DNA from: an uncultured Clostridia bacterium
GTDB taxonomy: Bacteria > Bacillota > Clostridia > Christensenellales > UBA1242
Assembly: GCA_944383375.1 (NCBI GenBank)
Contig: CALWPG010000001.1
Span: 1-64,000 of the forward strand
Reading direction: 5' to 3'
Length of the DNA: 64,000 nt
Each line of letters opens with the position of its first letter. The stretch's first letter is position 1. The notes under the pieces were generated by a model. It was not told where the DNA came from and made no database searches. It was given only the letters and a program-made list of their open reading frames with translations. Of this stretch, positions 1 to 64,000 are shown piece by piece. Made by a program: the position numbers and the translations under genes.

Positions 1-13
1 AGGAGATGAGGAT

Positions 14-1006
14 TTGAAAAATATTTATTATGTTTACACTGAAAAAAGGTACATGGGCAGAAAGCAAATTAAAAACAGGCTTATAACTGTCCATGCCAAA
101 ACACAATTAGAGTGTAAGAAAAAATTAACGGAAGCGGTTAATACATTTCTGAATAGCCGTATTCCAACAAAGAAAACAAAATTGACACTATTAGAATTTT
201 GGGATAAATGGTACAGCCAGGACAAAGAGCCATTTATTTCTGAGGGTACAAAGAAAGATTTAACCCAATTAAGAACTTACTTATTGCCTTTGCTTGAGCT
301 AAACATAGCCAAAATAGATAAAGATAGAATAATAAATTTTTTTAGTAAAGTAGAGGAAAACCGAACCAAAGAAAAAATGCACATATACTTGAAAGCATGT
401 TTCAAAAGTGCAGTAAGGCATGGGGTTATAAAAAAGAATCCATATGATTTAATTATATTGCCACCGAGGTCAAGGGCTCACAAACAGGCATTGACATTTG
501 AGGAACAACAAAGGTTGCTTATGTATGTAAAAGGCAAGCCTATAGGAATTATCATTTTGATATATCTGCTTACAGGACTAAGGAAAAAGGAATTAAACTT
601 CAAAGCTATAGAGAATGACATAAATTTTGAAAACAACACACTTAAAGCTATCAATTTGAAGGGGAGAAATAACATAGTGAGATATAAACACATTAGACTA
701 TCAAAAGGTACAATAAAACTCATAATGGACAATTTGGATAAGATTCATAAGTACGATGACGAGTCGGCATATCGTGAAGTTCTTAAGGTAATGAGGGAGT
801 TGGGCATACAAAAAAGCATAGTCAATTTAAGGCATACATTTGCAACAAATCATTTGTACCTTGGTACACCAGACTACATTATTTCAAAAGAAATGGGGCA
901 TTCGACAAGTCAAATTACAAAGGATAATTATATGGATATAGACTTCAATTTGACTAAAGAAAAAATAGTTAAATTATATAATAATTTATACACAATTTTT
1001 GGATAA
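14..1006 (+). CDS. phage-type tyrosine recombinase (integrase)
   Basis: A 330-residue site-specific recombinase that would insert or excise a mobile element. It starts with TTG, placed by an AGGAG ribosome site at 1-5. The N-terminal arm and SAM-like DNA-binding part cover about residues 1-160 and the catalytic domain about 170-320. Visible active-site residues are Arg190 (TGLR), Lys226 in the beta hairpin, Arg283 (NLRH), His306 (MGHS) and the nucleophile Tyr316. The His normally two residues before Leu-Arg (HxLRH) is Val here, a position that varies in some active members. It is the rightmost gene of something extending past the left edge, and it reads toward a tRNA operon, a usual integration target. 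Confidence 0.85.
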   Translation: MKNIYYVYTEKRYMGRKQIKNRLITVHAKTQLECKKKLTEAVNTFLNSRIPTKKTKLTLLEFWDKWYSQDKEPFISEGTKKDLTQLRTYLLPLLELNIAKIDKDRIINFFSKVEENRTKEKMHIYLKACFKSAVRHGVIKKNPYDLIILPPRSRAHKQALTFEEQQRLLMYVKGKPIGIIILIYLLTGLRKKELNFKAIENDINFENNTLKAINLKGRNNIVRYKHIRLSKGTIKLIMDNLDKIHKYDDESAYREVLKVMRELGIQKSIVNLRHTFATNHLYLGTPDYIISKEMGHSTSQITKDNYMDIDFNLTKEKIVKLYNNLYTIFG

Positions 1007-1047
1007 GTTTTTGGATAAGTTTTTTTCACATTTCGCAACACTTTTTT

Positions 1048-1059
1048 GAACATTTGTTC
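1048..1059. promoter_or_regulatory. orphan LexA-box-like palindrome
   Basis: GAACATTTGTTC is a perfect match to the GAAC-N4-GTTC core of Firmicutes SOS boxes. It lies between the integrase stop and the tRNA terminator with no promoter or gene start beside it. A match of this quality is expected about once by chance in a window this large and AT-rich, so function is doubtful. Confidence 0.25.
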
Positions 1060-1082
1060 TAAAAATTGTTGTTTTTAAAAAA

Positions 1083-1125
1083 ATATAAAAAAAAGCTGAA
1101 AACCTTTATTTATAAGGTTTTCAGC
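1083..1125 (-). terminator. Rho-independent terminator of the tRNA operon
   Basis: The inverted repeat GCTGAAAACCTT / AAGGTTTTCAGC (1095-1125) is followed, on the minus strand, by a long T-rich run (1094 down to about 1083). It lies just past the 3' end of tRNA-Tyr and ends the six-tRNA transcript. Confidence 0.85.
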
Positions 1126-1138
1126 ACATTAAATTTCG

Positions 1139-1223
1139 TGGTGGGCAGGGATGGATTCGAACCATCGAAGGCGAAGCCGACGGATTTACAGTCCGTTGCA
1201 TTTGACCGCTCTGCAACCTACCC
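1139..1223 (-). tRNA. tRNA-Tyr (anticodon GUA)
   Basis: An 85-nt cloverleaf including an encoded CCA. The acceptor stem is GGGTAGG/CCTGCCC with one G-U pair. The anticodon GTA sits in CTGTAAA and there is a long class II variable arm, as expected for bacterial tRNA-Tyr. It is the last gene of the minus-strand tRNA operon and the one nearest the integrase. Confidence 0.95.
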
Positions 1224-1228
1224 AAATT

Positions 1229-1303
1229 TGGAGCTAGTGATTGGAATCGAACCAACAACCTGCTGATTACAAATCAGCTGCTCTACCGTTGAGCCACACT
1301 AGC
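1229..1303 (-). tRNA. tRNA-Thr (anticodon UGU)
   Basis: The acceptor stem GCTAGTG/CACTAGC is perfect and is followed by U-CCA, which is encoded. The anticodon TGT lies in ATTTGTAAT. It is separated from tRNA-Tyr by only 5 nt and from tRNA-Phe by a 119-nt structured spacer. Confidence 0.95.
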
Positions 1304-1422
1304 AAGAAAGGTTAGTAGTTTTTTACAGAGTGAAAACCAACAAAACTCAAACTACTAATTTTTGGGAAAGTGTAATGGGAATGAAATGTTGGTTTTGGTG
1401 ATGAACACAACTCAAGTTCATC
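1304..1422 (-). other. structured spacer between tRNA-Phe and tRNA-Thr
   Basis: This 119-nt spacer in the tRNA transcript holds two interleaved inverted repeats: TTAGTAGTTT (1312-1321) with AAACTACTAA (1349-1358), and AAAACCAAC (1333-1341) with GTTGGTTTT (1388-1396). A third hairpin, GATGAAC (1400-1406) / GTTCATC (1416-1422), abuts the tRNA-Phe CCA. The A-B-A'-B' order would form a pseudoknot. The function is unknown; other spacers in this operon are 4-15 nt. Confidence 0.5.
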
Positions 1423-1498
1423 TGGTGCCGCGGGGCGGAATCGAACCACCGACACAAGGATTTTCAGTCCTTTGCTCTACCGACTGAGCTACCGAGGC
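1423..1498 (-). tRNA. tRNA-Phe (anticodon GAA)
   Basis: The cloverleaf has anticodon GAA (ACTGAAAAT), T-stem GGTGG/CCGCC and an encoded CCA. The acceptor GCCTCGG/CCGCGGC has a U-C mismatch at the fourth pair, which is unusual for tRNA-Phe and could be a sequencing error or a tolerated change. Confidence 0.9.
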
Positions 1499-1502
1499 AA
1501 AC

Positions 1503-1579
1503 TGGCGATCCGGATGGGATTCGAACCCACGACCTCTAGCGTGACAGGCTAGCGTTCTAACCGACTGAACTACCGAACC
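1503..1579 (-). tRNA. tRNA-Asp (anticodon GUC)
   Basis: The acceptor is GGTTCGG/CCGGATC with two wobble pairs, discriminator G, and encoded CCA. The anticodon GTC is in CCTGTCACG. It lies 4 nt from tRNA-Phe in the same operon. Confidence 0.95.
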
Positions 1580-1594
1580 ATATTAACATGTTAT

Positions 1595-1671
1595 TGGTGG
1601 GTCTTCAGGGACTCGAACCCCGGACCGACCGGTTATGAGCCGGTTGCTCTAACCAACTGAGCTAAAGACCC
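1595..1671 (-). tRNA. tRNA with anticodon CAU (elongator Met or Ile2)
   Basis: Acceptor GGGTCTT/AAGACCC is perfect, followed by A-CCA. The loop is CTCATAA. The body is not an initiator because the acceptor starts with a G1-C72 pair and the anticodon stem lacks the three G-C run of fMet. Elongator tRNA-Met and lysidine-modified tRNA-Ile2 share this anticodon and cannot be separated by eye. Confidence 0.85.
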
Positions 1672-1675
1672 AACA

Positions 1676-1751
1676 TGGTCGGGGTGAAGAGACTCGAACT
1701 CCCGGCCCCATGGTCCCAAACCACGTGCGCTACCAACTGCGCTACACCCCG
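1676..1751 (-). tRNA. tRNA-Pro (anticodon UGG)
   Basis: Acceptor CGGGGTG/CACCCCG with A-CCA encoded, and anticodon TGG in TTTGGGA. This is the promoter-proximal gene of the minus-strand tRNA operon. Confidence 0.95.
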
Positions 1752-1769
1752 TTGTCTTGCGACTTTATT

Positions 1770-1798
1770 ATACTATTATAAGTTGCAAAATAAGTCAA
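1770..1798 (-). promoter_or_regulatory. promoter of the tRNA operon
   Basis: Read on the minus strand, TTGACT (1798-1793) and TAGTAT (1775-1770) are separated by 17 nt. This is a good SigA-type promoter and would start transcription about 12 nt before tRNA-Pro. Confidence 0.7.
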
Positions 1799-1915
1799 GC
1801 ATTTTTTTAAAAATTTTTTAACTGTTTTTTGTTCCCAAATTCGTGCAAATACGACAAAGTATTATATTTTCTTACATGTAGTATTTGTTACAATGTTTTT
1901 CAGAGGAGGCATTTT

Positions 1916-2224
1916 ATGCAAATAAAACACAGAGTATATGAAAACACTCTTTATGTTGTGCTTAGTGGTGAACTTGATGAGCATTCGGCTTATAGCGCAA
2001 GAACGGGACTGGACGAAATATTTGATATGCCCAAATTCAAACAAATAATTATTGATCTTTCTGAGCTTGACTTTATGGACAGCACAGGTATAGGCGTTCT
2101 AATAGGACGTTACAAACGCATGAAGGATAAAAATATTCCTATCTTTATATGCAATCCATCATCTCATGCTGAAAGAATTTTTAAAATGACAGGGCTTTAT
2201 GACATCATGCCTAAAATATCATAA
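1916..2224 (+). CDS. spoIIAA: anti-sigma F factor antagonist SpoIIAA
   Basis: A 102-residue STAS-domain protein. When unphosphorylated it captures SpoIIAB and frees SigF in the forespore. The phosphorylated serine lies in the D-S-T-G motif (Ser56), matching Ser58 of Bacillus subtilis. The ATG at 1916 is chosen because AGAGGAGG lies just upstream; an upstream in-frame extension has no ribosome site and no STAS homology. It is the first gene of a three-gene sporulation operon with short gaps and is normally switched on by Spo0A/SigH, though no clear SigH promoter could be fixed here. Confidence 0.95.
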   Translation: MQIKHRVYENTLYVVLSGELDEHSAYSARTGLDEIFDMPKFKQIIIDLSELDFMDSTGIGVLIGRYKRMKDKNIPIFICNPSSHAERIFKMTGLYDIMPKIS

Positions 2225-2238
2225 AAGGAGAACAAACA

Positions 2239-2688
2239 ATGAAATTATTAAACGAGATGGAATTAAATTTTAAGGCCCTATCAGTCAATGAGGGTTTCGC
2301 ACGATCATGTGTTGCGGCTTTTTGTGTGCAAGCAAATCCAACACTTGATGAAATTACTGATATCAAAACAGCTGTAAGTGAAGCTGTTACTAATTGTGTC
2401 GTACACGCATACCCAAGTATACCTGGAAACGTTTGTATAAAAGTAAAACTATATGAAGAAAGTGTAGATATAGAAGTGATAGACAACGGAATTGGCATAG
2501 AGGATTTCAATAAGGCGAGAGAGCCTTTTTATACTTCAAAACCAAATGAAGAAAGAAGTGGGATGGGATTTTCAGTAATGGAAAGTTTTATGGATAATCT
2601 TGAGTTAAGAAAAAATCAATCATCTGGACTGATTGTAAAAATGCAAAAGTTTTTTCACAAGCGTGCAAATATAGCAGCGGGTATGTAA
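2239..2688 (+). CDS. spoIIAB: anti-sigma F factor / SpoIIAA kinase SpoIIAB
   Basis: A 149-residue GHKL-fold kinase that binds SigF in the mother cell and predivisional cell and phosphorylates SpoIIAA. The ATP-site motifs are visible: N-box E48/N52 (SEAVTN), G1 box DNGIGI at about 82-87, and the GMGF segment near 113-116. Length matches the family. AAAGGAG precedes the ATG. It is 14 nt downstream of spoIIAA and 1 nt from sigF, so the partner switch is made as one unit. Confidence 0.95.
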   Translation: MKLLNEMELNFKALSVNEGFARSCVAAFCVQANPTLDEITDIKTAVSEAVTNCVVHAYPSIPGNVCIKVKLYEESVDIEVIDNGIGIEDFNKAREPFYTSKPNEERSGMGFSVMESFMDNLELRKNQSSGLIVKMQKFFHKRANIAAGM

Positions 2689-2689
2689 A

Positions 2690-3415
2690 TTGCTTGATCA
2701 AGAGGAAACGATAAAGTTAATTGCAAAAGCAAAAAATGGAGACGAAAATGCAAAGACAATTTTATTTGAAGAAAATTCTCCACTAATAAAGAGTGTTATA
2801 AAAAGATTTTTGCATAAGGGCATCGAGTATGATGATTTATATCAAATTGGAACAATTGGGCTTTTAAAAGCAATAAACAATTTTGATGAAAAATTCAATG
2901 TAAAGTTTTCCACTTATGTTGTTCCAATGGTGATAGGCGAAGTCAAGCGTTTTATGCGCGATGATGGAGCAATAAAAGTTTCAAGAACCATCAAAACTTT
3001 GAATTTAAAAATAAGAAAATTTATTGAACAATTTAATAAAGAAAATTTCCGCAAACCCACTCCACAAGAGATAGCAAAAGAATTTGATATTGATGAGGCT
3101 GAAGTAATTTTTACCATGGATTCAGCATCAATGCCAATTTCAATATACACACCATTTGAAGATGATTCAAAAAGTTTACTTTTGATAGACAGGTTAAATC
3201 CAGATAATTCTGATGAAAAAATGCTTGATAATATAATGCTAAAAGAAGTATTGAAATCTTTAGATAAAAGGGATAAAAAAATAATACTTTTAAGGTTTTT
3301 TAGAGATAAAACTCAAAGCGAAATTGCAAAAGTACTCGGTGTTTCCCAAGTGCAGGTGAGTAGACTTGAAAATAAAGTATTAGAAAAGATTAAAGACAAA
3401 TTGAGCGTCATTTAG
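2690..3415 (+). CDS. sigF: forespore RNA polymerase sigma factor SigF
   Basis: A 241-residue SigB/F/G-type sigma factor that directs early forespore transcription. Region 2 (YDDLYQIGTIGLLKA, about 46-60) binds core polymerase and the -10 element. Region 4 near the C terminus has the helix-turn-helix TQSEIAKVLGVSQVQVSR. The start is TTG at 2690, directly after the spoIIAB stop, with no strong ribosome site, so translation is probably coupled. Expected targets of SigF relatives lie nearby (spoVA, yunB region). Confidence 0.95.
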   Translation: MLDQEETIKLIAKAKNGDENAKTILFEENSPLIKSVIKRFLHKGIEYDDLYQIGTIGLLKAINNFDEKFNVKFSTYVVPMVIGEVKRFMRDDGAIKVSRTIKTLNLKIRKFIEQFNKENFRKPTPQEIAKEFDIDEAEVIFTMDSASMPISIYTPFEDDSKSLLLIDRLNPDNSDEKMLDNIMLKEVLKSLDKRDKKIILLRFFRDKTQSEIAKVLGVSQVQVSRLENKVLEKIKDKLSVI

Positions 3416-3424
3416 GATATATTT

Positions 3425-3895
3425 ATGAAACAATTTTTTATAAATAATTATAAAATAATAATCATATGTGCAACAATTTTGGTCGTTGCAATCTTTGGAA
3501 GTACTTTTGTCAACCTTGGAATGGACTGGTATGACAGTTTGATAAAACCAACACAATGGATACCAAACTTTGTCATTCCACTTGTTTGGACTGTTTTATA
3601 CCTTTTGTTTGCAATTATATTGTCGGTTTTGTCAAAACAAAATTTGCTCACGACAAAAGACAATTATTTGAGTATAGCCAATGCTGTTTTCAATATTTTA
3701 TGGTGTTTAATTTTCTTTACCTTAAATCAGCTACTTATTGGAAACATAATTATAATCATCAATGCTTTTATTGGGACACTTCTTCTAGTCTCCTTAAGCA
3801 AAATAGATAAAAAATATATAAGCCTATTGTGGTTATATGTTATATGGTTATTGATAGCAACATCATTAAATGTCGCACTTTGGATTTTGAATTAA
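3425..3895 (+). CDS. tspO: TspO/MBR family membrane protein
   Basis: A 156-residue protein with about five membrane segments. The family binds porphyrins and related ligands and has been linked to tetrapyrrole handling and stress; its bacterial role is not settled. The signature is WYDSLIKP followed by a Trp-rich stretch and WTVLYLLFA, as in classical TspO, and a C-terminal Asn/Trp helix. It begins 9 nt after sigF and ends at the operon terminator, so it looks like the fourth gene of the spoIIA operon, an unusual place for it. Confidence 0.85.
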   Translation: MKQFFINNYKIIIICATILVVAIFGSTFVNLGMDWYDSLIKPTQWIPNFVIPLVWTVLYLLFAIILSVLSKQNLLTTKDNYLSIANAVFNILWCLIFFTLNQLLIGNIIIIINAFIGTLLLVSLSKIDKKYISLLWLYVIWLLIATSLNVALWILN

Positions 3896-3898
3896 GAA

Positions 3899-3931
3899 AA
3901 ATAAGTATTAGCCTTCGCCAATACTTATTTT
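3899..3931. terminator. bidirectional terminator, sigF-tspO / lipoprotein
   Basis: The stem AATAAGTATT / AATACTTATT encloses a 10-nt loop, with T7-8 on the plus-strand side and a T-rich run on the minus-strand side. The lipoprotein stop codon (3908-3910) lies inside the stem, so both convergent transcripts end here. Confidence 0.8.
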
Positions 3932-4993
3932 TTTTACTCTTGGTTCATCATAATCTATATCATCATCAATTTCTTCATTTTCTTCATCTTCGTAAGGGCG
4001 ATAAGTATCAATGTTTTTATACGTTCCAAAAGTGTCAATATTTGGAATGTATGGGTTATATCTTCCGTAAGGTGAATATGGTAATCCACCATATCCAAAG
4101 CCATAGCCACCATAGCCTCGGCCTCCCATATATCCACCGTAGCCATAATATGGATTATTCATACCGTAACCAGCACCATTATATCCATACCCATCATAAC
4201 CATAATTATTAAAATTGTTACCATTTTCTGTATTTCTCTTATTTTGTTTGTTTGTGTTTTTATTTCTTGCATTTTCATATGTGTCAATATTAGACCATGA
4301 TTTCGATACACTTTCTGTATCATCGCTAGGACGGTAACAAAAGTATAAGGCTTCATAAAGCGCGTCCATTGATGAATTTATATTTTGCAGGTAGGTATTT
4401 CTGCTTTCAAGTGCAGAACATAATCTTACATATTTTGATGTTAGTTGTTCAACGTTTTGAGTATAATTTCTCTTAAATGCCACTGTTGACTTTAATTCAT
4501 TATTCACATCATCTTTTGTAATCATAATTCTGTTCACATTGGTCAATATATTGTTACATAAATCATCAATTGAAGATACTTTGTCATTGTTGATTTCCAG
4601 CTTTTTAGAAGACATTATTTCTAAAATTGCTTTAACATCATCAACATTATTCTTGATTTCAATTAATAATTGCTTGGTACCATTGTTAATATCTATCGCC
4701 ATGTGGGCTTGGTTACTTAATTTTAGTACATTATTTATAAAATTATCTAATTGTACAGATCCACTTGTGAATGTAGCACCATCATATCCCGTATGCTGTT
4801 CATCTTTTTCATCCATAATACTATCTATTGTTAAGGTATCAGTTGATATTTCATCAATATTTATCACCAAATTTGATACTTTATCAATTGTTGTATTAAT
4901 CTTATCCATCGTTTTATTTACGCTATTTTCGCCACATGCGCTTAAAGCAACTACAAAAAGTAACAAAAACAAACAAATAATAGTTCTTTTCAT
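3908..4993 (-). CDS. putative lipoprotein with Gly/Tyr-rich C-terminal region
   Basis: A 361-residue protein I do not recognise. The N terminus is a lipoprotein signal: MKR, a hydrophobic run, then A-L-S-A-C with Cys20 as the likely lipidated residue. Residues 25-230 are mostly helical and polar. Residues about 264-312 are a Gly/Tyr/Asn repeat region like spore coat or cell-surface proteins. The pentapeptide NIDTY/F occurs at about 235, 318 and 327, and the tail is acidic. The ATG at 4993 is chosen because GGAGGAATT precedes it; an 11-residue upstream extension would bury the signal. It lies antisense between the sigF and spoVA operons. A sporulation-surface role is only a guess from context. 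Confidence 0.65.
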   Translation of the reverse strand: MKRTIICLFLLLFVVALSACGENSVNKTMDKINTTIDKVSNLVINIDEISTDTLTIDSIMDEKDEQHTGYDGATFTSGSVQLDNFINNVLKLSNQAHMAIDINNGTKQLLIEIKNNVDDVKAILEIMSSKKLEINNDKVSSIDDLCNNILTNVNRIMITKDDVNNELKSTVAFKRNYTQNVEQLTSKYVRLCSALESRNTYLQNINSSMDALYEALYFCYRPSDDTESVSKSWSNIDTYENARNKNTNKQNKRNTENGNNFNNYGYDGYGYNGAGYGMNNPYYGYGGYMGGRGYGGYGFGYGGLPYSPYGRYNPYIPNIDTFGTYKNIDTYRPYEDEENEEIDDDIDYDEPRVKKISIGEG

Positions 4994-5087
4994 AATTCCT
5001 CCAGCATTAGTTTTTGTAATTTTCACAAAATTATGTAATTGCGTTTTAATATTGGAAAAAGTGTCAATAACCTAAACGGAGGAAGAT

Positions 5088-5534
5088 ATGCAAGACCAAG
5101 AGAGGAACAAACGATATAACGCATATGTTGAGGCAAAAATAGCCAAAACTCATGCTTGGCCAAGTCTTTTTAATTCGTTTTGGGTAGGAGGATTGATATG
5201 TACACTTGGACAAGTAATAAATGATTTGATATTGTTATGGTTTCCAACTGTATCTACACAAAGTGCCTGGGCCTATACATTGATAATTCTTATTTTCTTA
5301 GCTTCATTTTTGACGGGGCTTGGCGTTTTTGACAAAATCGGTGCTTTTGCTGGTGCCGGTACAATAGTGCCAATAACAGGTTTTTCAAATTCTATCGCAA
5401 GTCCAGCCATAGAATTTAAAAATGAAGGTATCATATTTGGTATGTGTGCCAAAATGTTCATTATTGCTGGCCCTGTAATCGTATCCGGTACCGTGGCTAG
5501 TATGATTGTTGGACTTATATATCTATTTTTGTAG
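5088..5534 (+). CDS. spoVAC: stage V sporulation protein AC
   Basis: A 148-residue membrane protein of the SpoVAC/SpoVAEb family, part of the channel that loads dipicolinic acid into the forespore and releases it at germination. Several hydrophobic segments surround the family-typical stretches TGLGVFDKIGAFAGAGT and PITGFSNSIASPAIE. GGAGGAAG precedes the ATG. It leads a spoVAC-spoVAD-spoVAE operon with no gaps, the minimal set conserved in clostridia. Confidence 0.95.
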   Translation: MQDQERNKRYNAYVEAKIAKTHAWPSLFNSFWVGGLICTLGQVINDLILLWFPTVSTQSAWAYTLIILIFLASFLTGLGVFDKIGAFAGAGTIVPITGFSNSIASPAIEFKNEGIIFGMCAKMFIIAGPVIVSGTVASMIVGLIYLFL

Positions 5535-6560
5535 GTGAGTATGGAAAGAAAAAGAGGAAATCAAACAGTATTTTTTAACAACAAACCAAAGATTATAGGA
5601 TACTATTCCATTGTAGGACCAAAAGAAGGAAAGGGACCGCTTAGAAACTATTTTAGTGAGATAGAAGAAAAAGATGATTTTTTTGGTCAAAAAACATATG
5701 AGAAAGCCGAAAGGGTAATGATTGAAAGAGCTCTTGATGGTGCGATAAAAAGTGCCAACGTCAAATATACTGATGTACATTTATTTATGGCTGGAGATTT
5801 GTTAAATCAGATAATTAGCTCAAGTTATGCAGCTCGTTCCTTCGACATTCCATATGTGGGTGTTTTTGGTGCTTGCTCAACTATGGCAGAATCCTTGGCA
5901 CTAAGTGCTTGTCTTGTAGATGGAGGGCATTTCGACACAATTGCATGTGCAACATCAAGCCATTTTTCAACTGCAGAAAGGCAATTTAGATTTCCGCTAG
6001 AGCTTGGAAATCAGCGTCCACCAACATCACAATGGACGGTAACTGGTTCTGGAGCAGATATTGTTTCCATAAAGGGAAATGGGCCAAGAATTACATGTGC
6101 TACATTTGGAAAAGTAACAGATTATGGCATAAACGATGTAAATAATATGGGTGCAGCAATGGCACCTGCAGCCATGAATACATTACTTGCGCATTTCAAA
6201 GATGCAAACACTTCGCCTAGAGACTATGATTTAATTTTATCTGGAGATTTGGGGAAACTTGGCAGTGAAATACTTATAGATCTTATGGAAGACCACGGAT
6301 ACAAGCTAGGCCTAAATTACAAAGATTGCGGACAAATAATTTTCAAAAGAAATCAAAATGTCCTAATGGGTGGAAGTGGTTGTGGATGTAGTGCAACAGT
6401 TTTCAATTCGATAATTATGAAAAAACTAATGACGGGAGAATTAAAAAAAGTTTTATTAATGGCAACTGGTGCTTTACTTAGCACTACAAGCACACAACAG
6501 GGAGATACGGTGCCTGGGATAGCTCATGCTGTTGTTATTGAAGGAGAGAAAAATGAATGA
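5535..6560 (+). CDS. spoVAD: stage V sporulation protein AD
   Basis: A 341-residue thiolase-fold protein that binds dipicolinic acid. The pocket Cys motif GACSTMAES (Cys114) and the C-terminal GSGCGCSA segment are as in the family, and length matches B. subtilis (338). Two starts are possible: GTG at 5535, touching the spoVAC stop, and ATG at 5541 with AGGTG only a few bases upstream. They differ by two residues. It is translated together with its neighbours, and its last codons overlap the spoVAE start. Confidence 0.95.
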   Translation: MSMERKRGNQTVFFNNKPKIIGYYSIVGPKEGKGPLRNYFSEIEEKDDFFGQKTYEKAERVMIERALDGAIKSANVKYTDVHLFMAGDLLNQIISSSYAARSFDIPYVGVFGACSTMAESLALSACLVDGGHFDTIACATSSHFSTAERQFRFPLELGNQRPPTSQWTVTGSGADIVSIKGNGPRITCATFGKVTDYGINDVNNMGAAMAPAAMNTLLAHFKDANTSPRDYDLILSGDLGKLGSEILIDLMEDHGYKLGLNYKDCGQIIFKRNQNVLMGGSGCGCSATVFNSIIMKKLMTGELKKVLLMATGALLSTTSTQQGDTVPGIAHAVVIEGEKNE

Positions 6561-6924
6561 GTGGTATGTTTATTTAATAGTTTTTGCAACAGGAGGGTTA
6601 ATCTGTTTTTTAGGTCAAGTTTTAATTATAAAAACAAAGATGACGTCAGCAAGAATACTTGTCACATTTGTTGTACTTGGTGTATTTTTGGAGGCCGTTG
6701 GACTTTTTGATCCTATCAGTGAATTTTGTAGAGCAGGAATAAATGTTCCAATCATCGGATTTGGCGCATCGCTCGCCAAAGGAGCAATTAGTGCTGTCAA
6801 AGCAAATGGAATTTTAGGAATATTTACTGGTGGTTTAACGGCTACAGCCGGTGGTATAGCTGCTGCAATATTTTTTGCCTTTATATTTGGTATAATATTT
6901 AGGGCAAAAACTAAGAAATTGTAA
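6553..6924 (+). CDS. spoVAE: stage V sporulation protein AE (AEb type)
   Basis: A 123-residue integral membrane protein, paralogous to SpoVAC, and part of the same DPA channel. Features are FATGGLICFLGQ near the N terminus and VPIIGFGASLAKGAI in the middle. The ATG at 6553 is set by AAGGAGAG inside the end of spoVAD, giving an 8-nt overlap; a longer in-frame reading would start within spoVAD without a ribosome site. Length agrees with SpoVAEb proteins (about 116-125). Confidence 0.93.
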   Translation: MNEWYVYLIVFATGGLICFLGQVLIIKTKMTSARILVTFVVLGVFLEAVGLFDPISEFCRAGINVPIIGFGASLAKGAISAVKANGILGIFTGGLTATAGGIAAAIFFAFIFGIIFRAKTKKL

Positions 6925-6948
6925 ACTATTTTATGCATATAATTTAGT

Positions 6949-7629
6949 ATGGCATATTCAAAAAATAGAACAAAAACAAAAATGCCCATAAAACTAAAAA
7001 TAGGTGTTATTGTATGCGTGCTATTGATAATAGTAGTAAGCATATTTGTTTACTTGAATAATGTTGTAAATCCAGTAATAATCGAACTTTCAACTGCACA
7101 AACAAGATCATTGTCTCAAAAAGCAGTAGAAGAAGCCGTCTATCAAACAATAAACTCAGGATTTGTCTATGATGAATTAATCACCATTAACAGAAATGAT
7201 AATGGTGATGTAATGTACATAAGTAGTAATTCATTACAAATAAATTTGCTAGCAAGAGAACTTGTAAAAAATGCTCAACTTCGGCTGGAAGCAATGGGCG
7301 AAAAGGGAATAGATATACCCATAGGTACCTTCACTGGAATGCCAATTTTTGTAGGTCGTGGTCCTGAGATAAATATAAAACTATTACCAATCGGAAGCAT
7401 TGCTTGTAGATTTAGTTCTGAGTTTATAAACGCAGGTATAAATCAAACAAACCACAAAATCTATTTGACGGTTACAACCAATGTTTCAGTAATTCTCCCA
7501 ACAGCAAATCAGACTGTTCAAACGACGACTCAAATAATGATTGCTGAAAGCATAATAGTTGGAAAAATACCTGATACTTATCTTAATTCTTCATCTATTG
7601 ACGATATGCTAAACCTCGTTCCCCAGTAA
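6949..7629 (+). CDS. yunB: sporulation protein YunB
   Basis: A 226-residue protein with one N-terminal membrane anchor (about 14-38) and a soluble domain carrying the YunB-family pattern VVNPVIIELSTAQTRSL and PIGTFTGMPIFVGRGPEI. In B. subtilis yunB is a SigE gene needed for efficient sporulation; its biochemical role is unknown. There is no strong ribosome site, and a CATATAAT-like element lies directly before the ATG. It follows spoVA by 24 nt, and its last 21 bases overlap the end of the convergent rluA-type gene. Confidence 0.9.
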   Translation: MAYSKNRTKTKMPIKLKIGVIVCVLLIIVVSIFVYLNNVVNPVIIELSTAQTRSLSQKAVEEAVYQTINSGFVYDELITINRNDNGDVMYISSNSLQINLLARELVKNAQLRLEAMGEKGIDIPIGTFTGMPIFVGRGPEINIKLLPIGSIACRFSSEFINAGINQTNHKIYLTVTTNVSVILPTANQTVQTTTQIMIAESIIVGKIPDTYLNSSSIDDMLNLVPQ

Positions 7630-8502
7630 TTTAATAAAGTCAGCAGGAAATGGTATATTAAGAAAAATAGGTTGTAAAGATGATGGTGATATAAAAGAAA
7701 GTTCTTTGCAGCAAAGTGCTGTATGCGAAATAAGTTCCGTGGAACCACCATACAATGTATCACCCAAAAGGGGATGCCCAATGCTTGACATATGTACTCT
7801 TATTTGGTGTGTTCTACCATGTTCAAGTGTTATTTTTACCAAGGTATAATCATCAAAAGTTTTTACGACGTTAACATACGTTGTGGCAGGTTTTCCGGTT
7901 TTTGTTGATACAACCCTTTTGTTTATATTATAACCATCTTTATTGATTAGCGTTTCAATATTTTTATCAATAACATAGTCATGCGTTAAAATTCCGTCAC
8001 AAAGTGCATAGTAGGTTTTAGTCACATTGTTCGGCTGATTTAAAAAATTGCTAGCAAGGCTATTCTTCGCCACAAGAACAATGCCACAAGCCTCTTTATC
8101 AAGTCTATTGATAATGCGAACTACAAAATTAGGTTGGCTTTCATATCTTGCAACTAGGGCACCACTAAGGTTATATGAAAAATGAGATTTTGATGGCATT
8201 GTAGCCAACATGCTCGGTTTATTTACGGCAACAACATCATTATCTTCATATACTATATCTAGTGGAATTATGCAAGGATATATACTTGTCTTTGTATTTG
8301 GATTTACATTAATGGAGATTATATCGCCTTGTTTTATGTAAACATCACTATTGGATGCTACTCCGTTAAGTTTTATATACCCAAATACTTTTCTCAGATT
8401 TTTGAGAAAATTTTCACTATATCCATTCATTTTTAGATATGAATAAATTGTTTGTTTTTGTCTAGGGCTTTGGACAACTATGTCTTTATAATTTATTTCC
8501 AT
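7609..8502 (-). CDS. RluA-family RNA pseudouridine synthase
   Basis: A 297-residue enzyme that isomerises uridines in rRNA or tRNA. An S4-like N-terminal part (about 20-70) is followed by the catalytic domain with RIINRLDKEACG, catalytic Asp135, and the later H-G-R-T-H-Q-I-R-V-H motif. The ATG at 8502 is preferred over a 46-residue longer reading, because that extension would contain the strong promoter and leader of the divergent pheS T-box and shows no homology. The substrate cannot be told from sequence. It overlaps yunB tail to tail by 21 bp. Confidence 0.88.
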   Translation of the reverse strand: MEINYKDIVVQSPRQKQTIYSYLKMNGYSENFLKNLRKVFGYIKLNGVASNSDVYIKQGDIISINVNPNTKTSIYPCIIPLDIVYEDNDVVAVNKPSMLATMPSKSHFSYNLSGALVARYESQPNFVVRIINRLDKEACGIVLVAKNSLASNFLNQPNNVTKTYYALCDGILTHDYVIDKNIETLINKDGYNINKRVVSTKTGKPATTYVNVVKTFDDYTLVKITLEHGRTHQIRVHMSSIGHPLLGDTLYGGSTELISHTALCCKELSFISPSSLQPIFLNIPFPADFIKLLGNEV

Positions 8503-8541
8503 ATCTTTATGATACAACTTTGAGAACGTATTGTAAAATGT

Positions 8542-8570
8542 TTGACAATTGATTTTTATTGTGCTACTAT
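8542..8570 (+). promoter_or_regulatory. promoter of pheST
   Basis: TTGACA (8542-8547), a 17-nt spacer, then TACTAT (8565-8570). This is a near-consensus SigA promoter giving a transcript start near 8577, at the head of the T-box leader. Confidence 0.85.
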
Positions 8571-8576
8571 ATCCAC

Positions 8577-8815
8577 GTTTTGAAAGACTGTGATGAAAGA
8601 CTAGTAACCATTCTAATGTCAAAAAGAGATGAAAATCCATAGGCTGAAAGATTTTCTTTGAACAATTGTGGCGAATTCACTTTCTAGTTGCCAGCTGAAA
8701 TAATAGTAGGCATGGTCGGGAGAACCCGTTATCGTTCAAATGAGTGTGCTATGCATAACTTAGGTGGTACCGTGGCATTTTTGTCGCCCTAAGATTTGCA
8801 GGGCATTTTTTATTT
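8577..8815 (+). promoter_or_regulatory. T-box riboswitch (Phe) controlling pheST
   Basis: The conserved T-box AGGTGGTACCGTGG lies at 8762-8775, upstream of a terminator hairpin GCCCT/AGGGC (8786-8804) with a T run. A stem III-like CGGGAGAACCCG precedes it, and stem I contains a candidate UUC specifier at 8676-8678. Uncharged tRNA-Phe is expected to stabilise the antiterminator and turn on the synthetase genes. The specifier position is inferred, not proved. This fills the 324-nt gap between divergent genes. Confidence 0.92.
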
Positions 8816-8826
8816 AAGGAGATTTT

Positions 8827-9846
8827 ATGTTAGAACAGATTGAACAATTACTAAATTCGGCGAAAACAAGTTTGAAGGATTGTAGTGATTTAAAAACTCT
8901 TAACGACATAAGAGTTGAATACTTGGGTAAACAAGGTAAAATTACTAATTTGCTACATTCCATGAAAGATGTTGCCAAAGAGGATAGACCAAAACTGGGG
9001 CAGCTGATCAATAACGCAAGAAATGAAATTGAGTTATTGATTTTAAACTTGCAAAATGAGTTAAATGAAAAAACCCTTGCGGATAAGATTTCTAAAGAAA
9101 AAATAGACATTTTTGAACCATCAAAGCAAGTTGAAAAAGGAGAAATCCATCCACTAAATAAGGTTTTTGACAAGTTGATTGATGCTTGCGTCGCAATGGG
9201 GTTTACAGTTTTGACTGGACCTGAAGTCGAATATGATTACTATAACTTTGAGGCTTTGAATGTACCTAAAGATCATCCTGCAAGAGATATGCAAGATACC
9301 TTTTTTATCTCGGATAATATTTTGATGCGTTCCCAGACATCATCAGTTCAGGTTAGGGCAATGCAGTCACTAAAACCACCATTTAAAATCGTAAGTCCAG
9401 GTAGAACCTATAGAGCAGATAGTGACGCTACTCACAGCCCCGTGTTTCATCAATTTGAAGGATTGGTCGTTGATGAAAATGTGTCAATGGTTGATTTAAA
9501 ATCTATGTTAACAGAACTTTTAAAAATGTTGTTTGGACAGAACACTAAAATTAGATTTAGACCTTCTTATTTTCCTTTCACAGAGCCTAGTGTTGAAGTT
9601 GATGCCACATGCCCATCTTGTGGTGGTAAGGGCTGTAAGCTATGCAAAAATACAGGATATATGGAATTGCTGGGAGCAGGAATGGTCAATCCTAAGGTAC
9701 TCGAGATGAGCGGCATAGATAGTAAAAAATATTCTGGTTTTGCGTTCGGTCCTGGTGTTGATAGGCTCGCAATGGTCGTCAATAAAATACCAGATCTTAG
9801 AATGATGTTTGAAAACGATATCAGATTTTTGGAACAATTTAAGTAG
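8827..9846 (+). CDS. pheS: phenylalanyl-tRNA synthetase alpha subunit
   Basis: A 339-residue class II synthetase catalytic subunit that charges tRNA-Phe in an alpha2-beta2 complex. The N-terminal coiled coil (about 1-85) binds tRNA. Motif 1 is GEIHPLNKV, motif 2 SPGRTYRADSDATHSPVFHQ, and motif 3 GFAFGPGVDRLAM. The Cys-rich insert CPSCGGKGCKLC is common in this family. AAGGAG precedes the ATG. It lies under T-box control and is followed after 9 nt by pheT. Confidence 0.98.
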   Translation: MLEQIEQLLNSAKTSLKDCSDLKTLNDIRVEYLGKQGKITNLLHSMKDVAKEDRPKLGQLINNARNEIELLILNLQNELNEKTLADKISKEKIDIFEPSKQVEKGEIHPLNKVFDKLIDACVAMGFTVLTGPEVEYDYYNFEALNVPKDHPARDMQDTFFISDNILMRSQTSSVQVRAMQSLKPPFKIVSPGRTYRADSDATHSPVFHQFEGLVVDENVSMVDLKSMLTELLKMLFGQNTKIRFRPSYFPFTEPSVEVDATCPSCGGKGCKLCKNTGYMELLGAGMVNPKVLEMSGIDSKKYSGFAFGPGVDRLAMVVNKIPDLRMMFENDIRFLEQFK

Positions 9847-9855
9847 GAGATTTAT

Positions 9856-12246
9856 ATGAAAGTAACATTAAAATGGCTCAAGGACTTTGTTGATATAGAC
9901 ATATCTGCTGAAGAATTGGCTGATAAATTGACCAATTCAGGCAATGAAGTCGAGGAGATAATTTATCAAGATAAATATTTAAAAAATGTCGTTGTGGGCA
10001 AGATTTTGGAAATTGAAAAACATCCAAATGCAGATAAGTTGGTTGTCTGCCAAGTAGACATTGGTCGCCCAATCCAAATAGTAACTGCTGCAAAAAATAT
10101 CAAAGTGGGAGACAAAGTTCCCGTTTCTTTGGCTGGAGCAAATCTAGCAAATGGTATTCATATAGAAAATTCAAAACTTCGTGGTGTAGATTCAATGGGA
10201 ATGTTTTGCTCCATTGAAGAATTGGGTGTGACAGATTATGACGGTGATGCAAATGGGATCATGATATTGGATGATGATGCTCAAATTGGTCAAGATATTG
10301 CAAAAGCACTCATGATGGATGATATCATTTTTGATATAAATGTAACAGCCAATAGACCTGATTGTATGAGCGTTCTTGGTATCGCTAGAGAAATTAGCGC
10401 GCTAACCAACAAACCAATCAAAGAGCAAAATTATTCATACGAGACATCAAGTGATAATGTTGCTGACTACATTGATGTTGAAATTATGGATAAAAAACTT
10501 TGTCCAAGATATATTGCATGTGCGATTAAGGACATAAAAATAGAAAAATCACCTAGGTGGCTAAGATCAAGGCTTGTCAGTGTGGGGATTAAACCTATAA
10601 ACAATATTGTTGATATTACAAATTATGTGTTGGTAGAATATGGACAACCAATGCATGCTTTTGATCACAAATATTTAGAAGGCAAAAAAATAATCGTGAG
10701 ACCCGCTAAGTCAGGTGAAAAAATCACTGCATTGAATCATAACACATACGAACTGGACGGTTCGATGCTGTGTGTATGCGATGAAGTTAAGCCAGTAGTC
10801 ATAGCGGGTATAATCGGTGGAACCAATAGTTGTGTTGAGGATACGACAACAACAGCAATATTAGAAAGTGCGGCATTTGAAAGAGCCAGTGTAAGACGTA
10901 CGAGTAGAAAGATCGGTGTCAGAACAGATTCAACTGCAAGATTTGAAAAGGGAGTTGACACCTCTTGGCAATCTTTGGGCATGAAAAGGGCTTTAAATCT
11001 CGTCTATTCATTAAATGCAGGTACCATAGTGTCAGGAAAGATTGATACTTTACAAAAAGAACCGCAACCTAGACAAATTGATTTTTCTTTGAATAACATA
11101 TTTAAACTTTTGGGTATCAAGATTGAGCAAGAAAAAGTTTTAAAAATTTTAAATAACCTTTCAATCACTTCGAAGATAGATGGCGATACTTTGTCATGCA
11201 TAATTCCACCATATAGGCAAGATATAGAAAGAGAAGCTGATATTGCAGAAGAATTAATAAGAATATATGGCTATGATGTGTATGATAGCATCGCATCAAA
11301 ACCTTTGAGTGGTACAAGTGTTACTATTGGAAAATATGATGATGTTTTGCAAACTGCGCGCAAAATAAAATATCAATTATGCTCTTATGGATACTATGAA
11401 AGTGTTAATTTTTCAATTTGTTCTATTAAAGATAGAGAAAAACTTCTGATTGATGAGAACGATTACATGTTTAACATGATAAAAATTGCTAATCCTATTA
11501 GTGAAGATATCGGTTATTTGAGGACCTCAATGGCAAATTCCATGTTTAACACAGTATCCAAAAATCTCGCAAAGAAAAACAGTGAGTTTCGGCTATTTGA
11601 AGTTGGAAGAATTTATATTCCTAATGCTTTGCCACTCACTGAACTACCACAAGAAATAAACATGATTTCATTTTGTAGTGTTTGCAAAAATGATGATTTC
11701 TACTCGTTAAAGGGAATAATTGAAAATGTTTTAAGAGATTATGATTTTAATTATAAACTAGATTATTCAAGAAAATGTTTTCTACACAGTGGAATGAGTG
11801 CTAATGTTATCGATAACGATACAAATGCTGTTGTTGCTAGTTTTGGACTTGTTCATCCAAGAGTTGTTAAAAATTTTGAATTGATTCAAAATACATTATA
11901 TGGTGAAATAAATCTTGATTTTTTAGCGAAAGCTTCATTAAAGAAACACAGCATTAAAGCTTTATCAAAATATCCACCAGTCAATCGTGACCTTGCAATC
12001 GTGTGTGATGAAGAAGTCAGTGTGGAACAAATTCTTGATTGTGTGAAAAAATCTTGCGGTAAATTGTATTATACTGCCAAAGTTTTTGATATTTATAGAA
12101 ATAAGGACCTTGGAAATAAAAAAAGCGTGGCATTTTCTTTTAAACTTCAGAGCATGGATAAAACACTTACTGATGACGAGATTAATCAAGTTGTAAACAA
12201 AATTTTAAAAGATTTAGAGTATAAATTAAAAGCGGTGCTAAGATGA
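9856..12246 (+). CDS. pheT: phenylalanyl-tRNA synthetase beta subunit
   Basis: A 796-residue beta subunit with the usual order: EMAP-like tRNA-binding domain (about 39-150), B3/4 editing domain (about 210-380), B5 (about 400-480) and C-terminal FDX-ACB anticodon-binding domain (about 705-796). Length is typical (about 800). Its TGA stop overlaps the ATG of the cysteine desulfurase by 4 nt, so the four genes pheS-pheT-nifS-thiI form one operon concerned with tRNA charging and modification. Confidence 0.97.
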   Translation: MKVTLKWLKDFVDIDISAEELADKLTNSGNEVEEIIYQDKYLKNVVVGKILEIEKHPNADKLVVCQVDIGRPIQIVTAAKNIKVGDKVPVSLAGANLANGIHIENSKLRGVDSMGMFCSIEELGVTDYDGDANGIMILDDDAQIGQDIAKALMMDDIIFDINVTANRPDCMSVLGIAREISALTNKPIKEQNYSYETSSDNVADYIDVEIMDKKLCPRYIACAIKDIKIEKSPRWLRSRLVSVGIKPINNIVDITNYVLVEYGQPMHAFDHKYLEGKKIIVRPAKSGEKITALNHNTYELDGSMLCVCDEVKPVVIAGIIGGTNSCVEDTTTTAILESAAFERASVRRTSRKIGVRTDSTARFEKGVDTSWQSLGMKRALNLVYSLNAGTIVSGKIDTLQKEPQPRQIDFSLNNIFKLLGIKIEQEKVLKILNNLSITSKIDGDTLSCIIPPYRQDIEREADIAEELIRIYGYDVYDSIASKPLSGTSVTIGKYDDVLQTARKIKYQLCSYGYYESVNFSICSIKDREKLLIDENDYMFNMIKIANPISEDIGYLRTSMANSMFNTVSKNLAKKNSEFRLFEVGRIYIPNALPLTELPQEINMISFCSVCKNDDFYSLKGIIENVLRDYDFNYKLDYSRKCFLHSGMSANVIDNDTNAVVASFGLVHPRVVKNFELIQNTLYGEINLDFLAKASLKKHSIKALSKYPPVNRDLAIVCDEEVSVEQILDCVKKSCGKLYYTAKVFDIYRNKDLGNKKSVAFSFKLQSMDKTLTDDEINQVVNKILKDLEYKLKAVLR

Positions 12247-13367
12247 TTTACCTTGATAACGCATCAACGACACCAATGTTGCCATGTGCAGTGAAAACAT
12301 ATGAAAAATATGCAGCACATAATTTTTATAATCCTTCTGCAATATATAAACCCTCAGTACAAGTTAAACAAGACATTATTCAGGCAAAACAAATTATCAA
12401 AAAATCCCTTGGTGCTACCACAGGAGAAATCATATTTACGTCAAGTGCAACAGAGGCTAATAATTTGGCACTTATTGGAAGTTTGCGCTCCAATTTTAAA
12501 AAAATAATTATTTCCAGTGCAGAACACGCATCCATCTATAATGTGGCAAAACATCTTGAAGAGAAAGGGCTAAACGTTGATTTTTGCCCATTGCAAGATA
12601 ATGGACAAATAGATTATGAAGCACTTGAAAATATGATTGACGGCAATACAAATCTCATATCAATTGTTCACGTAAACAATGAAACTGGTGCAATCAATGA
12701 TATAAAAAGAATAAGTGAGATTAGAAACCGTAAATGTAAAAATGCCATATTACATGTAGACGGAGTACAAGCTTTTTCAAAGATAAAAATCAATTTAAGT
12801 TATTTCGGTGTGGATTTATACACTATAAGTTCACACAAAATTTTTGGTCCAAAAGGCATAGCTTGTTTGTATGTAAAAAATAAAAATCTTATCAAGCCCA
12901 TGATCTTTGGTGGGGGTCAAGAGGATAACATTAGGTCGGGAACAGAAAATGTACCTGCTATTATGTCTTTTAAAACTGCAGTTGAGGAAATAGGTGACAT
13001 CCAACAAAATTATGAATACGTTAGACAATTAAGAGAACTTTTTATTGAGAATTTAAAGCACTTATCAGTAAAAATAAATACATCTGATAATAATTCTCCT
13101 TACATTTTAAGCCTTTGCTTTAAAGGGGTTAACGGTGAGACATTGGTTCACATGCTTGAAGAACAGGAGATATATATCAGTACAGGCAGTGCTTGTTCAA
13201 GCCATAATTCCGGAAATAGAGTTTTATCAGCTATGGGTGTTTCCAATATGGACATAAGAGGTTGCGTTAGAATAAGTTTTTCTAAATACAACACAAAAGA
13301 TGAAATTATAACCGCATCAAAAACACTAGCCGATTGTTATTGTAAACTATTAGATAAATTGAGGTAA
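12243..13367 (+). CDS. cysteine desulfurase (NifZ/IscS-like) for ThiI
   Basis: A 374-residue PLP enzyme that takes sulfur from cysteine as a persulfide. The PLP lysine is Lys199 in SSHK, and the sulfur-carrying Cys lies in STGSACSSH near residue 318. The N terminus MIYLDNASTT is typical. It overlaps pheT by four bases and is 2 nt from thiI. In B. subtilis the equivalent pair nifZ-thiI supplies sulfur for 4-thiouridine in tRNA, and the same role is inferred here. It is not a SUF partner by context. Confidence 0.92.
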   Translation: MIYLDNASTTPMLPCAVKTYEKYAAHNFYNPSAIYKPSVQVKQDIIQAKQIIKKSLGATTGEIIFTSSATEANNLALIGSLRSNFKKIIISSAEHASIYNVAKHLEEKGLNVDFCPLQDNGQIDYEALENMIDGNTNLISIVHVNNETGAINDIKRISEIRNRKCKNAILHVDGVQAFSKIKINLSYFGVDLYTISSHKIFGPKGIACLYVKNKNLIKPMIFGGGQEDNIRSGTENVPAIMSFKTAVEEIGDIQQNYEYVRQLRELFIENLKHLSVKINTSDNNSPYILSLCFKGVNGETLVHMLEEQEIYISTGSACSSHNSGNRVLSAMGVSNMDIRGCVRISFSKYNTKDEIITASKTLADCYCKLLDKLR

Positions 13368-13369
13368 AA

Positions 13370-14524
13370 ATGAATAAAGTTATCGTATTGAGATTTGGCG
13401 AACTATATTTAAAAGGAAAAAACAGAAGTTACTTTGAAAAAGTTTTAATTAACAATATAAAAAAAAGTTTAAATGAATTTAACTGTCATGTCATAAAAAG
13501 TGGTGGCAGATATTTTGTCACTCAATATGATGAATTTGATGAACAGCAAATCATTGATAAACTAACAAAAGTTTTTGGACTAGTTTCGCTGTCAAGAGCA
13601 GTTGAAGTGAATAGTGATGTCGATGAAATTAAAGATTATGTCTCAAATCTTCACCTTGATAATAAAAGTTTTCGTGTCTCAGTGACCAGGGCAGATAAAA
13701 ACTTTCCAATAGTATCAAGTGAATTTGAAAAAATTTTGGGTGGAATTATTTTAAAAAACAACCCAGATATTAAAGTCAGTTTAAAAGATTTTGATACAGA
13801 GGTTGTAATTGATATAAGAGAAAATAAAAACACATACATTTCTACTGAAAAAATTCAATGCGCTGGAGGAATGCCTCTTTCAACGGCTGGCAACGGGTTA
13901 TTGCTCTTGTCTGGGGGCATAGACAGTCCGGTGGCAGCATATATGATTGCAAGACGAGGTATGTCACTATCTGCCATTCATTTTTATAGTTTTCCATACA
14001 CAAGTGAGCTTGCAAAACAAAAGGTCTTTACACTTGCAAAAAAACTGACAGAATATCTTGGGAATATTAAATTGTACTTATGTAAATTCACACATATTCA
14101 AGAGGAAATTCATAAACATTGTTCTCCTGAATATATGATAACTCTGATGCGTAGATTTATGATGAAGATATCTGCAAGAATTTGTAAACAAAACGGACTC
14201 AAAGCAATAATAACTGGAGAAAATTTGGGACAAGTAGCTAGTCAAACTGTAGAAAGTATGACAGTAACCAATTTTGCTCAAACAGAAATTCCTATATTTA
14301 GACCACTTATAGGTTTTGATAAGCAAAATATAATTGAAATTGCCAATATGATAGACACTTACAATACTTCAATCTTACCATATGAAGATTGCTGCACTGT
14401 TTTTTTGCCTAAAAATCCAATTATAAAACCAAAAATGGAAAAAGTTTTAATTGAAGAAAAAAAACTTGACATAGACAATTTAATTGAAGAAGCAATTAAT
14501 GGACTGGAAATTTTGGAATTTTAG
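13370..14524 (+). CDS. thiI: tRNA 4-thiouridine synthetase ThiI
   Basis: A 384-residue enzyme that adenylates and thiolates U8 of tRNA. The THUMP domain is about residues 55-165 and the PP-loop ATPase motif SGGIDS is at 181-186. The C-terminal rhodanese domain found in enterobacterial ThiI is absent, as usual in Firmicutes, so the adjacent cysteine desulfurase must deliver sulfur directly. The start 2 nt after the desulfurase stop implies coupled translation. Confidence 0.95.
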   Translation: MNKVIVLRFGELYLKGKNRSYFEKVLINNIKKSLNEFNCHVIKSGGRYFVTQYDEFDEQQIIDKLTKVFGLVSLSRAVEVNSDVDEIKDYVSNLHLDNKSFRVSVTRADKNFPIVSSEFEKILGGIILKNNPDIKVSLKDFDTEVVIDIRENKNTYISTEKIQCAGGMPLSTAGNGLLLLSGGIDSPVAAYMIARRGMSLSAIHFYSFPYTSELAKQKVFTLAKKLTEYLGNIKLYLCKFTHIQEEIHKHCSPEYMITLMRRFMMKISARICKQNGLKAIITGENLGQVASQTVESMTVTNFAQTEIPIFRPLIGFDKQNIIEIANMIDTYNTSILPYEDCCTVFLPKNPIIKPKMEKVLIEEKKLDIDNLIEEAINGLEILEF

Positions 14525-14532
14525 AAAATCTG

Positions 14533-14562
14533 TTGACAAGACCATTAAAAGTAAATTAAACT
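14533..14562 (+). promoter_or_regulatory. candidate promoter of rny
   Basis: TTGACA at 14533-14538, followed 17-18 nt later by TTAAAC/TAAACT. The -35 is perfect and the -10 weak. It lies 66 nt before the rny start, just after thiI. Confidence 0.5.
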
Positions 14563-14627
14563 AAATTTGTAGATTAAAATTAGCGATAAATTTAGTCGAT
14601 ATATAAATATAAAAAGAGGTTAAAATA

Positions 14628-16220
14628 ATGAACAATTTTATTGGTGCACTTTGTGCAGTTGATACAATTGTTTCTGTTTTTATCGGCATTGGAGCTTTAA
14701 TTATTGGTCTTGTAGGTGGATATTTTGCCACATATTTCATCAATACAAAGAAAATGGCCAAGGGTAAACAAAAGGCTGTTAAAATTTTAGAAGATGCTTA
14801 TGCGGAGGCCAAAACGGTAAAAAAAGAAGCAATTTTAGAGGCAAAAGAAGAAATCCATAAACAAAGGTTGGAGTTCGATAAAGAAGTTAAAGATAGGCGT
14901 TTAGAACTTCAAAAAACAGAGGATAGACTTTCCCAAAAAGAAGATTTTATTGATAAAAAAGATTTGAACTTAGATAAAAAACAAGAAGATATTGACAACC
15001 AAAAGCGAATTCTAGATGACAAATTGTCTAAAGTGAATGAGGAGCTACAAAAACAAGAAGAAATTAAAAATGATATGATTCTTCAACTTGAAAAAGTGGC
15101 GACACTTAAACGCGAGGAAGCAAAAGAGATTCTTGTCAACTCAATGGTCGAGGATGCAAGAAAAGATGCTTTCAAAATGATTAAAAATATCGAAGAAAAT
15201 GCTGTAAACGAAGCACAAAAAAAAGCGCAAAATATAGTTAGTTTAGCCATACAAAAATGCGCGACGGATATGACCAGTGAAGTAACAGTTACTTCTGTTG
15301 CAATTCCAAATGATGATATGAAGGGAAGAATCATTGGAAGAGAGGGTAGAAATATTAGAGCCATTGAAAATGCCACAGGTGTTGATCTTATTGTCGATGA
15401 CACACCAGAGATGATAACAATTTCTTGTTTTGATCCAATAAGACGAGAGGTGGCAAGGCTAGCACTTGAGAAACTTATTTTGGATGGACGAATTCACCCT
15501 ACGAGAATAGAAGAAATTGTTCAGAAAGTTCAAAAAGATGTTGAACAAAGCATCAAAGAAGCTGGAGAAAACGCTGTTGAAGATGCCGGCATATACAATA
15601 TGCATCCTGAATTAGTAAAAATTTTGGGACGCTTAAAATATAGGACAAGTTATGGGCAAAACGTTTTAAAGCATAGCCTTGAAACATGCTATTTGGCAGG
15701 GCTTCTAGCATCTGAAATTGGTGCAGATGTTAAAATTGCAAAACGTGGAGGCCTACTTCATGATATCGGCAAGGCGCTAGACCATGAAATGGAGGGCACA
15801 CATGTCACTATCGGTGTGGATCTTGCGAAAAAATACAAAGAATCACCAGAAGTTATACATTGCATAGAAGCACATCATTTTAATGTTGAATTCCACAGTG
15901 TTGAAGCTATTTTGGTTCAGGTTGCGGATGCGATATCAAGTTCAAGACCAGGTGCTAGACGAGAAACCTTGGATGCTTATGTTAAACGTCTAGAAAAACT
16001 TGAAGAGATATCAAATTCATTTAATTGTGTTGAAAAATCTTATGCTATTCAAGCAGGAAGAGAAGTTAGGATAATAGTTAAGCCTGAGGAAATATCTGAC
16101 GCTGATGCAATGTTTTTGGCTAAAGACATAGCAAAGAAAATAGAAGATGAAATGGATTATCCAGGACAAATAAAAGTTAACGTAATTAGAGAAAGTCGCT
16201 TTCAAGAAATTGCAAAATAA
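14628..16220 (+). CDS. rny: ribonuclease Y
   Basis: A 530-residue membrane-anchored endoribonuclease that starts mRNA turnover. The order is classical: N-terminal membrane helix (about 10-36), long charged coiled coil (about 45-200), KH RNA-binding domain with [15 protein letters not shown] (about 228-242), and HD phosphodiesterase domain with LLHDIGKA near 385. AGAGG precedes the ATG. Length matches the family (about 520). It stands alone with its own promoter and terminator, without the ymdB or spoVS neighbours seen in some relatives. Confidence 0.97.
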
Positions 16221-16250
16221 AACGGGTTCTCCACCCGTTTATTTTTTTTT
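16220..16250. terminator. bidirectional terminator, rny / padR-like gene
   Basis: The stem AAACGGG / CCCGTTT has a 7-nt loop and is followed by a T9 run on the plus strand and a T-rich run on the minus strand. The rny stop and the convergent gene's stop both touch the stem. Confidence 0.85.
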
Positions 16251-18053
16251 AGCAATCATAATTACGATATAATTTATAAGTGATAACATAGGGTACAACA
16301 AAATGATTATGCTTGGATATAATAATGTCGTCATATAGTTATAAATAGTATCCAAAGTCAAGCCGGCCAGTATATTTATTGAACAAAATACTAGAATGCT
16401 AACTATACTCAAAACGATTTGATAAATCCAGTTATAATTTAAAATATTACCTATGGAAGTTATCGCATTTTTTGCTTTATAATATTTATAGAATAGGTAA
16501 AAGTCAATAAAAACAAAGATTAATGGTACAACTAGATATAAAAAGTTCCAACTAGGTTGAGCATTCTTTAAAATACAATAGCAGGTTATAGAAATTACAA
16601 TTGAAATAAATGTGATTATTGAAAAAGAAAGAAAATTAAGCCAATTAATTTTTATGTAACTTTGTTTGTTAACTTTACTATTTGCGTCATATACACCAAA
16701 TTTAATATTGCTATTTTCATAGTATTGCCTTAAATCCTCTAAGTTTTTTATTTGAGGTTGTGAATAATCTGCCTCTTTTAGTTGTCTCAACTCTACTTCA
16801 TCGTTATCCGTTAATTCATCATCAAAAGTTTCAATATTAGTTTGTTCTTGAGCTTTTAGTTTGCTATCAAGAAATGATGTATAGTTTCTAGTGAATTTTT
16901 CAAACCTGTCGGTAGTTATTCTTTTAACTTTAGGGATATTTGCATCTTGTGGCGAAGTTGTTATATAAATAGCATCATCTTTGTTGTTTATCTGTCGGTC
17001 TATTTTTTCTTCTTCCAGCGAACTTGGCTGGTTATCATTGGTTACCTTGTCATGTTGATCTTCACTGATTGAAGGTGACTGAGAAGGATAGGAAATGTCC
17101 TCCTTTGGATCTAAATCCACAAAACTTATTTCTTCCTCATTGTCATTTTCAAAAAAATGCGTATCCTTGTATAGAGTATCTTCTAGCTGTTCACTATCAC
17201 TTTTAAAGGCCTGTTTATTTAATTCATCACCATTTTTGTTATTAGCATAATCGTCTTCTATTCTGTTAGTATTTTCATTTTCTTTATATGCTTGTTCAAA
17301 TTTGCTATCTTTATATTGAACATCATTTTGTCGAACTGCCGTCGCAAAACTTTTATTATTTTTAGTCTTATCAAAAAAGGCCTGCCTTATGTTATTGCTC
17401 TCATTTACATTATAATTCTTTGCGACATAAGTGGTTTTTATTTCTTCTTGAGCATCATTTCTTAAATTTGATAATTTCTCAATCTTATGGTCAACATCTC
17501 TGCTTTCTTTATATTCATCGTCAGCTTCTTCGCGAAGTTTTTTTATAGAGTCAAATATTTCATTAGAAGGATCAGATATGAGGGTAGGTGAAGTAAATAG
17601 GTCATATTGAACAAATGCTTTATTTTTCGGTTCATTTATTACTTCTTGTTCATTTTCATGTTGTTTATTAACCAAATTGATTAGGTTGTCTTGTTGCAAG
17701 ATAGTGCTAGTATTTTTTTGCTTTGTTTCTGGTATGAAATTTTTTTCTTTTAAAGATATTAAAAATTCATTTAGGTCAGTTTGCCACTTTTCAGCATATT
17801 TTTTGCCATAATCGGTGATAGAATAGTAATGCCTTCTTCCACCAATTTCGCTATCTCTCCAATACGAAGAAATAAGGCCTTGTTCTTCCATTCTTCTCAA
17901 ACTACTATAAAGGGTAGGTTGTTTAATTATAACTTTACCATCTGTTTTATCCTTTACTACATCAATTATCTCATAACCATATTTATCGTTGTCAATAAGC
18001 GTGGATAATATAATATTCGACAATTGTCCGCGTGGTATCTCTTCTTTTGGCAT
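16239..18053 (-). CDS. PadR-family regulator fused to a membrane domain
   Basis: A 604-residue protein. Residues 1-95 are a PadR winged helix (PRGQLSNIILSTLIDND; later PTLYSSLRRMEEQGLI and GRRHYYSIT). A long, low-complexity, Asn/Asp/Glu/Lys-rich linker covers about 100-455. The C terminus (about 470-600) has four strong membrane helices. The architecture suggests a membrane-tethered one-component regulator. The start is the ATG preceded by AAAGGATG; a longer reading has no support. A strong promoter with a dyad around the -10 lies upstream, fitting autorepression. The divergent ygjP-like gene shares the control region. The signal and targets are unknown. Confidence 0.8.
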   Translation of the reverse strand: MPKEEIPRGQLSNIILSTLIDNDKYGYEIIDVVKDKTDGKVIIKQPTLYSSLRRMEEQGLISSYWRDSEIGGRRHYYSITDYGKKYAEKWQTDLNEFLISLKEKNFIPETKQKNTSTILQQDNLINLVNKQHENEQEVINEPKNKAFVQYDLFTSPTLISDPSNEIFDSIKKLREEADDEYKESRDVDHKIEKLSNLRNDAQEEIKTTYVAKNYNVNESNNIRQAFFDKTKNNKSFATAVRQNDVQYKDSKFEQAYKENENTNRIEDDYANNKNGDELNKQAFKSDSEQLEDTLYKDTHFFENDNEEEISFVDLDPKEDISYPSQSPSISEDQHDKVTNDNQPSSLEEEKIDRQINNKDDAIYITTSPQDANIPKVKRITTDRFEKFTRNYTSFLDSKLKAQEQTNIETFDDELTDNDEVELRQLKEADYSQPQIKNLEDLRQYYENSNIKFGVYDANSKVNKQSYIKINWLNFLSFSIITFISIVISITCYCILKNAQPSWNFLYLVVPLIFVFIDFYLFYKYYKAKNAITSIGNILNYNWIYQIVLSIVSILVFCSINILAGLTLDTIYNYMTTLLYPSIIILLYPMLSLINYIVIMIAKKK

Positions 18054-18067
18054 AAATTTACATCCTT

Positions 18068-18105
18068 TCAGGCTAATTATAATTCCAAACAAGCCTGAAT
18101 GTCAA
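18068..18105 (-). promoter_or_regulatory. promoter and candidate operator of the padR-like gene
   Basis: On the minus strand TTGACA (18105-18100) and TATAAT (18081-18076) are separated by 18 nt. The -10 is flanked by the inverted repeat TCAGGCT (18068-18074) / AGCCTGA (18092-18098), spaced 24 nt centre to centre, a plausible dimer site for autoregulation. Confidence 0.7.
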
Positions 18106-18124
18106 TAATTTAAAGGTATTATGT

Positions 18125-18161
18125 TTTTGCATAGTACCTAAAAAAATATTTTGCATAGTAC
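18125..18161. repeat. direct repeats TTTTGCATAGTAC (candidate operator)
   Basis: Two identical 13-bp copies lie at 18125-18137 and 18149-18161, 24 bp apart, in the divergent control region. The second copy supplies the -35 (TTGCAT) of the ygjP-like promoter, so a bound regulator would block it. Confidence 0.6.
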
Positions 18162-18178
18162 TCAAAATGTAGTATCAT
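18151..18178 (+). promoter_or_regulatory. promoter of the ygjP-like gene
   Basis: TTGCAT (18151-18156), 16 nt, TATCAT (18173-18178). The expected transcript start falls at about the ATG (18185), and there is no ribosome site, so a leaderless message is possible. Confidence 0.5.
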
Positions 18179-18184
18179 ATTTCC

Positions 18185-18835
18185 ATGGAAAATAATATTT
18201 ATATCCGAAAGAGTAGTAGGTCAAGTATTTCTTTAAGAATAGATAACAGTGGCAACTTGTATGTTTACTGTCCATTAAAATTTTCAGATGCACAAATTCA
18301 AGAGATAATAAACGAAAAAAAGCAATGGATAGACAAGCACATTCAAAATATAATTAACAAAAGAAAGATATACCAGTCATATTATAATTACAGCAAAATT
18401 ATGTACTTAGGTAAAAGTTATGACATAATAGTTTCTGATAAAAAACTACAAATAGGCGAAAGTACCATTAACATAAGAACAAATGTCAATTTAATAAAGA
18501 CGCTAAAAAATTGGCTAATTAAAAGATCTGATTTCATTTTTGATAGGCTGGATTATTGGGCAAAAATAATAGGAGTTAAATATTTATCGAAAAACCATAC
18601 TAATGCACGCAAAAAGTGGGGGAGTTGTGATAGCAAACAGAATATAAAAATGAACTTTCGTTTAATAATGCTAGATATTAAGTTAATAGATTATGTTTGT
18701 ATTCACGAACTCTGTCACATCATTCATTTAAATCACAGTAAACGATTTTGGAAAAAGGTTGAGGACTTTCTTCCAGATTACAAAACCTTGAGAAAAGAAT
18801 TAAAAAAATACTCCTTTGTTTTGGAGCTGTTTTAA
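18185..18835 (+). CDS. YgjP-type M48-like metallopeptidase domain protein
   Basis: A 216-residue protein of the YgjP/DUF45 (WLM-like) family, predicted zinc metalloprotease; substrates are unknown. The zinc motif is H174-E-L-C-H178 with H184 as likely third ligand, preceded by the family's W-G-S-C motif near 145. The N terminus (IRKSSRSSISLRI) matches family starts, so the ATG is reliable although no ribosome site precedes it. It is divergent from the membrane PadR-like gene and may be under its control. Confidence 0.85.
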   Translation: MENNIYIRKSSRSSISLRIDNSGNLYVYCPLKFSDAQIQEIINEKKQWIDKHIQNIINKRKIYQSYYNYSKIMYLGKSYDIIVSDKKLQIGESTINIRTNVNLIKTLKNWLIKRSDFIFDRLDYWAKIIGVKYLSKNHTNARKKWGSCDSKQNIKMNFRLIMLDIKLIDYVCIHELCHIIHLNHSKRFWKKVEDFLPDYKTLRKELKKYSFVLELF

Positions 18836-18895
18836 TTAATCAGTTCTAAATTTTAACAATAGGGGAAATGTTATAGTCCCTTTTTGACTTTATTA

Positions 18896-18927
18896 TTTAT
18901 TCGCAAAAGGCAACTTTTGCGAATAAA
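18896..18927. repeat. perfect 14-bp hairpin with GCAA loop
   Basis: TTTATTCGCAAAAG and CTTTTGCGAATAAA flank the tetraloop GCAA. It lies between two converging genes, but neither side has a terminator-type T run. A terminator, protein site or small-repeat origin are all possible. Confidence 0.6.
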
Positions 18928-18948
18928 TATGCCTATTTTGAACAATAT

Positions 18949-19905
18949 CTATATCAACTTGGCTAAATTTTTTAAAAAATCTGATAATTCTAATATTGCA
19001 CTTTGTGTTATTAAATTGTCCTGACTAATTGTTTTTTGTATATCTGTAATTGACGAAAAATTTTGCATAGTATTGCAATTTATAAAATTTAATAATTTAA
19101 CAAGCATATTAAAATTTGTATCTTCAACAAATAAATCATCTGGACAATTGTATAAAACACTTTCTAATAAAATTTGATTTATTGCCTTTGTATAAATGTT
19201 TCTATATAATCCATTAAAAATTCTAAGAGCCGACACAAATTTGCCCTTTGTCGATTTATTTTTAGCTAAAATATTTTTTTCCCTATCTTTAAATTCTACG
19301 TAAATCAATTTTATGTTCTTTTCATCATACAATGTGTATTTTTCGCCATTGGAAAAGCCGATATATAAATTTATATTCATGCCTAAATCTTCAGCACAAA
19401 GAATTGTTATTCCAAAATTATTGATGTATAACATCGTTTTATCAGTAAAATAATTCGCTAGATTTATCATCAATTCATTTTTAAAACTACTAAAAGTGTA
19501 GGTTTTTGTAAGTATTTTATCATTTTCTATCGAATTTTGTTGCTTTTTTCGTTTATTGCGTCTTTTAGGTTTATATGTTGCATTTTTCCACGATAACTTC
19601 AGACGCGTAAAAAATTTTTTTAAGAGATTTTTATTAAATTTTATAAGCTCTAATTCCAACTGTGGAGATTTTATACTCATGAAGACGTCAAGTGAAGAAT
19701 TTTGCGTTTCTGAATTAGTTAAACATTCATTTACTATCTCACATTCATAACCTGTTACTACTGGTTTTTTAGCGCAAATTTCATTCATAGCATTACTTAA
19801 AATATTAATTAATCTTGTATAAGCATTTATGGCATAACTAGAATTTATACCATTCGCGAAAGTATCTATATAAGACTTATCAAAAGAAAAATTTTGTGCT
19901 TTCAT
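18949..19905 (-). CDS. hypothetical protein, possible degenerate nucleotidyltransferase fold
   Basis: A 318-residue protein I do not recognise with confidence. It has no signal peptide or membrane segment. A basic patch (about 118-126, RRNKRKKQQ) splits the N-terminal region from the rest. The order of elements (NSSLDVFMSI near 76, NINLYIGFSNG near 180, then helices containing QILLESVLYNCPDDLF) resembles nucleotidyltransferases with a C-terminal helical domain, but the catalytic acidic triad is not evident. This is a weak inference. There is no strong ribosome site before the ATG. Codon use is very AT-rich, like its neighbours. Confidence 0.6.
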   Translation of the reverse strand: MKAQNFSFDKSYIDTFANGINSSYAINAYTRLINILSNAMNEICAKKPVVTGYECEIVNECLTNSETQNSSLDVFMSIKSPQLELELIKFNKNLLKKFFTRLKLSWKNATYKPKRRNKRKKQQNSIENDKILTKTYTFSSFKNELMINLANYFTDKTMLYINNFGITILCAEDLGMNINLYIGFSNGEKYTLYDEKNIKLIYVEFKDREKNILAKNKSTKGKFVSALRIFNGLYRNIYTKAINQILLESVLYNCPDDLFVEDTNFNMLVKLLNFINCNTMQNFSSITDIQKTISQDNLITQSAILELSDFLKNLAKLI

Positions 19906-19989
19906 TTACTTAATAATAAACTGAAATCATATGACAAGTCAATTATTTTGTTTACAACTTAAATTAATTTTGATAAAATAAACATAAGT

Positions 19990-21015
19990 ATGAGTAATTT
20001 TTTGTATGAACGTGAACAAAAGTGCCGTGAAGGTATAAGCAGAAGCCTATCTAAGCTTCCGGATTATTGCCTTGATTTTTTCTTGTCAATTGAAAATTAT
20101 ACCTCACCTTTAACTCGACTTAATTACAGCAAAGATCTCGAAATTTTTTTTAATTATCTAGCTAATAACATTTTTCACAAAAATGTTAAGGAGATAACTT
20201 TTTTAGATTTGGATAACCTAAAATCCAAAGACATCGAACTATACATAAGCTATTTATCCTACTATGAATACAATGGCAAATATTATCATAATGGCGAAAA
20301 AGGCAAAGCTAGAAAAATTGCTAGTGTAAAAAGTTTTTTCAAGTATAATTATAAACATGATAATCTAAAATCTGATGTTGCTTCAAAAGTTGATACTCCA
20401 AAAATCCACACTAAGGACATTGTCAGACTTGAGGTCGACGAGGTAGCAAAACTTATAAACGAAGCAGATGTGCCTGAACATATGTCTAAACGCCAACAGG
20501 CATTTAATAAGCATACTCGAACTCGGGATATCGCTATTTTAAGCCTATTTTTGGGGACCGGAATAAGAGTTAGCGAATGCGTTGGGCTTAACTTAAACGA
20601 CGTTGACTTTGAAAACAATTCTTTTAAAGTGACACGCAAAGGTGGAAATCAAGTCATTTTATATTTTTCAGATGAAATAAAAAATGCCCTTTCGCAATGG
20701 GTTACCGATAGAGAAAAATTTCTTGAGAATGTAAAAGAAAATGCTCTATTCTTATCTCTGCAAAAGAGAAGGATTTCCACACGAGCTGTTGAAAATCTAG
20801 TTAAAAAATATGCAAGAATAGTCTCACCTTTGAAAAAAATATCACCCCATAAATTAAGAAGCACTTATGGCACTAATCTTTACCGTAAAACGGGAGATAT
20901 CTATGTCGTAGCAGAAGTTTTAGGCCATAAAGATGTAAATACTACTAAACGGCATTATGCTGCTATGAGCGAAGATATACGTAGAAGTGTTGCAGATAAA
21001 GTAAAACTTCGTTAA
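19990..21015 (+). CDS. XerC/XerD-type tyrosine recombinase
   Basis: A 341-residue recombinase with a complete catalytic set: Arg193 (GIRVSE), Lys217 (RKGGN), His287 and Arg290 (HKLR), His313 (LGHKD) and Tyr323. The N-terminal SAM-like domain covers about 25-125. Clostridia often carry such a gene directly upstream of lexA, as here, so it is probably a resident recombinase and not a mobile-element integrase. Its exact site is unknown. The start has no strong ribosome site. Confidence 0.85.
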   Translation: MSNFLYEREQKCREGISRSLSKLPDYCLDFFLSIENYTSPLTRLNYSKDLEIFFNYLANNIFHKNVKEITFLDLDNLKSKDIELYISYLSYYEYNGKYYHNGEKGKARKIASVKSFFKYNYKHDNLKSDVASKVDTPKIHTKDIVRLEVDEVAKLINEADVPEHMSKRQQAFNKHTRTRDIAILSLFLGTGIRVSECVGLNLNDVDFENNSFKVTRKGGNQVILYFSDEIKNALSQWVTDREKFLENVKENALFLSLQKRRISTRAVENLVKKYARIVSPLKKISPHKLRSTYGTNLYRKTGDIYVVAEVLGHKDVNTTKRHYAAMSEDIRRSVADKVKLR

Positions 21016-21024
21016 AAGAAAATA

Positions 21025-21063
21025 GAACAAATGTTTGACTTTTGTATTTAAAAATGTTATTCT
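21025..21063 (+). promoter_or_regulatory. lexA promoter with SOS box
   Basis: TTGACT (21035-21040), 17 nt, TATTCT (21058-21063). The LexA-type site GAACAAATGTTT (21025-21036; one mismatch to GAAC-N4-GTTC) overlaps the -35, as expected for autorepression. Confidence 0.75.
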
Positions 21064-21079
21064 AATATTGGAGTGCTTT

Positions 21080-21682
21080 ATGAAAAAGTCAGAGCAAAAG
21101 ATGCAAGATATTTTAAATTTTATGCAAAAATATATTGAGGATTTTGGTTATCCCCCAACCTATAGAGAGATTTCGGTCGGTGTAAGACTTAAATCAATAA
21201 ACTCAATAAAAGAATATCTTGACAGATTGGAATCAAATGGATACATCAAGAGGCAAAATTCGAAAAGTAGAAGTATTGAAATAGTCAAACCAAAACAAAA
21301 TTCAATTAATTTACCTATTGTTGGAGAAGTTGCGGCCGGACAACCTATTTTGGCAGAACAAAATATTGAAAATTATATATCAATGTCAAAAACTTTGATT
21401 GGAAATTATGATGATAATTCTCTTTTTGCCTTGCATGTTCACGGCGATAGCATGATAGAATCAGGTATTAATAATGGTGATTTGGCTATTGTACATGCTC
21501 AAAACGATGCGGAAAACGGAGAAATAGTTGTGGCTTTAATAGAAGAAGGGGCCACCGTTAAATATTTCTTTAAAGAAAAAAACGGCATTAGATTGCAACC
21601 TGCGAATCAACTATACCAACCAATCTTTGGTAAGAACATTACTGTTTTGGGCAAAGTGGTGGCCATAGTTAGAAAAATTTAA
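21080..21682 (+). CDS. lexA: SOS repressor LexA
   Basis: A 200-residue SOS repressor. The winged helix spans about 1-65, the self-cleavage site is Ala86-Gly87 (VAAGQP), and the Ser-Lys dyad is Ser124 (GDSM) and Lys161 (TVKYF). The ATG at 21080 is chosen because GGAGTG precedes it; an earlier start would lie inside the promoter. It should repress itself through the overlapping SOS box, and it is cleaved when RecA is activated. Confidence 0.95.
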   Translation: MKKSEQKMQDILNFMQKYIEDFGYPPTYREISVGVRLKSINSIKEYLDRLESNGYIKRQNSKSRSIEIVKPKQNSINLPIVGEVAAGQPILAEQNIENYISMSKTLIGNYDDNSLFALHVHGDSMIESGINNGDLAIVHAQNDAENGEIVVALIEEGATVKYFFKEKNGIRLQPANQLYQPIFGKNITVLGKVVAIVRKI

Positions 21683-21699
21683 AAAGTTTACAAAATAAA

Positions 21700-21729
21700 T
21701 TGTGAAAGCATAAAAAAGTGTAGTATAAT
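21700..21729 (+). promoter_or_regulatory. promoter of tRNA-Thr(CGU)
   Basis: TTGTGA (21700-21705), 18 nt, TATAAT (21724-21729). It is located 36 nt before the tRNA. Confidence 0.6.
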
Positions 21730-21764
21730 TGTTTTCGTTAATTTGGGGATATTTCCCCTAATAT

Positions 21765-21840
21765 GCTGATGTGGCTCAGTTGGTAGAGCAGTGCACTCGT
21801 AATGCACAGGTCATGGGTTCGAGTCCCATCATCAGCTCCA
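21765..21840 (+). tRNA. tRNA-Thr (anticodon CGU)
   Basis: The acceptor GCTGATG/CATCAGC is perfect, then U-CCA, which is encoded. The anticodon CGT is in ACTCGTAAT. It is a single-gene unit with its own promoter, followed by a composite terminator. Confidence 0.95.
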
Positions 21841-21889
21841 GTAAAAATTTTGTTCCAAAATTTTTGTGAGTTTTTGAAAAACTCACTGC

Positions 21890-22031
21890 GAACTTTCGTT
21901 CGCCTGGAGCCTATCAGCGCTCGCTTTGCTCGCTGAACAGCTCCTCTTTTTTTTTGCTCAAACTTTTTGTGCTTTTATTGTTTTTTCAGAAACCCACTAC
22001 AGAACTTTCGTTCGCCTGGAGCCTATCAGCG
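21890..22031. repeat. 30-bp direct repeat pair
   Basis: Identical 30-bp copies lie at 21890-21919 and 22002-22031, 112 bp apart. Each begins GAACTTTCGTTCGCC, which folds (GAAC-TTTC-GTTC), and continues GGAGCCTATCAGCG. The first copy forms the left arm of the tRNA-Thr terminator; the second lacks the matching right arm. Confidence 0.8.
21906..21955 (+). terminator. composite terminator after tRNA-Thr
   Basis: Nested stems GGAGC/GCTCC and CAGCG/CGCTG (21906-21944) are followed by TCTTTTTTTTT. Confidence 0.75.
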
Positions 22032-22035
22032 ACAG

Positions 22036-22767
22036 TTATAAAAGAAAGCCTCCATCCATAACAATGCTTTGTCCGGTTATATAATCACCTGTTTCGTTTG
22101 CTAAAAACAATGCGAGGTTTGCCACCTCCTCACATTTAAGCATTCTTTTTTGTGGTATATCCTCAATTAACTGAGTCAATTCCTCTGTTGTTAAATTTTT
22201 ATTCATATCAGTATCAACTACACCTGGGCAAATGCAGTTGGCCGTGATATTGTTGTAAGCATACTCTTTGGCAATTGACTTTGTAAATCCAATTATTCCC
22301 GCCTTTGAGGCAGCATAAATTGATTCACAGGCCGCTCCAACCTCTCCCCAAATTGATGAAATATTAATTATTTTTCCACCGTTATTTTTTAACATAAATG
22401 GCAAAACCTGCTTTGTAACGTCAATTGTACCTATAAGATTTGTATTTATTATATTTCTTATTTGACTTTCTTCTTCATCAATTATTAAAGCTTTATGTGC
22501 TATACCTGCATTGTTTATCAATACATCAATGTGTCCATATGACATGATGACATAGTCTATCATGGATTTTATTTCCTCGCTATTGGTTAAATCAACTTTA
22601 ACTGTAATAGCATTTCCACCACTTTGTATAATATCTTTACAAATTTTTTGGGCCATCATTTCGGAATTGTTGTAACATATCACACAGTGATATCCATTTG
22701 ACGCAAAAACTTTTGCCATTTCACTTCCAATTCCTCTCGATGCACCAGTAATAACAACAACTTTCAT
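22036..22767 (-). CDS. short-chain dehydrogenase/reductase, FabG-like
   Basis: A 243-residue NAD(P)-dependent reductase. The nucleotide motif TGASRGIG is at 7-14, NNAG near 86, and the catalytic Ser138, Tyr151, Lys155 triad is complete. The C terminus GQSIVMDGG is typical of 3-oxoacyl-ACP reductase (fabG), the likeliest assignment, but without a fab operon other SDR substrates remain possible. The ATG at 22767 is preceded by GGAG; a TTG four codons earlier would overlap that site. It is a single gene convergent with the tRNA-Thr unit. Confidence 0.85.
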   Translation of the reverse strand: MKVVVITGASRGIGSEMAKVFASNGYHCVICYNNSEMMAQKICKDIIQSGGNAITVKVDLTNSEEIKSMIDYVIMSYGHIDVLINNAGIAHKALIIDEEESQIRNIINTNLIGTIDVTKQVLPFMLKNNGGKIINISSIWGEVGAACESIYAASKAGIIGFTKSIAKEYAYNNITANCICPGVVDTDMNKNLTTEELTQLIEDIPQKRMLKCEEVANLALFLANETGDYITGQSIVMDGGFLL

Positions 22768-22828
22768 TATTTTCTCCAATTTATATAATATAAAATTTAT
22801 GCAAGTCTTGCAAGTGAATTTTGTTAAG

Positions 22829-22857
22829 TTGACATATAGGCGTAATTATAGTAGAAT
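22829..22857 (+). promoter_or_regulatory. promoter of the small membrane-protein gene
   Basis: TTGACA (22829-22834), 17 nt, TAGAAT (22852-22857), close to consensus. It fixes the downstream start at 22877, as a longer reading would run through it. Confidence 0.75.
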
Positions 22858-22876
22858 AATCTTGGGAGTGAATGAT

Positions 22877-23455
22877 ATGGATAATAAACAGAAGAGAATG
22901 CTTTTATCTTTAATTTATAGAACTTTGTTATTTATAAGTTTGATAAGCATAGCCATAGTTATTTTTCTTAGCATAAAAAATCTTATTACGAGTGACAATC
23001 AAGCAATTTTTTGGTTAGATATTGTTATGTTGTGCATTTCTATTATGATGTTTCTTCTAATTATAATTGACATTGTAACAACAAAAAAATTTAGAAACAA
23101 ATACATACTGGCAAAATTTTATTATACTATAACACTGCTTACTTTTGTTGGTCTTATAGCACTAGCATTATATGTATGGATGTCTGAAGTTAATTATTTG
23201 GACTACATATCTTACTTATTACCTATTGGACTTATAGTAGGTGCGCAAATTTTTGGAATCATTGCATTTATTGTTGGACTTAAAATTACAGGACTAAATC
23301 GCAAAAATATCATAGTACTAGATGAAAATTCTCCTGCTCCGAATTTTGATGATGAAATTGAATTAAAGAAAAGGCTTGATTCCTTAAATAGAAAACTTTC
23401 TATTAAAAAACTGCAAGAGCAAATTCAAGAAGCAGAAAAAAAGTTGGATGAATAA
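22877..23455 (+). CDS. four-helix membrane protein with C-terminal coiled coil
   Basis: A 192-residue protein of unknown function. Four hydrophobic helices (about 14-34, 45-68, 80-103, 115-138) are followed by a charged C-terminal tail (about 150-192) rich in Glu/Lys/Leu that should form a coiled coil. GGGAGTGA precedes the ATG. It has its own promoter and terminator. No family is recognised. Confidence 0.7.
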   Translation: MDNKQKRMLLSLIYRTLLFISLISIAIVIFLSIKNLITSDNQAIFWLDIVMLCISIMMFLLIIIDIVTTKKFRNKYILAKFYYTITLLTFVGLIALALYVWMSEVNYLDYISYLLPIGLIVGAQIFGIIAFIVGLKITGLNRKNIIVLDENSPAPNFDDEIELKKRLDSLNRKLSIKKLQEQIQEAEKKLDE

Positions 23456-23460
23456 AAAAT

Positions 23461-23483
23461 AGCACATTATTGTGCTGTTTTTT
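23461..23483 (+). terminator. terminator of the membrane-protein gene
   Basis: AGCACA / TGTGCT with a TTAT loop, followed by GTTTTTT. The opposing gene ends at 23487, and an A run on the other side may let it work both ways. Confidence 0.8.
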
Positions 23484-23486
23484 ATA

Positions 23487-24032
23487 TTAATAAAACTTAA
23501 AGGACTTTATTTCAGCGTTTTTGTATGTAATAAAGGTTTTTTTGTCATTTAAATCCAGGTATGTATCGGTCAGTATGTGTTCAATAAAACTTGCAACTCT
23601 TTCATGCGTAACAATTAATACATCGTCATATCTACAATCATATTTCAAAAAATTAACAAATATTTTCACCCTGTCAAACAAATGTTTATAACTTTCCATT
23701 TTACAACCTTCATCATTTTTCATAAATAATATTTTTTGGTCATCTGTTAAATCATTAAACATTTTACCAGTAAAAGTACCACGATCAATTTCAATTAAGT
23801 TATTGTTTTTTTGAATATTTACGTTGTGATATCTATTCATAATGTTCGCTGTTTGCATGGTTCTCATCAAAGGTGAAGCATAAATAATATCAAATTTAAC
23901 ATGTGCATACTCTTTTGCTCTTTCTTGCACTTGCTCTTTCCCAATTTTGCTCAACCTGTTTTGAGATCTACCCTGCGAAATGCCTCTTTCATTCCATACT
24001 GTTTGACCATGTCGCATAACATATAGATTCAT
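23487..24032 (-). CDS. histidine phosphatase family protein
   Basis: A 181-residue phosphoglycerate-mutase-like phosphatase. The catalytic RHG is at 7-9 (YVMRHGQTVWN), the second Arg and Glu regions follow (SPLMRTMQTA; EIDRGTFTGK), and the second His is in VTHE. The substrate cannot be predicted; small-molecule phosphatase is likely. The ATG at 24032 follows AAGGAG with a 6-nt gap. It is the last gene of the rluB-cmk-plsC-S1 run. Confidence 0.85.
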   Translation of the reverse strand: MNLYVMRHGQTVWNERGISQGRSQNRLSKIGKEQVQERAKEYAHVKFDIIYASPLMRTMQTANIMNRYHNVNIQKNNNLIEIDRGTFTGKMFNDLTDDQKILFMKNDEGCKMESYKHLFDRVKIFVNFLKYDCRYDDVLIVTHERVASFIEHILTDTYLDLNDKKTFITYKNAEIKSFKFY

Positions 24033-24049
24033 TAGCAGCTCCTTAAACA

Positions 24050-25078
24050 TTACAACTTAAAACTAATCCGATCACGTTCAATATCGATTTGTTTAATTTC
24101 AACCTCAACCTTTTGATTCAGTTTAACAACTTCATAAATACGTTTACCTATCTCAGTTGTGGCATCTGATATGTGTAGCAATCCCGAAACATTGATTTCA
24201 TTCAATTTAATTATTGCACCAAATGCTAAAATTTTAGTAACCGTTCCAAGATATTTCTCACCCACCTTAAGCTGCTTCAAAATAGCCTTTCTTGGATTTT
24301 CTGAAAGTTGCTTAAGGCCCAAAGAGACGCGTTTGTTTATCTTGTCAATTTTTATAACTCTAAAAGTATACGTTTGCCCAACCTTTAAATATTTTTCAAT
24401 ATTTTCTACGCGTTCATAGGCAATATCAGAAATATGAATAAAACATGAAATTCCCTCTACGTTTACAAATGCACCGTAAGGCATAATTTTTTCTACTTTA
24501 CCTTGGACTACTTTATTGATAAAAATACTACTCCAAAATTGATTTTCCAGACTTTCTTGTAATTGTTCTTTAAGCATTTTTACAGAAACAACAATTTGTT
24601 TGTCATCGCGGTTTATCTCTGTAACAATACCAGTGAGCTGTTTGTTTAAATAATAATTTAAATGTTTAATTCTTATATCAATTTCGTCATGAGGAACAAT
24701 GACCTCATATACACCAAGTTTTGAAATCAGATTTCCTTCTCTTATTCCGGTTACAAAAAATGAAACCTCTGATCCAAATTTAAGTTTTTCTGCCGTTGTG
24801 GAACCAATGATTATTTGATCTGCAATTTTTTTAGATACACAAATCATTCCATCTTCAGTTTTTTTACCCAAAATGGCAACTTTAAATCTATCTCCAACTT
24901 TTATTGACTCAAAATTATCAAAATCTTCTTTTGATATAAACGCATCACTTTTTCCACCAATATTAAATATGACGCCATCATCACGTTTCAAAATGACGAC
25001 ACCATCATAGATGTCATCTTTTTTATATCTAGCAAAAGTTTTATCAATTTCGTTTAAATCAAACTTAACTTCTTCCAT
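24050..25078 (-). CDS. multi-S1-domain RNA-binding protein (RpsA-like)
   Basis: A 342-residue protein of about four S1 domains (roughly 20-85, 95-165, 185-255, 270-340). The third has MPYGAFVNVEGISCFIHISD and the fourth ILAFGAIIKLNEINVSGLLH. In clostridia this position (after cmk) holds the ribosomal S1-like protein, sometimes fused to or preceded by ispH; here no IspH is present. It likely aids mRNA binding by ribosomes. The second of two adjacent ATGs is preferred for spacing to AGGAG. Confidence 0.85.
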   Translation of the reverse strand: MEEVKFDLNEIDKTFARYKKDDIYDGVVILKRDDGVIFNIGGKSDAFISKEDFDNFESIKVGDRFKVAILGKKTEDGMICVSKKIADQIIIGSTTAEKLKFGSEVSFFVTGIREGNLISKLGVYEVIVPHDEIDIRIKHLNYYLNKQLTGIVTEINRDDKQIVVSVKMLKEQLQESLENQFWSSIFINKVVQGKVEKIMPYGAFVNVEGISCFIHISDIAYERVENIEKYLKVGQTYTFRVIKIDKINKRVSLGLKQLSENPRKAILKQLKVGEKYLGTVTKILAFGAIIKLNEINVSGLLHISDATTEIGKRIYEVVKLNQKVEVEIKQIDIERDRISFKL

Positions 25079-25123
25079 CATTTCTCCTAATTATAATTTA
25101 GCAGGATGAAAGAAATTTGTCTA

Positions 25124-25714
25124 CTATTTATTATTCGATTGTTTATTTTTCTTCAATGTCTTTTCGCGCAAAGAAAGAAGTTCATTTTTAATAATTTCAT
25201 TGCTATGCTGTAAATCTTCTTTCTTCAAATGGATAGCATCACCTACATAAATTGTATTCAAACAAAACGGTTTTGGTTTTTTCTTTATCCAAATCGGAAC
25301 TATAGGAGCATCACCTTTAATGGCGATCAACCCCGCACCCTCTTTTATTTCTATCAATGGTTTGTCCGTTTTATTTCTTGTTCCCTCAGGAAAGATTGTC
25401 AGTGTTTTATTTTTTTTTAGTACACTGAGACATTGTTTTATTGTAGTTAATTCAACCTTACTTCTGTCAACAGGAATGGTTTTCATTCCTTTTAAAAATG
25501 CTGCGAGTAATTTATTTTTATATAATTCTTTTTTTGCGACTACATGTTGTTCTCTCCAAAACATGTTTAGCATGATAAGTGGATCTAAATTGCTTCTGTG
25601 ATTTGCAACAAAAACAACTTTGCCCTTTGGTATTTTGCCCAATTTTTTTATTTTGGTTGGATAAATGAGCCAGAAAGGTATGAAAGCAAGCAACTTGATA
25701 ATCCAAAAAAACAT
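25124..25714 (-). CDS. plsC: 1-acyl-sn-glycerol-3-phosphate acyltransferase
   Basis: A 196-residue acyltransferase that makes phosphatidic acid at the inner membrane face. The catalytic H-X4-D is NHRSNLD near residues 38-44, and the substrate motif FPEGTR is near 110. One N-terminal hydrophobic helix (about 1-20) anchors it. It lies 2 nt after cmk, an arrangement common in clostridia. Confidence 0.92.
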   Translation of the reverse strand: MFFWIIKLLAFIPFWLIYPTKIKKLGKIPKGKVVFVANHRSNLDPLIMLNMFWREQHVVAKKELYKNKLLAAFLKGMKTIPVDRSKVELTTIKQCLSVLKKNKTLTIFPEGTRNKTDKPLIEIKEGAGLIAIKGDAPIVPIWIKKKPKPFCLNTIYVGDAIHLKKEDLQHSNEIIKNELLSLREKTLKKNKQSNNK

Positions 25715-25716
25715 TT

Positions 25717-26373
25717 TTATCTCCCTTTAATAACACTTATAATTTTATCTAGGCTTTCTTCGATAGTGTCGTAGGTTGTGTCAATCAAAATAGCGTCATC
25801 AGCTTTTCTCAACGGGCTAATCTCTCGATGTGCATCTTCGTAATCTCTTTCTTGTAAATCCTTTTTTACCTCTTGTAAAGTAACATCGTTATTTTTTTGC
25901 TTTAAGGTTTCATATCTTCGTTTTGCCCTTGCATCTATGTCGGCAATTATAAAGAATTTATATTCTGCATTGGGAAAAATTTCTGTCCCAATATCTCTAC
26001 CTTCCACAACCAAGTCATACTTTGTTGCAAATTTATGTTGTATATTTTTCACTATGTCGCGTACAATACCCAATTTAGAAAAATGAGAAGCCAAATAACT
26101 AATTTTTGGGAGCGAAACATAATTAGATGTGTCTATGCCGTTGATGTATACAATTTGATTTCCTTCTTTAAATTCAACATCTATGTTGGCAGAAGATAAT
26201 AACTTACCAATTTCTTGCTCATTTAAATTTTCGCCACCATTTTCATTTATTAAATACGCAATTGCGCGAAATATCATTCCCGTATTTAAAAAATGTATGT
26301 TTAATTTTTCTGCAGTTCTGACAGCTAATGTAGACTTTCCAGAACAAGCCGGACCATCCAATGTGATTATCAT
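25717..26373 (-). CDS. cmk: cytidylate kinase
   Basis: A 218-residue (d)CMP kinase. The P-loop is GPACSGKST (about 7-15), and the substrate segment DLVVEGRDIGTEIFP and lid region with Arg residues match the family. AAAGGAG precedes the ATG. It is in the operon rluB-cmk-plsC-S1. Confidence 0.96.
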   Translation of the reverse strand: MIITLDGPACSGKSTLAVRTAEKLNIHFLNTGMIFRAIAYLINENGGENLNEQEIGKLLSSANIDVEFKEGNQIVYINGIDTSNYVSLPKISYLASHFSKLGIVRDIVKNIQHKFATKYDLVVEGRDIGTEIFPNAEYKFFIIADIDARAKRRYETLKQKNNDVTLQEVKKDLQERDYEDAHREISPLRKADDAILIDTTYDTIEESLDKIISVIKGR

Positions 26374-26387
26374 ATAAAATATCTCCT

Positions 26388-27092
26388 TTAATTTAATAAT
26401 TGAGCTAATTCATAATCAGTTAATGGTTTGTATTTCCCCCTTGGTAATCCACCTAACCTTACGTTACCAATTCTTATACGCTTAAGAAGTTTTATGTTTT
26501 TTCCTATACATTCAAACATTCTTCTTATTTGCCTATTTTGTCCCTCATGTATTATAACACTTAACTTGGCATCATTTCCAACATATTCAACTAAATTTAC
26601 TTTAGCCTTTGGCATTCTTATTCCATTTTCCACCACACCTTGCCTTAAAACTGCCATTTCGCTTTCAAGTATTTTGCCTTCAATCCTAACTATGTATTCT
26701 TTTTCAATCTCTTTGGAAGGATGAGTCAATTTGTGTGCTAAATCACCATCGTTTGTGAGTATTATCAACCCTTCTGTATCATAGTCCAATCTACCTACAG
26801 AAAAAAGTCTTACTGGACTTTCAATAAGGTCGAATATTGTTTTGCGACCCACTGTATCATTTGCAGTGCAAAGATAACCTTTGGGTTTGTTTAGTTTATA
26901 ATAAACATAACTAGAAGGCAAGGTCAAAACCTTACCTTCTAGTTCAACAATATCTTTACCTATCTTCACATTAGTTGATAATGATGTCACTATTGTGCCA
27001 TTAATCTTTATTTTTCCATCTTTTACGAATTGTTCACTTTTACGTCTTGAACCAACACCGCAAAGTGCCAGAAATTTGTTTATTCTCATCAT
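26388..27092 (-). CDS. rluB: RsuA/RluB-family 23S/16S rRNA pseudouridine synthase
   Basis: A 234-residue synthase. The N-terminal S4 domain is about 3-60 and catalytic Asp103 lies in GRLDYDTEG. The C-terminal motif GQNRQIRRMFE fits RluB/RsuA. The ATG at 27092 overlaps the dacB stop (TGATG), so translation is coupled; a TTG/GTG extension of two residues is possible. RluB (23S rRNA) is favoured by context in Firmicutes, but RsuA-type specificity is not excluded. Confidence 0.9.
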   Translation of the reverse strand: MMRINKFLALCGVGSRRKSEQFVKDGKIKINGTIVTSLSTNVKIGKDIVELEGKVLTLPSSYVYYKLNKPKGYLCTANDTVGRKTIFDLIESPVRLFSVGRLDYDTEGLIILTNDGDLAHKLTHPSKEIEKEYIVRIEGKILESEMAVLRQGVVENGIRMPKAKVNLVEYVGNDAKLSVIIHEGQNRQIRRMFECIGKNIKLLKRIRIGNVRLGGLPRGKYKPLTDYELAQLLN

Positions 27093-28216
27093 CACCAATT
27101 TTCTATAATCCTCTTTACTTCATCCAAAATCCTATTTGATTTTACATCTTCCATAGTATAGATTTTTTCGGAAAATAGCAAGTGATTATCCAAATATATT
27201 TTAATTTCTCCAACAATTTGTTCCTTTTCCACTGGAGCAACTAGAACATCTTGTGCGTCTATTTCTATTTTTATATTTTGTTCTTCTTCCTTTGTTAAGG
27301 GATACATAAAGCCACGCTGTGTGTAAACTTTTACACTTGTTTTCTCACTATTGGAAACTGGTATACTTTTGATATAATTATATGGTGGCAAAATATTTGA
27401 CATTGAGTAATTTGAGAAACATTGCTCAATCATATAAGCACTATCTTCAAACATAGGTCCACAGGACAATACAACGCATATTAAGTGCATATTATTACGT
27501 CTCGCGCTACTCACCAAACATCTGCCTGCATCGTTTGTAAAACCGGTTTTAACTCCAACGCATCCATCTAATGACCAAAGTAGTTTATTTTTATTCTTCA
27601 AATATCTGTAACCATTGTCACCATTTGGAATTTTGACATTTTGTGTTGTAACTATCTCTTCAAATATTGGATATTTATAGCACTCTCTAGTTATTTGAGC
27701 CAAATCGTATGCCGTCGTTTGGTGACCATCCTGATCAAGCCCATGTGGATTTTTGAATGTTGAATTTAGTGCTCCACAAGCATGTGCTTCCTTAGTCATT
27801 AACCGTGCAAAGTCATCTACACTGTCACTTATATGAAGGGCCAATGCCGTGGCTGCATCATTACCCGATACCAGCATCATTCCATACAGTAGTTCTTTTA
27901 CAGTTAGTTTTTCACCTTTACGCAAATAGATAGATGTTCCTTCAATTCCAATTGCCCTATCGTCAATTTCAACAATTTCATCAAAGTTTTTACAATGTTT
28001 TAGGACCGTTAAAAAAGTCGCAATTTTTGTTGTGCTGGCATTTGCCCTTTTGATATTTTCATTTTTAGACATTAAAACTCTATTTGAATTTGCTTCAATA
28101 ACCACCATTGCCTGTGCACTGGTATCAGCATAGGTTTCGCTATTTATTCTTGGTGAAAACAAAAATGCAAGACAAAATATCGCACACAAAACTACCAAAA
28201 TTACTTTACTTTTCAT
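27092..28216 (-). CDS. dacB: D-alanyl-D-alanine carboxypeptidase DacB-like
   Basis: A 374-residue penicillin-binding-type carboxypeptidase (S11). A signal peptide (about 1-28) is followed by the SxxK motif Ser61-T-T-Lys64, the SGN motif at 117-119 and KTG near 221, with a C-terminal beta domain (about 275-374). The neighbourhood (ytfJ, scpAB, rluB) matches the B. subtilis dacB region, where the enzyme trims spore cortex peptide side chains. That role is inferred. It overlaps ytfJ by 11 nt. Confidence 0.92.
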   Translation of the reverse strand: MKSKVILVVLCAIFCLAFLFSPRINSETYADTSAQAMVVIEANSNRVLMSKNENIKRANASTTKIATFLTVLKHCKNFDEIVEIDDRAIGIEGTSIYLRKGEKLTVKELLYGMMLVSGNDAATALALHISDSVDDFARLMTKEAHACGALNSTFKNPHGLDQDGHQTTAYDLAQITRECYKYPIFEEIVTTQNVKIPNGDNGYRYLKNKNKLLWSLDGCVGVKTGFTNDAGRCLVSSARRNNMHLICVVLSCGPMFEDSAYMIEQCFSNYSMSNILPPYNYIKSIPVSNSEKTSVKVYTQRGFMYPLTKEEEQNIKIEIDAQDVLVAPVEKEQIVGEIKIYLDNHLLFSEKIYTMEDVKSNRILDEVKRIIENW

Positions 28217-28586
28217 TTTTATTTACCTTCTTATCAAGTTTGTCTATAATTACATTCGCTAAATTTAATATGGTTTGATAAGCAGTTTTATTTTCAACAT
28301 CAATAAACTTTATAGAAGTTTCATCTTCCACAATAAAGCCAATAGGAGTAACAGATAACCCTCCTCCACTACCTCCGGCAAGAGGATATGGTAGCTTTTT
28401 ATTTATGCTGTTGTACTGACCTCCACCAACGACAAATCCAACAGAAACTTTACTTACCGGTACAATAATTTTTCCTGTGGGGCTGACTATAGGGTCACCG
28501 ATAATTGTATTTGTTTCCGCCAAACTTTTGATTTTGTCGATGGATGAATTTATAAGATCATCAAGATAGTTTTGATTGTCTTCCAT
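28206..28586 (-). CDS. ytfJ: GerW-family sporulation protein YtfJ
   Basis: A 126-residue protein of the YtfJ/GerW family. The conserved body includes GDPIVSPTGKIIVPVSKVS and a Gly-rich AGGSGGGLSVTPIGF. GerW is made in the forespore and affects germination; its mechanism is unknown. It overlaps the DUF2953 gene upstream by 26 nt and dacB downstream by 11 nt. Confidence 0.93.
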   Translation of the reverse strand: MEDNQNYLDDLINSSIDKIKSLAETNTIIGDPIVSPTGKIIVPVSKVSVGFVVGGGQYNSINKKLPYPLAGGSGGGLSVTPIGFIVEDETSIKFIDVENKTAYQTILNLANVIIDKLDKKVNKNEK

Positions 28587-29130
28587 ATGCCTTACTCCTT
28601 AAACTGAACAATGAGATTATTAAACTAAAAAGTAGGTCGAACAAAGTAATTGAAAAGTTGAGATATGCACATAGCATAAATACATTTTGCTCATAGGATG
28701 GTTGCACATTTGCCTGCATAGAACATGTTGGCTTATAATTCTTTACATAAGAAAATATACTTTTAACTGCAATTATTATAGTTCCACAAGTTACAGCAGT
28801 GTTTTTAGCATCATCAAGCCCAATCTTTCCCCAAAATACAATTTTTTTTGGTCTAACTTTGTCCTTCAAGTTTTCTCCAAGTTGCTCTACAAAGTAAATT
28901 TGTTTAATGGAAAGTGTAATTTCAATTTCTTTCTTTTTTTTCTTTGTTAAGAGATAAATTTTATTATCTCTAATGTACAACTTAATTGTAATTACTTTTA
29001 TTTTCCACAAGAATACACTAACAATTACCTGGTTATGGTTGAGATCAGCTGCTAACTTAAGCCTAATTGCAAGTGGAAAAATAAATACTATAACAAAAAA
29101 TAGTGGTATGAGAAAATATAAACTTTCCAT
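28561..29130 (-). CDS. DUF2953 membrane protein (YtfI-like)
   Basis: A 189-residue protein with an N-terminal membrane helix (about 4-24) and a C-terminal hydrophobic hairpin (about 155-178). The middle has LGLDDAKNT-like GKIGLDDAKNTAVTCGTI, the DUF2953 hallmark. In sporulating Firmicutes this gene precedes ytfJ, as here. The function is unknown. No strong ribosome site was seen. Confidence 0.85.
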   Translation of the reverse strand: MESLYFLIPLFFVIVFIFPLAIRLKLAADLNHNQVIVSVFLWKIKVITIKLYIRDNKIYLLTKKKKKEIEITLSIKQIYFVEQLGENLKDKVRPKKIVFWGKIGLDDAKNTAVTCGTIIIAVKSIFSYVKNYKPTCSMQANVQPSYEQNVFMLCAYLNFSITLFDLLFSLIISLFSLRSKAYGRQSKLS

Positions 29131-29166
29131 ATCACTATTGTTTGTTTAAATAAAAAATTTATTCCA

Positions 29167-29913
29167 TTAGTTAACGTCTTGCTCTTGTTTTGGGGCAAAG
29201 TCCATTCTTTGAATGTTATTTTCTTTCAAGATCTCATCTATTTTATCAAGCATTTCGTTGTCTTGTGCTTTTATTTTTTGTAAATTCTGTTCGTCTTTCA
29301 AAAAGTCCGGAACCTCCTCTTCATCCGGAACTTCATAATTCCTATAGAGTCCATCGCTTGAAAGTTGATTATCATAAGTCTCATTGCGAATAACTTCAAT
29401 TCTTTCAAGAAGTTGTTCATAATCTGGCAATTCGCTTAAATTCTTTAGATTGAACCTTTTTAAAAATTCATCAGTGGTACCAAACATATAAGGTTTGCCA
29501 ACAGCATCTTTTCTGCCAACTATTTCTATCATATGATTATCCAAAAGCACTTGAATTGCATAATCAGCCGAATTAATTTTTCTAATCTCTTCAATTTCTA
29601 GTTTGGTTATAGGCTGCTTGTATGCGATAATTGCCACCGTTTCCAAGGCTGCCTTGGTCAGTGCCTTTTCTCTAATAGGATTTAAAACAGTAGAAATTAG
29701 TTCTGCATAATTTGGATTTGAACAAAGTTGAATCTTTTGCCTATATTCAATCAAATGAATACCATTCTCTTCTTTTAACTCTTGTTTTAATTCTTCAATT
29801 GCTTTGTCTAACTGTTTACTAGTTATCTGCAATTTTTCTTGCATAACTTCTTTATCAACACCTTCACCAGCAACAAATAGTATTGCCTTAATAACTTCCT
29901 TTAAGTTGTTCAT
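29167..29913 (-). CDS. scpB: segregation and condensation protein B
   Basis: A 248-residue winged-helix partner of ScpA and SMC in chromosome condensation. Two winged-helix units span about 1-170 (GLVGRKD-like EIVGRKDAVGKPYMFGTT), followed by an acidic tail. The start at 29913 follows AGGAG within the end of scpA, giving a 26-nt overlap; the longer in-frame reading would begin before the ribosome site. Confidence 0.95.
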   Translation of the reverse strand: MNNLKEVIKAILFVAGEGVDKEVMQEKLQITSKQLDKAIEELKQELKEENGIHLIEYRQKIQLCSNPNYAELISTVLNPIREKALTKAALETVAIIAYKQPITKLEIEEIRKINSADYAIQVLLDNHMIEIVGRKDAVGKPYMFGTTDEFLKRFNLKNLSELPDYEQLLERIEVIRNETYDNQLSSDGLYRNYEVPDEEEVPDFLKDEQNLQKIKAQDNEMLDKIDEILKENNIQRMDFAPKQEQDVN

Positions 29914-30694
29914 CAATGTCAATCTCCTCATTTACTTTATCTTCGTTTTGGATTATGTCTATTTCTCCAAAAATATCTGTCTGTTGTGCTTTAATTATTT
30001 GAAGTTTTAGTAATTCCAATAATGCCAAGAATGTATTAATCAACTCACTTTTAGTTAAGTTCTTTTCAAATAAGTCAGTAAACTTAACCATTTTTTTCTC
30101 CCTAATGATATTTTTTATGGAGATGATCTTTTCAGCGACAGTAAATCTATCTTTGACAATTTGCTTAGGCTCTTCTTCTATAACTCTCTTTGGAATTGTT
30201 GCCATCATCTTTGCAAAGGCATCAAGCATAAGATCCAATGACATATCCTTAAGCACAATTTTAACATTTCCAGCCATCTTGTCCGGCTTCTTGTACATCT
30301 TATTCAAGTCTTCTTCTTTTGACAGTTTTTCACTGGCCTCTCTAAATAATTTTAATTCTTTTAATCTTGCCAAAAGATTTACTTCAGGGTCATCTTCACT
30401 TTGCTCTTCTGCCTCCGATGGCAATAGTGTCCTTGACTTAATTTCGATAAGTTGTGCTGCAATTTCGATAAATTCACTTGCATTTTCCATATCAAGTTTA
30501 TCTATATCAGCTATATAATCCAAATATTGTTCTGTCAGATCTGCCAACTTAACGGTTTCAATATCCATCTTATTGTCTTTAATTATTTGCAGTAATAAAT
30601 CTAAGGGACCCTCAAAATTTTCCAAATGCACCTTATACACTGAATTAGTAAATTCTACATTTTCCAATTCATCATCTAAATTTTTATTAATCAT
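29888..30694 (-). CDS. scpA: segregation and condensation protein A
   Basis: A 268-residue kleisin that bridges the SMC heads. The N-terminal signature VHLENFEGPLDLLLQIIKDN is clear, and the C-terminal winged helix lies at about 190-245. The ATG at 30694 overlaps the upstream protease stop by four bases (ATGA), and GGGGG lies upstream. Confidence 0.95.
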   Translation of the reverse strand: MINKNLDDELENVEFTNSVYKVHLENFEGPLDLLLQIIKDNKMDIETVKLADLTEQYLDYIADIDKLDMENASEFIEIAAQLIEIKSRTLLPSEAEEQSEDDPEVNLLARLKELKLFREASEKLSKEEDLNKMYKKPDKMAGNVKIVLKDMSLDLMLDAFAKMMATIPKRVIEEEPKQIVKDRFTVAEKIISIKNIIREKKMVKFTDLFEKNLTKSELINTFLALLELLKLQIIKAQQTDIFGEIDIIQNEDKVNEEIDIDEQLKGSY

Positions 30695-31356
30695 ATAAAT
30701 AACCCCCAAAACTGACTAAATACCCACAATAGCCCATTGGTTACATAGTAATAAACATAATCAAAAATTGGTGTTATAAGAAAAATTAAAAGTACAATAG
30801 TTCCATATTTTAACATGAAATTTACAAATGCATTATTTGGTCTTGTCAATGATTTAATGAAATTAAAGCCATCCAATGGATATATTGGCAATAAATTAAA
30901 GACCATCAGTGAAAGATTTAAAATTACCATAAAGTATAAAAACAAGTCGATGAATATTAAAAATAAATTTGTTGAGCCTACAAGCAATGGGCTAACAAAA
31001 AAGTAAATACCACTAAATACAAATGCCAAAATCAAATTGGACGTAACTCCTGCTATTGACACAAGTGCCATATCGCGTTTGTATCGTTTAAAGTGCAGTG
31101 GATTAACTTCAACAGGCTTTGCCCAACCAAAGCCAAATAATATTAAACACAAAAAGCCAAGTGGATCAATATGTTTCAAAGGATTTAAAGTCAACCGTCC
31201 AAGTGCTCTAGAAGTTGGGTCTCCAAGCTTGTAAGCTACGTAAGCATGCGAAAACTCGTGGGCACAAAAACAAAACATAAGTGCAACCATATACGCAAGA
31301 ATAAAAGCTAACATTTCTAATAAAGGCATTCCAGAGCCTATAAGTTGGTATAACAT
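30691..31356 (-). CDS. site-2 protease family (M50) membrane protein
   Basis: A 221-residue membrane zinc peptidase of the compact YwhC/M50 type. The zinc motif HEFSH is near residues 33-37 and the third ligand motif is YPLDG near 160-164; about six hydrophobic segments are visible. The substrate is unknown. It starts the scpA-scpB-ytfJ-dacB run. Its ATG lies only about 9 nt after a consensus -10, with no ribosome site, so the message may be leaderless. Confidence 0.9.
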   Translation of the reverse strand: MLYQLIGSGMPLLEMLAFILAYMVALMFCFCAHEFSHAYVAYKLGDPTSRALGRLTLNPLKHIDPLGFLCLILFGFGWAKPVEVNPLHFKRYKRDMALVSIAGVTSNLILAFVFSGIYFFVSPLLVGSTNLFLIFIDLFLYFMVILNLSLMVFNLLPIYPLDGFNFIKSLTRPNNAFVNFMLKYGTIVLLIFLITPIFDYVYYYVTNGLLWVFSQFWGLFI

Positions 31357-31364
31357 ACTTAAGT

Positions 31365-31393
31365 ATTATACATACCAAAAGAAAAATTTGCAA
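31365..31393 (-). promoter_or_regulatory. promoter of the M50-scpAB operon
   Basis: On the minus strand TTGCAA (31393-31388), 17 nt, TATAAT (31370-31365). The predicted start of transcription is within 1-3 nt of the ATG at 31356. Confidence 0.7.
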
Positions 31394-31406
31394 GAAAAAA
31401 GTTAAA

Positions 31407-31429
31407 TAAAAAATCGGCATAACTGCCGA
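31407..31429 (-). terminator. terminator of dacF
   Basis: TCGGCA / TGCCGA (31414-31429) is followed on the minus strand by T6. It separates dacF from the M50-scpAB operon. Confidence 0.85.
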
Positions 31430-31437
31430 CCTTTTAT

Positions 31438-32595
31438 TTACCAATTTTCAGCTATTCGTTTTACCGAATCAAAATAAGTTAATTTTTGTATGTCCTCATT
31501 TATAATCAAATCGATTTCTTTAACTACTTGTCCTTGTTTGGTAATAAGAATTGTGCCCACCTTGTCGCCTGCTTTCTTTGGTGCTTTTATTTCTTGAAGC
31601 TCATATTTGAATTCATACTCATTTGGATTTCCCTTTTTAGAAAGTCCGTAATAACTTTCCTTTGCATAAACATTGGTCACTTTTTGTTTGGACATTTTTA
31701 CCATAACATTTTCAACAACTGGCTTACTACAATCTAAAACCAATTTGTTTTCGTAGTTTGCAAATCCATAATTAAATAATGTTGACACATCTGTAAATCT
31801 TTGTTGCCCATTTTTTGAGCCTATGATAACTGCCACCAGTCTAAAATCATCTCTTTTGGCAGAAGCAGTAAGGCAATATCCTGCTTCTGAAGTTGAACCA
31901 GTCTTGCCGCTGTCGCAGCCCTTGTAATATCTGATCAACTTATTTGTGTTTACAAGTTCAGTTTCTCTTCCGGATGGATGCACAAGTTTATCCATCCAAA
32001 TTGTGCTAAGCGTGTGATAATGGTCATATTTCATGAGTTGTTTTAAAACCAAAAAACAATCGTATGCTGAAGAATATTGTTCGGGAGCAGGAAGTCCTGT
32101 GCAGTTTGCGTAAAACGTGTTTTTCATTCCGAGTTCTTGTGCTTTTTTATTCATCGCATTTACAAAGGCCGTTTCGCTCCCACTAATAAATTCTGCTAAT
32201 GCTACACTTGCATCATTTGCCGATGCCATTACAACACTTTTTAACAAATCTTCAGCTTTATACTCAACATACGGATCAATAAACACTTGCGAGCCTCCCA
32301 TTCCAGAGGCATTTTCTGAAGTGGTTATCATGGTGTCCAATGTCAAATTCCCAGACTCAATAGCTTCATATGTCAGCAAAATGGTCATAAGTTTTACCAT
32401 ACTTGCAATTGGAAACCTTGCATTTGAATTGTTTTCATAAAGAACTGTATCTGATTCAAAATCTACCAACAATGATGCTTTTGCATTACTTGCTAAAATT
32501 TCTTTATCAGCAAATACAAGCGGCATAGCACTACTGTATGTTGATATTAACATTATGCATAGTACACAAATTATTGATATAACTAACCTTTTCAT
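31438..32595 (-). CDS. dacF: D-alanyl-D-alanine carboxypeptidase DacF-like
   Basis: A 385-residue S11 carboxypeptidase. The signal peptide is about 1-29, SxxK is Ser65-M-V-Lys68, the second motif is SAN at 125-127 as is usual for DacF, and KTG is near 229. The C-terminal domain (about 290-385) ends in an amphipathic helix typical of membrane-bound PBPs. In B. subtilis dacF lies next to spoIIAA; here it follows pnp but spoIIA is about 30 kb away. Its ribosome site AAAGGAG is embedded in the upstream terminator-like hairpin. Confidence 0.92.
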   Translation of the reverse strand: MKRLVISIICVLCIMLISTYSSAMPLVFADKEILASNAKASLLVDFESDTVLYENNSNARFPIASMVKLMTILLTYEAIESGNLTLDTMITTSENASGMGGSQVFIDPYVEYKAEDLLKSVVMASANDASVALAEFISGSETAFVNAMNKKAQELGMKNTFYANCTGLPAPEQYSSAYDCFLVLKQLMKYDHYHTLSTIWMDKLVHPSGRETELVNTNKLIRYYKGCDSGKTGSTSEAGYCLTASAKRDDFRLVAVIIGSKNGQQRFTDVSTLFNYGFANYENKLVLDCSKPVVENVMVKMSKQKVTNVYAKESYYGLSKKGNPNEYEFKYELQEIKAPKKAGDKVGTILITKQGQVVKEIDLIINEDIQKLTYFDSVKRIAENW

Positions 32596-32596
32596 A

Positions 32597-32629
32597 AAAA
32601 AACTACTCCTTTATCAGAAGTAGTTTTTT
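32597..32629 (-). terminator. terminator after pnp that carries the dacF ribosome site
   Basis: The stem AAAAAACTACT / AGTAGTTTTTT with an 11-nt loop runs straight into the dacF ATG (32595). The dacF Shine-Dalgarno AAAGGAG (32612-32606) spans the loop and 3' arm, so folding would both stop transcription and hide the ribosome site. Confidence 0.7.
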
Positions 32630-32643
32630 CAAATAATTTAAAT

Positions 32644-33459
32644 TTATTCTTTTAATAGATCACTAAGTATAACTTTTATCTTTTGGCATGTCTTCTTTGC
32701 ATCAATAAGCACCTGTGTGTGATTCAGTTGCTGATTATCCTCGGTAAATGTATTTACAATACTGGCAATGCCTGCAACTTTTATGCCCAAATAATTGCAT
32801 ATTATACAATCAAACACCGTACTCATAGAGACGCTATCAACTCCAAAATTTCTTGCTAAAGCAATTTCTGCCTTTGTTTCATAGCTTGGACCCAAAAATT
32901 GAATATGGACACCTTGTCTAACGTTTATATCATGTTCATCTGCAATTTTTTCCATTGCCTTAAACATGTCTTTATCATAAGCATTCGTCATTGAAGTGAA
33001 TTTTAAATCTTCTATACCGATTAATGGATTTTGTCCCGTAAAGTTTATATGGTCAGAAATAAGCATTATGTCTCCCACTCTAAAAGTTTTGTTTATTCCG
33101 CCAGAAGATGTTAATAATATGACTTTTTTTGTATTAAGTTTGGCGATTACCTCAAAAGGCAATCGAACTTTGGCCATATCTCCATATTCATAAAAGTGCA
33201 CTCTAGACACAACAACTATTTTTTTACCTTGATATGTGCCAAAAATAAACTTGCCGCTATGCCCTTTTACTTTACTTTTTGGCAAACCCAAGTTATCATA
33301 AGAAACTATAACAACATTTTCAAGATCAACTACGGCATCCATCAACCCAGACCCTGCCACTATTGCATAGTCAACTTGAGATATAGCATATTTCTTTTTT
33401 AGTTTTCTTAGCGCTTTTTCTGCCTTATCTAACATTATCATGCTTTTAGTATATTTCAT
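32644..33459 (-). CDS. purine-nucleoside phosphorylase (trimeric type)
   Basis: A 271-residue PNP/MTAP-family enzyme that splits purine nucleosides with phosphate. Recognisable parts are the phosphate loop AGSGL near 35, a RVHFYEYGD segment (His in the RxHxYE motif), SSGGIN near 118, and GPSYETKAE near 192. The spoIIM-pnp-dacF order is conserved with Bacillus. It could be punA/pnp; the symbol is left blank because preference for guanosine or adenosine is not visible. Confidence 0.92.
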   Translation of the reverse strand: MKYTKSMIMLDKAEKALRKLKKKYAISQVDYAIVAGSGLMDAVVDLENVVIVSYDNLGLPKSKVKGHSGKFIFGTYQGKKIVVVSRVHFYEYGDMAKVRLPFEVIAKLNTKKVILLTSSGGINKTFRVGDIMLISDHINFTGQNPLIGIEDLKFTSMTNAYDKDMFKAMEKIADEHDINVRQGVHIQFLGPSYETKAEIALARNFGVDSVSMSTVFDCIICNYLGIKVAGIASIVNTFTEDNQQLNHTQVLIDAKKTCQKIKVILSDLLKE

Positions 33460-33477
33460 TTTTAAAAATTATGTCAA

Positions 33478-34098
33478 TTAAATGACAAGAATTACATCAC
33501 TGCGAAAAATAAATAGCAAAATTGTTTCAAGTAAATTAATCAATGTCAGTGCCAGTGAAGCCAAAAGTAATGGAAATAAGACACTGAAGATCTTTTTCTT
33601 TTGATATTTACAATTTCTAATCTGAGAGCAAGCATAGCAAAAAAAGGTAATCATTATAAATAACATCAATAACTGGCACGGCAATAAAATTAATAGTGCC
33701 TTAATTATGCCATTAAAGCTGAACCATAATATTATCATCATACAATTAATGCTTATGAGAAATGCTCTATATGCTAGTAGACACCACCCAAATAGATACA
33801 AAGCCGGATGAAGAGAAAATATCATTAGCAAGATTAGGACCAATTCATAAGATAATAGTCGCGTAAAAAAATTTGCTGAGAATTTTTCTAAGTCTTCAAG
33901 TTGATATGTCAAATTAAAACTTTCAAAAATTTCTTCCTCATCTAATCCCATTATTTTTACTGCAGTAAATATACCAGTCAAAAGTCCTATCACACAAAAA
34001 AGTACGCAAAAAATGATTTTGAATTTGTTGCGTACCAAAAATTCACGAAGTGAGTATTTAAGTGAATAAAGATTTTTTGTAAATCCTTTTGATTTCAT
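33478..34098 (-). CDS. spoIIM: stage II sporulation protein M-like membrane protein
   Basis: A 206-residue protein with about five membrane helices and the SpoIIM/DUF95 pattern (an N-terminal cytoplasmic stretch, a first helix, an extracytoplasmic loop, then a Pro-containing helix bundle). SpoIIM works with SpoIID and SpoIIP in septal wall hydrolysis during engulfment. The spoIIM-pnp-dacF context supports the call. The start is uncertain: a TATAAT directly precedes the ATG at 34098 and no ribosome site is visible. Confidence 0.78.
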   Translation of the reverse strand: MKSKGFTKNLYSLKYSLREFLVRNKFKIIFCVLFCVIGLLTGIFTAVKIMGLDEEEIFESFNLTYQLEDLEKFSANFFTRLLSYELVLILLMIFSLHPALYLFGWCLLAYRAFLISINCMMIILWFSFNGIIKALLILLPCQLLMLFIMITFFCYACSQIRNCKYQKKKIFSVLFPLLLASLALTLINLLETILLFIFRSDVILVI

Positions 34099-34133
34099 AT
34101 TATATGTCTATTCACAAAAAATACAAATATTCG

Positions 34134-35348
34134 TCAAGAAACCTCATCTAACATAAAGTCAGCATATACACCATAACCTTTAGTAGGATCATACAAAAAG
34201 ACGTGTGTAACAGCACCAATCAATTTTCCATCTTGTACGATAGGAGAACCACTCATTCCTTGAACAATGCCTCCTGTAAGCTCCAGCAATCGCTCGTCCT
34301 TTACCCTGAAAATAAAACTTTTGTCGCTTGAAGAATGCTGATTATAAGTCTTTATTATTTCAATATCATACTCTTCTCTTATCCCACTAACTGCACTAAT
34401 AAGTTTTGCTTTACCAACTTTTACTACTAATCTTGAGGCGATTGGACAAGTCAAGTTTTGATCTACCAGTTGAGCAGTATCACTAACCTCACCAAAAACA
34501 CCACATGTTGTGTTTTTTTCTATTGATCCGTTTGACATGGAGCCTTGAACGAAAAGACATCTAAGTTCTCCCGCTTTGCCCTTACTACCTTTTGTTATGC
34601 CGAGCATAGTGCACGGATAAATTTTCCCATCATTAACTGGTATTTTGGCTCCAGTTTCAAAATCGGTTATAGCATGACCAAGTGCCCCAAAATCATTGTC
34701 TTCAGTGACGAAAGTCAATGTACCTATTCCCTGTGCGTCATTCCTAATCCAAATACCCAATTTATATTCATTGGTCTGAGAATCAAGGATGGGTGTTAAG
34801 TCGCATGTATTTTCTTTATCATCCCTAATATAAGTCACCTGAACAGCATTACCATTTGACTGTGCTAACTGTTCTTTTATATCTTCAACATTAAAGATAT
34901 CTATGCCATTTACTTTTGTCACTATGTCTCCGTTTTCAAGTTCTGAATTTGACTGTTTTCCATCTTTTGTCAAGACACTATTTGATCCAACCACTATTAC
35001 ACCTTTTGTAGATACGGTAAAACCTAGCGGTATTCCTCCTAAATAAACTGATTCATCGTCACACACAACTACAGTAGTCTTTTTAATTGGTATGAAACCG
35101 AACAATTTTACGACCAAAGACGTATTTTTTTCCTTAACACCTCCAGTGGTCCAAATATCCTCTGTTAGTTTTGTATCTACGAAATCTCCTAAAAGATGTT
35201 CAGAGTTTAATTTTTCCAAAGTATCCAGTGTAATTGGTGTATTATCCTGTAAGGCAATAATACTTTCAAAGTCCACGTTATAAAGTGTAAGCAAAAAACA
35301 AGAAGCGAGTATTATACCTAAAAATTTTAATATAAATTTTCTAAACAT
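34134..35348 (-). CDS. spoIVB: SpoIVB signalling serine peptidase
   Basis: A 404-residue S55 peptidase secreted by the forespore that triggers pro-SigK processing in the mother cell. One N-terminal anchor (about 6-22), a PDZ domain (about 105-200), and the peptidase domain with DFGALGHAI (His near 228) and GMSGSP (Ser366). It follows recN as usual, but spo0A, its normal downstream partner, is not here. Its ribosome site GAGGTGG lies in a terminator-like hairpin. Confidence 0.95.
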   Translation of the reverse strand: MFRKFILKFLGIILASCFLLTLYNVDFESIIALQDNTPITLDTLEKLNSEHLLGDFVDTKLTEDIWTTGGVKEKNTSLVVKLFGFIPIKKTTVVVCDDESVYLGGIPLGFTVSTKGVIVVGSNSVLTKDGKQSNSELENGDIVTKVNGIDIFNVEDIKEQLAQSNGNAVQVTYIRDDKENTCDLTPILDSQTNEYKLGIWIRNDAQGIGTLTFVTEDNDFGALGHAITDFETGAKIPVNDGKIYPCTMLGITKGSKGKAGELRCLFVQGSMSNGSIEKNTTCGVFGEVSDTAQLVDQNLTCPIASRLVVKVGKAKLISAVSGIREEYDIEIIKTYNQHSSSDKSFIFRVKDERLLELTGGIVQGMSGSPIVQDGKLIGAVTHVFLYDPTKGYGVYADFMLDEVS

Positions 35349-35380
35349 AAAAAAACCACCTCAAAGTCTATAAGGTAGTT
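35349..35380 (-). terminator. terminator after recN that carries the spoIVB ribosome site
   Basis: On the minus strand AACTACC (35380-35374) pairs with GGTGGTT (35360-35354), using one U-G pair, and is followed by T7 and the spoIVB ATG at 35348. GAGGTGG (35362-35356), the spoIVB Shine-Dalgarno, is in the 3' arm. The wobble pair exists only for minus-strand RNA, which supports this direction. Confidence 0.7.
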
Positions 35381-35398
35381 TATTTGCTTTTAAATTAA

Positions 35399-37075
35399 TT
35401 ATTCAGTGGTTTTTTGTTTCCTTGACTTTTCCAAAAGTTCTTTTGCATGCATTTTGGATGTTTGACTGTCATATCCACCCAGGAGTGTAGATAAATAGCT
35501 TATAATTTGTTCATCATCCAAGTATTTAACATGACTAACGGTAATATCATTTTCGACTTCTTTATAAACGTAAATAAACCTATCCGCAAGGGCTGTAACC
35601 TGAGGCAAGTGAGTTATACAAATGATCTGAGTGTAATTTGCCAGCGAATCTAGTTTGCAGCCAACCTTAAAGCCTATTTCACCGCTAACACCACTATCGA
35701 TCTCATCAAAAATAAGTGTTGCTACATCATTTTTGTGTCTTAGTACAGTTTTTAAAGCCAGCATAAATCTACTCATTTCGCCACCAGATATAGCTTTGGT
35801 AAGTTTTTTTTCTGACTCACCCTTATTTGCTGAAAATAAAAATTCTACTTCGTCAAGGCCATCTTTAGTGTAATTACAATCTATAACACTTGGCAATTGT
35901 TTAAAATTGACTTTGAAAATTGTATTTTGCATTTTCAGATCACTTAATTCTAATTGAACTTTTTGTTCTAGATTAGAAGCTATGTTTTTTCTTAACTCAT
36001 GCAATTTCATACTTTCAGTGTGTAAGTTGGATAAAATCACATTTTTTTGCAAAGATAATTGTTCAAGTACTTTTTCGCAATTTAAAATATTATCATATTG
36101 TTGCTGTGCGCTATTTAAAAAATTTAGTACATCTTCAATCTTTGGACCATATTTCTTTTTTAATTTTTTTATAAGTTCTTGCCTAGCAACTAAATTATCT
36201 AAATCAACTGATGTAAAATTGGCAGAATTTAACATTTCTGAAAGTGTTGTTTGAATATCATTTATTTCAATTATAACGCTTTTAAACCTTTCATAAATTT
36301 GTTCAAGAGATTGAGAATAGTTACTAATCGATGAGAGGTTAGTTAGTGCAGGTTCAAGATTAGAAGAAGCAATCGACTGCAAAGCCTGATTTAGCGATGA
36401 TGTAATTTTTTCAGCATTTGACAAAGTAGAAATTTGATTATCCAGCTCTTCGTCTTCGCCTATTTTAACAGAAGCATTGGAGATTTCATCTATTTGGTAT
36501 CTCAACAGATCCAATGTTCTCTCTCTTTCTTCGCCCACGCCTCCAATTTGATTGATTTTTGAATTTATATCTTTCAACTGCACAAGAAGTTTAGATATTT
36601 CTTCCTTTACTGGGTTAAGATTAGCTTCATCAAAACTATCCAGTAAAACCAAATGATTTTTGCTGTTTAAAAGTTCTACATTGTCATGTTGACCATAGAT
36701 ATCATACAATAGGTCAGCTATTTGCTTCAGCATGCCAACGGTAACTGTTTCGCCATTGATTTTACAACTAGATTTTCCGTCAACATCATAGGACCTAGAA
36801 ACAATAAGAACACCATCACATTCAATATCAAAATCCCTTAGTTTGTTTGTTATAGTATCATTGACATCCACAAACGTGGCTTTAACTGACATACTTGAGC
36901 TGTTATTTCTTATATCTTCTTTTTGCGCCTTATTGCCAAGTACAAATTGTAATGCTTTTAAAATTATGGTCTTTCCGGCACCTGTTTCGCCGACTAAAAC
37001 ATTAAAACCTTGACAAAACTCAAGGCTTACATCTTCAATAATTGCAAAATTTTTTATCGATAATTTTTGTAGCAT
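35399..37075 (-). CDS. recN: DNA repair protein RecN
   Basis: A 558-residue SMC-like ATPase that acts early at double-strand breaks. Walker A is GETGAGKT near 29-36, a long coiled coil spans about 150-380, and the signature ISGGEMSRFMLALK and Walker B LIFDEIDSGVSGE are near 425-475. Length is normal. It lies 7 nt downstream of argR, the conserved argR-recN pair. No LexA box is seen before it. Confidence 0.97.
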   Translation of the reverse strand: MLQKLSIKNFAIIEDVSLEFCQGFNVLVGETGAGKTIILKALQFVLGNKAQKEDIRNNSSSMSVKATFVDVNDTITNKLRDFDIECDGVLIVSRSYDVDGKSSCKINGETVTVGMLKQIADLLYDIYGQHDNVELLNSKNHLVLLDSFDEANLNPVKEEISKLLVQLKDINSKINQIGGVGEERERTLDLLRYQIDEISNASVKIGEDEELDNQISTLSNAEKITSSLNQALQSIASSNLEPALTNLSSISNYSQSLEQIYERFKSVIIEINDIQTTLSEMLNSANFTSVDLDNLVARQELIKKLKKKYGPKIEDVLNFLNSAQQQYDNILNCEKVLEQLSLQKNVILSNLHTESMKLHELRKNIASNLEQKVQLELSDLKMQNTIFKVNFKQLPSVIDCNYTKDGLDEVEFLFSANKGESEKKLTKAISGGEMSRFMLALKTVLRHKNDVATLIFDEIDSGVSGEIGFKVGCKLDSLANYTQIICITHLPQVTALADRFIYVYKEVENDITVSHVKYLDDEQIISYLSTLLGGYDSQTSKMHAKELLEKSRKQKTTE

Positions 37076-37082
37076 AAAATTC

Positions 37083-37535
37083 CTATCTTATAAATTGTTC
37101 AAATGTACTGCTTGCTTTCTGTGCAGAAAGAGGAGTTGGCATAATCACCATGACCGTATCATCCCCATAAACAGAACCCAAAACTTCATCAATATTTAAT
37201 TTGTCAATCATCGCGCAAATGCCACTTGCCAAACCTTTTACAGTTTTTATCACACACAAATTACCTGCCGGTTTTATGGAGATAACAGATTCCCTGAAAA
37301 TGGAAATGTTTTTGTTAGAAACCTGTTGGTCAGTTCCATCCATCAAGGCATATTTGTATTTGCCATCGGTGGTTTGTATTTTGATGAGTCCCAACTCTTT
37401 GATGTCTCTAGATATAGTTGCTTGAGTTATGTCGAAATTAGCTGCCTTTAAGCATGCAACTAACTCATCCTGAGATGCTATATCTCTTGTTGAAATTAGT
37501 TCTAAAATCTTAGATTGTCTTGATGATCTTGCCAC
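37083..37535 (-). CDS. argR: arginine repressor ArgR/AhrC
   Basis: A 150-residue repressor/activator of arginine metabolism genes. The N-terminal winged helix (about 1-70) holds ITQATISRDIKELGL, and the C-terminal hexamer and Arg-binding domain holds GICAMIDKL and GDDTVMVI (GDD touching arginine). AGGAGG precedes the ATG. Its own promoter lies in a cluster of ARG-box-like palindromes, indicating autoregulation. Confidence 0.95.
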   Translation of the reverse strand: MARSSRQSKILELISTRDIASQDELVACLKAANFDITQATISRDIKELGLIKIQTTDGKYKYALMDGTDQQVSNKNISIFRESVISIKPAGNLCVIKTVKGLASGICAMIDKLNIDEVLGSVYGDDTVMVIMPTPLSAQKASSTFEQFIR

Positions 37536-37591
37536 TTTTGTATTTCCTCCAAAGCCTACAACCCTTTATTTATAAGGGATACAGCCGTTTT

Positions 37592-37706
37592 TGAATAATT
37601 ATTCACGCATAATTATTCAACCTGTTTGGAATTATTATACAATGCAATTTATAATTATGCAAGCGATTTTTGCATAATTATTCATTTGATTTTTTATGAT
37701 TATTCA
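37592..37706 (-). promoter_or_regulatory. argR promoter with ARG-box cluster
   Basis: On the minus strand TTGCAT (37662-37657), 17 nt, TATAAT (37639-37634). A perfect ARG box TGAATAATTATTCA lies at 37592-37605. Near matches lie at 37607-37619, 37671-37684 (TGCATAATTATTCA) and around 37696-37706. Sites upstream of, overlapping, and downstream of the promoter fit cooperative hexamer binding. Confidence 0.8.
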
Positions 37707-37766
37707 ACAATTTTATAATTATAAAATATTGCTCTTATAAGTATGCACCATCGTAACATAAAAAAA

Positions 37767-37789
37767 GAATACCATTTTACAGGGTATTC
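37767..37789 (-). terminator. terminator of oapA
   Basis: GAATACC / GGTATTC (37767-37789), followed on the minus strand by T7. The stop codon of oapA lies in the loop. Confidence 0.8.
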
Positions 37790-38487
37790 TCTTCTTTATT
37801 ATTTTGCATCTCTATATTGTTAGATTCTACTACTTGTTTTGATTCTGTCTTTGCTTCAATAACTTCTTCACTACTTTCCTTAAACTCTTTTTTATCTTGC
37901 TTATTGTTATTCTTTTTTCCTTGAGGTGTAAACCAACTTAATACCTTACCCACGACAAGCATTATTTTATTGCAATTTTTCATAGCATACTTTTTACCAA
38001 GAGATTTTCCAAAAATTGTCATACTAGCTATCACCGCACTGACCAAAGATGCAATTATTATTCCAAGAGCAGATTCAGAATCAATAGCAATTTTCATGAT
38101 AATACTCGCACCAGCAGCACCAGATAAGATTCCACATACGTCGCCTACAACATCTGCTATAATACTAGTAAACTTGTCAGCATTCTTTATTAATTTTATT
38201 GCCTCTTTTGCACCTCTAATCTTTTTAGAAGCCATGGCCCTAAAAGGCTGTATGTCCGCAGCTGTAACAGCCACACCAATCATATCAGTCATTATTGATA
38301 TGGACATAAAGACGACAATTACCAACACAGCTATAATTACACCGGTGCCACTTAAGAAAAATTCACTAAGCACACCAAAGCACATGGACAGCGCAAATGA
38401 AAGTATAAGCACTTTTAAAGACCATATAATTTGCGAATGACTTTGTTTTTTTACCGTTTTGTTTTTCGGCTTGGGTTTAGTTTTCAC
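37777..38487 (-). CDS. oapA: OLE RNA-associated membrane protein OapA
   Basis: A 236-residue protein with an N-terminal basic tail, about four membrane helices and a charged C terminus. The central stretch (DMIGVAVTAADIQPF, then KKIRGAKEAIKLIKNADKF and VVGDVCGILSG) resembles the DUF21 part of CNNM/CorC-type magnesium proteins, which is how OapA has been described. It lies about 30 nt downstream of a long structured RNA transcribed in the same direction, the known ole-oapA arrangement near xseAB, argR and recN. The start is GTG at 38487 after AAAGGA. OapA binds OLE RNA and brings it to the membrane; loss causes cold, ethanol and magnesium phenotypes in Bacillus halodurans. Confidence 0.82.
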   Translation of the reverse strand: MKTKPKPKNKTVKKQSHSQIIWSLKVLILSFALSMCFGVLSEFFLSGTGVIIAVLVIVVFMSISIMTDMIGVAVTAADIQPFRAMASKKIRGAKEAIKLIKNADKFTSIIADVVGDVCGILSGAAGASIIMKIAIDSESALGIIIASLVSAVIASMTIFGKSLGKKYAMKNCNKIMLVVGKVLSWFTPQGKKNNNKQDKKEFKESSEEVIEAKTESKQVVESNNIEMQNNKEENTL

Positions 38488-38520
38488 TTCAATTCCTTTT
38501 AAGTTATAATATTTTTAAAC

Positions 38521-39090
38521 AAAAAAATGAAGGTAACATTTTGAGTAAACCTTGTGGCATAGGTTCGGTAGGATTTCCCCAAACTTCGCACCCATCGTCA
38601 CCGTACAGGCAGTTTCCTTTTAAGCGAAGTACAACACCGAATCGCCACTAAGACCACACTATAATCCCCAAAATGTTTGACTTTCAAAGTCACAGTCTAG
38701 AAGTTTTCCTTGACAGTCTAAACCACTCTTAGCTTTTTTTGCAAACTTGATTTCAAATGCAAAGTAGATTCAAAGATTGGCCTAATCTCCAAATTACCTT
38801 AGCGCATTATCCCTACAAATTCACTCAAAGCAGGCTACTCTGCACACAGCCGTTTTTTAACCGCAATGCAGGTTCTCCCCAAACAGTACCAAAATTGGCA
38901 CCAATTTGGGTCTCCACGAAAACTGGGTCGGGGGTTATATGCCGTTATAACTCGCCCAATAATCTTAACTCCCAGCACGCACCCCAATTTGGGCAATCAA
39001 AGCACGCACCAGAAACTTCACAGTTGTGCCCTTCGTTGCTTGTTTTATCAACTTCCAAGTGATCTAGCCTGACTAGAATACTGCACCTTC
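38521..39090 (-). ncRNA. ole: OLE RNA (ornate large extremophilic RNA), probable
   Basis: A gene-sized stretch (about 570 nt) without a credible reading frame, more GC-rich and hairpin-dense than its flanks. It has its own consensus promoter and ends in a terminator: AAGGT/ACCTT (38530-38553), then T7 on the minus strand. Many short self-complementary segments occur, such as CTAG-N5-CTAG near the 5' end and CCAAATTGG-type stems. Size, direction, the gene order xseB-RNA-oapA-argR-recN and the adjacent OapA identify it as OLE. I could not fold it or match it to a covariance model. RNase P RNA and tmRNA were considered and lack their conserved cores. Confidence 0.78.
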
Positions 39091-39096
39091 AAGATA

Positions 39097-39125
39097 ATTA
39101 TAACATAAATTATATTATTTTTCAA
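39097..39125 (-). promoter_or_regulatory. promoter of the OLE RNA
   Basis: On the minus strand TTGAAA (39125-39120), 17 nt, TATAAT (39102-39097), giving a start near 39090. It lies just past the xseB stop, so the RNA has its own promoter besides any readthrough. Confidence 0.8.
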
Positions 39126-39133
39126 CCATTTTG

Positions 39134-39340
39134 TTATTTCATATCTTTTTCAATTATAGTGTCAAGCTCGGTGCTAAGTTCAGTGATTTTGCCTTTATTG
39201 TCATCTAACAACTTCGCACAACTTTTTGCAATTTGTTTGCCTTCTTCGAATAGCGAAGTGGCTTCATCAAAAGTACATTCCCCACTTTCAAGTTTTAACA
39301 CTATTTCTTCGAGTTTTTTAAGTTGTTGCTCAAAATTCAT
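39134..39340 (-). CDS. xseB: exodeoxyribonuclease VII small subunit
   Basis: A 68-residue helical protein, the small subunit that coats XseA. FEQQLKKLEEIVLKLESGE and LFEEGKQIAKSC are the family pattern. It overlaps xseA by four bases (ATGA). In many clostridia ispA and dxs follow it; here the OLE promoter comes directly. Confidence 0.95.
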   Translation of the reverse strand: MNFEQQLKKLEEIVLKLESGECTFDEATSLFEEGKQIAKSCAKLLDDNKGKITELSTELDTIIEKDMK

Positions 39341-40515
39341 TCTTCTTCTCCTTCTATTCTTGCTTTAACTTCACCATCTGAAAATTTTATTGTTATCATG
39401 TCACTAATATTTAAACTTCTAGCAGATGTTATGTAACAATCATTTCGTTTAACGACAGAGTAACCAAGTTTTAAAATCTCATTAGGGTTTAGTTTCGAAA
39501 GTCTATTTTGCAGTATGAAAAATTTATTATAATTATCACCATAAAATTGGTTTATCAAATATTTAAATTTAACCAAGTTGTTTTTTAGATCACTTTTTGA
39601 TCGTGAATTTAAATCTGAAAAGTTATATATCAAATTTTTTACAAGGCCCACGAATTGAGTATGCTTATCAATATACATATTTTGTATAGCCGGTTTAAGC
39701 CTTATGATCAAAGAATTATAAGTTCTTTTTTGTTCATTAATATCTGCGCACAAGAGCTCAGCGGCTGCACTTGGCGTTGACGCTCGCATATCACTGCAAA
39801 AATCGCATATTGTGTAATCAGTTTCGTGACCCACAGCAGACATAATAAATTTTTTTGCATTATATACTGCATCCGCCACGACTTCGGTATTAAAAGGTGC
39901 CAAGTCTTCAAGTGAGCCACCGCCTCTTGCCACTATTATTGCATCAACATCATAACCATCCAGTGTTTTAATACCTTTGGCAATTTCATATTCGGCACCA
40001 ATTCCCTGAACTTTAGCAGGATATAATACGATATCGATGTAAGGGTTACGACGCGTACGAATGTTAATTATATCCTGGATAACAGCGCCTTCCTTGCTCG
40101 TAACAACACCTATCCTTTTTATTGTAGGTGGCAAACCAATTTTGTGCTCTTGGTCAAAATAACCTTTAGCTTCAAGCCTAGCTTTCAATATTAAAAATTG
40201 TTGGTATAAATCACCCAGTCCAAACTTTTCAATCCTCTGCACATTAAAGTTGAGTTTTCCACCCTTGACATAATAACGAGGTGTGCCAGTTAAAATTACT
40301 TTATCTCCGTTGCTGTAAGAGAAATTTGTTGTTTCAAAGCATACACAGGACATTGCTGCATTTTCGTCTTTCAACACAAAATAAGCGACATTTCTGACCA
40401 CGCTCAGTCCAGAAATCTCTCCAACAACTCTTATATTATACAACAATTCCTCAGCATCAAAGATTTGCTTGAAGTACATTGAGATCTGAGTAACTGTTAA
40501 TGGCTTCTGCTCCAC
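39337..40515 (-). CDS. xseA: exodeoxyribonuclease VII large subunit
   Basis: A 392-residue nuclease subunit that degrades single-stranded DNA. The N-terminal OB fold is about 5-95, and the catalytic core has ARGGGSLEDLAPFNTE and SAVGHETDYTICDF near 185-240, followed by a coiled coil. The GTG at 40515 directly follows the nusB stop, with AGAGG upstream. Confidence 0.96.
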   Translation of the reverse strand: MEQKPLTVTQISMYFKQIFDAEELLYNIRVVGEISGLSVVRNVAYFVLKDENAAMSCVCFETTNFSYSNGDKVILTGTPRYYVKGGKLNFNVQRIEKFGLGDLYQQFLILKARLEAKGYFDQEHKIGLPPTIKRIGVVTSKEGAVIQDIINIRTRRNPYIDIVLYPAKVQGIGAEYEIAKGIKTLDGYDVDAIIVARGGGSLEDLAPFNTEVVADAVYNAKKFIMSAVGHETDYTICDFCSDMRASTPSAAAELLCADINEQKRTYNSLIIRLKPAIQNMYIDKHTQFVGLVKNLIYNFSDLNSRSKSDLKNNLVKFKYLINQFYGDNYNKFFILQNRLSKLNPNEILKLGYSVVKRNDCYITSARSLNISDMITIKFSDGEVKARIEGEEE

Positions 40516-40905
40516 TCAATTTTCCTCTACAATATTTTTTAAAATGCCATTGACAAATGAATAGCTTTTTTCAGTACCATATTTTTTAGCCAAATTAACA
40601 GCTTCATTTATAACTATCTTAAAAGGCGTTAGCTTATAATATTTTATCTCTGCGACAGCAAGGCACAAAATCGCCCTATCCACTCTATATAACCTTTGCA
40701 AACTATAATCTTTCAAACAGGCTGAGATAGTGTCCTCTATTTCATCTTTATGTTCTAGACAAAGATTTAAAAGTGTAGTCGCAAATTCTCTATCCTCTTC
40801 ATTTTTAAGTGAAGTAAAATCATAAATACCATCCACATTTGTTGTGGAATCAAATAAAGATTCAAATACTTTACAAAATGCCATCTCTCTTGCGTATGTG
40901 CGCAT
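40516..40905 (-). CDS. nusB: transcription antitermination factor NusB
   Basis: A 129-residue all-helical protein acting with NusE (S10) and NusA on rRNA operons. The RMAREMAF-like start (RTYAREMAFCKVFE) and C-terminal KYGTEKSYSFVNGIL are diagnostic. It sits in the usual asp23-nusB-xseAB order. Confidence 0.95.
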   Translation of the reverse strand: MRTYAREMAFCKVFESLFDSTTNVDGIYDFTSLKNEEDREFATTLLNLCLEHKDEIEDTISACLKDYSLQRLYRVDRAILCLAVAEIKYYKLTPFKIVINEAVNLAKKYGTEKSYSFVNGILKNIVEEN

Positions 40906-40941
40906 ATATCCTCACTTTTAAAAAAATCCACAAAAGTGGAT

Positions 40942-41316
40942 TTAGTTTTGGTCTTCTGTTTTAAAGTCAACACCCACAATGTGGATATTTATTTTATTTA
41001 CTCTCATCTCCACCATTGAAACAATGTTGTTCTTTATGTTTTCTTGCACCCTGTATGCTATATCAGGTACACTGTTTCCACTAAATATTCTAATGTAAAC
41101 ATCAATTAATAATTGTCCATTTTGGGCAATTTTTAATTTGACACCAGTGGAGTCAGACTTTGAAAATAATTTTTTTAGTTTCATAGAAAAACTATCTTGC
41201 AAAGACGATACACCACTGATTTCCTTTGTCGCCAAAGAGATGATTGATAACAAAATATTTCTATCGCAAGTTATTTTTCCTTTATCTTCACCAAGCTCGC
41301 TATAAAGTTGTGTCAC
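40942..41316 (-). CDS. Asp23/Gls24 family envelope-stress protein
   Basis: A 124-residue Asp23-family protein (YqhY-like). The body has GKITCDRNILLSIISLATKEISGV and the C-terminal VDVYIRIFSG/VNKINIHIVGVDF strands. The family has been linked to acetyl-CoA carboxylase control in Bacillus. The start is the GTG at 41316, spaced correctly from GTGAGGG; the GTG four codons earlier overlaps that site. It lies between spoIIIAH and nusB, as in many Firmicutes. Confidence 0.88.
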   Translation of the reverse strand: MTQLYSELGEDKGKITCDRNILLSIISLATKEISGVSSLQDSFSMKLKKLFSKSDSTGVKLKIAQNGQLLIDVYIRIFSGNSVPDIAYRVQENIKNNIVSMVEMRVNKINIHIVGVDFKTEDQN

Positions 41317-41390
41317 AAATACCCTCACTTTGTTATATTTAGGTTTTCACCAATTGGAAATAATATAACATATTTAAAAAGGTTTTGCAA

Positions 41391-41864
41391 TTATTCTACA
41401 GGAATTATTTTGATATTATCTATGGATTTTTGAGTTTGCTCTTGAACAATTGCAACTATTTGGGCAACCTGTGAGCTCTCAAGGCTAGCACACTTGACAA
41501 TGACGTTTATATTGTTAGCTGAGTTTGTAACTATTGCATCCTCAAACCCTTTAGCTTTTATCAAACCTTCCATGACAAGTTCAGATTCCATTTGGTTTAC
41601 TATTTCAAGCTTTTTTGCTTCTGCATTGCTTTTGGCCTCTTCTGTTGAGTCTTCAGAATTTATTATAGCATCATAATACAATAATTCCTGATCGCGAGTC
41701 GTTTGTCTATCCTGCCTATAAGTATCAAAATAGTTCATCTGCGTGACGGTACCCGTAGTTGGAGTTGTTGCATTGTTGTTTAAAGCAATATTCAAATATC
41801 CAGTAACTCCCAACAATAAAACCATCGCTACTAAAATAATAATTTTTGTTCTTTTCTTTAACAT
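41391..41864 (-). CDS. spoIIIAH: stage III sporulation protein AH
   Basis: A 157-residue mother-cell membrane protein whose extracellular YscJ/FliF-like domain meets forespore SpoIIQ to form the feeding channel. One N-terminal helix (about 7-26), then an extracellular part with a helix-rich stretch and the C-terminal ring-building fold (about 85-157). It is the last gene of the eight-gene spoIIIA operon. Confidence 0.93.
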   Translation of the reverse strand: MLKKRTKIIILVAMVLLLGVTGYLNIALNNNATTPTTGTVTQMNYFDTYRQDRQTTRDQELLYYDAIINSEDSTEEAKSNAEAKKLEIVNQMESELVMEGLIKAKGFEDAIVTNSANNINVIVKCASLESSQVAQIVAIVQEQTQKSIDNIKIIPVE

Positions 41865-41876
41865 AATAAACTCCTT

Positions 41877-42422
41877 TTATTTTCCTACCAAAATTTCTAT
41901 ATCTTCTGCATTGACTTCAAGTAATGCCATCACTGCTTTTTGTAGTTCAAGCATTACACTTATGTTGTTTGCTCCACTACTCACAACAACCACACCGCTT
42001 ACTTTTGGCAAATTTTCTCTTATAATTATTGGAGAATTTTTACCCGAAACCGATACCAAAATAATTTCTTCTGTTTTGGTTGTCTGTGTGGTGGTCGTAC
42101 CTGCAACGGTTTGAGTTGTGGTTTCTTCTGTTGTATTTGTCGCATAAACATACTCTATTCCACATGATAGCGTAATCATTACACTAACATTTCCGGCCCC
42201 ACTTATTTGCGAGAGTACATTTGATAATTTATTCTCAAGGTAGTTCGCATATTCCTCTGTTGTAAGTGCTGTTAATGTATTTTCTTGTTGATTATCAGAA
42301 GAGAATGTCGAACTGTAAATAAGAAGCAAAATTGCACAAAATGCTACGACGATAATAATCTCGAAGTGCTTTATGCCTTTAATCTTGTCCCAAAAATTTT
42401 GTTTTTTTTGCTTAGTATCCAC
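41877..42422 (-). CDS. spoIIIAG: stage III sporulation protein AG
   Basis: A 181-residue protein with an N-terminal helix (about 20-40) and an extracellular ring-building domain. A Thr-rich insert (about 95-115) precedes the conserved PKVSGVVVVSSGANN segment. In B. subtilis SpoIIIAG forms the large ring of the channel. It overlaps spoIIIAF by 11 nt. Confidence 0.93.
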   Translation of the reverse strand: MDTKQKKQNFWDKIKGIKHFEIIIVVAFCAILLLIYSSTFSSDNQQENTLTALTTEEYANYLENKLSNVLSQISGAGNVSVMITLSCGIEYVYATNTTEETTTQTVAGTTTTQTTKTEEIILVSVSGKNSPIIIRENLPKVSGVVVVSSGANNISVMLELQKAVMALLEVNAEDIEILVGK

Positions 42423-42900
42423 TGAATACTATATTCTCCTTTTTTATCTCAATAAATGAAGTTATCACATCAACAGCCTCATTCTCTATATCTATATGCT
42501 CTGCTTCAGTGCGTATAACTAAATTACTAAAATCGACATAAATCGTCTCAATTTGCATAACGGTAGTAAAAATATCGGCAGAAATTGATACATCAACATT
42601 CTCTAACCCTCTGCTATCCAGAGTTTTTTCAATCCCCGTTTCAAGCATTGTAAGTTTATCTCTGTTTAATTGATAAATATAATCTTCTTGAAGGACAATT
42701 TCTGTTTCGGTGAACAAAGATGAGGTATCAAAATCAGATTTAATGAGAGCTGGTAGCGGCGCAATTATTACAAAAATTATCACATAGTTAAAAACAGTTT
42801 TGATGTGTGAGTTTGTTTCGCCGTTGGGCAAAAACAAGTCTATTAAAACTGATAAAATGCTAATACCCGCTATTGACAATATCCAACCTGAAATACTCAT
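42412..42900 (-). CDS. spoIIIAF: stage III sporulation protein AF
   Basis: A 162-residue protein with two N-terminal helices (about 6-25, 33-55) and a soluble ring-building-type domain (about 85-160). The N terminus SGWILSIAGISILSVLIDLFLPNG is family-typical (cut here to its main part). It lies in place between AE and AG. Confidence 0.9.
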   Translation of the reverse strand: MSISGWILSIAGISILSVLIDLFLPNGETNSHIKTVFNYVIIFVIIAPLPALIKSDFDTSSLFTETEIVLQEDYIYQLNRDKLTMLETGIEKTLDSRGLENVDVSISADIFTTVMQIETIYVDFSNLVIRTEAEHIDIENEAVDVITSFIEIKKENIVFSGY

Positions 42901-42912
42901 TTTTTTCTCCTT

Positions 42913-44118
42913 TTAAAAGAAGTTGGCAGTGCACATTATCATACCAGTTAAAAGCAAATACATAAATGCACATCCAAGAATCAAAACAATAAGAAGTGAA
43001 ATACTTTTCGCAAGCATTGATATAAAATTTGATATTCTTGCATCGGTTATAGGCTCTAATATCGCTGAAACTAATTTAAGGCTAAGCATAAACACGATAA
43101 GATTAAGCACAGGAACAATGATTGTAGCAAACATCAATATAAGCCCACCTGCACCTACAGCATTTTTAATTAAAACACTACTTGCTATGATAAGATTAAG
43201 TCCATCGGAAAGATAAGAGCCCAATAATGGTATTGAGTTTTTGATAGCGTATTTCGCTGTTCGAAAAGATATACCGTCAACACTACCCGCCGTTATTCCC
43301 TGAATTGCCAAAAATGCTGAAAAGATGGTAAATACTCCACCTATAATCCACTTAAACAGACTAGAAAAGAATGAAGTAAATTTATCTAATTTAACATTGT
43401 TTGAAAGATTCCCAACAATTGAGAAAACTAAACGAAAAATAAAAATTGGCATTAATATTTTGGTAAAAACATTAATAATTGTACCACTTAACACTGCCAC
43501 AGCGGGTTGATATACACTTACAGAAGTTACACCACCTATAGCAGTCAATATAGTTAAGAGTATAGGAAAAGCAACATCCATTTGTAGTTTTATATTTTGA
43601 AGAGTATTGGAAGTAAGTGTAAGCATGTTTACCGTATAGCCGACCAAAACTACTATGATTGCCCCATAACATACGAAATGGATAATATCTCCAATTGATT
43701 TATTTTTTGACGACGGCTTGGATGCACTAACCAAACTAAACGTAACAGCAATTGCAATCACCAAAGACAAAATGGGCAAAAATGCCAAAACATCTTCAAA
43801 GAATAAATTTAATATACTTGTCCAAATTGATTGTTGTCCTTGGGCGAATTCCCCAGTAATAATTTGTTTAATTTTATCTAAAAACGAATCGTTTCCAAAT
43901 ATTTCTTTTCCGGTATTGTCCAATGAATTTAAGGCATCTTCCAATTCGCTAAAATCCAAATCACCCAGCTGTGACTCAACACTATCTTCTATGATGTCCT
44001 CAATTTCAGAGGAAGTTAGTTGATCATCACAATAAACAGTTTCGTTTACATTTTGTGCAAAGGCAAAAGGAATTGCGACAAAAACTATGAGAATAAAAAG
44101 CGCAATATATTTTTTCAT
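42913..44118 (-). CDS. spoIIIAE: stage III sporulation protein AE
   Basis: A 401-residue polytopic membrane protein, the largest of the spoIIIA set. A signal-like N-terminal segment (about 1-21), an extracellular acidic helix region (about 30-105), then about eight membrane helices with the conserved stretch QGITAGSVDGISFRTAKYA near 265-285. Its start overlaps spoIIIAD by 4 nt. Confidence 0.95.
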   Translation of the reverse strand: MKKYIALFILIVFVAIPFAFAQNVNETVYCDDQLTSSEIEDIIEDSVESQLGDLDFSELEDALNSLDNTGKEIFGNDSFLDKIKQIITGEFAQGQQSIWTSILNLFFEDVLAFLPILSLVIAIAVTFSLVSASKPSSKNKSIGDIIHFVCYGAIIVVLVGYTVNMLTLTSNTLQNIKLQMDVAFPILLTILTAIGGVTSVSVYQPAVAVLSGTIINVFTKILMPIFIFRLVFSIVGNLSNNVKLDKFTSFFSSLFKWIIGGVFTIFSAFLAIQGITAGSVDGISFRTAKYAIKNSIPLLGSYLSDGLNLIIASSVLIKNAVGAGGLILMFATIIVPVLNLIVFMLSLKLVSAILEPITDARISNFISMLAKSISLLIVLILGCAFMYLLLTGMIMCTANFF

Positions 44119-44501
44119 GGCAAAATCTCCATGATTATTTCTATAATGCTTGTAACTATTGGTAAAGCAATAACAAGTATTATAATTTTTCCAGCGAACA
44201 AAATCTTATCGGCAATACTGCTTGATCCAGCATCTTGGCATACGTTTGCTGAAAATTCTGTCAAGTAACCTACCCCAATAATTTTTATTAACGTCTTTAA
44301 AAGGCCAGTATCTAATCCAGTTTTTTCAACAATACTGTAAAATGCATCGACTACGTCTACAATATAATTCACTGTTTGAAGTAGAATTAAAATTCCACCA
44401 CATAGACCAATGATAATGCTTACTTCGGGTTTTATAGGTTTTACGAGCATTGATGCAACTACAGTAACAAGTCCAATTCCTACAATTTTGATAATGTCCA
44501 T
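44115..44501 (-). CDS. spoIIIAD: stage III sporulation protein AD
   Basis: A 128-residue membrane protein with about four helices. KPIKPEVSIIIGLCGG and LTEFSANVCQDAGSSSIADK are the family signatures. It lies between AC and AE. Confidence 0.95.
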   Translation of the reverse strand: MDIIKIVGIGLVTVVASMLVKPIKPEVSIIIGLCGGILILLQTVNYIVDVVDAFYSIVEKTGLDTGLLKTLIKIIGVGYLTEFSANVCQDAGSSSIADKILFAGKIIILVIALPIVTSIIEIIMEILP

Positions 44502-44510
44502 AATACCTCC

Positions 44511-44705
44511 TTAAAGGCCAAATAGATTACGTACAGTATCAAAAAGTGCACTAATGAGATCCAATACCATTAGTAATACAATAATTAAACCAGCCAGTGT
44601 TGAAAATGTAGCAATTTCTTCTTTGCCACTTTGTTTAAGTATTTGTCCAACCACAGTTGTTAAAATGCCAACGGCAGCTATTTTAAAAATTACTTCAACA
44701 CCCAT
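44511..44705 (-). CDS. spoIIIAC: stage III sporulation protein AC
   Basis: A 64-residue two-helix protein, the usual small size. VGQILKQSGKEEIATFSTLAG links the helices, as in the family. It is in order between AB and AD. Confidence 0.95.
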   Translation of the reverse strand: MGVEVIFKIAAVGILTTVVGQILKQSGKEEIATFSTLAGLIIVLLMVLDLISALFDTVRNLFGL

Positions 44706-44713
44706 ATTAACTC

Positions 44714-45208
44714 CTAAATTATGAGTAAGCAGACCAGTAGTCCCATTATTATGCCAAGTTTGATAAATAAACTTGAATATTTTTTACATTCTTCCTCTGC
44801 TTTCACATTCATTCCAACAATAGCAGTTTGATAACTTTTTATCTCCTTACTTTGAGCTAAGACATCATACCTCCCCAAAGATGAAAAAAATTTGTATAAT
44901 AATTGCTTTTCATCAGCCTTCAATATTTTGATATTCTCAAACATTTTCGAATCCACGGTCTGTTTATTTTCAATCGTTGAAACTATATTTTGACAAAGAG
45001 ATGCCAAATCCTTGCTAGCACAAATTTCTATATTTTTTTTTAATATGTTGGATAGTTTATCTCTACTGAACACCACATCGGCTTCCATATTAGACATCAT
45101 AAGGACTAAAGATGAAAAAAACTTTTTTCTATTTATGTAATAAGATGAAAATTTAAAACCTATTAAAGCAAAACAAAATATAATAATTACAATCAAAATT
45201 ATAGTCAT
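44714..45208 (-). CDS. spoIIIAB: stage III sporulation protein AB
   Basis: A 164-residue protein related to type II secretion GspF-like factors. N- and C-terminal helices (about 2-20, 146-164) flank a soluble helical domain with SLGRYDVLAQSKEI near 112-125. It lies 3 nt after spoIIIAA. Confidence 0.93.
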   Translation of the reverse strand: MTIILIVIIIFCFALIGFKFSSYYINRKKFFSSLVLMMSNMEADVVFSRDKLSNILKKNIEICASKDLASLCQNIVSTIENKQTVDSKMFENIKILKADEKQLLYKFFSSLGRYDVLAQSKEIKSYQTAIVGMNVKAEEECKKYSSLFIKLGIIMGLLVCLLII

Positions 45209-45211
45209 ATT

Positions 45212-46123
45212 TCACCACTTAACTATTTTTGCAAATTTTTCATTATATGTCCCCTCATAAGTTCCTGGCCCATCCCTTTTTGATAACAGTACATATCTTT
45301 GAAAATAATGTTGAGGCAAGTCACTGAAAAAATCCTTTCTTTTTAGTTCTTCTATACTGGATGCATGTGCAGTTGCAATAACTTTAACTCCACAATTCAT
45401 TGCATCAATTAAGCATTTTGCATCCTCTTTATTACCGATTTCATCAGTGACAATTAATCCAGGATTCATTGCTCTAATGCATTGCATAAAACCAATTGGT
45501 TTGCTACAAAAACTTACCACATCACAAAAATTTCCTATATCCAATTTGCTATTTTCTCCACCAGCTATTTCTCCCCTTTCATCAATTACACAAACGTTAA
45601 GACAATAATTGTGTGCAGACAATTGATATAAAAAATCTCTAAGAAAAGTAGTTTTTCCGGCACCGGGTGGGGATATTATCAGCGAATTCTTTATGCCAGT
45701 TTCATCAACAATATCTTCAAAGGCGCATAGAGACATGTTTTTTATTTGATGCGGAATTCTTATGTTAACACTGGACCAATTGACAATTGTCTTTACCTGT
45801 CCATTTTCCTCTACGACATTTCCACACAATCCAAGCCTTACACCATTTGACATTGTGATATAACCATTTTTGATTTGTTCATTAACGGAGTAAATAGAGT
45901 AATCACTTGCCTTATAAACCACATCTGCAATCATTTCCTGAGTACAAAAAAGAGCATTGTCAATATTGCAACACAGGCCTTTTTCGCTTATGTAATATGG
46001 TTGTCCTTTAACGAACACCACTATAGGCTTATTGGCTCGAAGACGAATTTCTGATAACTCATTTATAGAAACTTTATAATTTAAAATATTGGATATTTGT
46101 TCGGATAGTATTTCTTGTAACAT
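45212..46123 (-). CDS. spoIIIAA: stage III sporulation protein AA (ATPase)
   Basis: A 303-residue secretion-type ATPase that powers the SpoIIIA-SpoIIQ channel. Walker A is SPPGAGKTT near 149-157, Walker B-like VTDEIGNKED near 225, and the N-terminal part has VNEQIKNGYITMSNGVRLGL. It starts the operon. Upstream, a terminator for efp ends at 46188, leaving about 60 nt for a promoter; no clear SigE element was fixed. Confidence 0.95.
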   Translation of the reverse strand: MLQEILSEQISNILNYKVSINELSEIRLRANKPIVVFVKGQPYYISEKGLCCNIDNALFCTQEMIADVVYKASDYSIYSVNEQIKNGYITMSNGVRLGLCGNVVEENGQVKTIVNWSSVNIRIPHQIKNMSLCAFEDIVDETGIKNSLIISPPGAGKTTFLRDFLYQLSAHNYCLNVCVIDERGEIAGGENSKLDIGNFCDVVSFCSKPIGFMQCIRAMNPGLIVTDEIGNKEDAKCLIDAMNCGVKVIATAHASSIEELKRKDFFSDLPQHYFQRYVLLSKRDGPGTYEGTYNEKFAKIVKW

Positions 46124-46187
46124 AGTTTACTCCTATAACAATTTATAAAAACCCGTTACAAAAAATAACCAATTACAAAAAAAATAC

Positions 46188-46207
46188 GCAATACATCAAA
46201 GTATTGC
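46188..46207 (-). terminator. terminator of efp
   Basis: GCAATAC / GTATTGC with an ATCAAA loop (46188-46207), followed on the minus strand by TATTTTTTTT. It separates efp from spoIIIA. Confidence 0.85.
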
Positions 46208-46230
46208 ATATTTCGACAAAGAATTATTAT

Positions 46231-46791
46231 TTATTTTACACGTTCCATATAACTTCCATCTCTTGTGTCAACTCTAATCTTCTCACCATTATTGACAAAA
46301 AGTGGAACCCCAATCACATAGCCAGTTTCAAGAGTTGCTGGCTTATAACTAGATTTTGCAGTGTCCCCTTGAATGCCCGGTTCACAATCAACTATTGTAA
46401 GTTCAACAAATGTCGGTGGTTCAACAGAGAAGGCCGTACCTTTATAAAACTGAACCGTCGCCATCATATTTTCTGTCATGAAATTCATGGCTTCTTCTAC
46501 TTGAGATTTATTAAATGGAATTTGGTCATAAGTCTCCATGTCCATAAAATAATACAAGTCCCCCTCATGATAAAGATATTGCATTTCCTTTCTTTCAATC
46601 ACAGCAACTTGAAATTTGTCCGTTGGATTGAAAGTTCTTTCAATAACCTGTCCTGTTATAACATTTTTAAGTTTTGTCCTTACAAATGGAGAACCCTTCC
46701 CCGGTTTAACATGTAAGAACTCAACTACGGTGTAAACATTACCGTCCATTTCAAATGTGACACCTTTTCTAAAATCTCCTGCAGTTATCAT
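46231..46791 (-). CDS. efp: translation elongation factor P
   Basis: A 186-residue three-domain factor that rescues ribosomes stalled on polyproline. The modified tip residue is Lys32 in PGKGSPF. Domain III ends in [20 protein letters not shown] precedes the ATG. It forms its own unit between the MBL gene and spoIIIA, next to spoIIIAA as in Bacillus. Confidence 0.97.
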
Positions 46792-46814
46792 AAAATCTCC
46801 TTTAATTTATCCAA

Positions 46815-46847
46815 GTTATATTAACATATTAAAGCGAACCAATGCAA
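46815..46847 (-). promoter_or_regulatory. candidate promoter of efp
   Basis: On the minus strand TTGCAT (46847-46842) followed 17 nt later by TTAATA, or TATAAC slightly further down (46820-46815). It lies between the MBL gene stop and efp. Confidence 0.4.
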
Positions 46848-46854
46848 CTATTTT

Positions 46855-47418
46855 TTAATGACCTGGAAATAATTTATACCCATTATCTAAGTATGGCTTA
46901 ATTTTTTGTATACTTTGCATTAATTGTTTATAGTCACCATCATAAAAATTAGTTCTACCAATACCATTTTCAAAAATTATATCACCACTAAACAAATAAT
47001 TATCGATAATGTAGCAAACACTTCCTGCGCTGTGACCAGGTGTATGCAAAATCAATAATTCAAAGTTCCCAATACAAAGTTCTCCTTCTTCTATGGTCCT
47101 ATTTGCAAATAACTTATCAAAATGAATGCCAAACATGTTGGCCAAATTACCATCGGTATATAGTTTATCTGCGTCCAAGCTATGAATATAGACCAAAACT
47201 CCATTTTCTTGAAAACTTTTGCATGACATACAATGATCAAAATGACCATGTGTAAGTAAAACTGCCAACACGTTTAGATGTTTATTTTTAACAAATTTTA
47301 TTATAGAATTATAACAATTTCCCGGATCAATAACAATTGCATTTCCATCGCTATAAATCAAGTAAGCCTTTTCTTGAAAAATATCACTAACAAATACTTT
47401 TACGTCAGGCCTTTTCAT
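46855..47418 (-). CDS. metallo-beta-lactamase-fold hydrolase (glyoxalase II-like)
   Basis: A 187-residue YqgX-type hydrolase. Metal ligands are in LTHGHFDHC (about 71-79), H in TPGHSAGS, D in FSGDIIF, and the final His of PGH, which is also the C terminus. Relatives continue about 20 residues after this motif, so the tail is short. The likely role is thioester or glyoxal-adduct hydrolysis; the substrate is uncertain. Its start overlaps the nfo end by 14 nt. Confidence 0.85.
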   Translation of the reverse strand: MKRPDVKVFVSDIFQEKAYLIYSDGNAIVIDPGNCYNSIIKFVKNKHLNVLAVLLTHGHFDHCMSCKSFQENGVLVYIHSLDADKLYTDGNLANMFGIHFDKLFANRTIEEGELCIGNFELLILHTPGHSAGSVCYIIDNYLFSGDIIFENGIGRTNFYDGDYKQLMQSIQKIKPYLDNGYKLFPGH

Positions 47419-48262
47419 AAATCTCCTTTAAAATCAAACTGTCAGTCGCCATAAAGTCCTTTGATTCACAAATAATTGTTGGTGTAAATTTTAAGTCTTT
47501 AAGTGCTTTTGCAAGAGGCATAAAATCAGGTCCATAAATGTTATCATCATAATTCAAATGTCTGATTTCACCCTTTGTACCATATTCAATTTTAGAAAAA
47601 TGAATGTGACATGTTTTTGCCCGATCACCAAGTTTGTCCAAGGCATGGTCCAGAATTTTTCTATAATCATCATAGGTTTTCAAACTACCGCCCGTCAAAG
47701 CATTAATATGCCCAAAATCAAAAGTGGGAACCAAACAAGGATGGATACGACAAAGATCTATAATTTCTTCATATGTGCCTATTTGCTGAGGCTTCCCCAT
47801 AGTTTCTAAGCACAATCTTTTTCCATTGGTTAATAAATTGTCTTTCTCTAGTTCATCAATAAGTTTGACAAGATTACGTCGAACATTATTTAAAGCCTCT
47901 TCTCTTGTCAACTTACCACATGAGCCTATATGAACAACATAATCAATACCACCAAAACAATCCAATAACTGTAAACCACGTTTAACATATCCAAATGACT
48001 TTTGGATCATTTCAGGGTCAGGGTTTGCTAAATTTATATAATATGGCGCATGACAGGAAATCAAAACGTCATTTTTTCTAGCCTCTTCGCCAATCTTGGA
48101 TGCGGTTTCTTCCTTTATAGTAAAGCCCCTGCCAAAAGAAAATTCATATGCATCAAGCCCCATAGACGCAAGCCATAAAGGTGCTTCTATACTGTGTTTG
48201 TGTCCTTCATCATAAAATAGTTTTTGGTTTCCCGAAGGACCAAATCTTGTTTTGTTATTCAT
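47405..48262 (-). CDS. nfo: deoxyribonuclease IV (AP endonuclease)
   Basis: A 285-residue TIM-barrel enzyme that nicks at abasic sites. Zinc ligands lie in VVHIGS (His), LCLETMG (Glu), TFDFGH (Asp, His) and CHIHFSK (His), and in IICESKD (Glu). Length is typical. It overlaps truB by 8 nt and the MBL gene by 14 nt. Confidence 0.93.
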   Translation of the reverse strand: MNNKTRFGPSGNQKLFYDEGHKHSIEAPLWLASMGLDAYEFSFGRGFTIKEETASKIGEEARKNDVLISCHAPYYINLANPDPEMIQKSFGYVKRGLQLLDCFGGIDYVVHIGSCGKLTREEALNNVRRNLVKLIDELEKDNLLTNGKRLCLETMGKPQQIGTYEEIIDLCRIHPCLVPTFDFGHINALTGGSLKTYDDYRKILDHALDKLGDRAKTCHIHFSKIEYGTKGEIRHLNYDDNIYGPDFMPLAKALKDLKFTPTIICESKDFMATDSLILKEIYEKA

Positions 48263-48947
48263 TTACTTTTACCTCTTTTGTTTCTATGAAATTAAATGAT
48301 CCCACTTTGATATCTTCCAAAGTGCAACTCCTAGAAATATCATATTCTCCACATCTTGTGCGTATTATCGCAAGCATAGTAGCACATGTTGATAATTTAT
48401 TTGACATATCTCTGCAAATACTACGAATATAAGTCCCCCCAGAACAAGTGATTTCAAAAGCGTACGTGTTACCAGCCACCATTCCCAAATTTTTTATGTC
48501 ATAAATCGTAACTCGCCTTGGTCTCAGTTTAACTTCCTCCCCCTTTCTTGCAAGTTCATATGCTTTTTTTCCGTTTATTTTTTTTGCACTATAAATTGGA
48601 GGAAGCTGATCGAATTCTCCAATAAACTTTTTACAAACCAAATCTACATCACTAATTGAAACTACTCTATCGCAGGTGTTGATTATTTTACCCTCACTAT
48701 CCAATGTATCAGTTTCTTTACCAAAATAAAATATTGTTCTGTATGTTTTCGTTTCATTTAAAAATCTATCAAATAATTTTGTTCCCTTATTTATTCCCAA
48801 TATCAGCACTCCGCTCCCCAATGGATCAAGTGTACCCATATGTCCAATTTTTTTGGGTTTTAACATACTTTTCACTATTTGAACTGCTTTATTACTAGAC
48901 ATTCCAGTAGGCTTATTCAATACAATAATTCCGTCTTTATCGAACAT
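48255..48947 (-). CDS. truB: tRNA pseudouridine-55 synthase
   Basis: A 230-residue enzyme making Psi55 in the T arm of tRNA. Catalytic Asp41 lies in GTLDPLGSG, and KKINGKKAYELAR and the Cys-Ser-Gly-Gly-Thr-Tyr-Ile motif follow. The short C terminus lacks a PUA extension. The ATG at 48947 follows AAGGAG. It overlaps nrnA by 11 nt. Confidence 0.95.
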   Translation of the reverse strand: MFDKDGIIVLNKPTGMSSNKAVQIVKSMLKPKKIGHMGTLDPLGSGVLILGINKGTKLFDRFLNETKTYRTIFYFGKETDTLDSEGKIINTCDRVVSISDVDLVCKKFIGEFDQLPPIYSAKKINGKKAYELARKGEEVKLRPRRVTIYDIKNLGMVAGNTYAFEITCSGGTYIRSICRDMSNKLSTCATMLAIIRTRCGEYDISRSCTLEDIKVGSFNFIETKEVKVNE

Positions 48948-49908
48948 CACCAGTCTCCTTAATGAGGATATCAAGTTCATTGAGTATCTTCTCTACATTC
49001 TTTTCTACACTTCCCTTAATTTCGGCACCACATGCCTGTGCATGCCCTCCGCCACCAAAATGTTGTGCAACTTTAGCAACGTTGTATCCTTTTATACTCC
49101 TAAAACTTAATGAATAAATATTGTTTTGTTTTTCGGTCATGACAAATGAAACTTTTGTATTTTCAAAGTTTAAAAGATAATTGACATAATCTCCGATATC
49201 CGACTTTTGAAATCCGTTTTCATCAAAAAACTTTTTTCTTATAACTACATAATTTATATCATTATGCCTTTGGCGAATATCATCCAAAAGTTTTTTGACT
49301 TTATATGATTTTTCTGTAACGAGCTTAAAAAGATGATAATTAATAGTTTTAAAATCAGCACCAAAACTCAATAATTGTGAAGCCACCAAATGTGAATGTG
49401 CACTAGTGTTATCATGCAAAAAACAGCCTGTATCATCTGCAATCCCCATATATAAGAATGTGCTGACTTTTTTATCCAACTTTTGTTTTGATGTATTCAA
49501 AATTTCAAAATTTATTTCACAACACGAAGCATAATTAATGACAACATTGAGATCACTATTTAGGTTTCTGATATAATGATGATCAATGACTATTTTATTA
49601 TCAAAATTGCAAAAAGCAGCTGCATAACTTCCCAGCTGCTTTTTATCAGCAACATCTGTAGAGATTAATAAATCATAATTTTTTTCATCGAAAGTCTTGC
49701 CGTTTATGAATGAAGTATCTATAAAATTAAATCTGCAAGATATTTCATCATCAACAAAAGCATCAGCATTTTTACCAAGCGCTTCACACAAAAAATGTAT
49801 GGCAAACATACTGCCAATACAATCACCATCAGGCGATTGATGTCCGAATATTGCCACATTTTTACTATTTTTAATCCTCTTGATTATCGCTTTGAACAGT
49901 TTCTTCAT
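48937..49908 (-). CDS. nrnA: DHH-family oligoribonuclease / pAp phosphatase NrnA
   Basis: A 323-residue phosphoesterase that degrades nano-RNA and pAp. DHH motifs: GHQSPDGDCIGS near 21-32, STDVADK near 90, DHH near 116-118, and the DHHA1 substrate motif GGGGHAQACG near 290. It overlaps rbfA by 38 nt and keeps the conserved rbfA-nrnA-truB order. Confidence 0.95.
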   Translation of the reverse strand: MKKLFKAIIKRIKNSKNVAIFGHQSPDGDCIGSMFAIHFLCEALGKNADAFVDDEISCRFNFIDTSFINGKTFDEKNYDLLISTDVADKKQLGSYAAAFCNFDNKIVIDHHYIRNLNSDLNVVINYASCCEINFEILNTSKQKLDKKVSTFLYMGIADDTGCFLHDNTSAHSHLVASQLLSFGADFKTINYHLFKLVTEKSYKVKKLLDDIRQRHNDINYVVIRKKFFDENGFQKSDIGDYVNYLLNFENTKVSFVMTEKQNNIYSLSFRSIKGYNVAKVAQHFGGGGHAQACGAEIKGSVEKNVEKILNELDILIKETGDVR

Positions 49909-50257
49909 CCACTTCCTCTGGAATATCTAAAGTACTTAGAATTTCGTTTATTTTATCACTGTGTTTTGCACCTTCATCCAAAACAAATGTCAATTCGGGA
50001 GTATAAGGCAATTTCACCTCTTTAACAAGCTCGCGCTTAATATACCCCTCGCTTTTTCGCAGTTGCTTAATCACGACATTCTCATCCCCCGTATAAACAC
50101 TTATACCAACTTTGCAGTGCCTAAAATCCACAGAGAGATGTGCATAGGTAACAGTAATGAATTCACTTAGACGTGGGTCATTTAATCTGTTTTGAATTAT
50201 GTCGGCCAAAACTTTTTCAACCTCAGAATTGGCTCTTTGAGTCCTAATATTGTTCAT
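49871..50257 (-). CDS. rbfA: 30S ribosome-binding factor A
   Basis: A 128-residue KH-like factor for 16S rRNA 5'-end maturation. RANSEVEKVLADIIQNRLNDPR and the central VTYAHLSVDFRHCKVGISV are typical. An acidic C-terminal tail follows. AAGAGG precedes the ATG. Confidence 0.95.
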   Translation of the reverse strand: MNNIRTQRANSEVEKVLADIIQNRLNDPRLSEFITVTYAHLSVDFRHCKVGISVYTGDENVVIKQLRKSEGYIKRELVKEVKLPYTPELTFVLDEGAKHSDKINEILSTLDIPEEVDEETVQSDNQED

Positions 50258-50259
50258 AT

Positions 50260-52716
50260 TTAACCTCTTTTTATTTCTACTTTTTGATACACTTCTAGCA
50301 CATCCCCTACTTTTACACCCTGTGAGTCTTTAAGTTTTATGCCACATTCAAAACCATATGAAACTTCTGCTTTATCATCTTTTTGTATTCTTAGGGCAAC
50401 AATACTCGTTTCAAGAATTTTTTCTTCGCCACGATAGACATTAACAAAAGCATTTCTAGTTATTTTACCGTCTGTCACATAACTACCACAAACTACTCCA
50501 CTTGTTGAAAGTTTAAACATCATTCTTACTTCAGCATGACCTATTATTTGTTCTTCGTATTTTACAGACAACATACCATTTAGCGCTTTTGTAATCTCAT
50601 CAACAACTTCATAGATTATTTTATATGATTTTATTTGAACTGACATTGATTCAGCAAGTTGTTCAATTTTTGATGATAATTTCAAATTAAAATTAATTAC
50701 AACAGCAGCACATGCCTGAGCCAGCAATAGATCAGATTCGGTCACAGGGCCTGCTCCACTGTGTATACAAACAACCCTTGCTTCTTCATTTTTTATAGCT
50801 GTTAGCGATTGTTTTAATGCTTCAACAGAGCCTTGAACATCTGCCTTGATGATAATATTTAAAGCCTTTAATTTGCCTTCATTAACTTTGTCCATAAAGT
50901 CTTCAAGTGAAACACCACTAGTAGATTTTGAACGTAATTCCTTAGCCTTTGCAATTCGTTCATCAATAACTTGTTTTGACAATTTTTCATCAACAGCAAA
51001 AACTCGATCACCAGAATTTGGAACACTATCCAAACCAAGAACAGCCACAGGCATACTTGGTTCAGCAGATTTAACCGGCTTTCCATTCTCATCAAACATC
51101 GCTCGCACTTTACCGAATGACGTTCCACTGATTATAGAGTCACCTACTCTCAAAGTACCATTTTGGACGAGAATTGTGGCAACAGCACCACGGTTTTTAT
51201 CAAGTTCCGCTTCCAAAACTGACCCCGTTGCACTTGTGTTAGGGTTTGCCTTTAACTCTGAAACTTCAGCCACAAGTAAAATAGTTTTCAGCAAATCATC
51301 AATACCTAACCCCTGCTTTGCAGACACGGGAACTAAAATCGCATCGCCACCCCATTCTTCTGGTAAAACACCATTATCTGCAAGCTGTTGTTTTATTCTT
51401 TCGATATTTGCTTCGGGTTTATCTATTTTGTTAATTGCCACAATCATAGGAACGTCAGCTGCTTTTATATGATTGATTGCCTCTATAGTTTGTGGCATTA
51501 TTCCATCGTCAGCAGCAACAACCAAAATTGCGATATCAGTTACTTTTGCACCTCTTGCACGCATTGCCGTGAAAGCAGCGTGACCTGGTGTGTCAATAAA
51601 GGTTATTTTCTCCCCTTCATATTCTATCTGATATGCACCTATCTTCTGCGTAATGCCGCCAGCTTCTCCGGCCACAACATTTGTCTTACGAATAGCATCA
51701 AGAAGTGAAGTCTTTCCATGATCAACGTGTCCCATAACGGCGACTACAGGAGGACGCTTAACCATATCTACATCATTTTGTTCATGTTCTTTGACGTCAT
51801 CCATCAGTTGTTCTTCATAGGATTTCTCAATTTTTTGTTCTAGTTTAACTCCCAATTCTCCGGCAACCAATTCTGCTGTCATAAAATCAATAGAACTATT
51901 GATGTTGGCCATTATCCCGAGCATCATTAACTGTTTGATAATTTCTGTTACAGGTCTTCCGGTTTTCTCAGAAAGTGTTTTCACTGTTACATCTTCTGTT
52001 GTAATAACCGCATTTTCAATTTTGGGAGCAACAAAGGTCTTTTGTTCTTTTTTCTTCCTTGCAAGTTTTCTGTTGCCCATCCTTTCGCCATCAAAATCTA
52101 CACTATCATCAACAATAAAGTTTTTTCTTAATAAAGATTTTTTGTTAGTTTGCCTTTTTTCATCAAGAGTCCTGTTGGATTTATTTTTATTACCATAGTT
52201 CCTTTCTGGTTGTGAAAGTACACTGCTACTTTCCATAGGTTCAAAAACTTTGAATGAATTAGCTTTTGAACTAACAAAATTTTTGGTACCCGTTCTAGTG
52301 CCAAATGGCCTATTGTTTTGGTTGTAACGATTCTGGTTTGGTCTGTTTGTATTTGCATGTTGCATTTTATTACTAGCATTTCTATCTTGTTTTTGAGAAA
52401 AATCTCTTTTTTTGTCGAAAACCGTCTTAATATTTTGATTTTTGTTTAAACCATTATTATTTACATTGGCATTTTTTTCATTCTGAGCCAGACTACTAGT
52501 TTCTTGGCTTTCTGTAATCCCTTGTGCATTATTATCTAACGTTGCACTAAGCTTTCTTTGTAACTCATTATTTAATGAATTTATTAACTCATCTAATTGA
52601 GATTTTGACGACCTTAAATCACGAAGCAGAATTTGCACTGTTCCGTTTCTTTGAAGCCCAAAGATAGCTTTTAAATTGTTTAATCCATTTTGTTGTTTTT
52701 CCGTTTGTTTAGCCAA
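50260..52716 (-). CDS. infB: translation initiation factor IF-2
   Basis: An 818-residue GTPase that brings initiator tRNA to the 30S subunit. An Asn/Gln/Lys-rich disordered region (about 40-210) precedes the IF2_N domain (about 235-300). The G motifs are GHVDHGKTS, DTPGHAAFT and NKID; then come domains II, III and IV. The TTG at 52716 is preferred because AGAGGTG lies six bases before it; the GTG inside that site (52725) would add three residues. It overlaps ylxQ by 8 nt. Confidence 0.96.
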   Translation of the reverse strand: MAKQTEKQQNGLNNLKAIFGLQRNGTVQILLRDLRSSKSQLDELINSLNNELQRKLSATLDNNAQGITESQETSSLAQNEKNANVNNNGLNKNQNIKTVFDKKRDFSQKQDRNASNKMQHANTNRPNQNRYNQNNRPFGTRTGTKNFVSSKANSFKVFEPMESSSVLSQPERNYGNKNKSNRTLDEKRQTNKKSLLRKNFIVDDSVDFDGERMGNRKLARKKKEQKTFVAPKIENAVITTEDVTVKTLSEKTGRPVTEIIKQLMMLGIMANINSSIDFMTAELVAGELGVKLEQKIEKSYEEQLMDDVKEHEQNDVDMVKRPPVVAVMGHVDHGKTSLLDAIRKTNVVAGEAGGITQKIGAYQIEYEGEKITFIDTPGHAAFTAMRARGAKVTDIAILVVAADDGIMPQTIEAINHIKAADVPMIVAINKIDKPEANIERIKQQLADNGVLPEEWGGDAILVPVSAKQGLGIDDLLKTILLVAEVSELKANPNTSATGSVLEAELDKNRGAVATILVQNGTLRVGDSIISGTSFGKVRAMFDENGKPVKSAEPSMPVAVLGLDSVPNSGDRVFAVDEKLSKQVIDERIAKAKELRSKSTSGVSLEDFMDKVNEGKLKALNIIIKADVQGSVEALKQSLTAIKNEEARVVCIHSGAGPVTESDLLLAQACAAVVINFNLKLSSKIEQLAESMSVQIKSYKIIYEVVDEITKALNGMLSVKYEEQIIGHAEVRMMFKLSTSGVVCGSYVTDGKITRNAFVNVYRGEEKILETSIVALRIQKDDKAEVSYGFECGIKLKDSQGVKVGDVLEVYQKVEIKRG

Positions 52717-53026
52717 TGTTTTCACCTCTTATACATTCTATGATTTTTTCTGACAATGCTTTATTTTTAAATGCAACTACTTTACATGCAGGAATATTCG
52801 TTATCGTTGTAAACTCATCATGTTTCAATTTTATTTTTTCATATTTTGTTTTAGTTTTTAAATTATTTATTATGCTAATCAAGCTTTCACCACAATCGTC
52901 TCTAAATAATACTAAATATATTTTTTTGCAATATTTTTTTAAGTTGTCTTGACCAATTATAGCAAAGCCACCTTTTCTTGCTATGTTGACTATTCCTTTA
53001 ATGTCGTTAATTTGCTTTATTGTCAA
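52709..53026 (-). CDS. ylxQ: L7Ae-family RNA-binding protein YlxQ
   Basis: A 105-residue L7Ae/L30e-type kink-turn-binding protein. IARKGGFAIIGQDNLKKYCKK and a central DDCGES segment fit the fold. It sits in the standard nusA-ylxR-ylxQ-infB order. An L7Ae-family protein is reported to be part of the OLE RNA complex in Bacillus halodurans; whether this copy does so here is unknown. Confidence 0.9.
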   Translation of the reverse strand: MTIKQINDIKGIVNIARKGGFAIIGQDNLKKYCKKIYLVLFRDDCGESLISIINNLKTKTKYEKIKLKHDEFTTITNIPACKVVAFKNKALSEKIIECIRGENIG

Positions 53027-53258
53027 TAGTTACCTCTTTGATATTAATCAGATTTTCTTCACTTACGTTAAATCTAAATACTTTATTTAATATTTTCGTG
53101 CTAAGTGAAGACAAACAATTTTTACAGACATAAGCACCTTTGCCATTTAGCATGCGTTTATTGTCGACTACAAGTTTGTTGTCAACTTTTACAAGTCGAA
53201 CAAGGTTTTGTTTAGATAGTCTCTGCCTACAAGCAATACACATTCTTTGAACATCCAT
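53007..53258 (-). CDS. ylxR: YlxR-family RNA-binding protein (RnpM-like)
   Basis: An 83-residue protein with the YlxR signature RMCIACRQ and a later GKGAYVCKNC. Recent work in Bacillus links YlxR/RnpM to RNase P control. The ATG overlaps the nusA stop (TGATG). It shares 20 nt with ylxQ. Confidence 0.92.
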   Translation of the reverse strand: MDVQRMCIACRQRLSKQNLVRLVKVDNKLVVDNKRMLNGKGAYVCKNCLSSLSTKILNKVFRFNVSEENLINIKEVTIDNKAN

Positions 53259-54403
53259 CACTCACCATCAATATCGTCAATATCTTCAAGACTTTCAAAG
53301 CTGTATTCATCATCACCGAGATCGGTAAGTTCGTATTCAACTTCTTTAACCTGAGATTCAGATTTAACTGAACTTTCCGGTTTAACATCAATTTTCCAAC
53401 CTGTAAGTCTGGCAGCAAGGCGCACATTTTGTCCACCTTTTCCTATTGCCAAAGACAATTTATCATCTGGAACAATAACTCTTGAAGATTTTAAACTTTC
53501 GTTAATCTCAACACTTAAAACTTTTGCAGGGCTCAGCGCATTTGCTATATATTCCAAAGGATCTTCAGAATAAGGCACGAGATCAATCTTCTCTCCGTTG
53601 ATTTCACTCATTATGGTATTGATTCGAACTCCCCTGTTACCGACACATGCACCCAATGCATCTATGTGAGGCTTGGTTGCCATAATTGCAACCTTACTTC
53701 TGTTTCCAGGATCTCTAGCAATGTTTTTAATAACAACTTCTCCAGTTTCTATTTCTGGAACTTCAATTTCGAATAATTTTCTAAGAAATCCCACATTACT
53801 TCTTGAAACTTGAATCTGCACACCCTTAAAACTTTCTTTTATTTTTTTAACGTAAACTTTTACTCTGTCATTGACATGAAAGACCTCGCCCGGTATTTGG
53901 TCTTGCTCAAGCATAACTCCTTCTGTGTGTGAGCCTGCAATTTGAACATAAACCACTTTTTGGTCAATCCTTTTTACAACTGTAGTCAACAACTCATCTT
54001 CTTTTTCGGCAAGTTCGCCAAGAGTAATTTGTTTTTCAATTTCTTTTATTTTTTGCATAACAACTTGTTTAGCTGTTTGTGCTGCAATTCGTCCAAAATC
54101 TTTCGTATTTTCCTCTTGCGTGACTATGTCACCAATTTTGTAACTTGACTTTATCTTGGTTGCATCTTCTAAAGAAATTTCTTTGTCCGGATTCTCAACT
54201 TCCTCCACCACTGTTTTATAACTGAAAATTTTAATGGTGTTTTTTTCAGGGTTGAGTTTAACCTGTGCACTTTTAGCCTCACCATACATCTTTTTGTATG
54301 CAGAAGTAAGAGCAGATTCCAAGGCCTCAATTAATTGGTCTGGATTGATTTTCTTTGTTGTTTCAAGTTCTTCTAATGCTTGAAAAAAATCTTTGTTTAT
54401 CAT
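53258..54403 (-). CDS. nusA: transcription termination/antitermination factor NusA
   Basis: A 381-residue factor. An N-terminal polymerase-binding domain (about 1-125), S1 (about 130-200), KH1 and KH2 (GACVGNRGVRI and SLAIGKGGQNVRLAARLTGW), and a short acidic tail instead of the enterobacterial repeats. The ATG at 54403 follows AAGGAG; a TTG upstream would overlap it. Confidence 0.96.
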   Translation of the reverse strand: MINKDFFQALEELETTKKINPDQLIEALESALTSAYKKMYGEAKSAQVKLNPEKNTIKIFSYKTVVEEVENPDKEISLEDATKIKSSYKIGDIVTQEENTKDFGRIAAQTAKQVVMQKIKEIEKQITLGELAEKEDELLTTVVKRIDQKVVYVQIAGSHTEGVMLEQDQIPGEVFHVNDRVKVYVKKIKESFKGVQIQVSRSNVGFLRKLFEIEVPEIETGEVVIKNIARDPGNRSKVAIMATKPHIDALGACVGNRGVRINTIMSEINGEKIDLVPYSEDPLEYIANALSPAKVLSVEINESLKSSRVIVPDDKLSLAIGKGGQNVRLAARLTGWKIDVKPESSVKSESQVKEVEYELTDLGDDEYSFESLEDIDDIDGE

Positions 54404-54413
54404 GTTTTTCTCC

Positions 54414-54875
54414 TTAAAATTCAATAACTGGACTGATCAAAGCGACATCTGAAAGTGGAAATGTTACTTCTTTTTCATCCACACTGATCACAACATCACT
54501 AGCTGTGTAATCTTTCAAATAGCCCACAAATTTTTTGTTGCCGTCTTTTTGTTTGTAGAGAGTGATCTCGAACTTTTTATTTTTATTCCGAACAAAATCA
54601 TTGTAATTTTTGATAGGTCTGTCAAGCCCTGGTGAACTTATGTTTAAAATGTAAGGTGCATTAACAGTCGGATCCAATTCATCAAGTAAATCTGAAATGG
54701 CATCATTTACTTTTTCACAATCTTCTACAGTTATGCCATCTTTAGAGTCAATATAAAAAGTCAAGTTCATCCCATCAACTTTCTTTTTATATTCTACCTC
54801 AACCACCTCATAACCCAGTGATTCAATGATCGGGCAAACTTTTTCATTACACAATTCAACAACTTTACTTGGCAT
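54414..54875 (-). CDS. rimP: ribosome maturation factor RimP
   Basis: A 153-residue factor for 30S assembly. PIIESLGYEVVEVEY and the SSPGLDRP motif near 95-102 are diagnostic. The ATG at 54875 follows GAGGGAG. It starts the rimP-nusA-ylxRQ-infB-rbfA-nrnA-truB operon and has a strong hairpin in its leader. Confidence 0.95.
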   Translation of the reverse strand: MPSKVVELCNEKVCPIIESLGYEVVEVEYKKKVDGMNLTFYIDSKDGITVEDCEKVNDAISDLLDELDPTVNAPYILNISSPGLDRPIKNYNDFVRNKNKKFEITLYKQKDGNKKFVGYLKDYTASDVVISVDEKEVTFPLSDVALISPVIEF

Positions 54876-54890
54876 TTTTCTCCCTCTACA

Positions 54891-54923
54891 ATTAAGAGTG
54901 GGCAAGTTTTGCCCACTCTTAAT
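54891..54923 (-). promoter_or_regulatory. perfect 15-bp hairpin in the rimP-nusA leader
   Basis: ATTAAGAGTGGGCAA and TTGCCCACTCTTAAT flank a 3-nt loop. It lies between the PolC-like gene and the rimP ribosome site and is not followed by a T run, so it is not a standard terminator. A weak promoter (TTGATT-17-TAGACT) lies upstream of it. It may be an mRNA stabiliser or a site for NusA feedback. Confidence 0.6.
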
Positions 54924-54980
54924 CTAGCAAGTATAGTCTAACACATATGATATTAATAATCAATCATTTTTTTAAAAAAA

Positions 54981-56555
54981 TTACATTTCATTGAGTTTTA
55001 AAAATACTTCAGCAGTTGCAATTGCATCGGCAATTGCCCTATGCGCATTTTTTAGGGTGAGACCCAATGCATCAACAACATTGATTAGTTTATATCTTGA
55101 CAAATACATTTTTTTTCTTACAATATCCATTGCATCAACACTTTCATTATAAAAATGCAGTTTGGCTTTTTTGGCAGTATTCTGAATAAATCCCAAATCG
55201 AAATCCACGTTATAACCAACCAAAACACTTCCTTCACAAAATTTATAAAAGTCTGTTATTGCCTGACTTGAGTTTGGTGCATCTTTGACCATATCATTTG
55301 TAATGGTTGTAAGTTTTGTAATCTCATCTGGGATTTCATTCTCTGGACAAATAAAAGTCTGAAACTGTTCTTTTATTAGCCCATCTACAATTTTTACAGC
55401 TCCTATTTCAATAATTTCATTGTAAGTACAGCTTAGTCCAGTAGTTTCACAGTCGAAGACCACAAAGGTGTTTTTGGTGATATAATCATTGTATGAAGGC
55501 TTGACATCAAACAAATTTTCTTGACGGTCGAGAACATATGGAGATGGCTTAACATATTTATATTCTTCAATATGTACATTTTTCAATATTGGTTCTTCGA
55601 TATCTTGTTCTTTTGTTTCATTTTCTTTTATTAAAGATTTGTCAATTTCGCATAAAGCCATACTTTTTACATATAACTTTTTCTTATCATAGTCTTTTTT
55701 TATGTCACCTACAATTAAAATATCGTCACCATCTTTGAGTACACTAACCTTTTTATAACTGCTTTTATTTGCAAAATATATTGCATCAATACTAGACGTG
55801 TGATCTGTGAGTGTAAAAGTTAAATAGTGACTTTGCTCACTCAATCCCTTTTGTTTGTTGCGTTTCGAAATATATGTTTTGTCACTCAAGTTTGAAATTT
55901 TCCCAGCCAAAATAACTGCAATTTTTGATTCTGATTGGTTTTTAATTGGCTCGGGCATTGGAGTAATTTCTTGTCCACACAAAAGTACTGGATCAAAAAC
56001 TGGATATCTTTCAATTCTTTTTTCCTGAGGCAGATGTTCTATCACAGATTTTTCGTGCATTGTTAACTCTTGTTGGTCAATCTGTGAGTCATCCATGACA
56101 ATCTCAACACCAAACTGTGCAATAAAATTTTTGTTTAAATTATCCGTAATTTTTTCTTTTATATTGTTGTCCATAAAATAGTTGTATACAACATCTAAAA
56201 GTGAGATCTCGATATTTATTTTATCATCATGTCTTTCTACTTTTATCTTTTGTTCATCATAGTATGCAAACATCGATGGAAAAGTGGTTTTTAAAAAATC
56301 TATTAAATTTTTCTTAATCAGCCATTCATCTAAATAGCTTTTTTTGAATTTGATTTTAACATCACAGGATAAATTTAATTGGTTTTTTACGAATTCGCTC
56401 AAACTTTTTTTTTCATCGTCACTAAAATTTTCACAACTTTCTGGATATAAAAAAATGATTTCCACAAAAGAGCCCATAATGTATTTAACACTAAGCACCT
56501 TTAAGAAATCATATTTATTTGCAAATTTTGCATTTATCCTTTTTAAAATTTCCAC
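54981..56555 (-). CDS. PolC-derived protein: N-terminal, OB and 3'-5' exonuclease domains only
   Basis: A 524-residue protein. Residues 1-200 match the PolC N-terminal type (KVLSVKYIMGSFVEI), 210-310 an OB fold (ISNLSDKTYISKRNKQKG), and 363-524 a DEDDh exonuclease: Asp368/Glu370 (FDCETTG), Asp451 (NVDFDLG), His505 and Asp510. The PHP and polymerase domains, over 800 residues in PolC (about 1,440), are absent, and the next 57 bp to the rimP leader show no remnant. The location (rseP side, then rimP) is exactly where polC lies in Firmicutes. It could serve as a proofreading or repair exonuclease; a complete replicase must be encoded elsewhere. Confidence 0.85.
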   Translation of the reverse strand: MEILKRINAKFANKYDFLKVLSVKYIMGSFVEIIFLYPESCENFSDDEKKSLSEFVKNQLNLSCDVKIKFKKSYLDEWLIKKNLIDFLKTTFPSMFAYYDEQKIKVERHDDKINIEISLLDVVYNYFMDNNIKEKITDNLNKNFIAQFGVEIVMDDSQIDQQELTMHEKSVIEHLPQEKRIERYPVFDPVLLCGQEITPMPEPIKNQSESKIAVILAGKISNLSDKTYISKRNKQKGLSEQSHYLTFTLTDHTSSIDAIYFANKSSYKKVSVLKDGDDILIVGDIKKDYDKKKLYVKSMALCEIDKSLIKENETKEQDIEEPILKNVHIEEYKYVKPSPYVLDRQENLFDVKPSYNDYITKNTFVVFDCETTGLSCTYNEIIEIGAVKIVDGLIKEQFQTFICPENEIPDEITKLTTITNDMVKDAPNSSQAITDFYKFCEGSVLVGYNVDFDLGFIQNTAKKAKLHFYNESVDAMDIVRKKMYLSRYKLINVVDALGLTLKNAHRAIADAIATAEVFLKLNEM

Positions 56556-57809
56556 CTAAAGCCCCACGACGGCAATGTGAACTATGTCCACTATCACCAC
56601 AAACAATAATAACACAATCAGGCCATAAAAGTGAATATAATTTTCAACTTTTCTGCTAACTACTGGTTTTCTAAATATCAATTCCAAAAGAGTAAATACT
56701 GCATGACCGCCATCTAAAGCTGGTATTGGAAGGAAGTTGAATACCGCCAAATTGGCAGCAAGAAGCGGCAACAAAATTAGGAAGTTTGCAAAACTTGTTT
56801 GCATAATTTCCGACATCATACCAATTGTGGAAATTGATCCACCAAGTTCTGAAAATGCAATTTGGCCAGTAATAATTTGCCAAAATCCTTTCAGTACCAC
56901 CCAAGCAAAGCCTGCGGCAAGTTCAAAGCTTCGACCAAGAGCCTCCCAAAAATTATGGACATAAGCTTCAGTGGTGAAACCAGCAACAAGTCTTGTTTCC
57001 TCTTCACCATTGTCATTCGTTATGGTTTCTTGTGCCAACCTTATGGTGACTTCCATTCTTTGATTGTCGCGTTCAATATCTAATACGATATCTGTGTCAG
57101 GTCCTGCCTCGCTTAAAAGTTCAGATAGTGTGCCGGAAAACGCAAAACTAATTCTTGTACCGTTCACACCCCAGATTATATCACCCTCTTGTAAATCTTG
57201 ATAGAGATTTGCATAATTTGTGTCTAGAGTTTTAACCCTTGGAATATCATAACCGTATGAAATTAAAAGAATAAAAGAAAACAATATGGCACTTAGGAAA
57301 TTGAAAGCGACGCCTGCCATATAGACAAGCAATCTTTTCCAAGGTTTTTGGTTGATAAAGTCACCAGTGTGGTCCTCCACTTTTTTTGTGACCTTGTCAT
57401 CAGTTATGTCGTTAATTTCTTTTATAATGTCATTTGTCTGTGCGTTTTTGGTTGTGTTATTTTCTTTTGTTTTTTCTTTTTTATCTTCTTTAATTTCTTC
57501 GGTCTTTTCTTCTTTAACCTCTAAATCTTTTTTGTCATCTTTCTTGTCATCTTTTTTATCTTCCTCATCGTCATCTCCCTCTCCAGCAAATGCACAGTAA
57601 CCGCCTAGTGGAAAAATACGTAGCGAAATCTTTTCTCCACGTTTGTTGACTTTGGAAAATATAGCCTTACCAAATCCAATTGAAAATTCTGTAATTTTAA
57701 AACCAAGCCACCTACCAACACAGTAGTGACCAAATTCGTGTATTAACACCATCAAAAGTAATACACATATGGCTAGTATAACATAACCAATCGTAGTTAA
57801 AATTCCCAT
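56556..57809 (-). CDS. rseP: RseP-type site-2 membrane protease with charged insert
   Basis: A 417-residue M50B intramembrane protease (RasP in Bacillus). Zinc motif HEFGH is at 24-28, a single PDZ-like domain spans about 185-290, and the third-ligand motif PALDGGH is near 372. An unusual Lys/Asp/Glu-rich insert (about 77-149) lies between the first helix and the second. It keeps its place after cdsA, but dxr, normally between them, is missing, and ispG, normally next, is also missing. Confidence 0.92.
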   Translation of the reverse strand: MGILTTIGYVILAICVLLLMVLIHEFGHYCVGRWLGFKITEFSIGFGKAIFSKVNKRGEKISLRIFPLGGYCAFAGEGDDDEEDKKDDKKDDKKDLEVKEEKTEEIKEDKKEKTKENNTTKNAQTNDIIKEINDITDDKVTKKVEDHTGDFINQKPWKRLLVYMAGVAFNFLSAILFSFILLISYGYDIPRVKTLDTNYANLYQDLQEGDIIWGVNGTRISFAFSGTLSELLSEAGPDTDIVLDIERDNQRMEVTIRLAQETITNDNGEEETRLVAGFTTEAYVHNFWEALGRSFELAAGFAWVVLKGFWQIITGQIAFSELGGSISTIGMMSEIMQTSFANFLILLPLLAANLAVFNFLPIPALDGGHAVFTLLELIFRKPVVSRKVENYIHFYGLIVLLLFVVIVDIVHIAVVGL

Positions 57810-57818
57810 TTAAACTCC

Positions 57819-58769
57819 TTACAACATTATCACTAAAAATATAAATATAAGTGGAGCGCAGACAATATGACTATCCATGCGATCCAAAACACCACCATGA
57901 CCTGGCAATATGTCACCAGAGTCTTTAACATTGGCTCTTCGCTTCAAGTAACTTTCAAACAAATCCCCTAGTTCGCAAACTATAGAAACGACAACTCCAA
58001 CTATGATAGACTGCCAAAAAGCGAAGCCAGCTTGTACAAAAACGGTGTTATATTGTGGAAAGGCGTTAAAGATAAGATATAAAATGACTGCTGAAATAGC
58101 TCCCCAAATCACACCACCAATTGCGCCAGAAATGGTTTTATTTGGACTTATTTTTGGACAAAGTTTTGACCCCTTGAACAATGAACCAGTAAGATATGCA
58201 AATGTATCGGTAAATACTGGTATTATGAATGCCAATATCAATCCAAAGGTACTAATCAAAAACAAATCACTATCTGTGAAAGTGGAAAAATAGACCGACA
58301 TCTGTGATATATCGTTAATAAATACAAAAAACAGCATGAGTATGGCTGGATAGAAATAGATATACATGGTTTGTATAGCTTTGTAAATTGAAAAACTTTC
58401 CACCCTAAGTTTTAGATTTCTTGTGGCTATCTCATTTTTAGTACGCTTATAAGTAAACAAACTGAAAAACCACTGTGCCATAACAAAAACTATTATTAAA
58501 GCAAGTTCCAAAAGTAACAGCATATACCAACGCATATCTAAATTAATGCATAGAATGAATAGACCATATGCGAACAGTGGATATGCAATAGCAAAATATT
58601 TGTTGTTGTAAACTCCCATTTTTGCAAAAAGATTGCTTGTCTCATAGCATGCATACATGGCAATTATGAGTATGAAAGCATCAAAAATGTATGTTGATAA
58701 TTGTCTTGCAAGTAATACAAGTATCAAAACGGCAATCAAAGTTGCACCTGTTATTATTCTTTGTTTCAT
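57819..58769 (-). CDS. cdsA: phosphatidate cytidylyltransferase
   Basis: A 316-residue membrane enzyme making CDP-diacylglycerol. About eight helices, with the C-terminal signature ending KDSGDILPGHGGVLDRMDS. It overlaps uppS by 4 nt, and ends 9 nt before rseP. Confidence 0.95.
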   Translation of the reverse strand: MKQRIITGATLIAVLILVLLARQLSTYIFDAFILIIAMYACYETSNLFAKMGVYNNKYFAIAYPLFAYGLFILCINLDMRWYMLLLLELALIIVFVMAQWFFSLFTYKRTKNEIATRNLKLRVESFSIYKAIQTMYIYFYPAILMLFFVFINDISQMSVYFSTFTDSDLFLISTFGLILAFIIPVFTDTFAYLTGSLFKGSKLCPKISPNKTISGAIGGVIWGAISAVILYLIFNAFPQYNTVFVQAGFAFWQSIIVGVVVSIVCELGDLFESYLKRRANVKDSGDILPGHGGVLDRMDSHIVCAPLIFIFLVIML

Positions 58770-59485
58770 TGATTTTTCTCCTGTTTTACGTTACCGAAAC
58801 GTCTGTCTCTCCTTTGGTATTCTATTATGGCTTTTTTTAAATGCCTTTCATCAAAATCAGGCCAATGTATTTTAGGAAAATATAATTCCGCATAGGCATT
58901 TTGAAACAACATAAAATTGGAAAGTCTCATCTCACCACTGGTTCGAATTATTAGGTCAGGATCTGGGAGTTCATTTGTATAAAGTTCAGATCTTATATCC
59001 TCCTCAGTGATTTCAACTTTACCCTTTTGGGCAAGATTTGTAAAGGCTCTTGCAAGCTCACTTCTAGAGCCATAATTTAAACCAATGTTGACTATAAAAT
59101 CAGTGTTGTTTTTTGTTTTTTCTGTGACATCAAGTAAAAGGTCATACAATTCTTTTGGTAATTTGGATATGTCACCCATTGTCATAATTTTTGTATTACC
59201 TTTCACAAAGTCATCATAATTTTCTTTTAGATGTTTCAAGACCAAATCAAATATGCCATCAACTTCTTCCTTGCTCCTTTTCCAATTTTCAGTGGAAAAG
59301 GCAAAATAAGACATAACTTTAATACCTAAATCCTTCGCAGCTTGAGTCACTCTTTTTAAAGCATCAACTCCCGCTTTATGTCCTGCAAGCCTTGGCAAAA
59401 GGCGTCTTTTTGCCCACCTGCCGTTGCCATCCATAATGATGCCTATATGCTTAGGCAAATTTTGCATATCAATTTTTTTGTACAT
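58766..59485 (-). CDS. uppS: undecaprenyl diphosphate synthase (cis-prenyltransferase)
   Basis: A 239-residue enzyme that extends farnesyl-PP with isopentenyl-PP for the cell-wall carrier lipid. IIMDGNGRWAKRR (Asp19 catalytic), SYFAFSTENWKR, and DLIIRTSGEMRLSNF are conserved. The ATG at 59485 follows AAGGAAG and overlaps the stop of the small ORF. It needs C5/C15 precursors though no MEP gene is in the window. Confidence 0.96.
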   Translation of the reverse strand: MYKKIDMQNLPKHIGIIMDGNGRWAKRRLLPRLAGHKAGVDALKRVTQAAKDLGIKVMSYFAFSTENWKRSKEEVDGIFDLVLKHLKENYDDFVKGNTKIMTMGDISKLPKELYDLLLDVTEKTKNNTDFIVNIGLNYGSRSELARAFTNLAQKGKVEITEEDIRSELYTNELPDPDLIIRTSGEMRLSNFMLFQNAYAELYFPKIHWPDFDERHLKKAIIEYQRRDRRFGNVKQEKNQ

Positions 59486-59673
59486 CAATCTTCCTTTAAA
59501 TTAAACAAAAATTCGCCATAAGTTATAGTAGCACTATCACCACTATGCGAAACATTTGTAACGAGGTAAGTATCACCCTTTATGTTGTAATTGTTGCACA
59601 CAGTGCGGCATTTAATACCCTTATCTCTCAAAATGGTTAGCACGGTGTCTAGTGGCATTAAAACATAGTCCAT
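59485..59673 (-). CDS. small hypothetical protein between frr and uppS
   Basis: A 62-residue protein not recognised with certainty. MPLDTVLTILRDKGI and a later YLVTNVS strand vaguely resemble PASTA-like or other short clostridial proteins. It starts at the ATG that shares a base with the frr stop (TAATG), and its stop overlaps the uppS start, so it is translated as part of the operon. That tight fit argues for a real gene. Confidence 0.7.
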   Translation of the reverse strand: MDYVLMPLDTVLTILRDKGIKCRTVCNNYNIKGDTYLVTNVSHSGDSATITYGEFLFNLKED

Positions 59674-60245
59674 TATATTTCCATAACCTCTTTTTCTTTT
59701 GCCTCGCACTCTTCGTCACATAAGCCAATATATTTGTCTTGAAGTTTTTGAACATCGTCTTCAAGATTATTATATTCATCTTCGCTCAGCATGTTGTCTT
59801 TTTTCATTTGTTTGAACATATCCAAACAATCACGTCTAGCAGAACGCATGGTTACTTTAGTCTCTTCACTAAGCTTTTTAACCTGCTTTACAATCTCACG
59901 TCTTCTTTCCTCAGTCAATGCTGGAAATATCAACCTTATAATCTTTCCATCATCTGTTGGCTGAACACCCAAGTCTGCCATCTGAATGGCTTTTGAAACA
60001 TTTTTAAGTTGACTTTGATCCCAAACATTTATGGCAAGCACCCTCGCCTCTTGAACCTGAATATTTGCCATTTGATTGAGTGGAGTCATAACCCCATAAT
60101 ATTCCACCATAACCTTGTCAAGTATGTGTGGGTTTGCCCTACCAGCACGAATTACTTGATATTCGCCAATAAGGTGTGCATGTGCCTTTTTTAAGTCCTC
60201 TTCATAGCCATCAAGTACATCGTTTACCATTTGTTCGTCTTGCAT
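59673..60245 (-). CDS. frr: ribosome recycling factor
   Basis: A 190-residue L-shaped factor that splits post-termination ribosomes. IRAGRANPHILDKV and LTEERRREIVKQVKKLSEE are typical. AAGGAG precedes the ATG. pyrH, normally directly upstream, is absent; a repeat-bearing gap is found instead. Confidence 0.97.
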   Translation of the reverse strand: MQDEQMVNDVLDGYEEDLKKAHAHLIGEYQVIRAGRANPHILDKVMVEYYGVMTPLNQMANIQVQEARVLAINVWDQSQLKNVSKAIQMADLGVQPTDDGKIIRLIFPALTEERRREIVKQVKKLSEETKVTMRSARRDCLDMFKQMKKDNMLSEDEYNNLEDDVQKLQDKYIGLCDEECEAKEKEVMEI

Positions 60246-60620
60246 ATATACTCCTTACATTATTTTAACTAAAAATTATATTACAACAAAACAACAATAA
60301 AATCAAATGAAATAAGGTAATTTAGCATTTTGTCATATTCCACCGCATTTGTGTTATATCCAGCAATATACTCCTTGTCATGTCGAACGAAGTGAGACAT
60401 CTCAAAGATTCCTCGGAACTAAAAGTTCCTCGGAATGACAGGAAGTTATGCATCGCATCTCGGAATGACAGGGGTATTGTGTTATGTTGAAACACACCCA
60501 CCTGTCATCCAGAACAAAGTGAGGGATCTCATAGATTCCTCACCTGAAGGTTCGAGATGACACAGTGGTGAGATTCCTCGGAATGACAGAAGTAACATAT
60601 GTCATGGCATAAAACAAAAA
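60246..60620. repeat. dispersed fold-back repeats in the tsf-frr gap
   Basis: This 406-nt gap between tsf and frr has no gene. It holds two modules, about 60377-60441 and 60511-60599, each beginning TGTCAT and ending GGAATGACAG so the ends pair. Internally GAACGAAGTGAG / GAACAAAGTGAG and GATTCCTC recur. TCGGAATGACAG occurs three times (60430, 60460, 60588). This style of intergenic repeat is widespread in Bacteroidota and Bacillota genomes. Confidence 0.75.
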
Positions 60621-60647
60621 AAATGCCCAACAACATGTTGGGCATTT
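60621..60647 (-). terminator. terminator of rpsB-tsf
   Basis: AAATGCCCAA / TTGGGCATTT with a 7-nt loop, then T-rich on the minus strand. Confidence 0.88.
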
Positions 60648-60651
60648 GATG

Positions 60652-61302
60652 TTATTTTTTATTTGTCATTTTTGCAATTTCTTCAGCCAAGTTATCTTGA
60701 CGTTTCTCAAGTCCCTCTCCCATTTCATAGCGAACAAATCTTCTAACATTGATTTTTTCACCAATGGCGAGAACAGCTTCATTAATAACTTCTTTTACAG
60801 TTTTTGAAGTGTCTTTTACGAATTCCTGTTCCAAAAGGCAAATCTCTTTGTAGAATTTGTGTATTCTACCCTCAACCATTTTCTCAACAACATTTGCTGG
60901 TTTGCCTTCATTTAGAGATTGTTGAGTAAGAATTTCTTTTTCTTTTTCAACTTCTTCTGCTGGAACATCTTCAATTCGAACATATTTTGGATTGGCTGCA
61001 GCAATTTGCATAGCAACATCTTTAAGTAAAGTCAAAAATTGCTCACTTCTGGCGACAAAATCTGTTTCACAGTTAATTTCAACCAAAACGCCAATTTTGC
61101 CCCCCATATGAATATATGAGCCAACTGCACCTTCTGCAGCAATTCTATCAGCTTTTTTAGCAGCCGCAGCAATGCCTTTTTCTCTTAACCAAATAACTGC
61201 TTTGTCAAAATCTCCATCACTTTCGGTAAGAGCTTTTTTACAATCCATCATACCAGCACCTGTGCTAGCACGTAGTTTAACAACATCTTGAGCAGTAAAC
61301 AT
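60652..61302 (-). CDS. tsf: translation elongation factor Ts
   Basis: A 216-residue guanine exchange factor for EF-Tu. [17 protein letters not shown] at the N terminus and [13 protein letters not shown] near 74-86 are diagnostic. Length is typical for Firmicutes short forms. It lies 2 nt after rpsB. Confidence 0.97.
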
Positions 61303-61304
61303 AG

Positions 61305-62246
61305 TTATTCTCCTTTTTCTTCTTTGTTTTCAGTCTCTTTAATAGCTGCTTCTTCGGCAACTATTTCTTCAGCTTTAGGTTCAGCAGATTTTTCTGAGTC
61401 AACTGATTTTGTAGATTCTTTTTCTGCTTTTTTAGATGTTTTTTTTGCCTTAGCTTTCTTTGGCTTTTCTTCATCTTCTTCTTTAATTTCTGTTGGTTTA
61501 ACTTCTGCCAAAACTGCACTTATATCAACATCTTCATCCTCTGCCTGTTCCTTATTGACTGAAACTCCTTCGCGAGCCTCAATAACAGCATCTGCAATTG
61601 CACTTGCTATAAGTTTTACTGATCGGATAGCATCATCATTACCTGGTATAACATAGTCGATATCTGAAGGGTCACAATTTGTATCAATTAAACCCACCAT
61701 TGGGATATGGAGTGCCTTGGCTTCCTTAACGCAAATGTGTTCTTTTGTTGAATCAACAATAAAGATAACGCCTGGCATTTCGTGCATATCTTTTATGCCA
61801 CCAAGATTAGTCTCAAGTTTTTCCCTTTCATGTTTAAGTAATGCAACCTCTTTCTTAGGCAAAAGTTCGAACTCGCCAACTTTTTCCATTTGATTGAGTT
61901 TGTTCAATCTCTCAATTCTTTGTCTAATGGTTTTGAAATTTGTCAAAGTGCCACCAAGCCAACGATTGTTGACATAGTACATACCACAGCGAAGAGCCTC
62001 TTCTTTTACTGCTTCCTGTGCTTGTTTTTTTGTACCTACAAAAAGTACTGATTTGCCTGAAGCAACTACATCTCTTACAAAGTTGTAAGCCTTATCAATA
62101 AGTTCAGAAGTTTGCTCAAGGTTTATGATGTGGATATCGTTTCTAGCTGTAAAAATGTATTTAGCCATTTTTGGATTCCACTTTCTTGTCTGATGTCCAA
62201 AGTGTACACCAGCTTCAAGAAGTTGTTTCATTGAAATAACTGACAT
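61305..62246 (-). CDS. rpsB: 30S ribosomal protein S2 with long C-terminal extension
   Basis: A 313-residue S2. The core (about 1-232) is normal: [40 protein letters not shown]. An extra tail of about 80 residues, rich in Glu, Lys and Ala (repeats like [16 protein letters not shown]), follows. The ATG at 62246 follows AAGGAGG. Confidence 0.95.
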
Positions 62247-62717
62247 TAATTTTTCCTCCTTGTTTTTAGTCTTCCCCAATGTTTTAACGCTCTTTTTGCA
62301 ACCTGCAAAACTGCATCGGCAACGGCAAAAAAATATACACTGGGTGTTAATTTGCCAATGAATGACTAAAAAAATATATCACAACAACAAAAATATTGCA
62401 AGTATTTTACATAAATAATATTGAAAGTAAATTAAAAACGTCCTGTTAGTTTTTGTTTGTTTATATCAATTTTCCTTGTATTCTTTTATGTTTCTTTATT
62501 TTTATTTGGTTTTATTATTTTTTTTTACAAATTATTAATAATCTTCTGTTATTTTTATTTAATATTGTATTATATCATAATTTATTTGAAATAATGTTTT
62601 TTTATTAGCTTATGTTTTTTTTTATTATTAATTATTCTGATTTGTCTAACTTTGTTGTTTTTAACTAAACATTTTTATACAACAAAAAAAACCTGCTTTA
62701 ATGCAGGTTTCTGATTT
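62247..62717. other. AT-rich intergenic region, rpsB leader and low-complexity DNA
   Basis: A 471-nt gap between fakA and rpsB. 62280-62350 holds the rpsB leader with small repeats (TGCAGTTTTGCAGGTTGCA on the minus strand) and a poorly spaced TTGGCA/TATATT promoter. The rest, about 62360-62680, is T-rich low-complexity DNA in which I see no gene or RNA. Confidence 0.6.
62689..62710 (-). terminator. terminator of fakA
   Basis: AAACCTGC-type stem ACCTGC / GCAGGT (62691-62708) with a TTTAAT loop, then T8 on the minus strand. Confidence 0.85.
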
Positions 62718-64000
62718 TCATTCCATAGATATAATATAATAATATACCGGCTGCCCACCGTCTATGATGGTCACTTCACACTCAGGATATTTGTTTGCAA
62801 GAGTGTCACGAAGTGCCTCGGCATCTTGTGCATTGACATCTTCACCATAAAATAGCGTAATGCTTACAACACTCTCATCAATCATTTTGCTGATCAAATC
62901 TTCAGTTGTTGGACCTACCAAATCGCCTTTTGCCAATATTGTTTTGTCATCAAGTCCTATGATCTCACCGACAGACAAATCAAATCCATCAACGTGAGTA
63001 GAACGAACTGCATATGTTACGGAGGCACTCTTAACATTTTTGAAAGCACTGTTCATACTCTCTGTGTTTTCTTCAATGCTGCCTTCTGGATTAAATGCTA
63101 GCGATGCTGAAATGCCTTCAGGTATATTTTTTGTTGGTATAACTACAAGATTTTTCGTTGTAAGCCCTTTTGCCTGTTCACATGCAAGTGTTATATTCTT
63201 ATTGTTAGGGAAAACAAAAACAGTCTTTGCTGGGACTTTGTCCACTGCTTGCGCGATATCTGCAGCGCTTGGATTCATAGTTTGACCACCTTGAATGATT
63301 TCATCAATCATCAAGTCCTTCATAAGGTCTGCTATTCCCTTACCAGGAGCGACAGAAACCATGCCAAGTTCTTTTAAATTCTCTTGTTTTTGGCCAGCCT
63401 TTTTCTTAAGTTCACGATTTTGCTCACGCATATTTTCTATCTTAAGATTATATAATTCGCCAAGTTCAAGTGCATAGCCAAGCGCCAAGTTAGGTTGATT
63501 GGTGTGAACGTGAACTTTAACCAACAGCAAATCACCAATACACAACACAGAGTCCCCTATTGCCATAAGCTTTTCTTTGAGCTTTTCAATATCGGCCTCC
63601 GTTGTCTTTTTATTCATGTTGATGATCATGTATTCGGTGCAATATCCAAATTCAATTTCTGCCAAGTTGTTTATATCAGCAATCACATCATCTGCAGTTT
63701 GTACTGGTTGTCCATCACTGAACGTAATGCCAGAAAAGTCTGTTTCACCGATAAGCGCCTTGTAAAAACCAGTGAAAATTACAATTAATCCTCTTCCACC
63801 AGAGTCGACAACACCTGCTTTTTTCAGTACAGGCAACATTTCAGGTGTCTGCTGAAGTGTTTCCTCTCCTTTTTCAAGAACTCGCTTAAAAAACTCCTCA
63901 AGATCACTGACCTTTTTAGCAATTTCAACTGCCTGCTCACTCATGACTCTAATCACAGTGAGAATTGTTCCTTCTTTTGGCTTTGTAACTGCTTTGTATG
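62718..64000 (-). CDS. fakA: fatty acid kinase subunit FakA / YloV (DAK2 family), 5' part outside window
   Basis: At least 427 residues are visible; the gene runs past the right edge, as the frame stays open and reads AVTKPKEGTILTV before IRVMSEQ, a DAK2 motif. The visible part has the end of the DAK2 kinase domain (GVVDSGGRGL), a middle domain with KVHVHTNQP, and the C-terminal fatty-acid-transfer partner-binding part ending VYYYIISME. FakA phosphorylates fatty acids bound by FakB. A GTG at 63956 is internal and not the start. Confidence 0.92.
   Translation of the reverse strand, partial: YKAVTKPKEGTILTVIRVMSEQAVEIAKKVSDLEEFFKRVLEKGEETLQQTPEMLPVLKKAGVVDSGGRGLIVIFTGFYKALIGETDFSGITFSDGQPVQTADDVIADINNLAEIEFGYCTEYMIINMNKKTTEADIEKLKEKLMAIGDSVLCIGDLLLVKVHVHTNQPNLALGYALELGELYNLKIENMREQNRELKKKAGQKQENLKELGMVSVAPGKGIADLMKDLMIDEIIQGGQTMNPSAADIAQAVDKVPAKTVFVFPNNKNITLACEQAKGLTTKNLVVIPTKNIPEGISASLAFNPEGSIEENTESMNSAFKNVKSASVTYAVRSTHVDGFDLSVGEIIGLDDKTILAKGDLVGPTTEDLISKMIDESVVSITLFYGEDVNAQDAEALRDTLANKYPECEVTIIDGGQPVYYYIISME

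Follow-up and report, generated by a model that had tools for sequence, protein, structure and literature searches.

The window analyzed here, a 64,000-nt stretch of contig CALWPG010000001.1 from an uncultured Clostridia bacterium, carries a real OLE RNA beside its membrane partner OapA, and within the family of its host these two partners come apart. Of the 207 family genomes sampled that bear OapA, 109 have it without OLE, in at least two or three lineages, with the protein core and its DxxxD motif kept and the basic loop between transmembrane segments TM2 and TM3 lost. OapA and OLE may accordingly be separable, with the lost loop as the docking surface, a core function of OapA that does not depend on the RNA, domain 2 of OLE as the part that engages the protein, and domain 1 dispensable in some species, a reading in which we place roughly even confidence. 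The family offers a natural dissection, in which genomes hold the RNA and the protein, the protein and only a third of the OLE sequence, the protein alone, or MpfA instead. Comparing them separates the residues that likely touch the RNA from those that OapA requires for an activity of its own, and it points to short constructs suitable for testing, i.e., a 230-nt OLE and an OLE-free OapA of ~200 aa.

An OLE RNA and its OapA partner between xseB and argR

OLE is a large bacterial RNA whose biochemical function is unknown. The sequence-only reading had proposed its presence between xseB and argR, and a search of the minus strand of 38500–39130 confirmed this identity: the Rfam OLE model (RF01071) matches 39105–38514 over its full length (model positions 1–616) with 404.5 bits and an E-value of 2.3e-115, for a gathering score of 50. 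This is the single OLE copy in the 994,686-bp genome (18 contigs, 99% complete, 0.4% contamination). The conserved 5′ sequence GGTGCAGTATTCTAGTCA begins near 39087 on the minus strand. For domain 1, support for the structure comes from the Rfam alignment, and for domain 2 from pair counts in a 16-sequence alignment, in which 27 of the 47 consensus pairs show double-sided (compensatory) changes; the window OLE forms 46 of these 47 pairs. Relative to the model, a hairpin in domain 1 has lost 11 positions, and a domain 2 hairpin of 19 model positions, which may be the OapB-binding one, is reduced to 1 nt, this hairpin being also missing in most family OLEs. Three loops that likely correspond to the published dimer contacts are widely kept across 41 family OLEs (GCCCA in 40, GGCAT in 41, and GGCC in 34). 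The stretch had also been described as free of open reading frames (ORFs), which is not strictly so, as it is overlapped by three ORFs (101, 68, and 53 aa); all three lie inside the conserved structured RNA, and they have no support as genes.

The RNA has its own promoter, exactly as proposed (39097–39125, minus strand), with TTGAAA at 39125–39120, a 17-nt spacer, and an extended-TG TATAAT at 39102–39097. With 11 of 12 consensus matches, this is the best promoter-like site of the region, and RNA start is expected near 39090. A terminator belonging to the OLE unit, also claimed, did not materialize: a consensus scan of 37500–39350 returned 0 intrinsic-terminator-like sites, with 0.9 expected in shuffled sequences. 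Since OLE ends in a long-range closing helix followed by T7 and no separate terminator was found, transcription likely reads through into oapA, whose GTG start lies 27 nt past the end of the OLE match and is preceded by a ribosome-binding site, AAAAGGA.

The oapA gene (37777–38487, minus strand) encodes a 236-aa CNNM/DUF21-like membrane protein that matches the CNNM family PF01595 at 29.5 bits (curated cut-off 28.4) and has no further domain, i.e., neither CBS nor CorC_HlyC. A match just above the cut-off agrees with the published description of OapA (PMC11332333). In an alignment with 12 further OLE-linked OapAs, it has the invariant residues D68, D112xxxD116, G115, G123, K161, and K165, and it has about four hydrophobic segments (stretches around residues 18–47, 33–77, 109–147, and 133–163), which bears out its earlier identification as an OapA-like, DUF21-type protein directly downstream of the RNA. 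The topology rests on hydropathy and charge, and the basic TM2–TM3 loop (residues 78–107) would be cytoplasmic by the positive-inside rule. A PDB sequence search with an OapA profile gave no match at E ≤ 0.1, and a single-sequence structure prediction of the window OapA was unusable (mean pLDDT 48). After about residue 190, the protein ends in a charged C-terminal tail that varies even among members of one genus; in the window (37777–37910), ~45 residues of it are charged and of low complexity, and they differ between species of the genus. Other family OapAs bear long N- or C-terminal extensions.

In order of transcription, the locus reads spoIIIAE-AF-(AG)-AH, Asp23/yqhY, nusB, xseA, xseB, OLE, oapA, argR, recN, spoIVB, all on the minus strand from xseA (exonuclease VII large subunit, 39337–40515) and xseB (small subunit, 39134–39340) to argR (arginine repressor, 37083–37535) and recN (RecF/RecN/SMC N-terminal ATPase, also related by BLAST, 35399–37075). 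Pfam confirmed xseA, xseB, argR, recN, spoIVB, spoIIIAE/AF/AH, nusB, and Asp23/yqhY. The setting of xseAB, argR, recN, and sporulation genes is a recognised OLE neighborhood; its flanks of xseAB on one side and argR-recN on the other thus hold as first read, and the same setting recurs in related genomes. The accompanying statement that OLE hosts are mainly extremophilic and anaerobic Bacillota carries over in part, the host being a Clostridia member with a reduced ~1-Mb genome from metagenomes and not evidently an extremophile. Despite its size, this genome still keeps spoIIIAE/AF/AH and spoIVB around OLE (33478–44118), and a correlation between OLE and sporulation genes has been reported. 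Between oapA and argR (37536–37776), several AT-rich near-palindromes (GAATAATTATGCA...TGCATAATTATAA, GAATAATTATTCA) resemble ARG boxes, and argR may possibly be autoregulated through them. ArgR has been named as a candidate OLE partner, on evidence unpublished there (PMC12265935).

Among the other partners of OLE, bS21 is encoded in the window genome (PF01165, 72 bits). The L7Ae family (PF01248), to which OapC belongs, gave no match at E ≤ 1 in this genome (control positive in 10 of 14), and the KOW family (PF00467) matched only L24 and NusG at E ≤ 1. OapC is therefore absent by this search and OapB apparently so, although a very divergent KOW protein could be missed. Taken at face value, this predicts a minimal two-part OLE–OapA complex. 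The MpfA-type domain PF03471 was likewise not found in the window genome.

OLE and OapA are decoupled in one family

The family survey covered 297 genomes (0.5–2 Mb), each queried for OLE, OapA, and PF03471. OLE and OapA occurred together in 98 of these, one of which also carried MpfA, while OapA (E < 1e-15) without OLE was found in 109, 24 of them with MpfA; another 45 carried MpfA alone, and 45 had none of the three. Every OLE-positive genome had OapA (98/98). Weak OapA matches (E 1e-3 to 1e-9) were not counted, since 15 of the 17 family cases carry MpfA and the match is probably to its CNNM domain. OLE and MpfA hardly ever share a genome, with a single overlap between 98 OLE-positive and 70 MpfA-positive genomes (Fisher p = 5e-13, a value that ignores kinship).

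As a control, the OLE and OapA searches were run on 363 genomes of the class with completeness ≥90%. Outside the family, OLE and OapA coincided exactly, in the same 147 genomes (147/147) and with no exception in either direction, which argues that the decoupling does not stem from a shortcoming of the searches. Within this sample, it is confined to the window's family. OLE and OapA have been called "almost completely mutually inclusive" (PMC11332333), and the family data contradict such an obligate pairing. Neither an OapA without OLE nor an OLE consisting of domain 2 only is described in the open-access literature covered, although an earlier report may exist elsewhere. The genomes involved all seem to be bins from metagenomes (MAGs), and the independent losses of OLE are few.

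The loci themselves are informative. At least 20 orphan loci, i.e., loci of an OapA without OLE, show the order xseA-xseB-oapA-argR(-recN), which is that of the window minus OLE, and in the orphan loci measured the gap between xseB and oapA spans 34–176 nt (e.g., 37 nt in G058 and 49 nt in G069) vs 646 nt in the window. Genus g26 holds both states, with OLE in the slot in G041 and the slot empty in G069 and G138. On a tree of XseA, ArgR, and RecN (usable rows), we counted two state changes, the first inside g26 and the second at the root of a seven-genus clade; the OapA tree gives four, its deep branches being weakly supported. In genus g34, the OLE-less OapA occupies a different slot, often xseB-proS-oapA-infC, and OLE-positive g34 genomes have a second OapA next to OLE. 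A sub-threshold match to the L20 leader (46.5 bits) lies just 3′ of one g34 orphan oapA, ahead of infC-rpmI-rplT (L107, 3588–3714).

Gene order also varies where both partners are present: oapA is upstream of OLE in G131 (L138, genus g7) and converges with a shortened OLE in G019 (L125, genus g4), so a tandem OLE-oapA arrangement is not universal. In both the OLE and the OapA trees, modules from g12 (L139, L051, L060) and g9 (L129) fall inside the g34 group (L136, L137), whereas a further g12 module (L131) falls elsewhere. The g12, g9, and g34 modules also differ in their flanking genes. OLE-oapA may possibly have moved horizontally as a two-gene unit, with binning errors as an alternative. 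Genera g9 and g7, which include OLE-positive genomes (G024 and G131, respectively), also include genomes with PF03471 and no strong OapA (G062, G132, and G151; G061 and G150), and these members are candidates for a replacement of OLE/OapA by MpfA.

The basic TM2–TM3 loop is retained with OLE

After TM2, OLE-linked OapAs from inside and outside the family share a conserved loop segment, P81-F-x-A-M-A-S-K-K-x-x-G-A-K94. At least five of seven motif positions were kept in all 75 OLE-linked OapAs, counting the one linked to a shortened OLE, vs two of 44 distinct orphans, a split that mostly reflects shared ancestry and comprises too few pairs for a formal independent-pairs or contrast test. Both exceptions come from g26, in which the loss of OLE looks recent. 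Across the same 44 orphans, D68, G71, D112, G115, D116, G123, A154, K161, and K165 were all retained at 100%, which indicates that the orphan protein is under selection. Mean net loop charge falls from about +4 in OLE-linked proteins to +1.8 in orphans, although charge is a poorer marker than the seven-position motif, with net values of +4 and +3 retained in L115 and L116, respectively.

Genome G121 encodes both forms: the loop of its OLE-adjacent OapA (DIQPFMAMASKKVKGAKQ) has 7/7 motif positions and a net charge of +5, and that of its distant copy (DEEYFLLQKEKNNQGSEI) has 0/7 and −1. On the tree, loop decay accompanies OLE loss in about four events, two of which lie on well-supported branches. 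Since the loop is kept only where OLE exists and has decayed in the orphans, it is the best candidate for an RNA-docking surface, which we regard as a strong lead rather than statistical proof.

A shortened OLE without domain 1 in genus g4

The only two g4 genomes in the sample, G019 and G059, gave OLE matches of ~217 nt with 96–107 bits. These mini-OLEs are ~230 nt long and consist of the conserved 5′ GTGCAGTATCCTAGT, a hairpin of 5–7 pairs that replaces P2 and all of domain 1, and a complete domain 2 up to the 3′ end; of the RNA body, what is retained corresponds to the 3′ part of domain 2, at 38531–38715 (minus strand) in the window. Both are immediately preceded by a TATAAT box. The two RNAs share 70% identity, and an assembly artefact is unlikely to have produced the same junction in two assemblies that have diverged this far. 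All 61 invariant columns of the 16-sequence alignment are retained, invariance having been computed with the mini-OLEs included, and 38 and 39 of the 47 consensus domain 2 pairs are formed, with four compensated pairs between the two mini-OLEs and eight in each relative to a full-length OLE of g7, the genus whose OapA is nearest to that of g4. The OapA of G019 keeps six of the seven loop positions, and in G059 oapA sits away from the mini-OLE.

P3 is the proposed membrane-spanning helix of OLE, and the g4 RNA would have to work without it as well as without the dimer part in domain 1. The dimer resolved by cryo-EM is that of domain 1 (PMC12286853). Published OLE variants lose or shorten P7–P9 only (PMC11332333, PMC12265935). 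Short OLE matches in G089, G103, and G003 were rejected as further mini-OLEs, being ordinary OLEs cut by contig ends. Short matches also occur in G178 and G304, the latter starting at base 1 of its contig.

A proposed minimal OLE ribonucleoprotein and its alternatives

We consider it likely that the window encodes a minimal OLE ribonucleoprotein, in which an OLE transcribed from its own promoter docks through domain 2 on the loop of a CNNM-type OapA and adjusts its activity. An OLE RNA of ~575 nt would be made from the sigma-70 promoter, and OapA translated from the gene just downstream. OapA would be the membrane effector, probably a transporter or channel for divalent cations (Mg2+) similar to members of the CNNM/MpfA family, as suggested by its kinship to MpfA/CorB, by the Mg2+ phenotypes of OLE mutants, and by the near-exclusion of OLE and MpfA. 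The domain 2 end of OLE may dock onto the basic cytoplasmic loop between TM2 and TM3, and the docked RNA may then tune OapA activity to stress. Domain 1 would be an added platform for sensing and dimerization, linking OapC and bS21 where those exist. Shrinking genomes may peel off these layers stepwise, from OapB and OapC to the stems, domain 1 (as in g4), the RNA (as in the orphans), and finally OapA. One misfit is that the published model places domain 2 outside the cell (PMC12265935), at odds with docking on a cytoplasmic loop.

The orphan genomes could instead hold an OLE that is too divergent for Rfam or lies on missing contigs, in which case the partners would still be obligate. A divergent RNA can indeed escape a covariance model, filtering was stricter in the large scans, and single cases could be assembly gaps, such as G276, in which oapA sits at a contig edge. 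However, a laxer search of 38 orphan genomes found no OLE match above about 14 bits, and a comparison of 11 orphan oapA loci with the whole of Rfam at E ≤ 5 yielded no OLE, whereas even a 230-nt mini-OLE reaches the scores given above. The short syntenic gaps between xseB and oapA and the loss of the basic loop likewise fit a true loss of OLE, and we judge this explanation improbable. Slightly less credible still is that OLE is mainly a structured leader of the oapA mRNA, acting in cis like a riboswitch rather than serving as a ribonucleoprotein partner. At most loci, oapA does follow OLE immediately in the same orientation, and no terminator separates the two, but the gene orders of G131 and G019 do not suit a leader, a leader is not expected to shape the loop of the protein, and OLE binds OapA in H. 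halodurans (PMC9723947).

A third alternative, that the window OLE is a decaying, functionless relic, would suit a shrinking genome in which OapB and OapC are missing and the 19-position domain 2 hairpin is down to one, from a family in which several sister genera have lost OLE. It is nevertheless very hard to reconcile with the consensus promoter, a 404-bit match over the full model, the intact OapA loop, and a domain 2 with nearly all pairs formed and compensatory changes at more than half of them, and we give it very little credence. The minimal ribonucleoprotein remains our preferred reading of the locus.

Comparison with known systems

The OLE-oapA gene pair of the window is an already known kind of locus, and an ordinary member of its class. 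It most closely recalls the OLE ribonucleoprotein of Halalkalibacterium halodurans (RF01071 with OapA, OapB, OapC, and bS21), with which it shares a full-length OLE match, oapA directly downstream, a bS21 gene, and xseAB, argR/recN, and sporulation genes close by. Unlike that system, it is found without OapC and without an OapB candidate, in a reduced ~1-Mb genome, and with the domain 2 hairpin down to 1 nt.

In these respects, the window OLE resembles the "variant 1" OLEs of reduced-genome bacteria (TANB77 clade), which are "largely" without OapB and OapC, have shortened P7–P9, and have lost the OapB site at P13 (PMC11332333, Fernando and Breaker 2024). Shared traits are the reduced genomes of uncultured bacteria, the absence of OapB and OapC, apparently shortened stems, and a trimmed domain 2 hairpin, possibly the site of OapB binding, a likeness drawn from the published description. 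The same paper describes neither an OapA without OLE nor an OLE lacking domain 1. Finally, the MpfA/CorB/CNNM transporters are related through the PF01595 match of OapA and through the near mutual exclusion of OLE and MpfA in the family; unlike these transporters, OapA is without CBS and CorC_HlyC domains and has an OapA-specific DxxxD motif.
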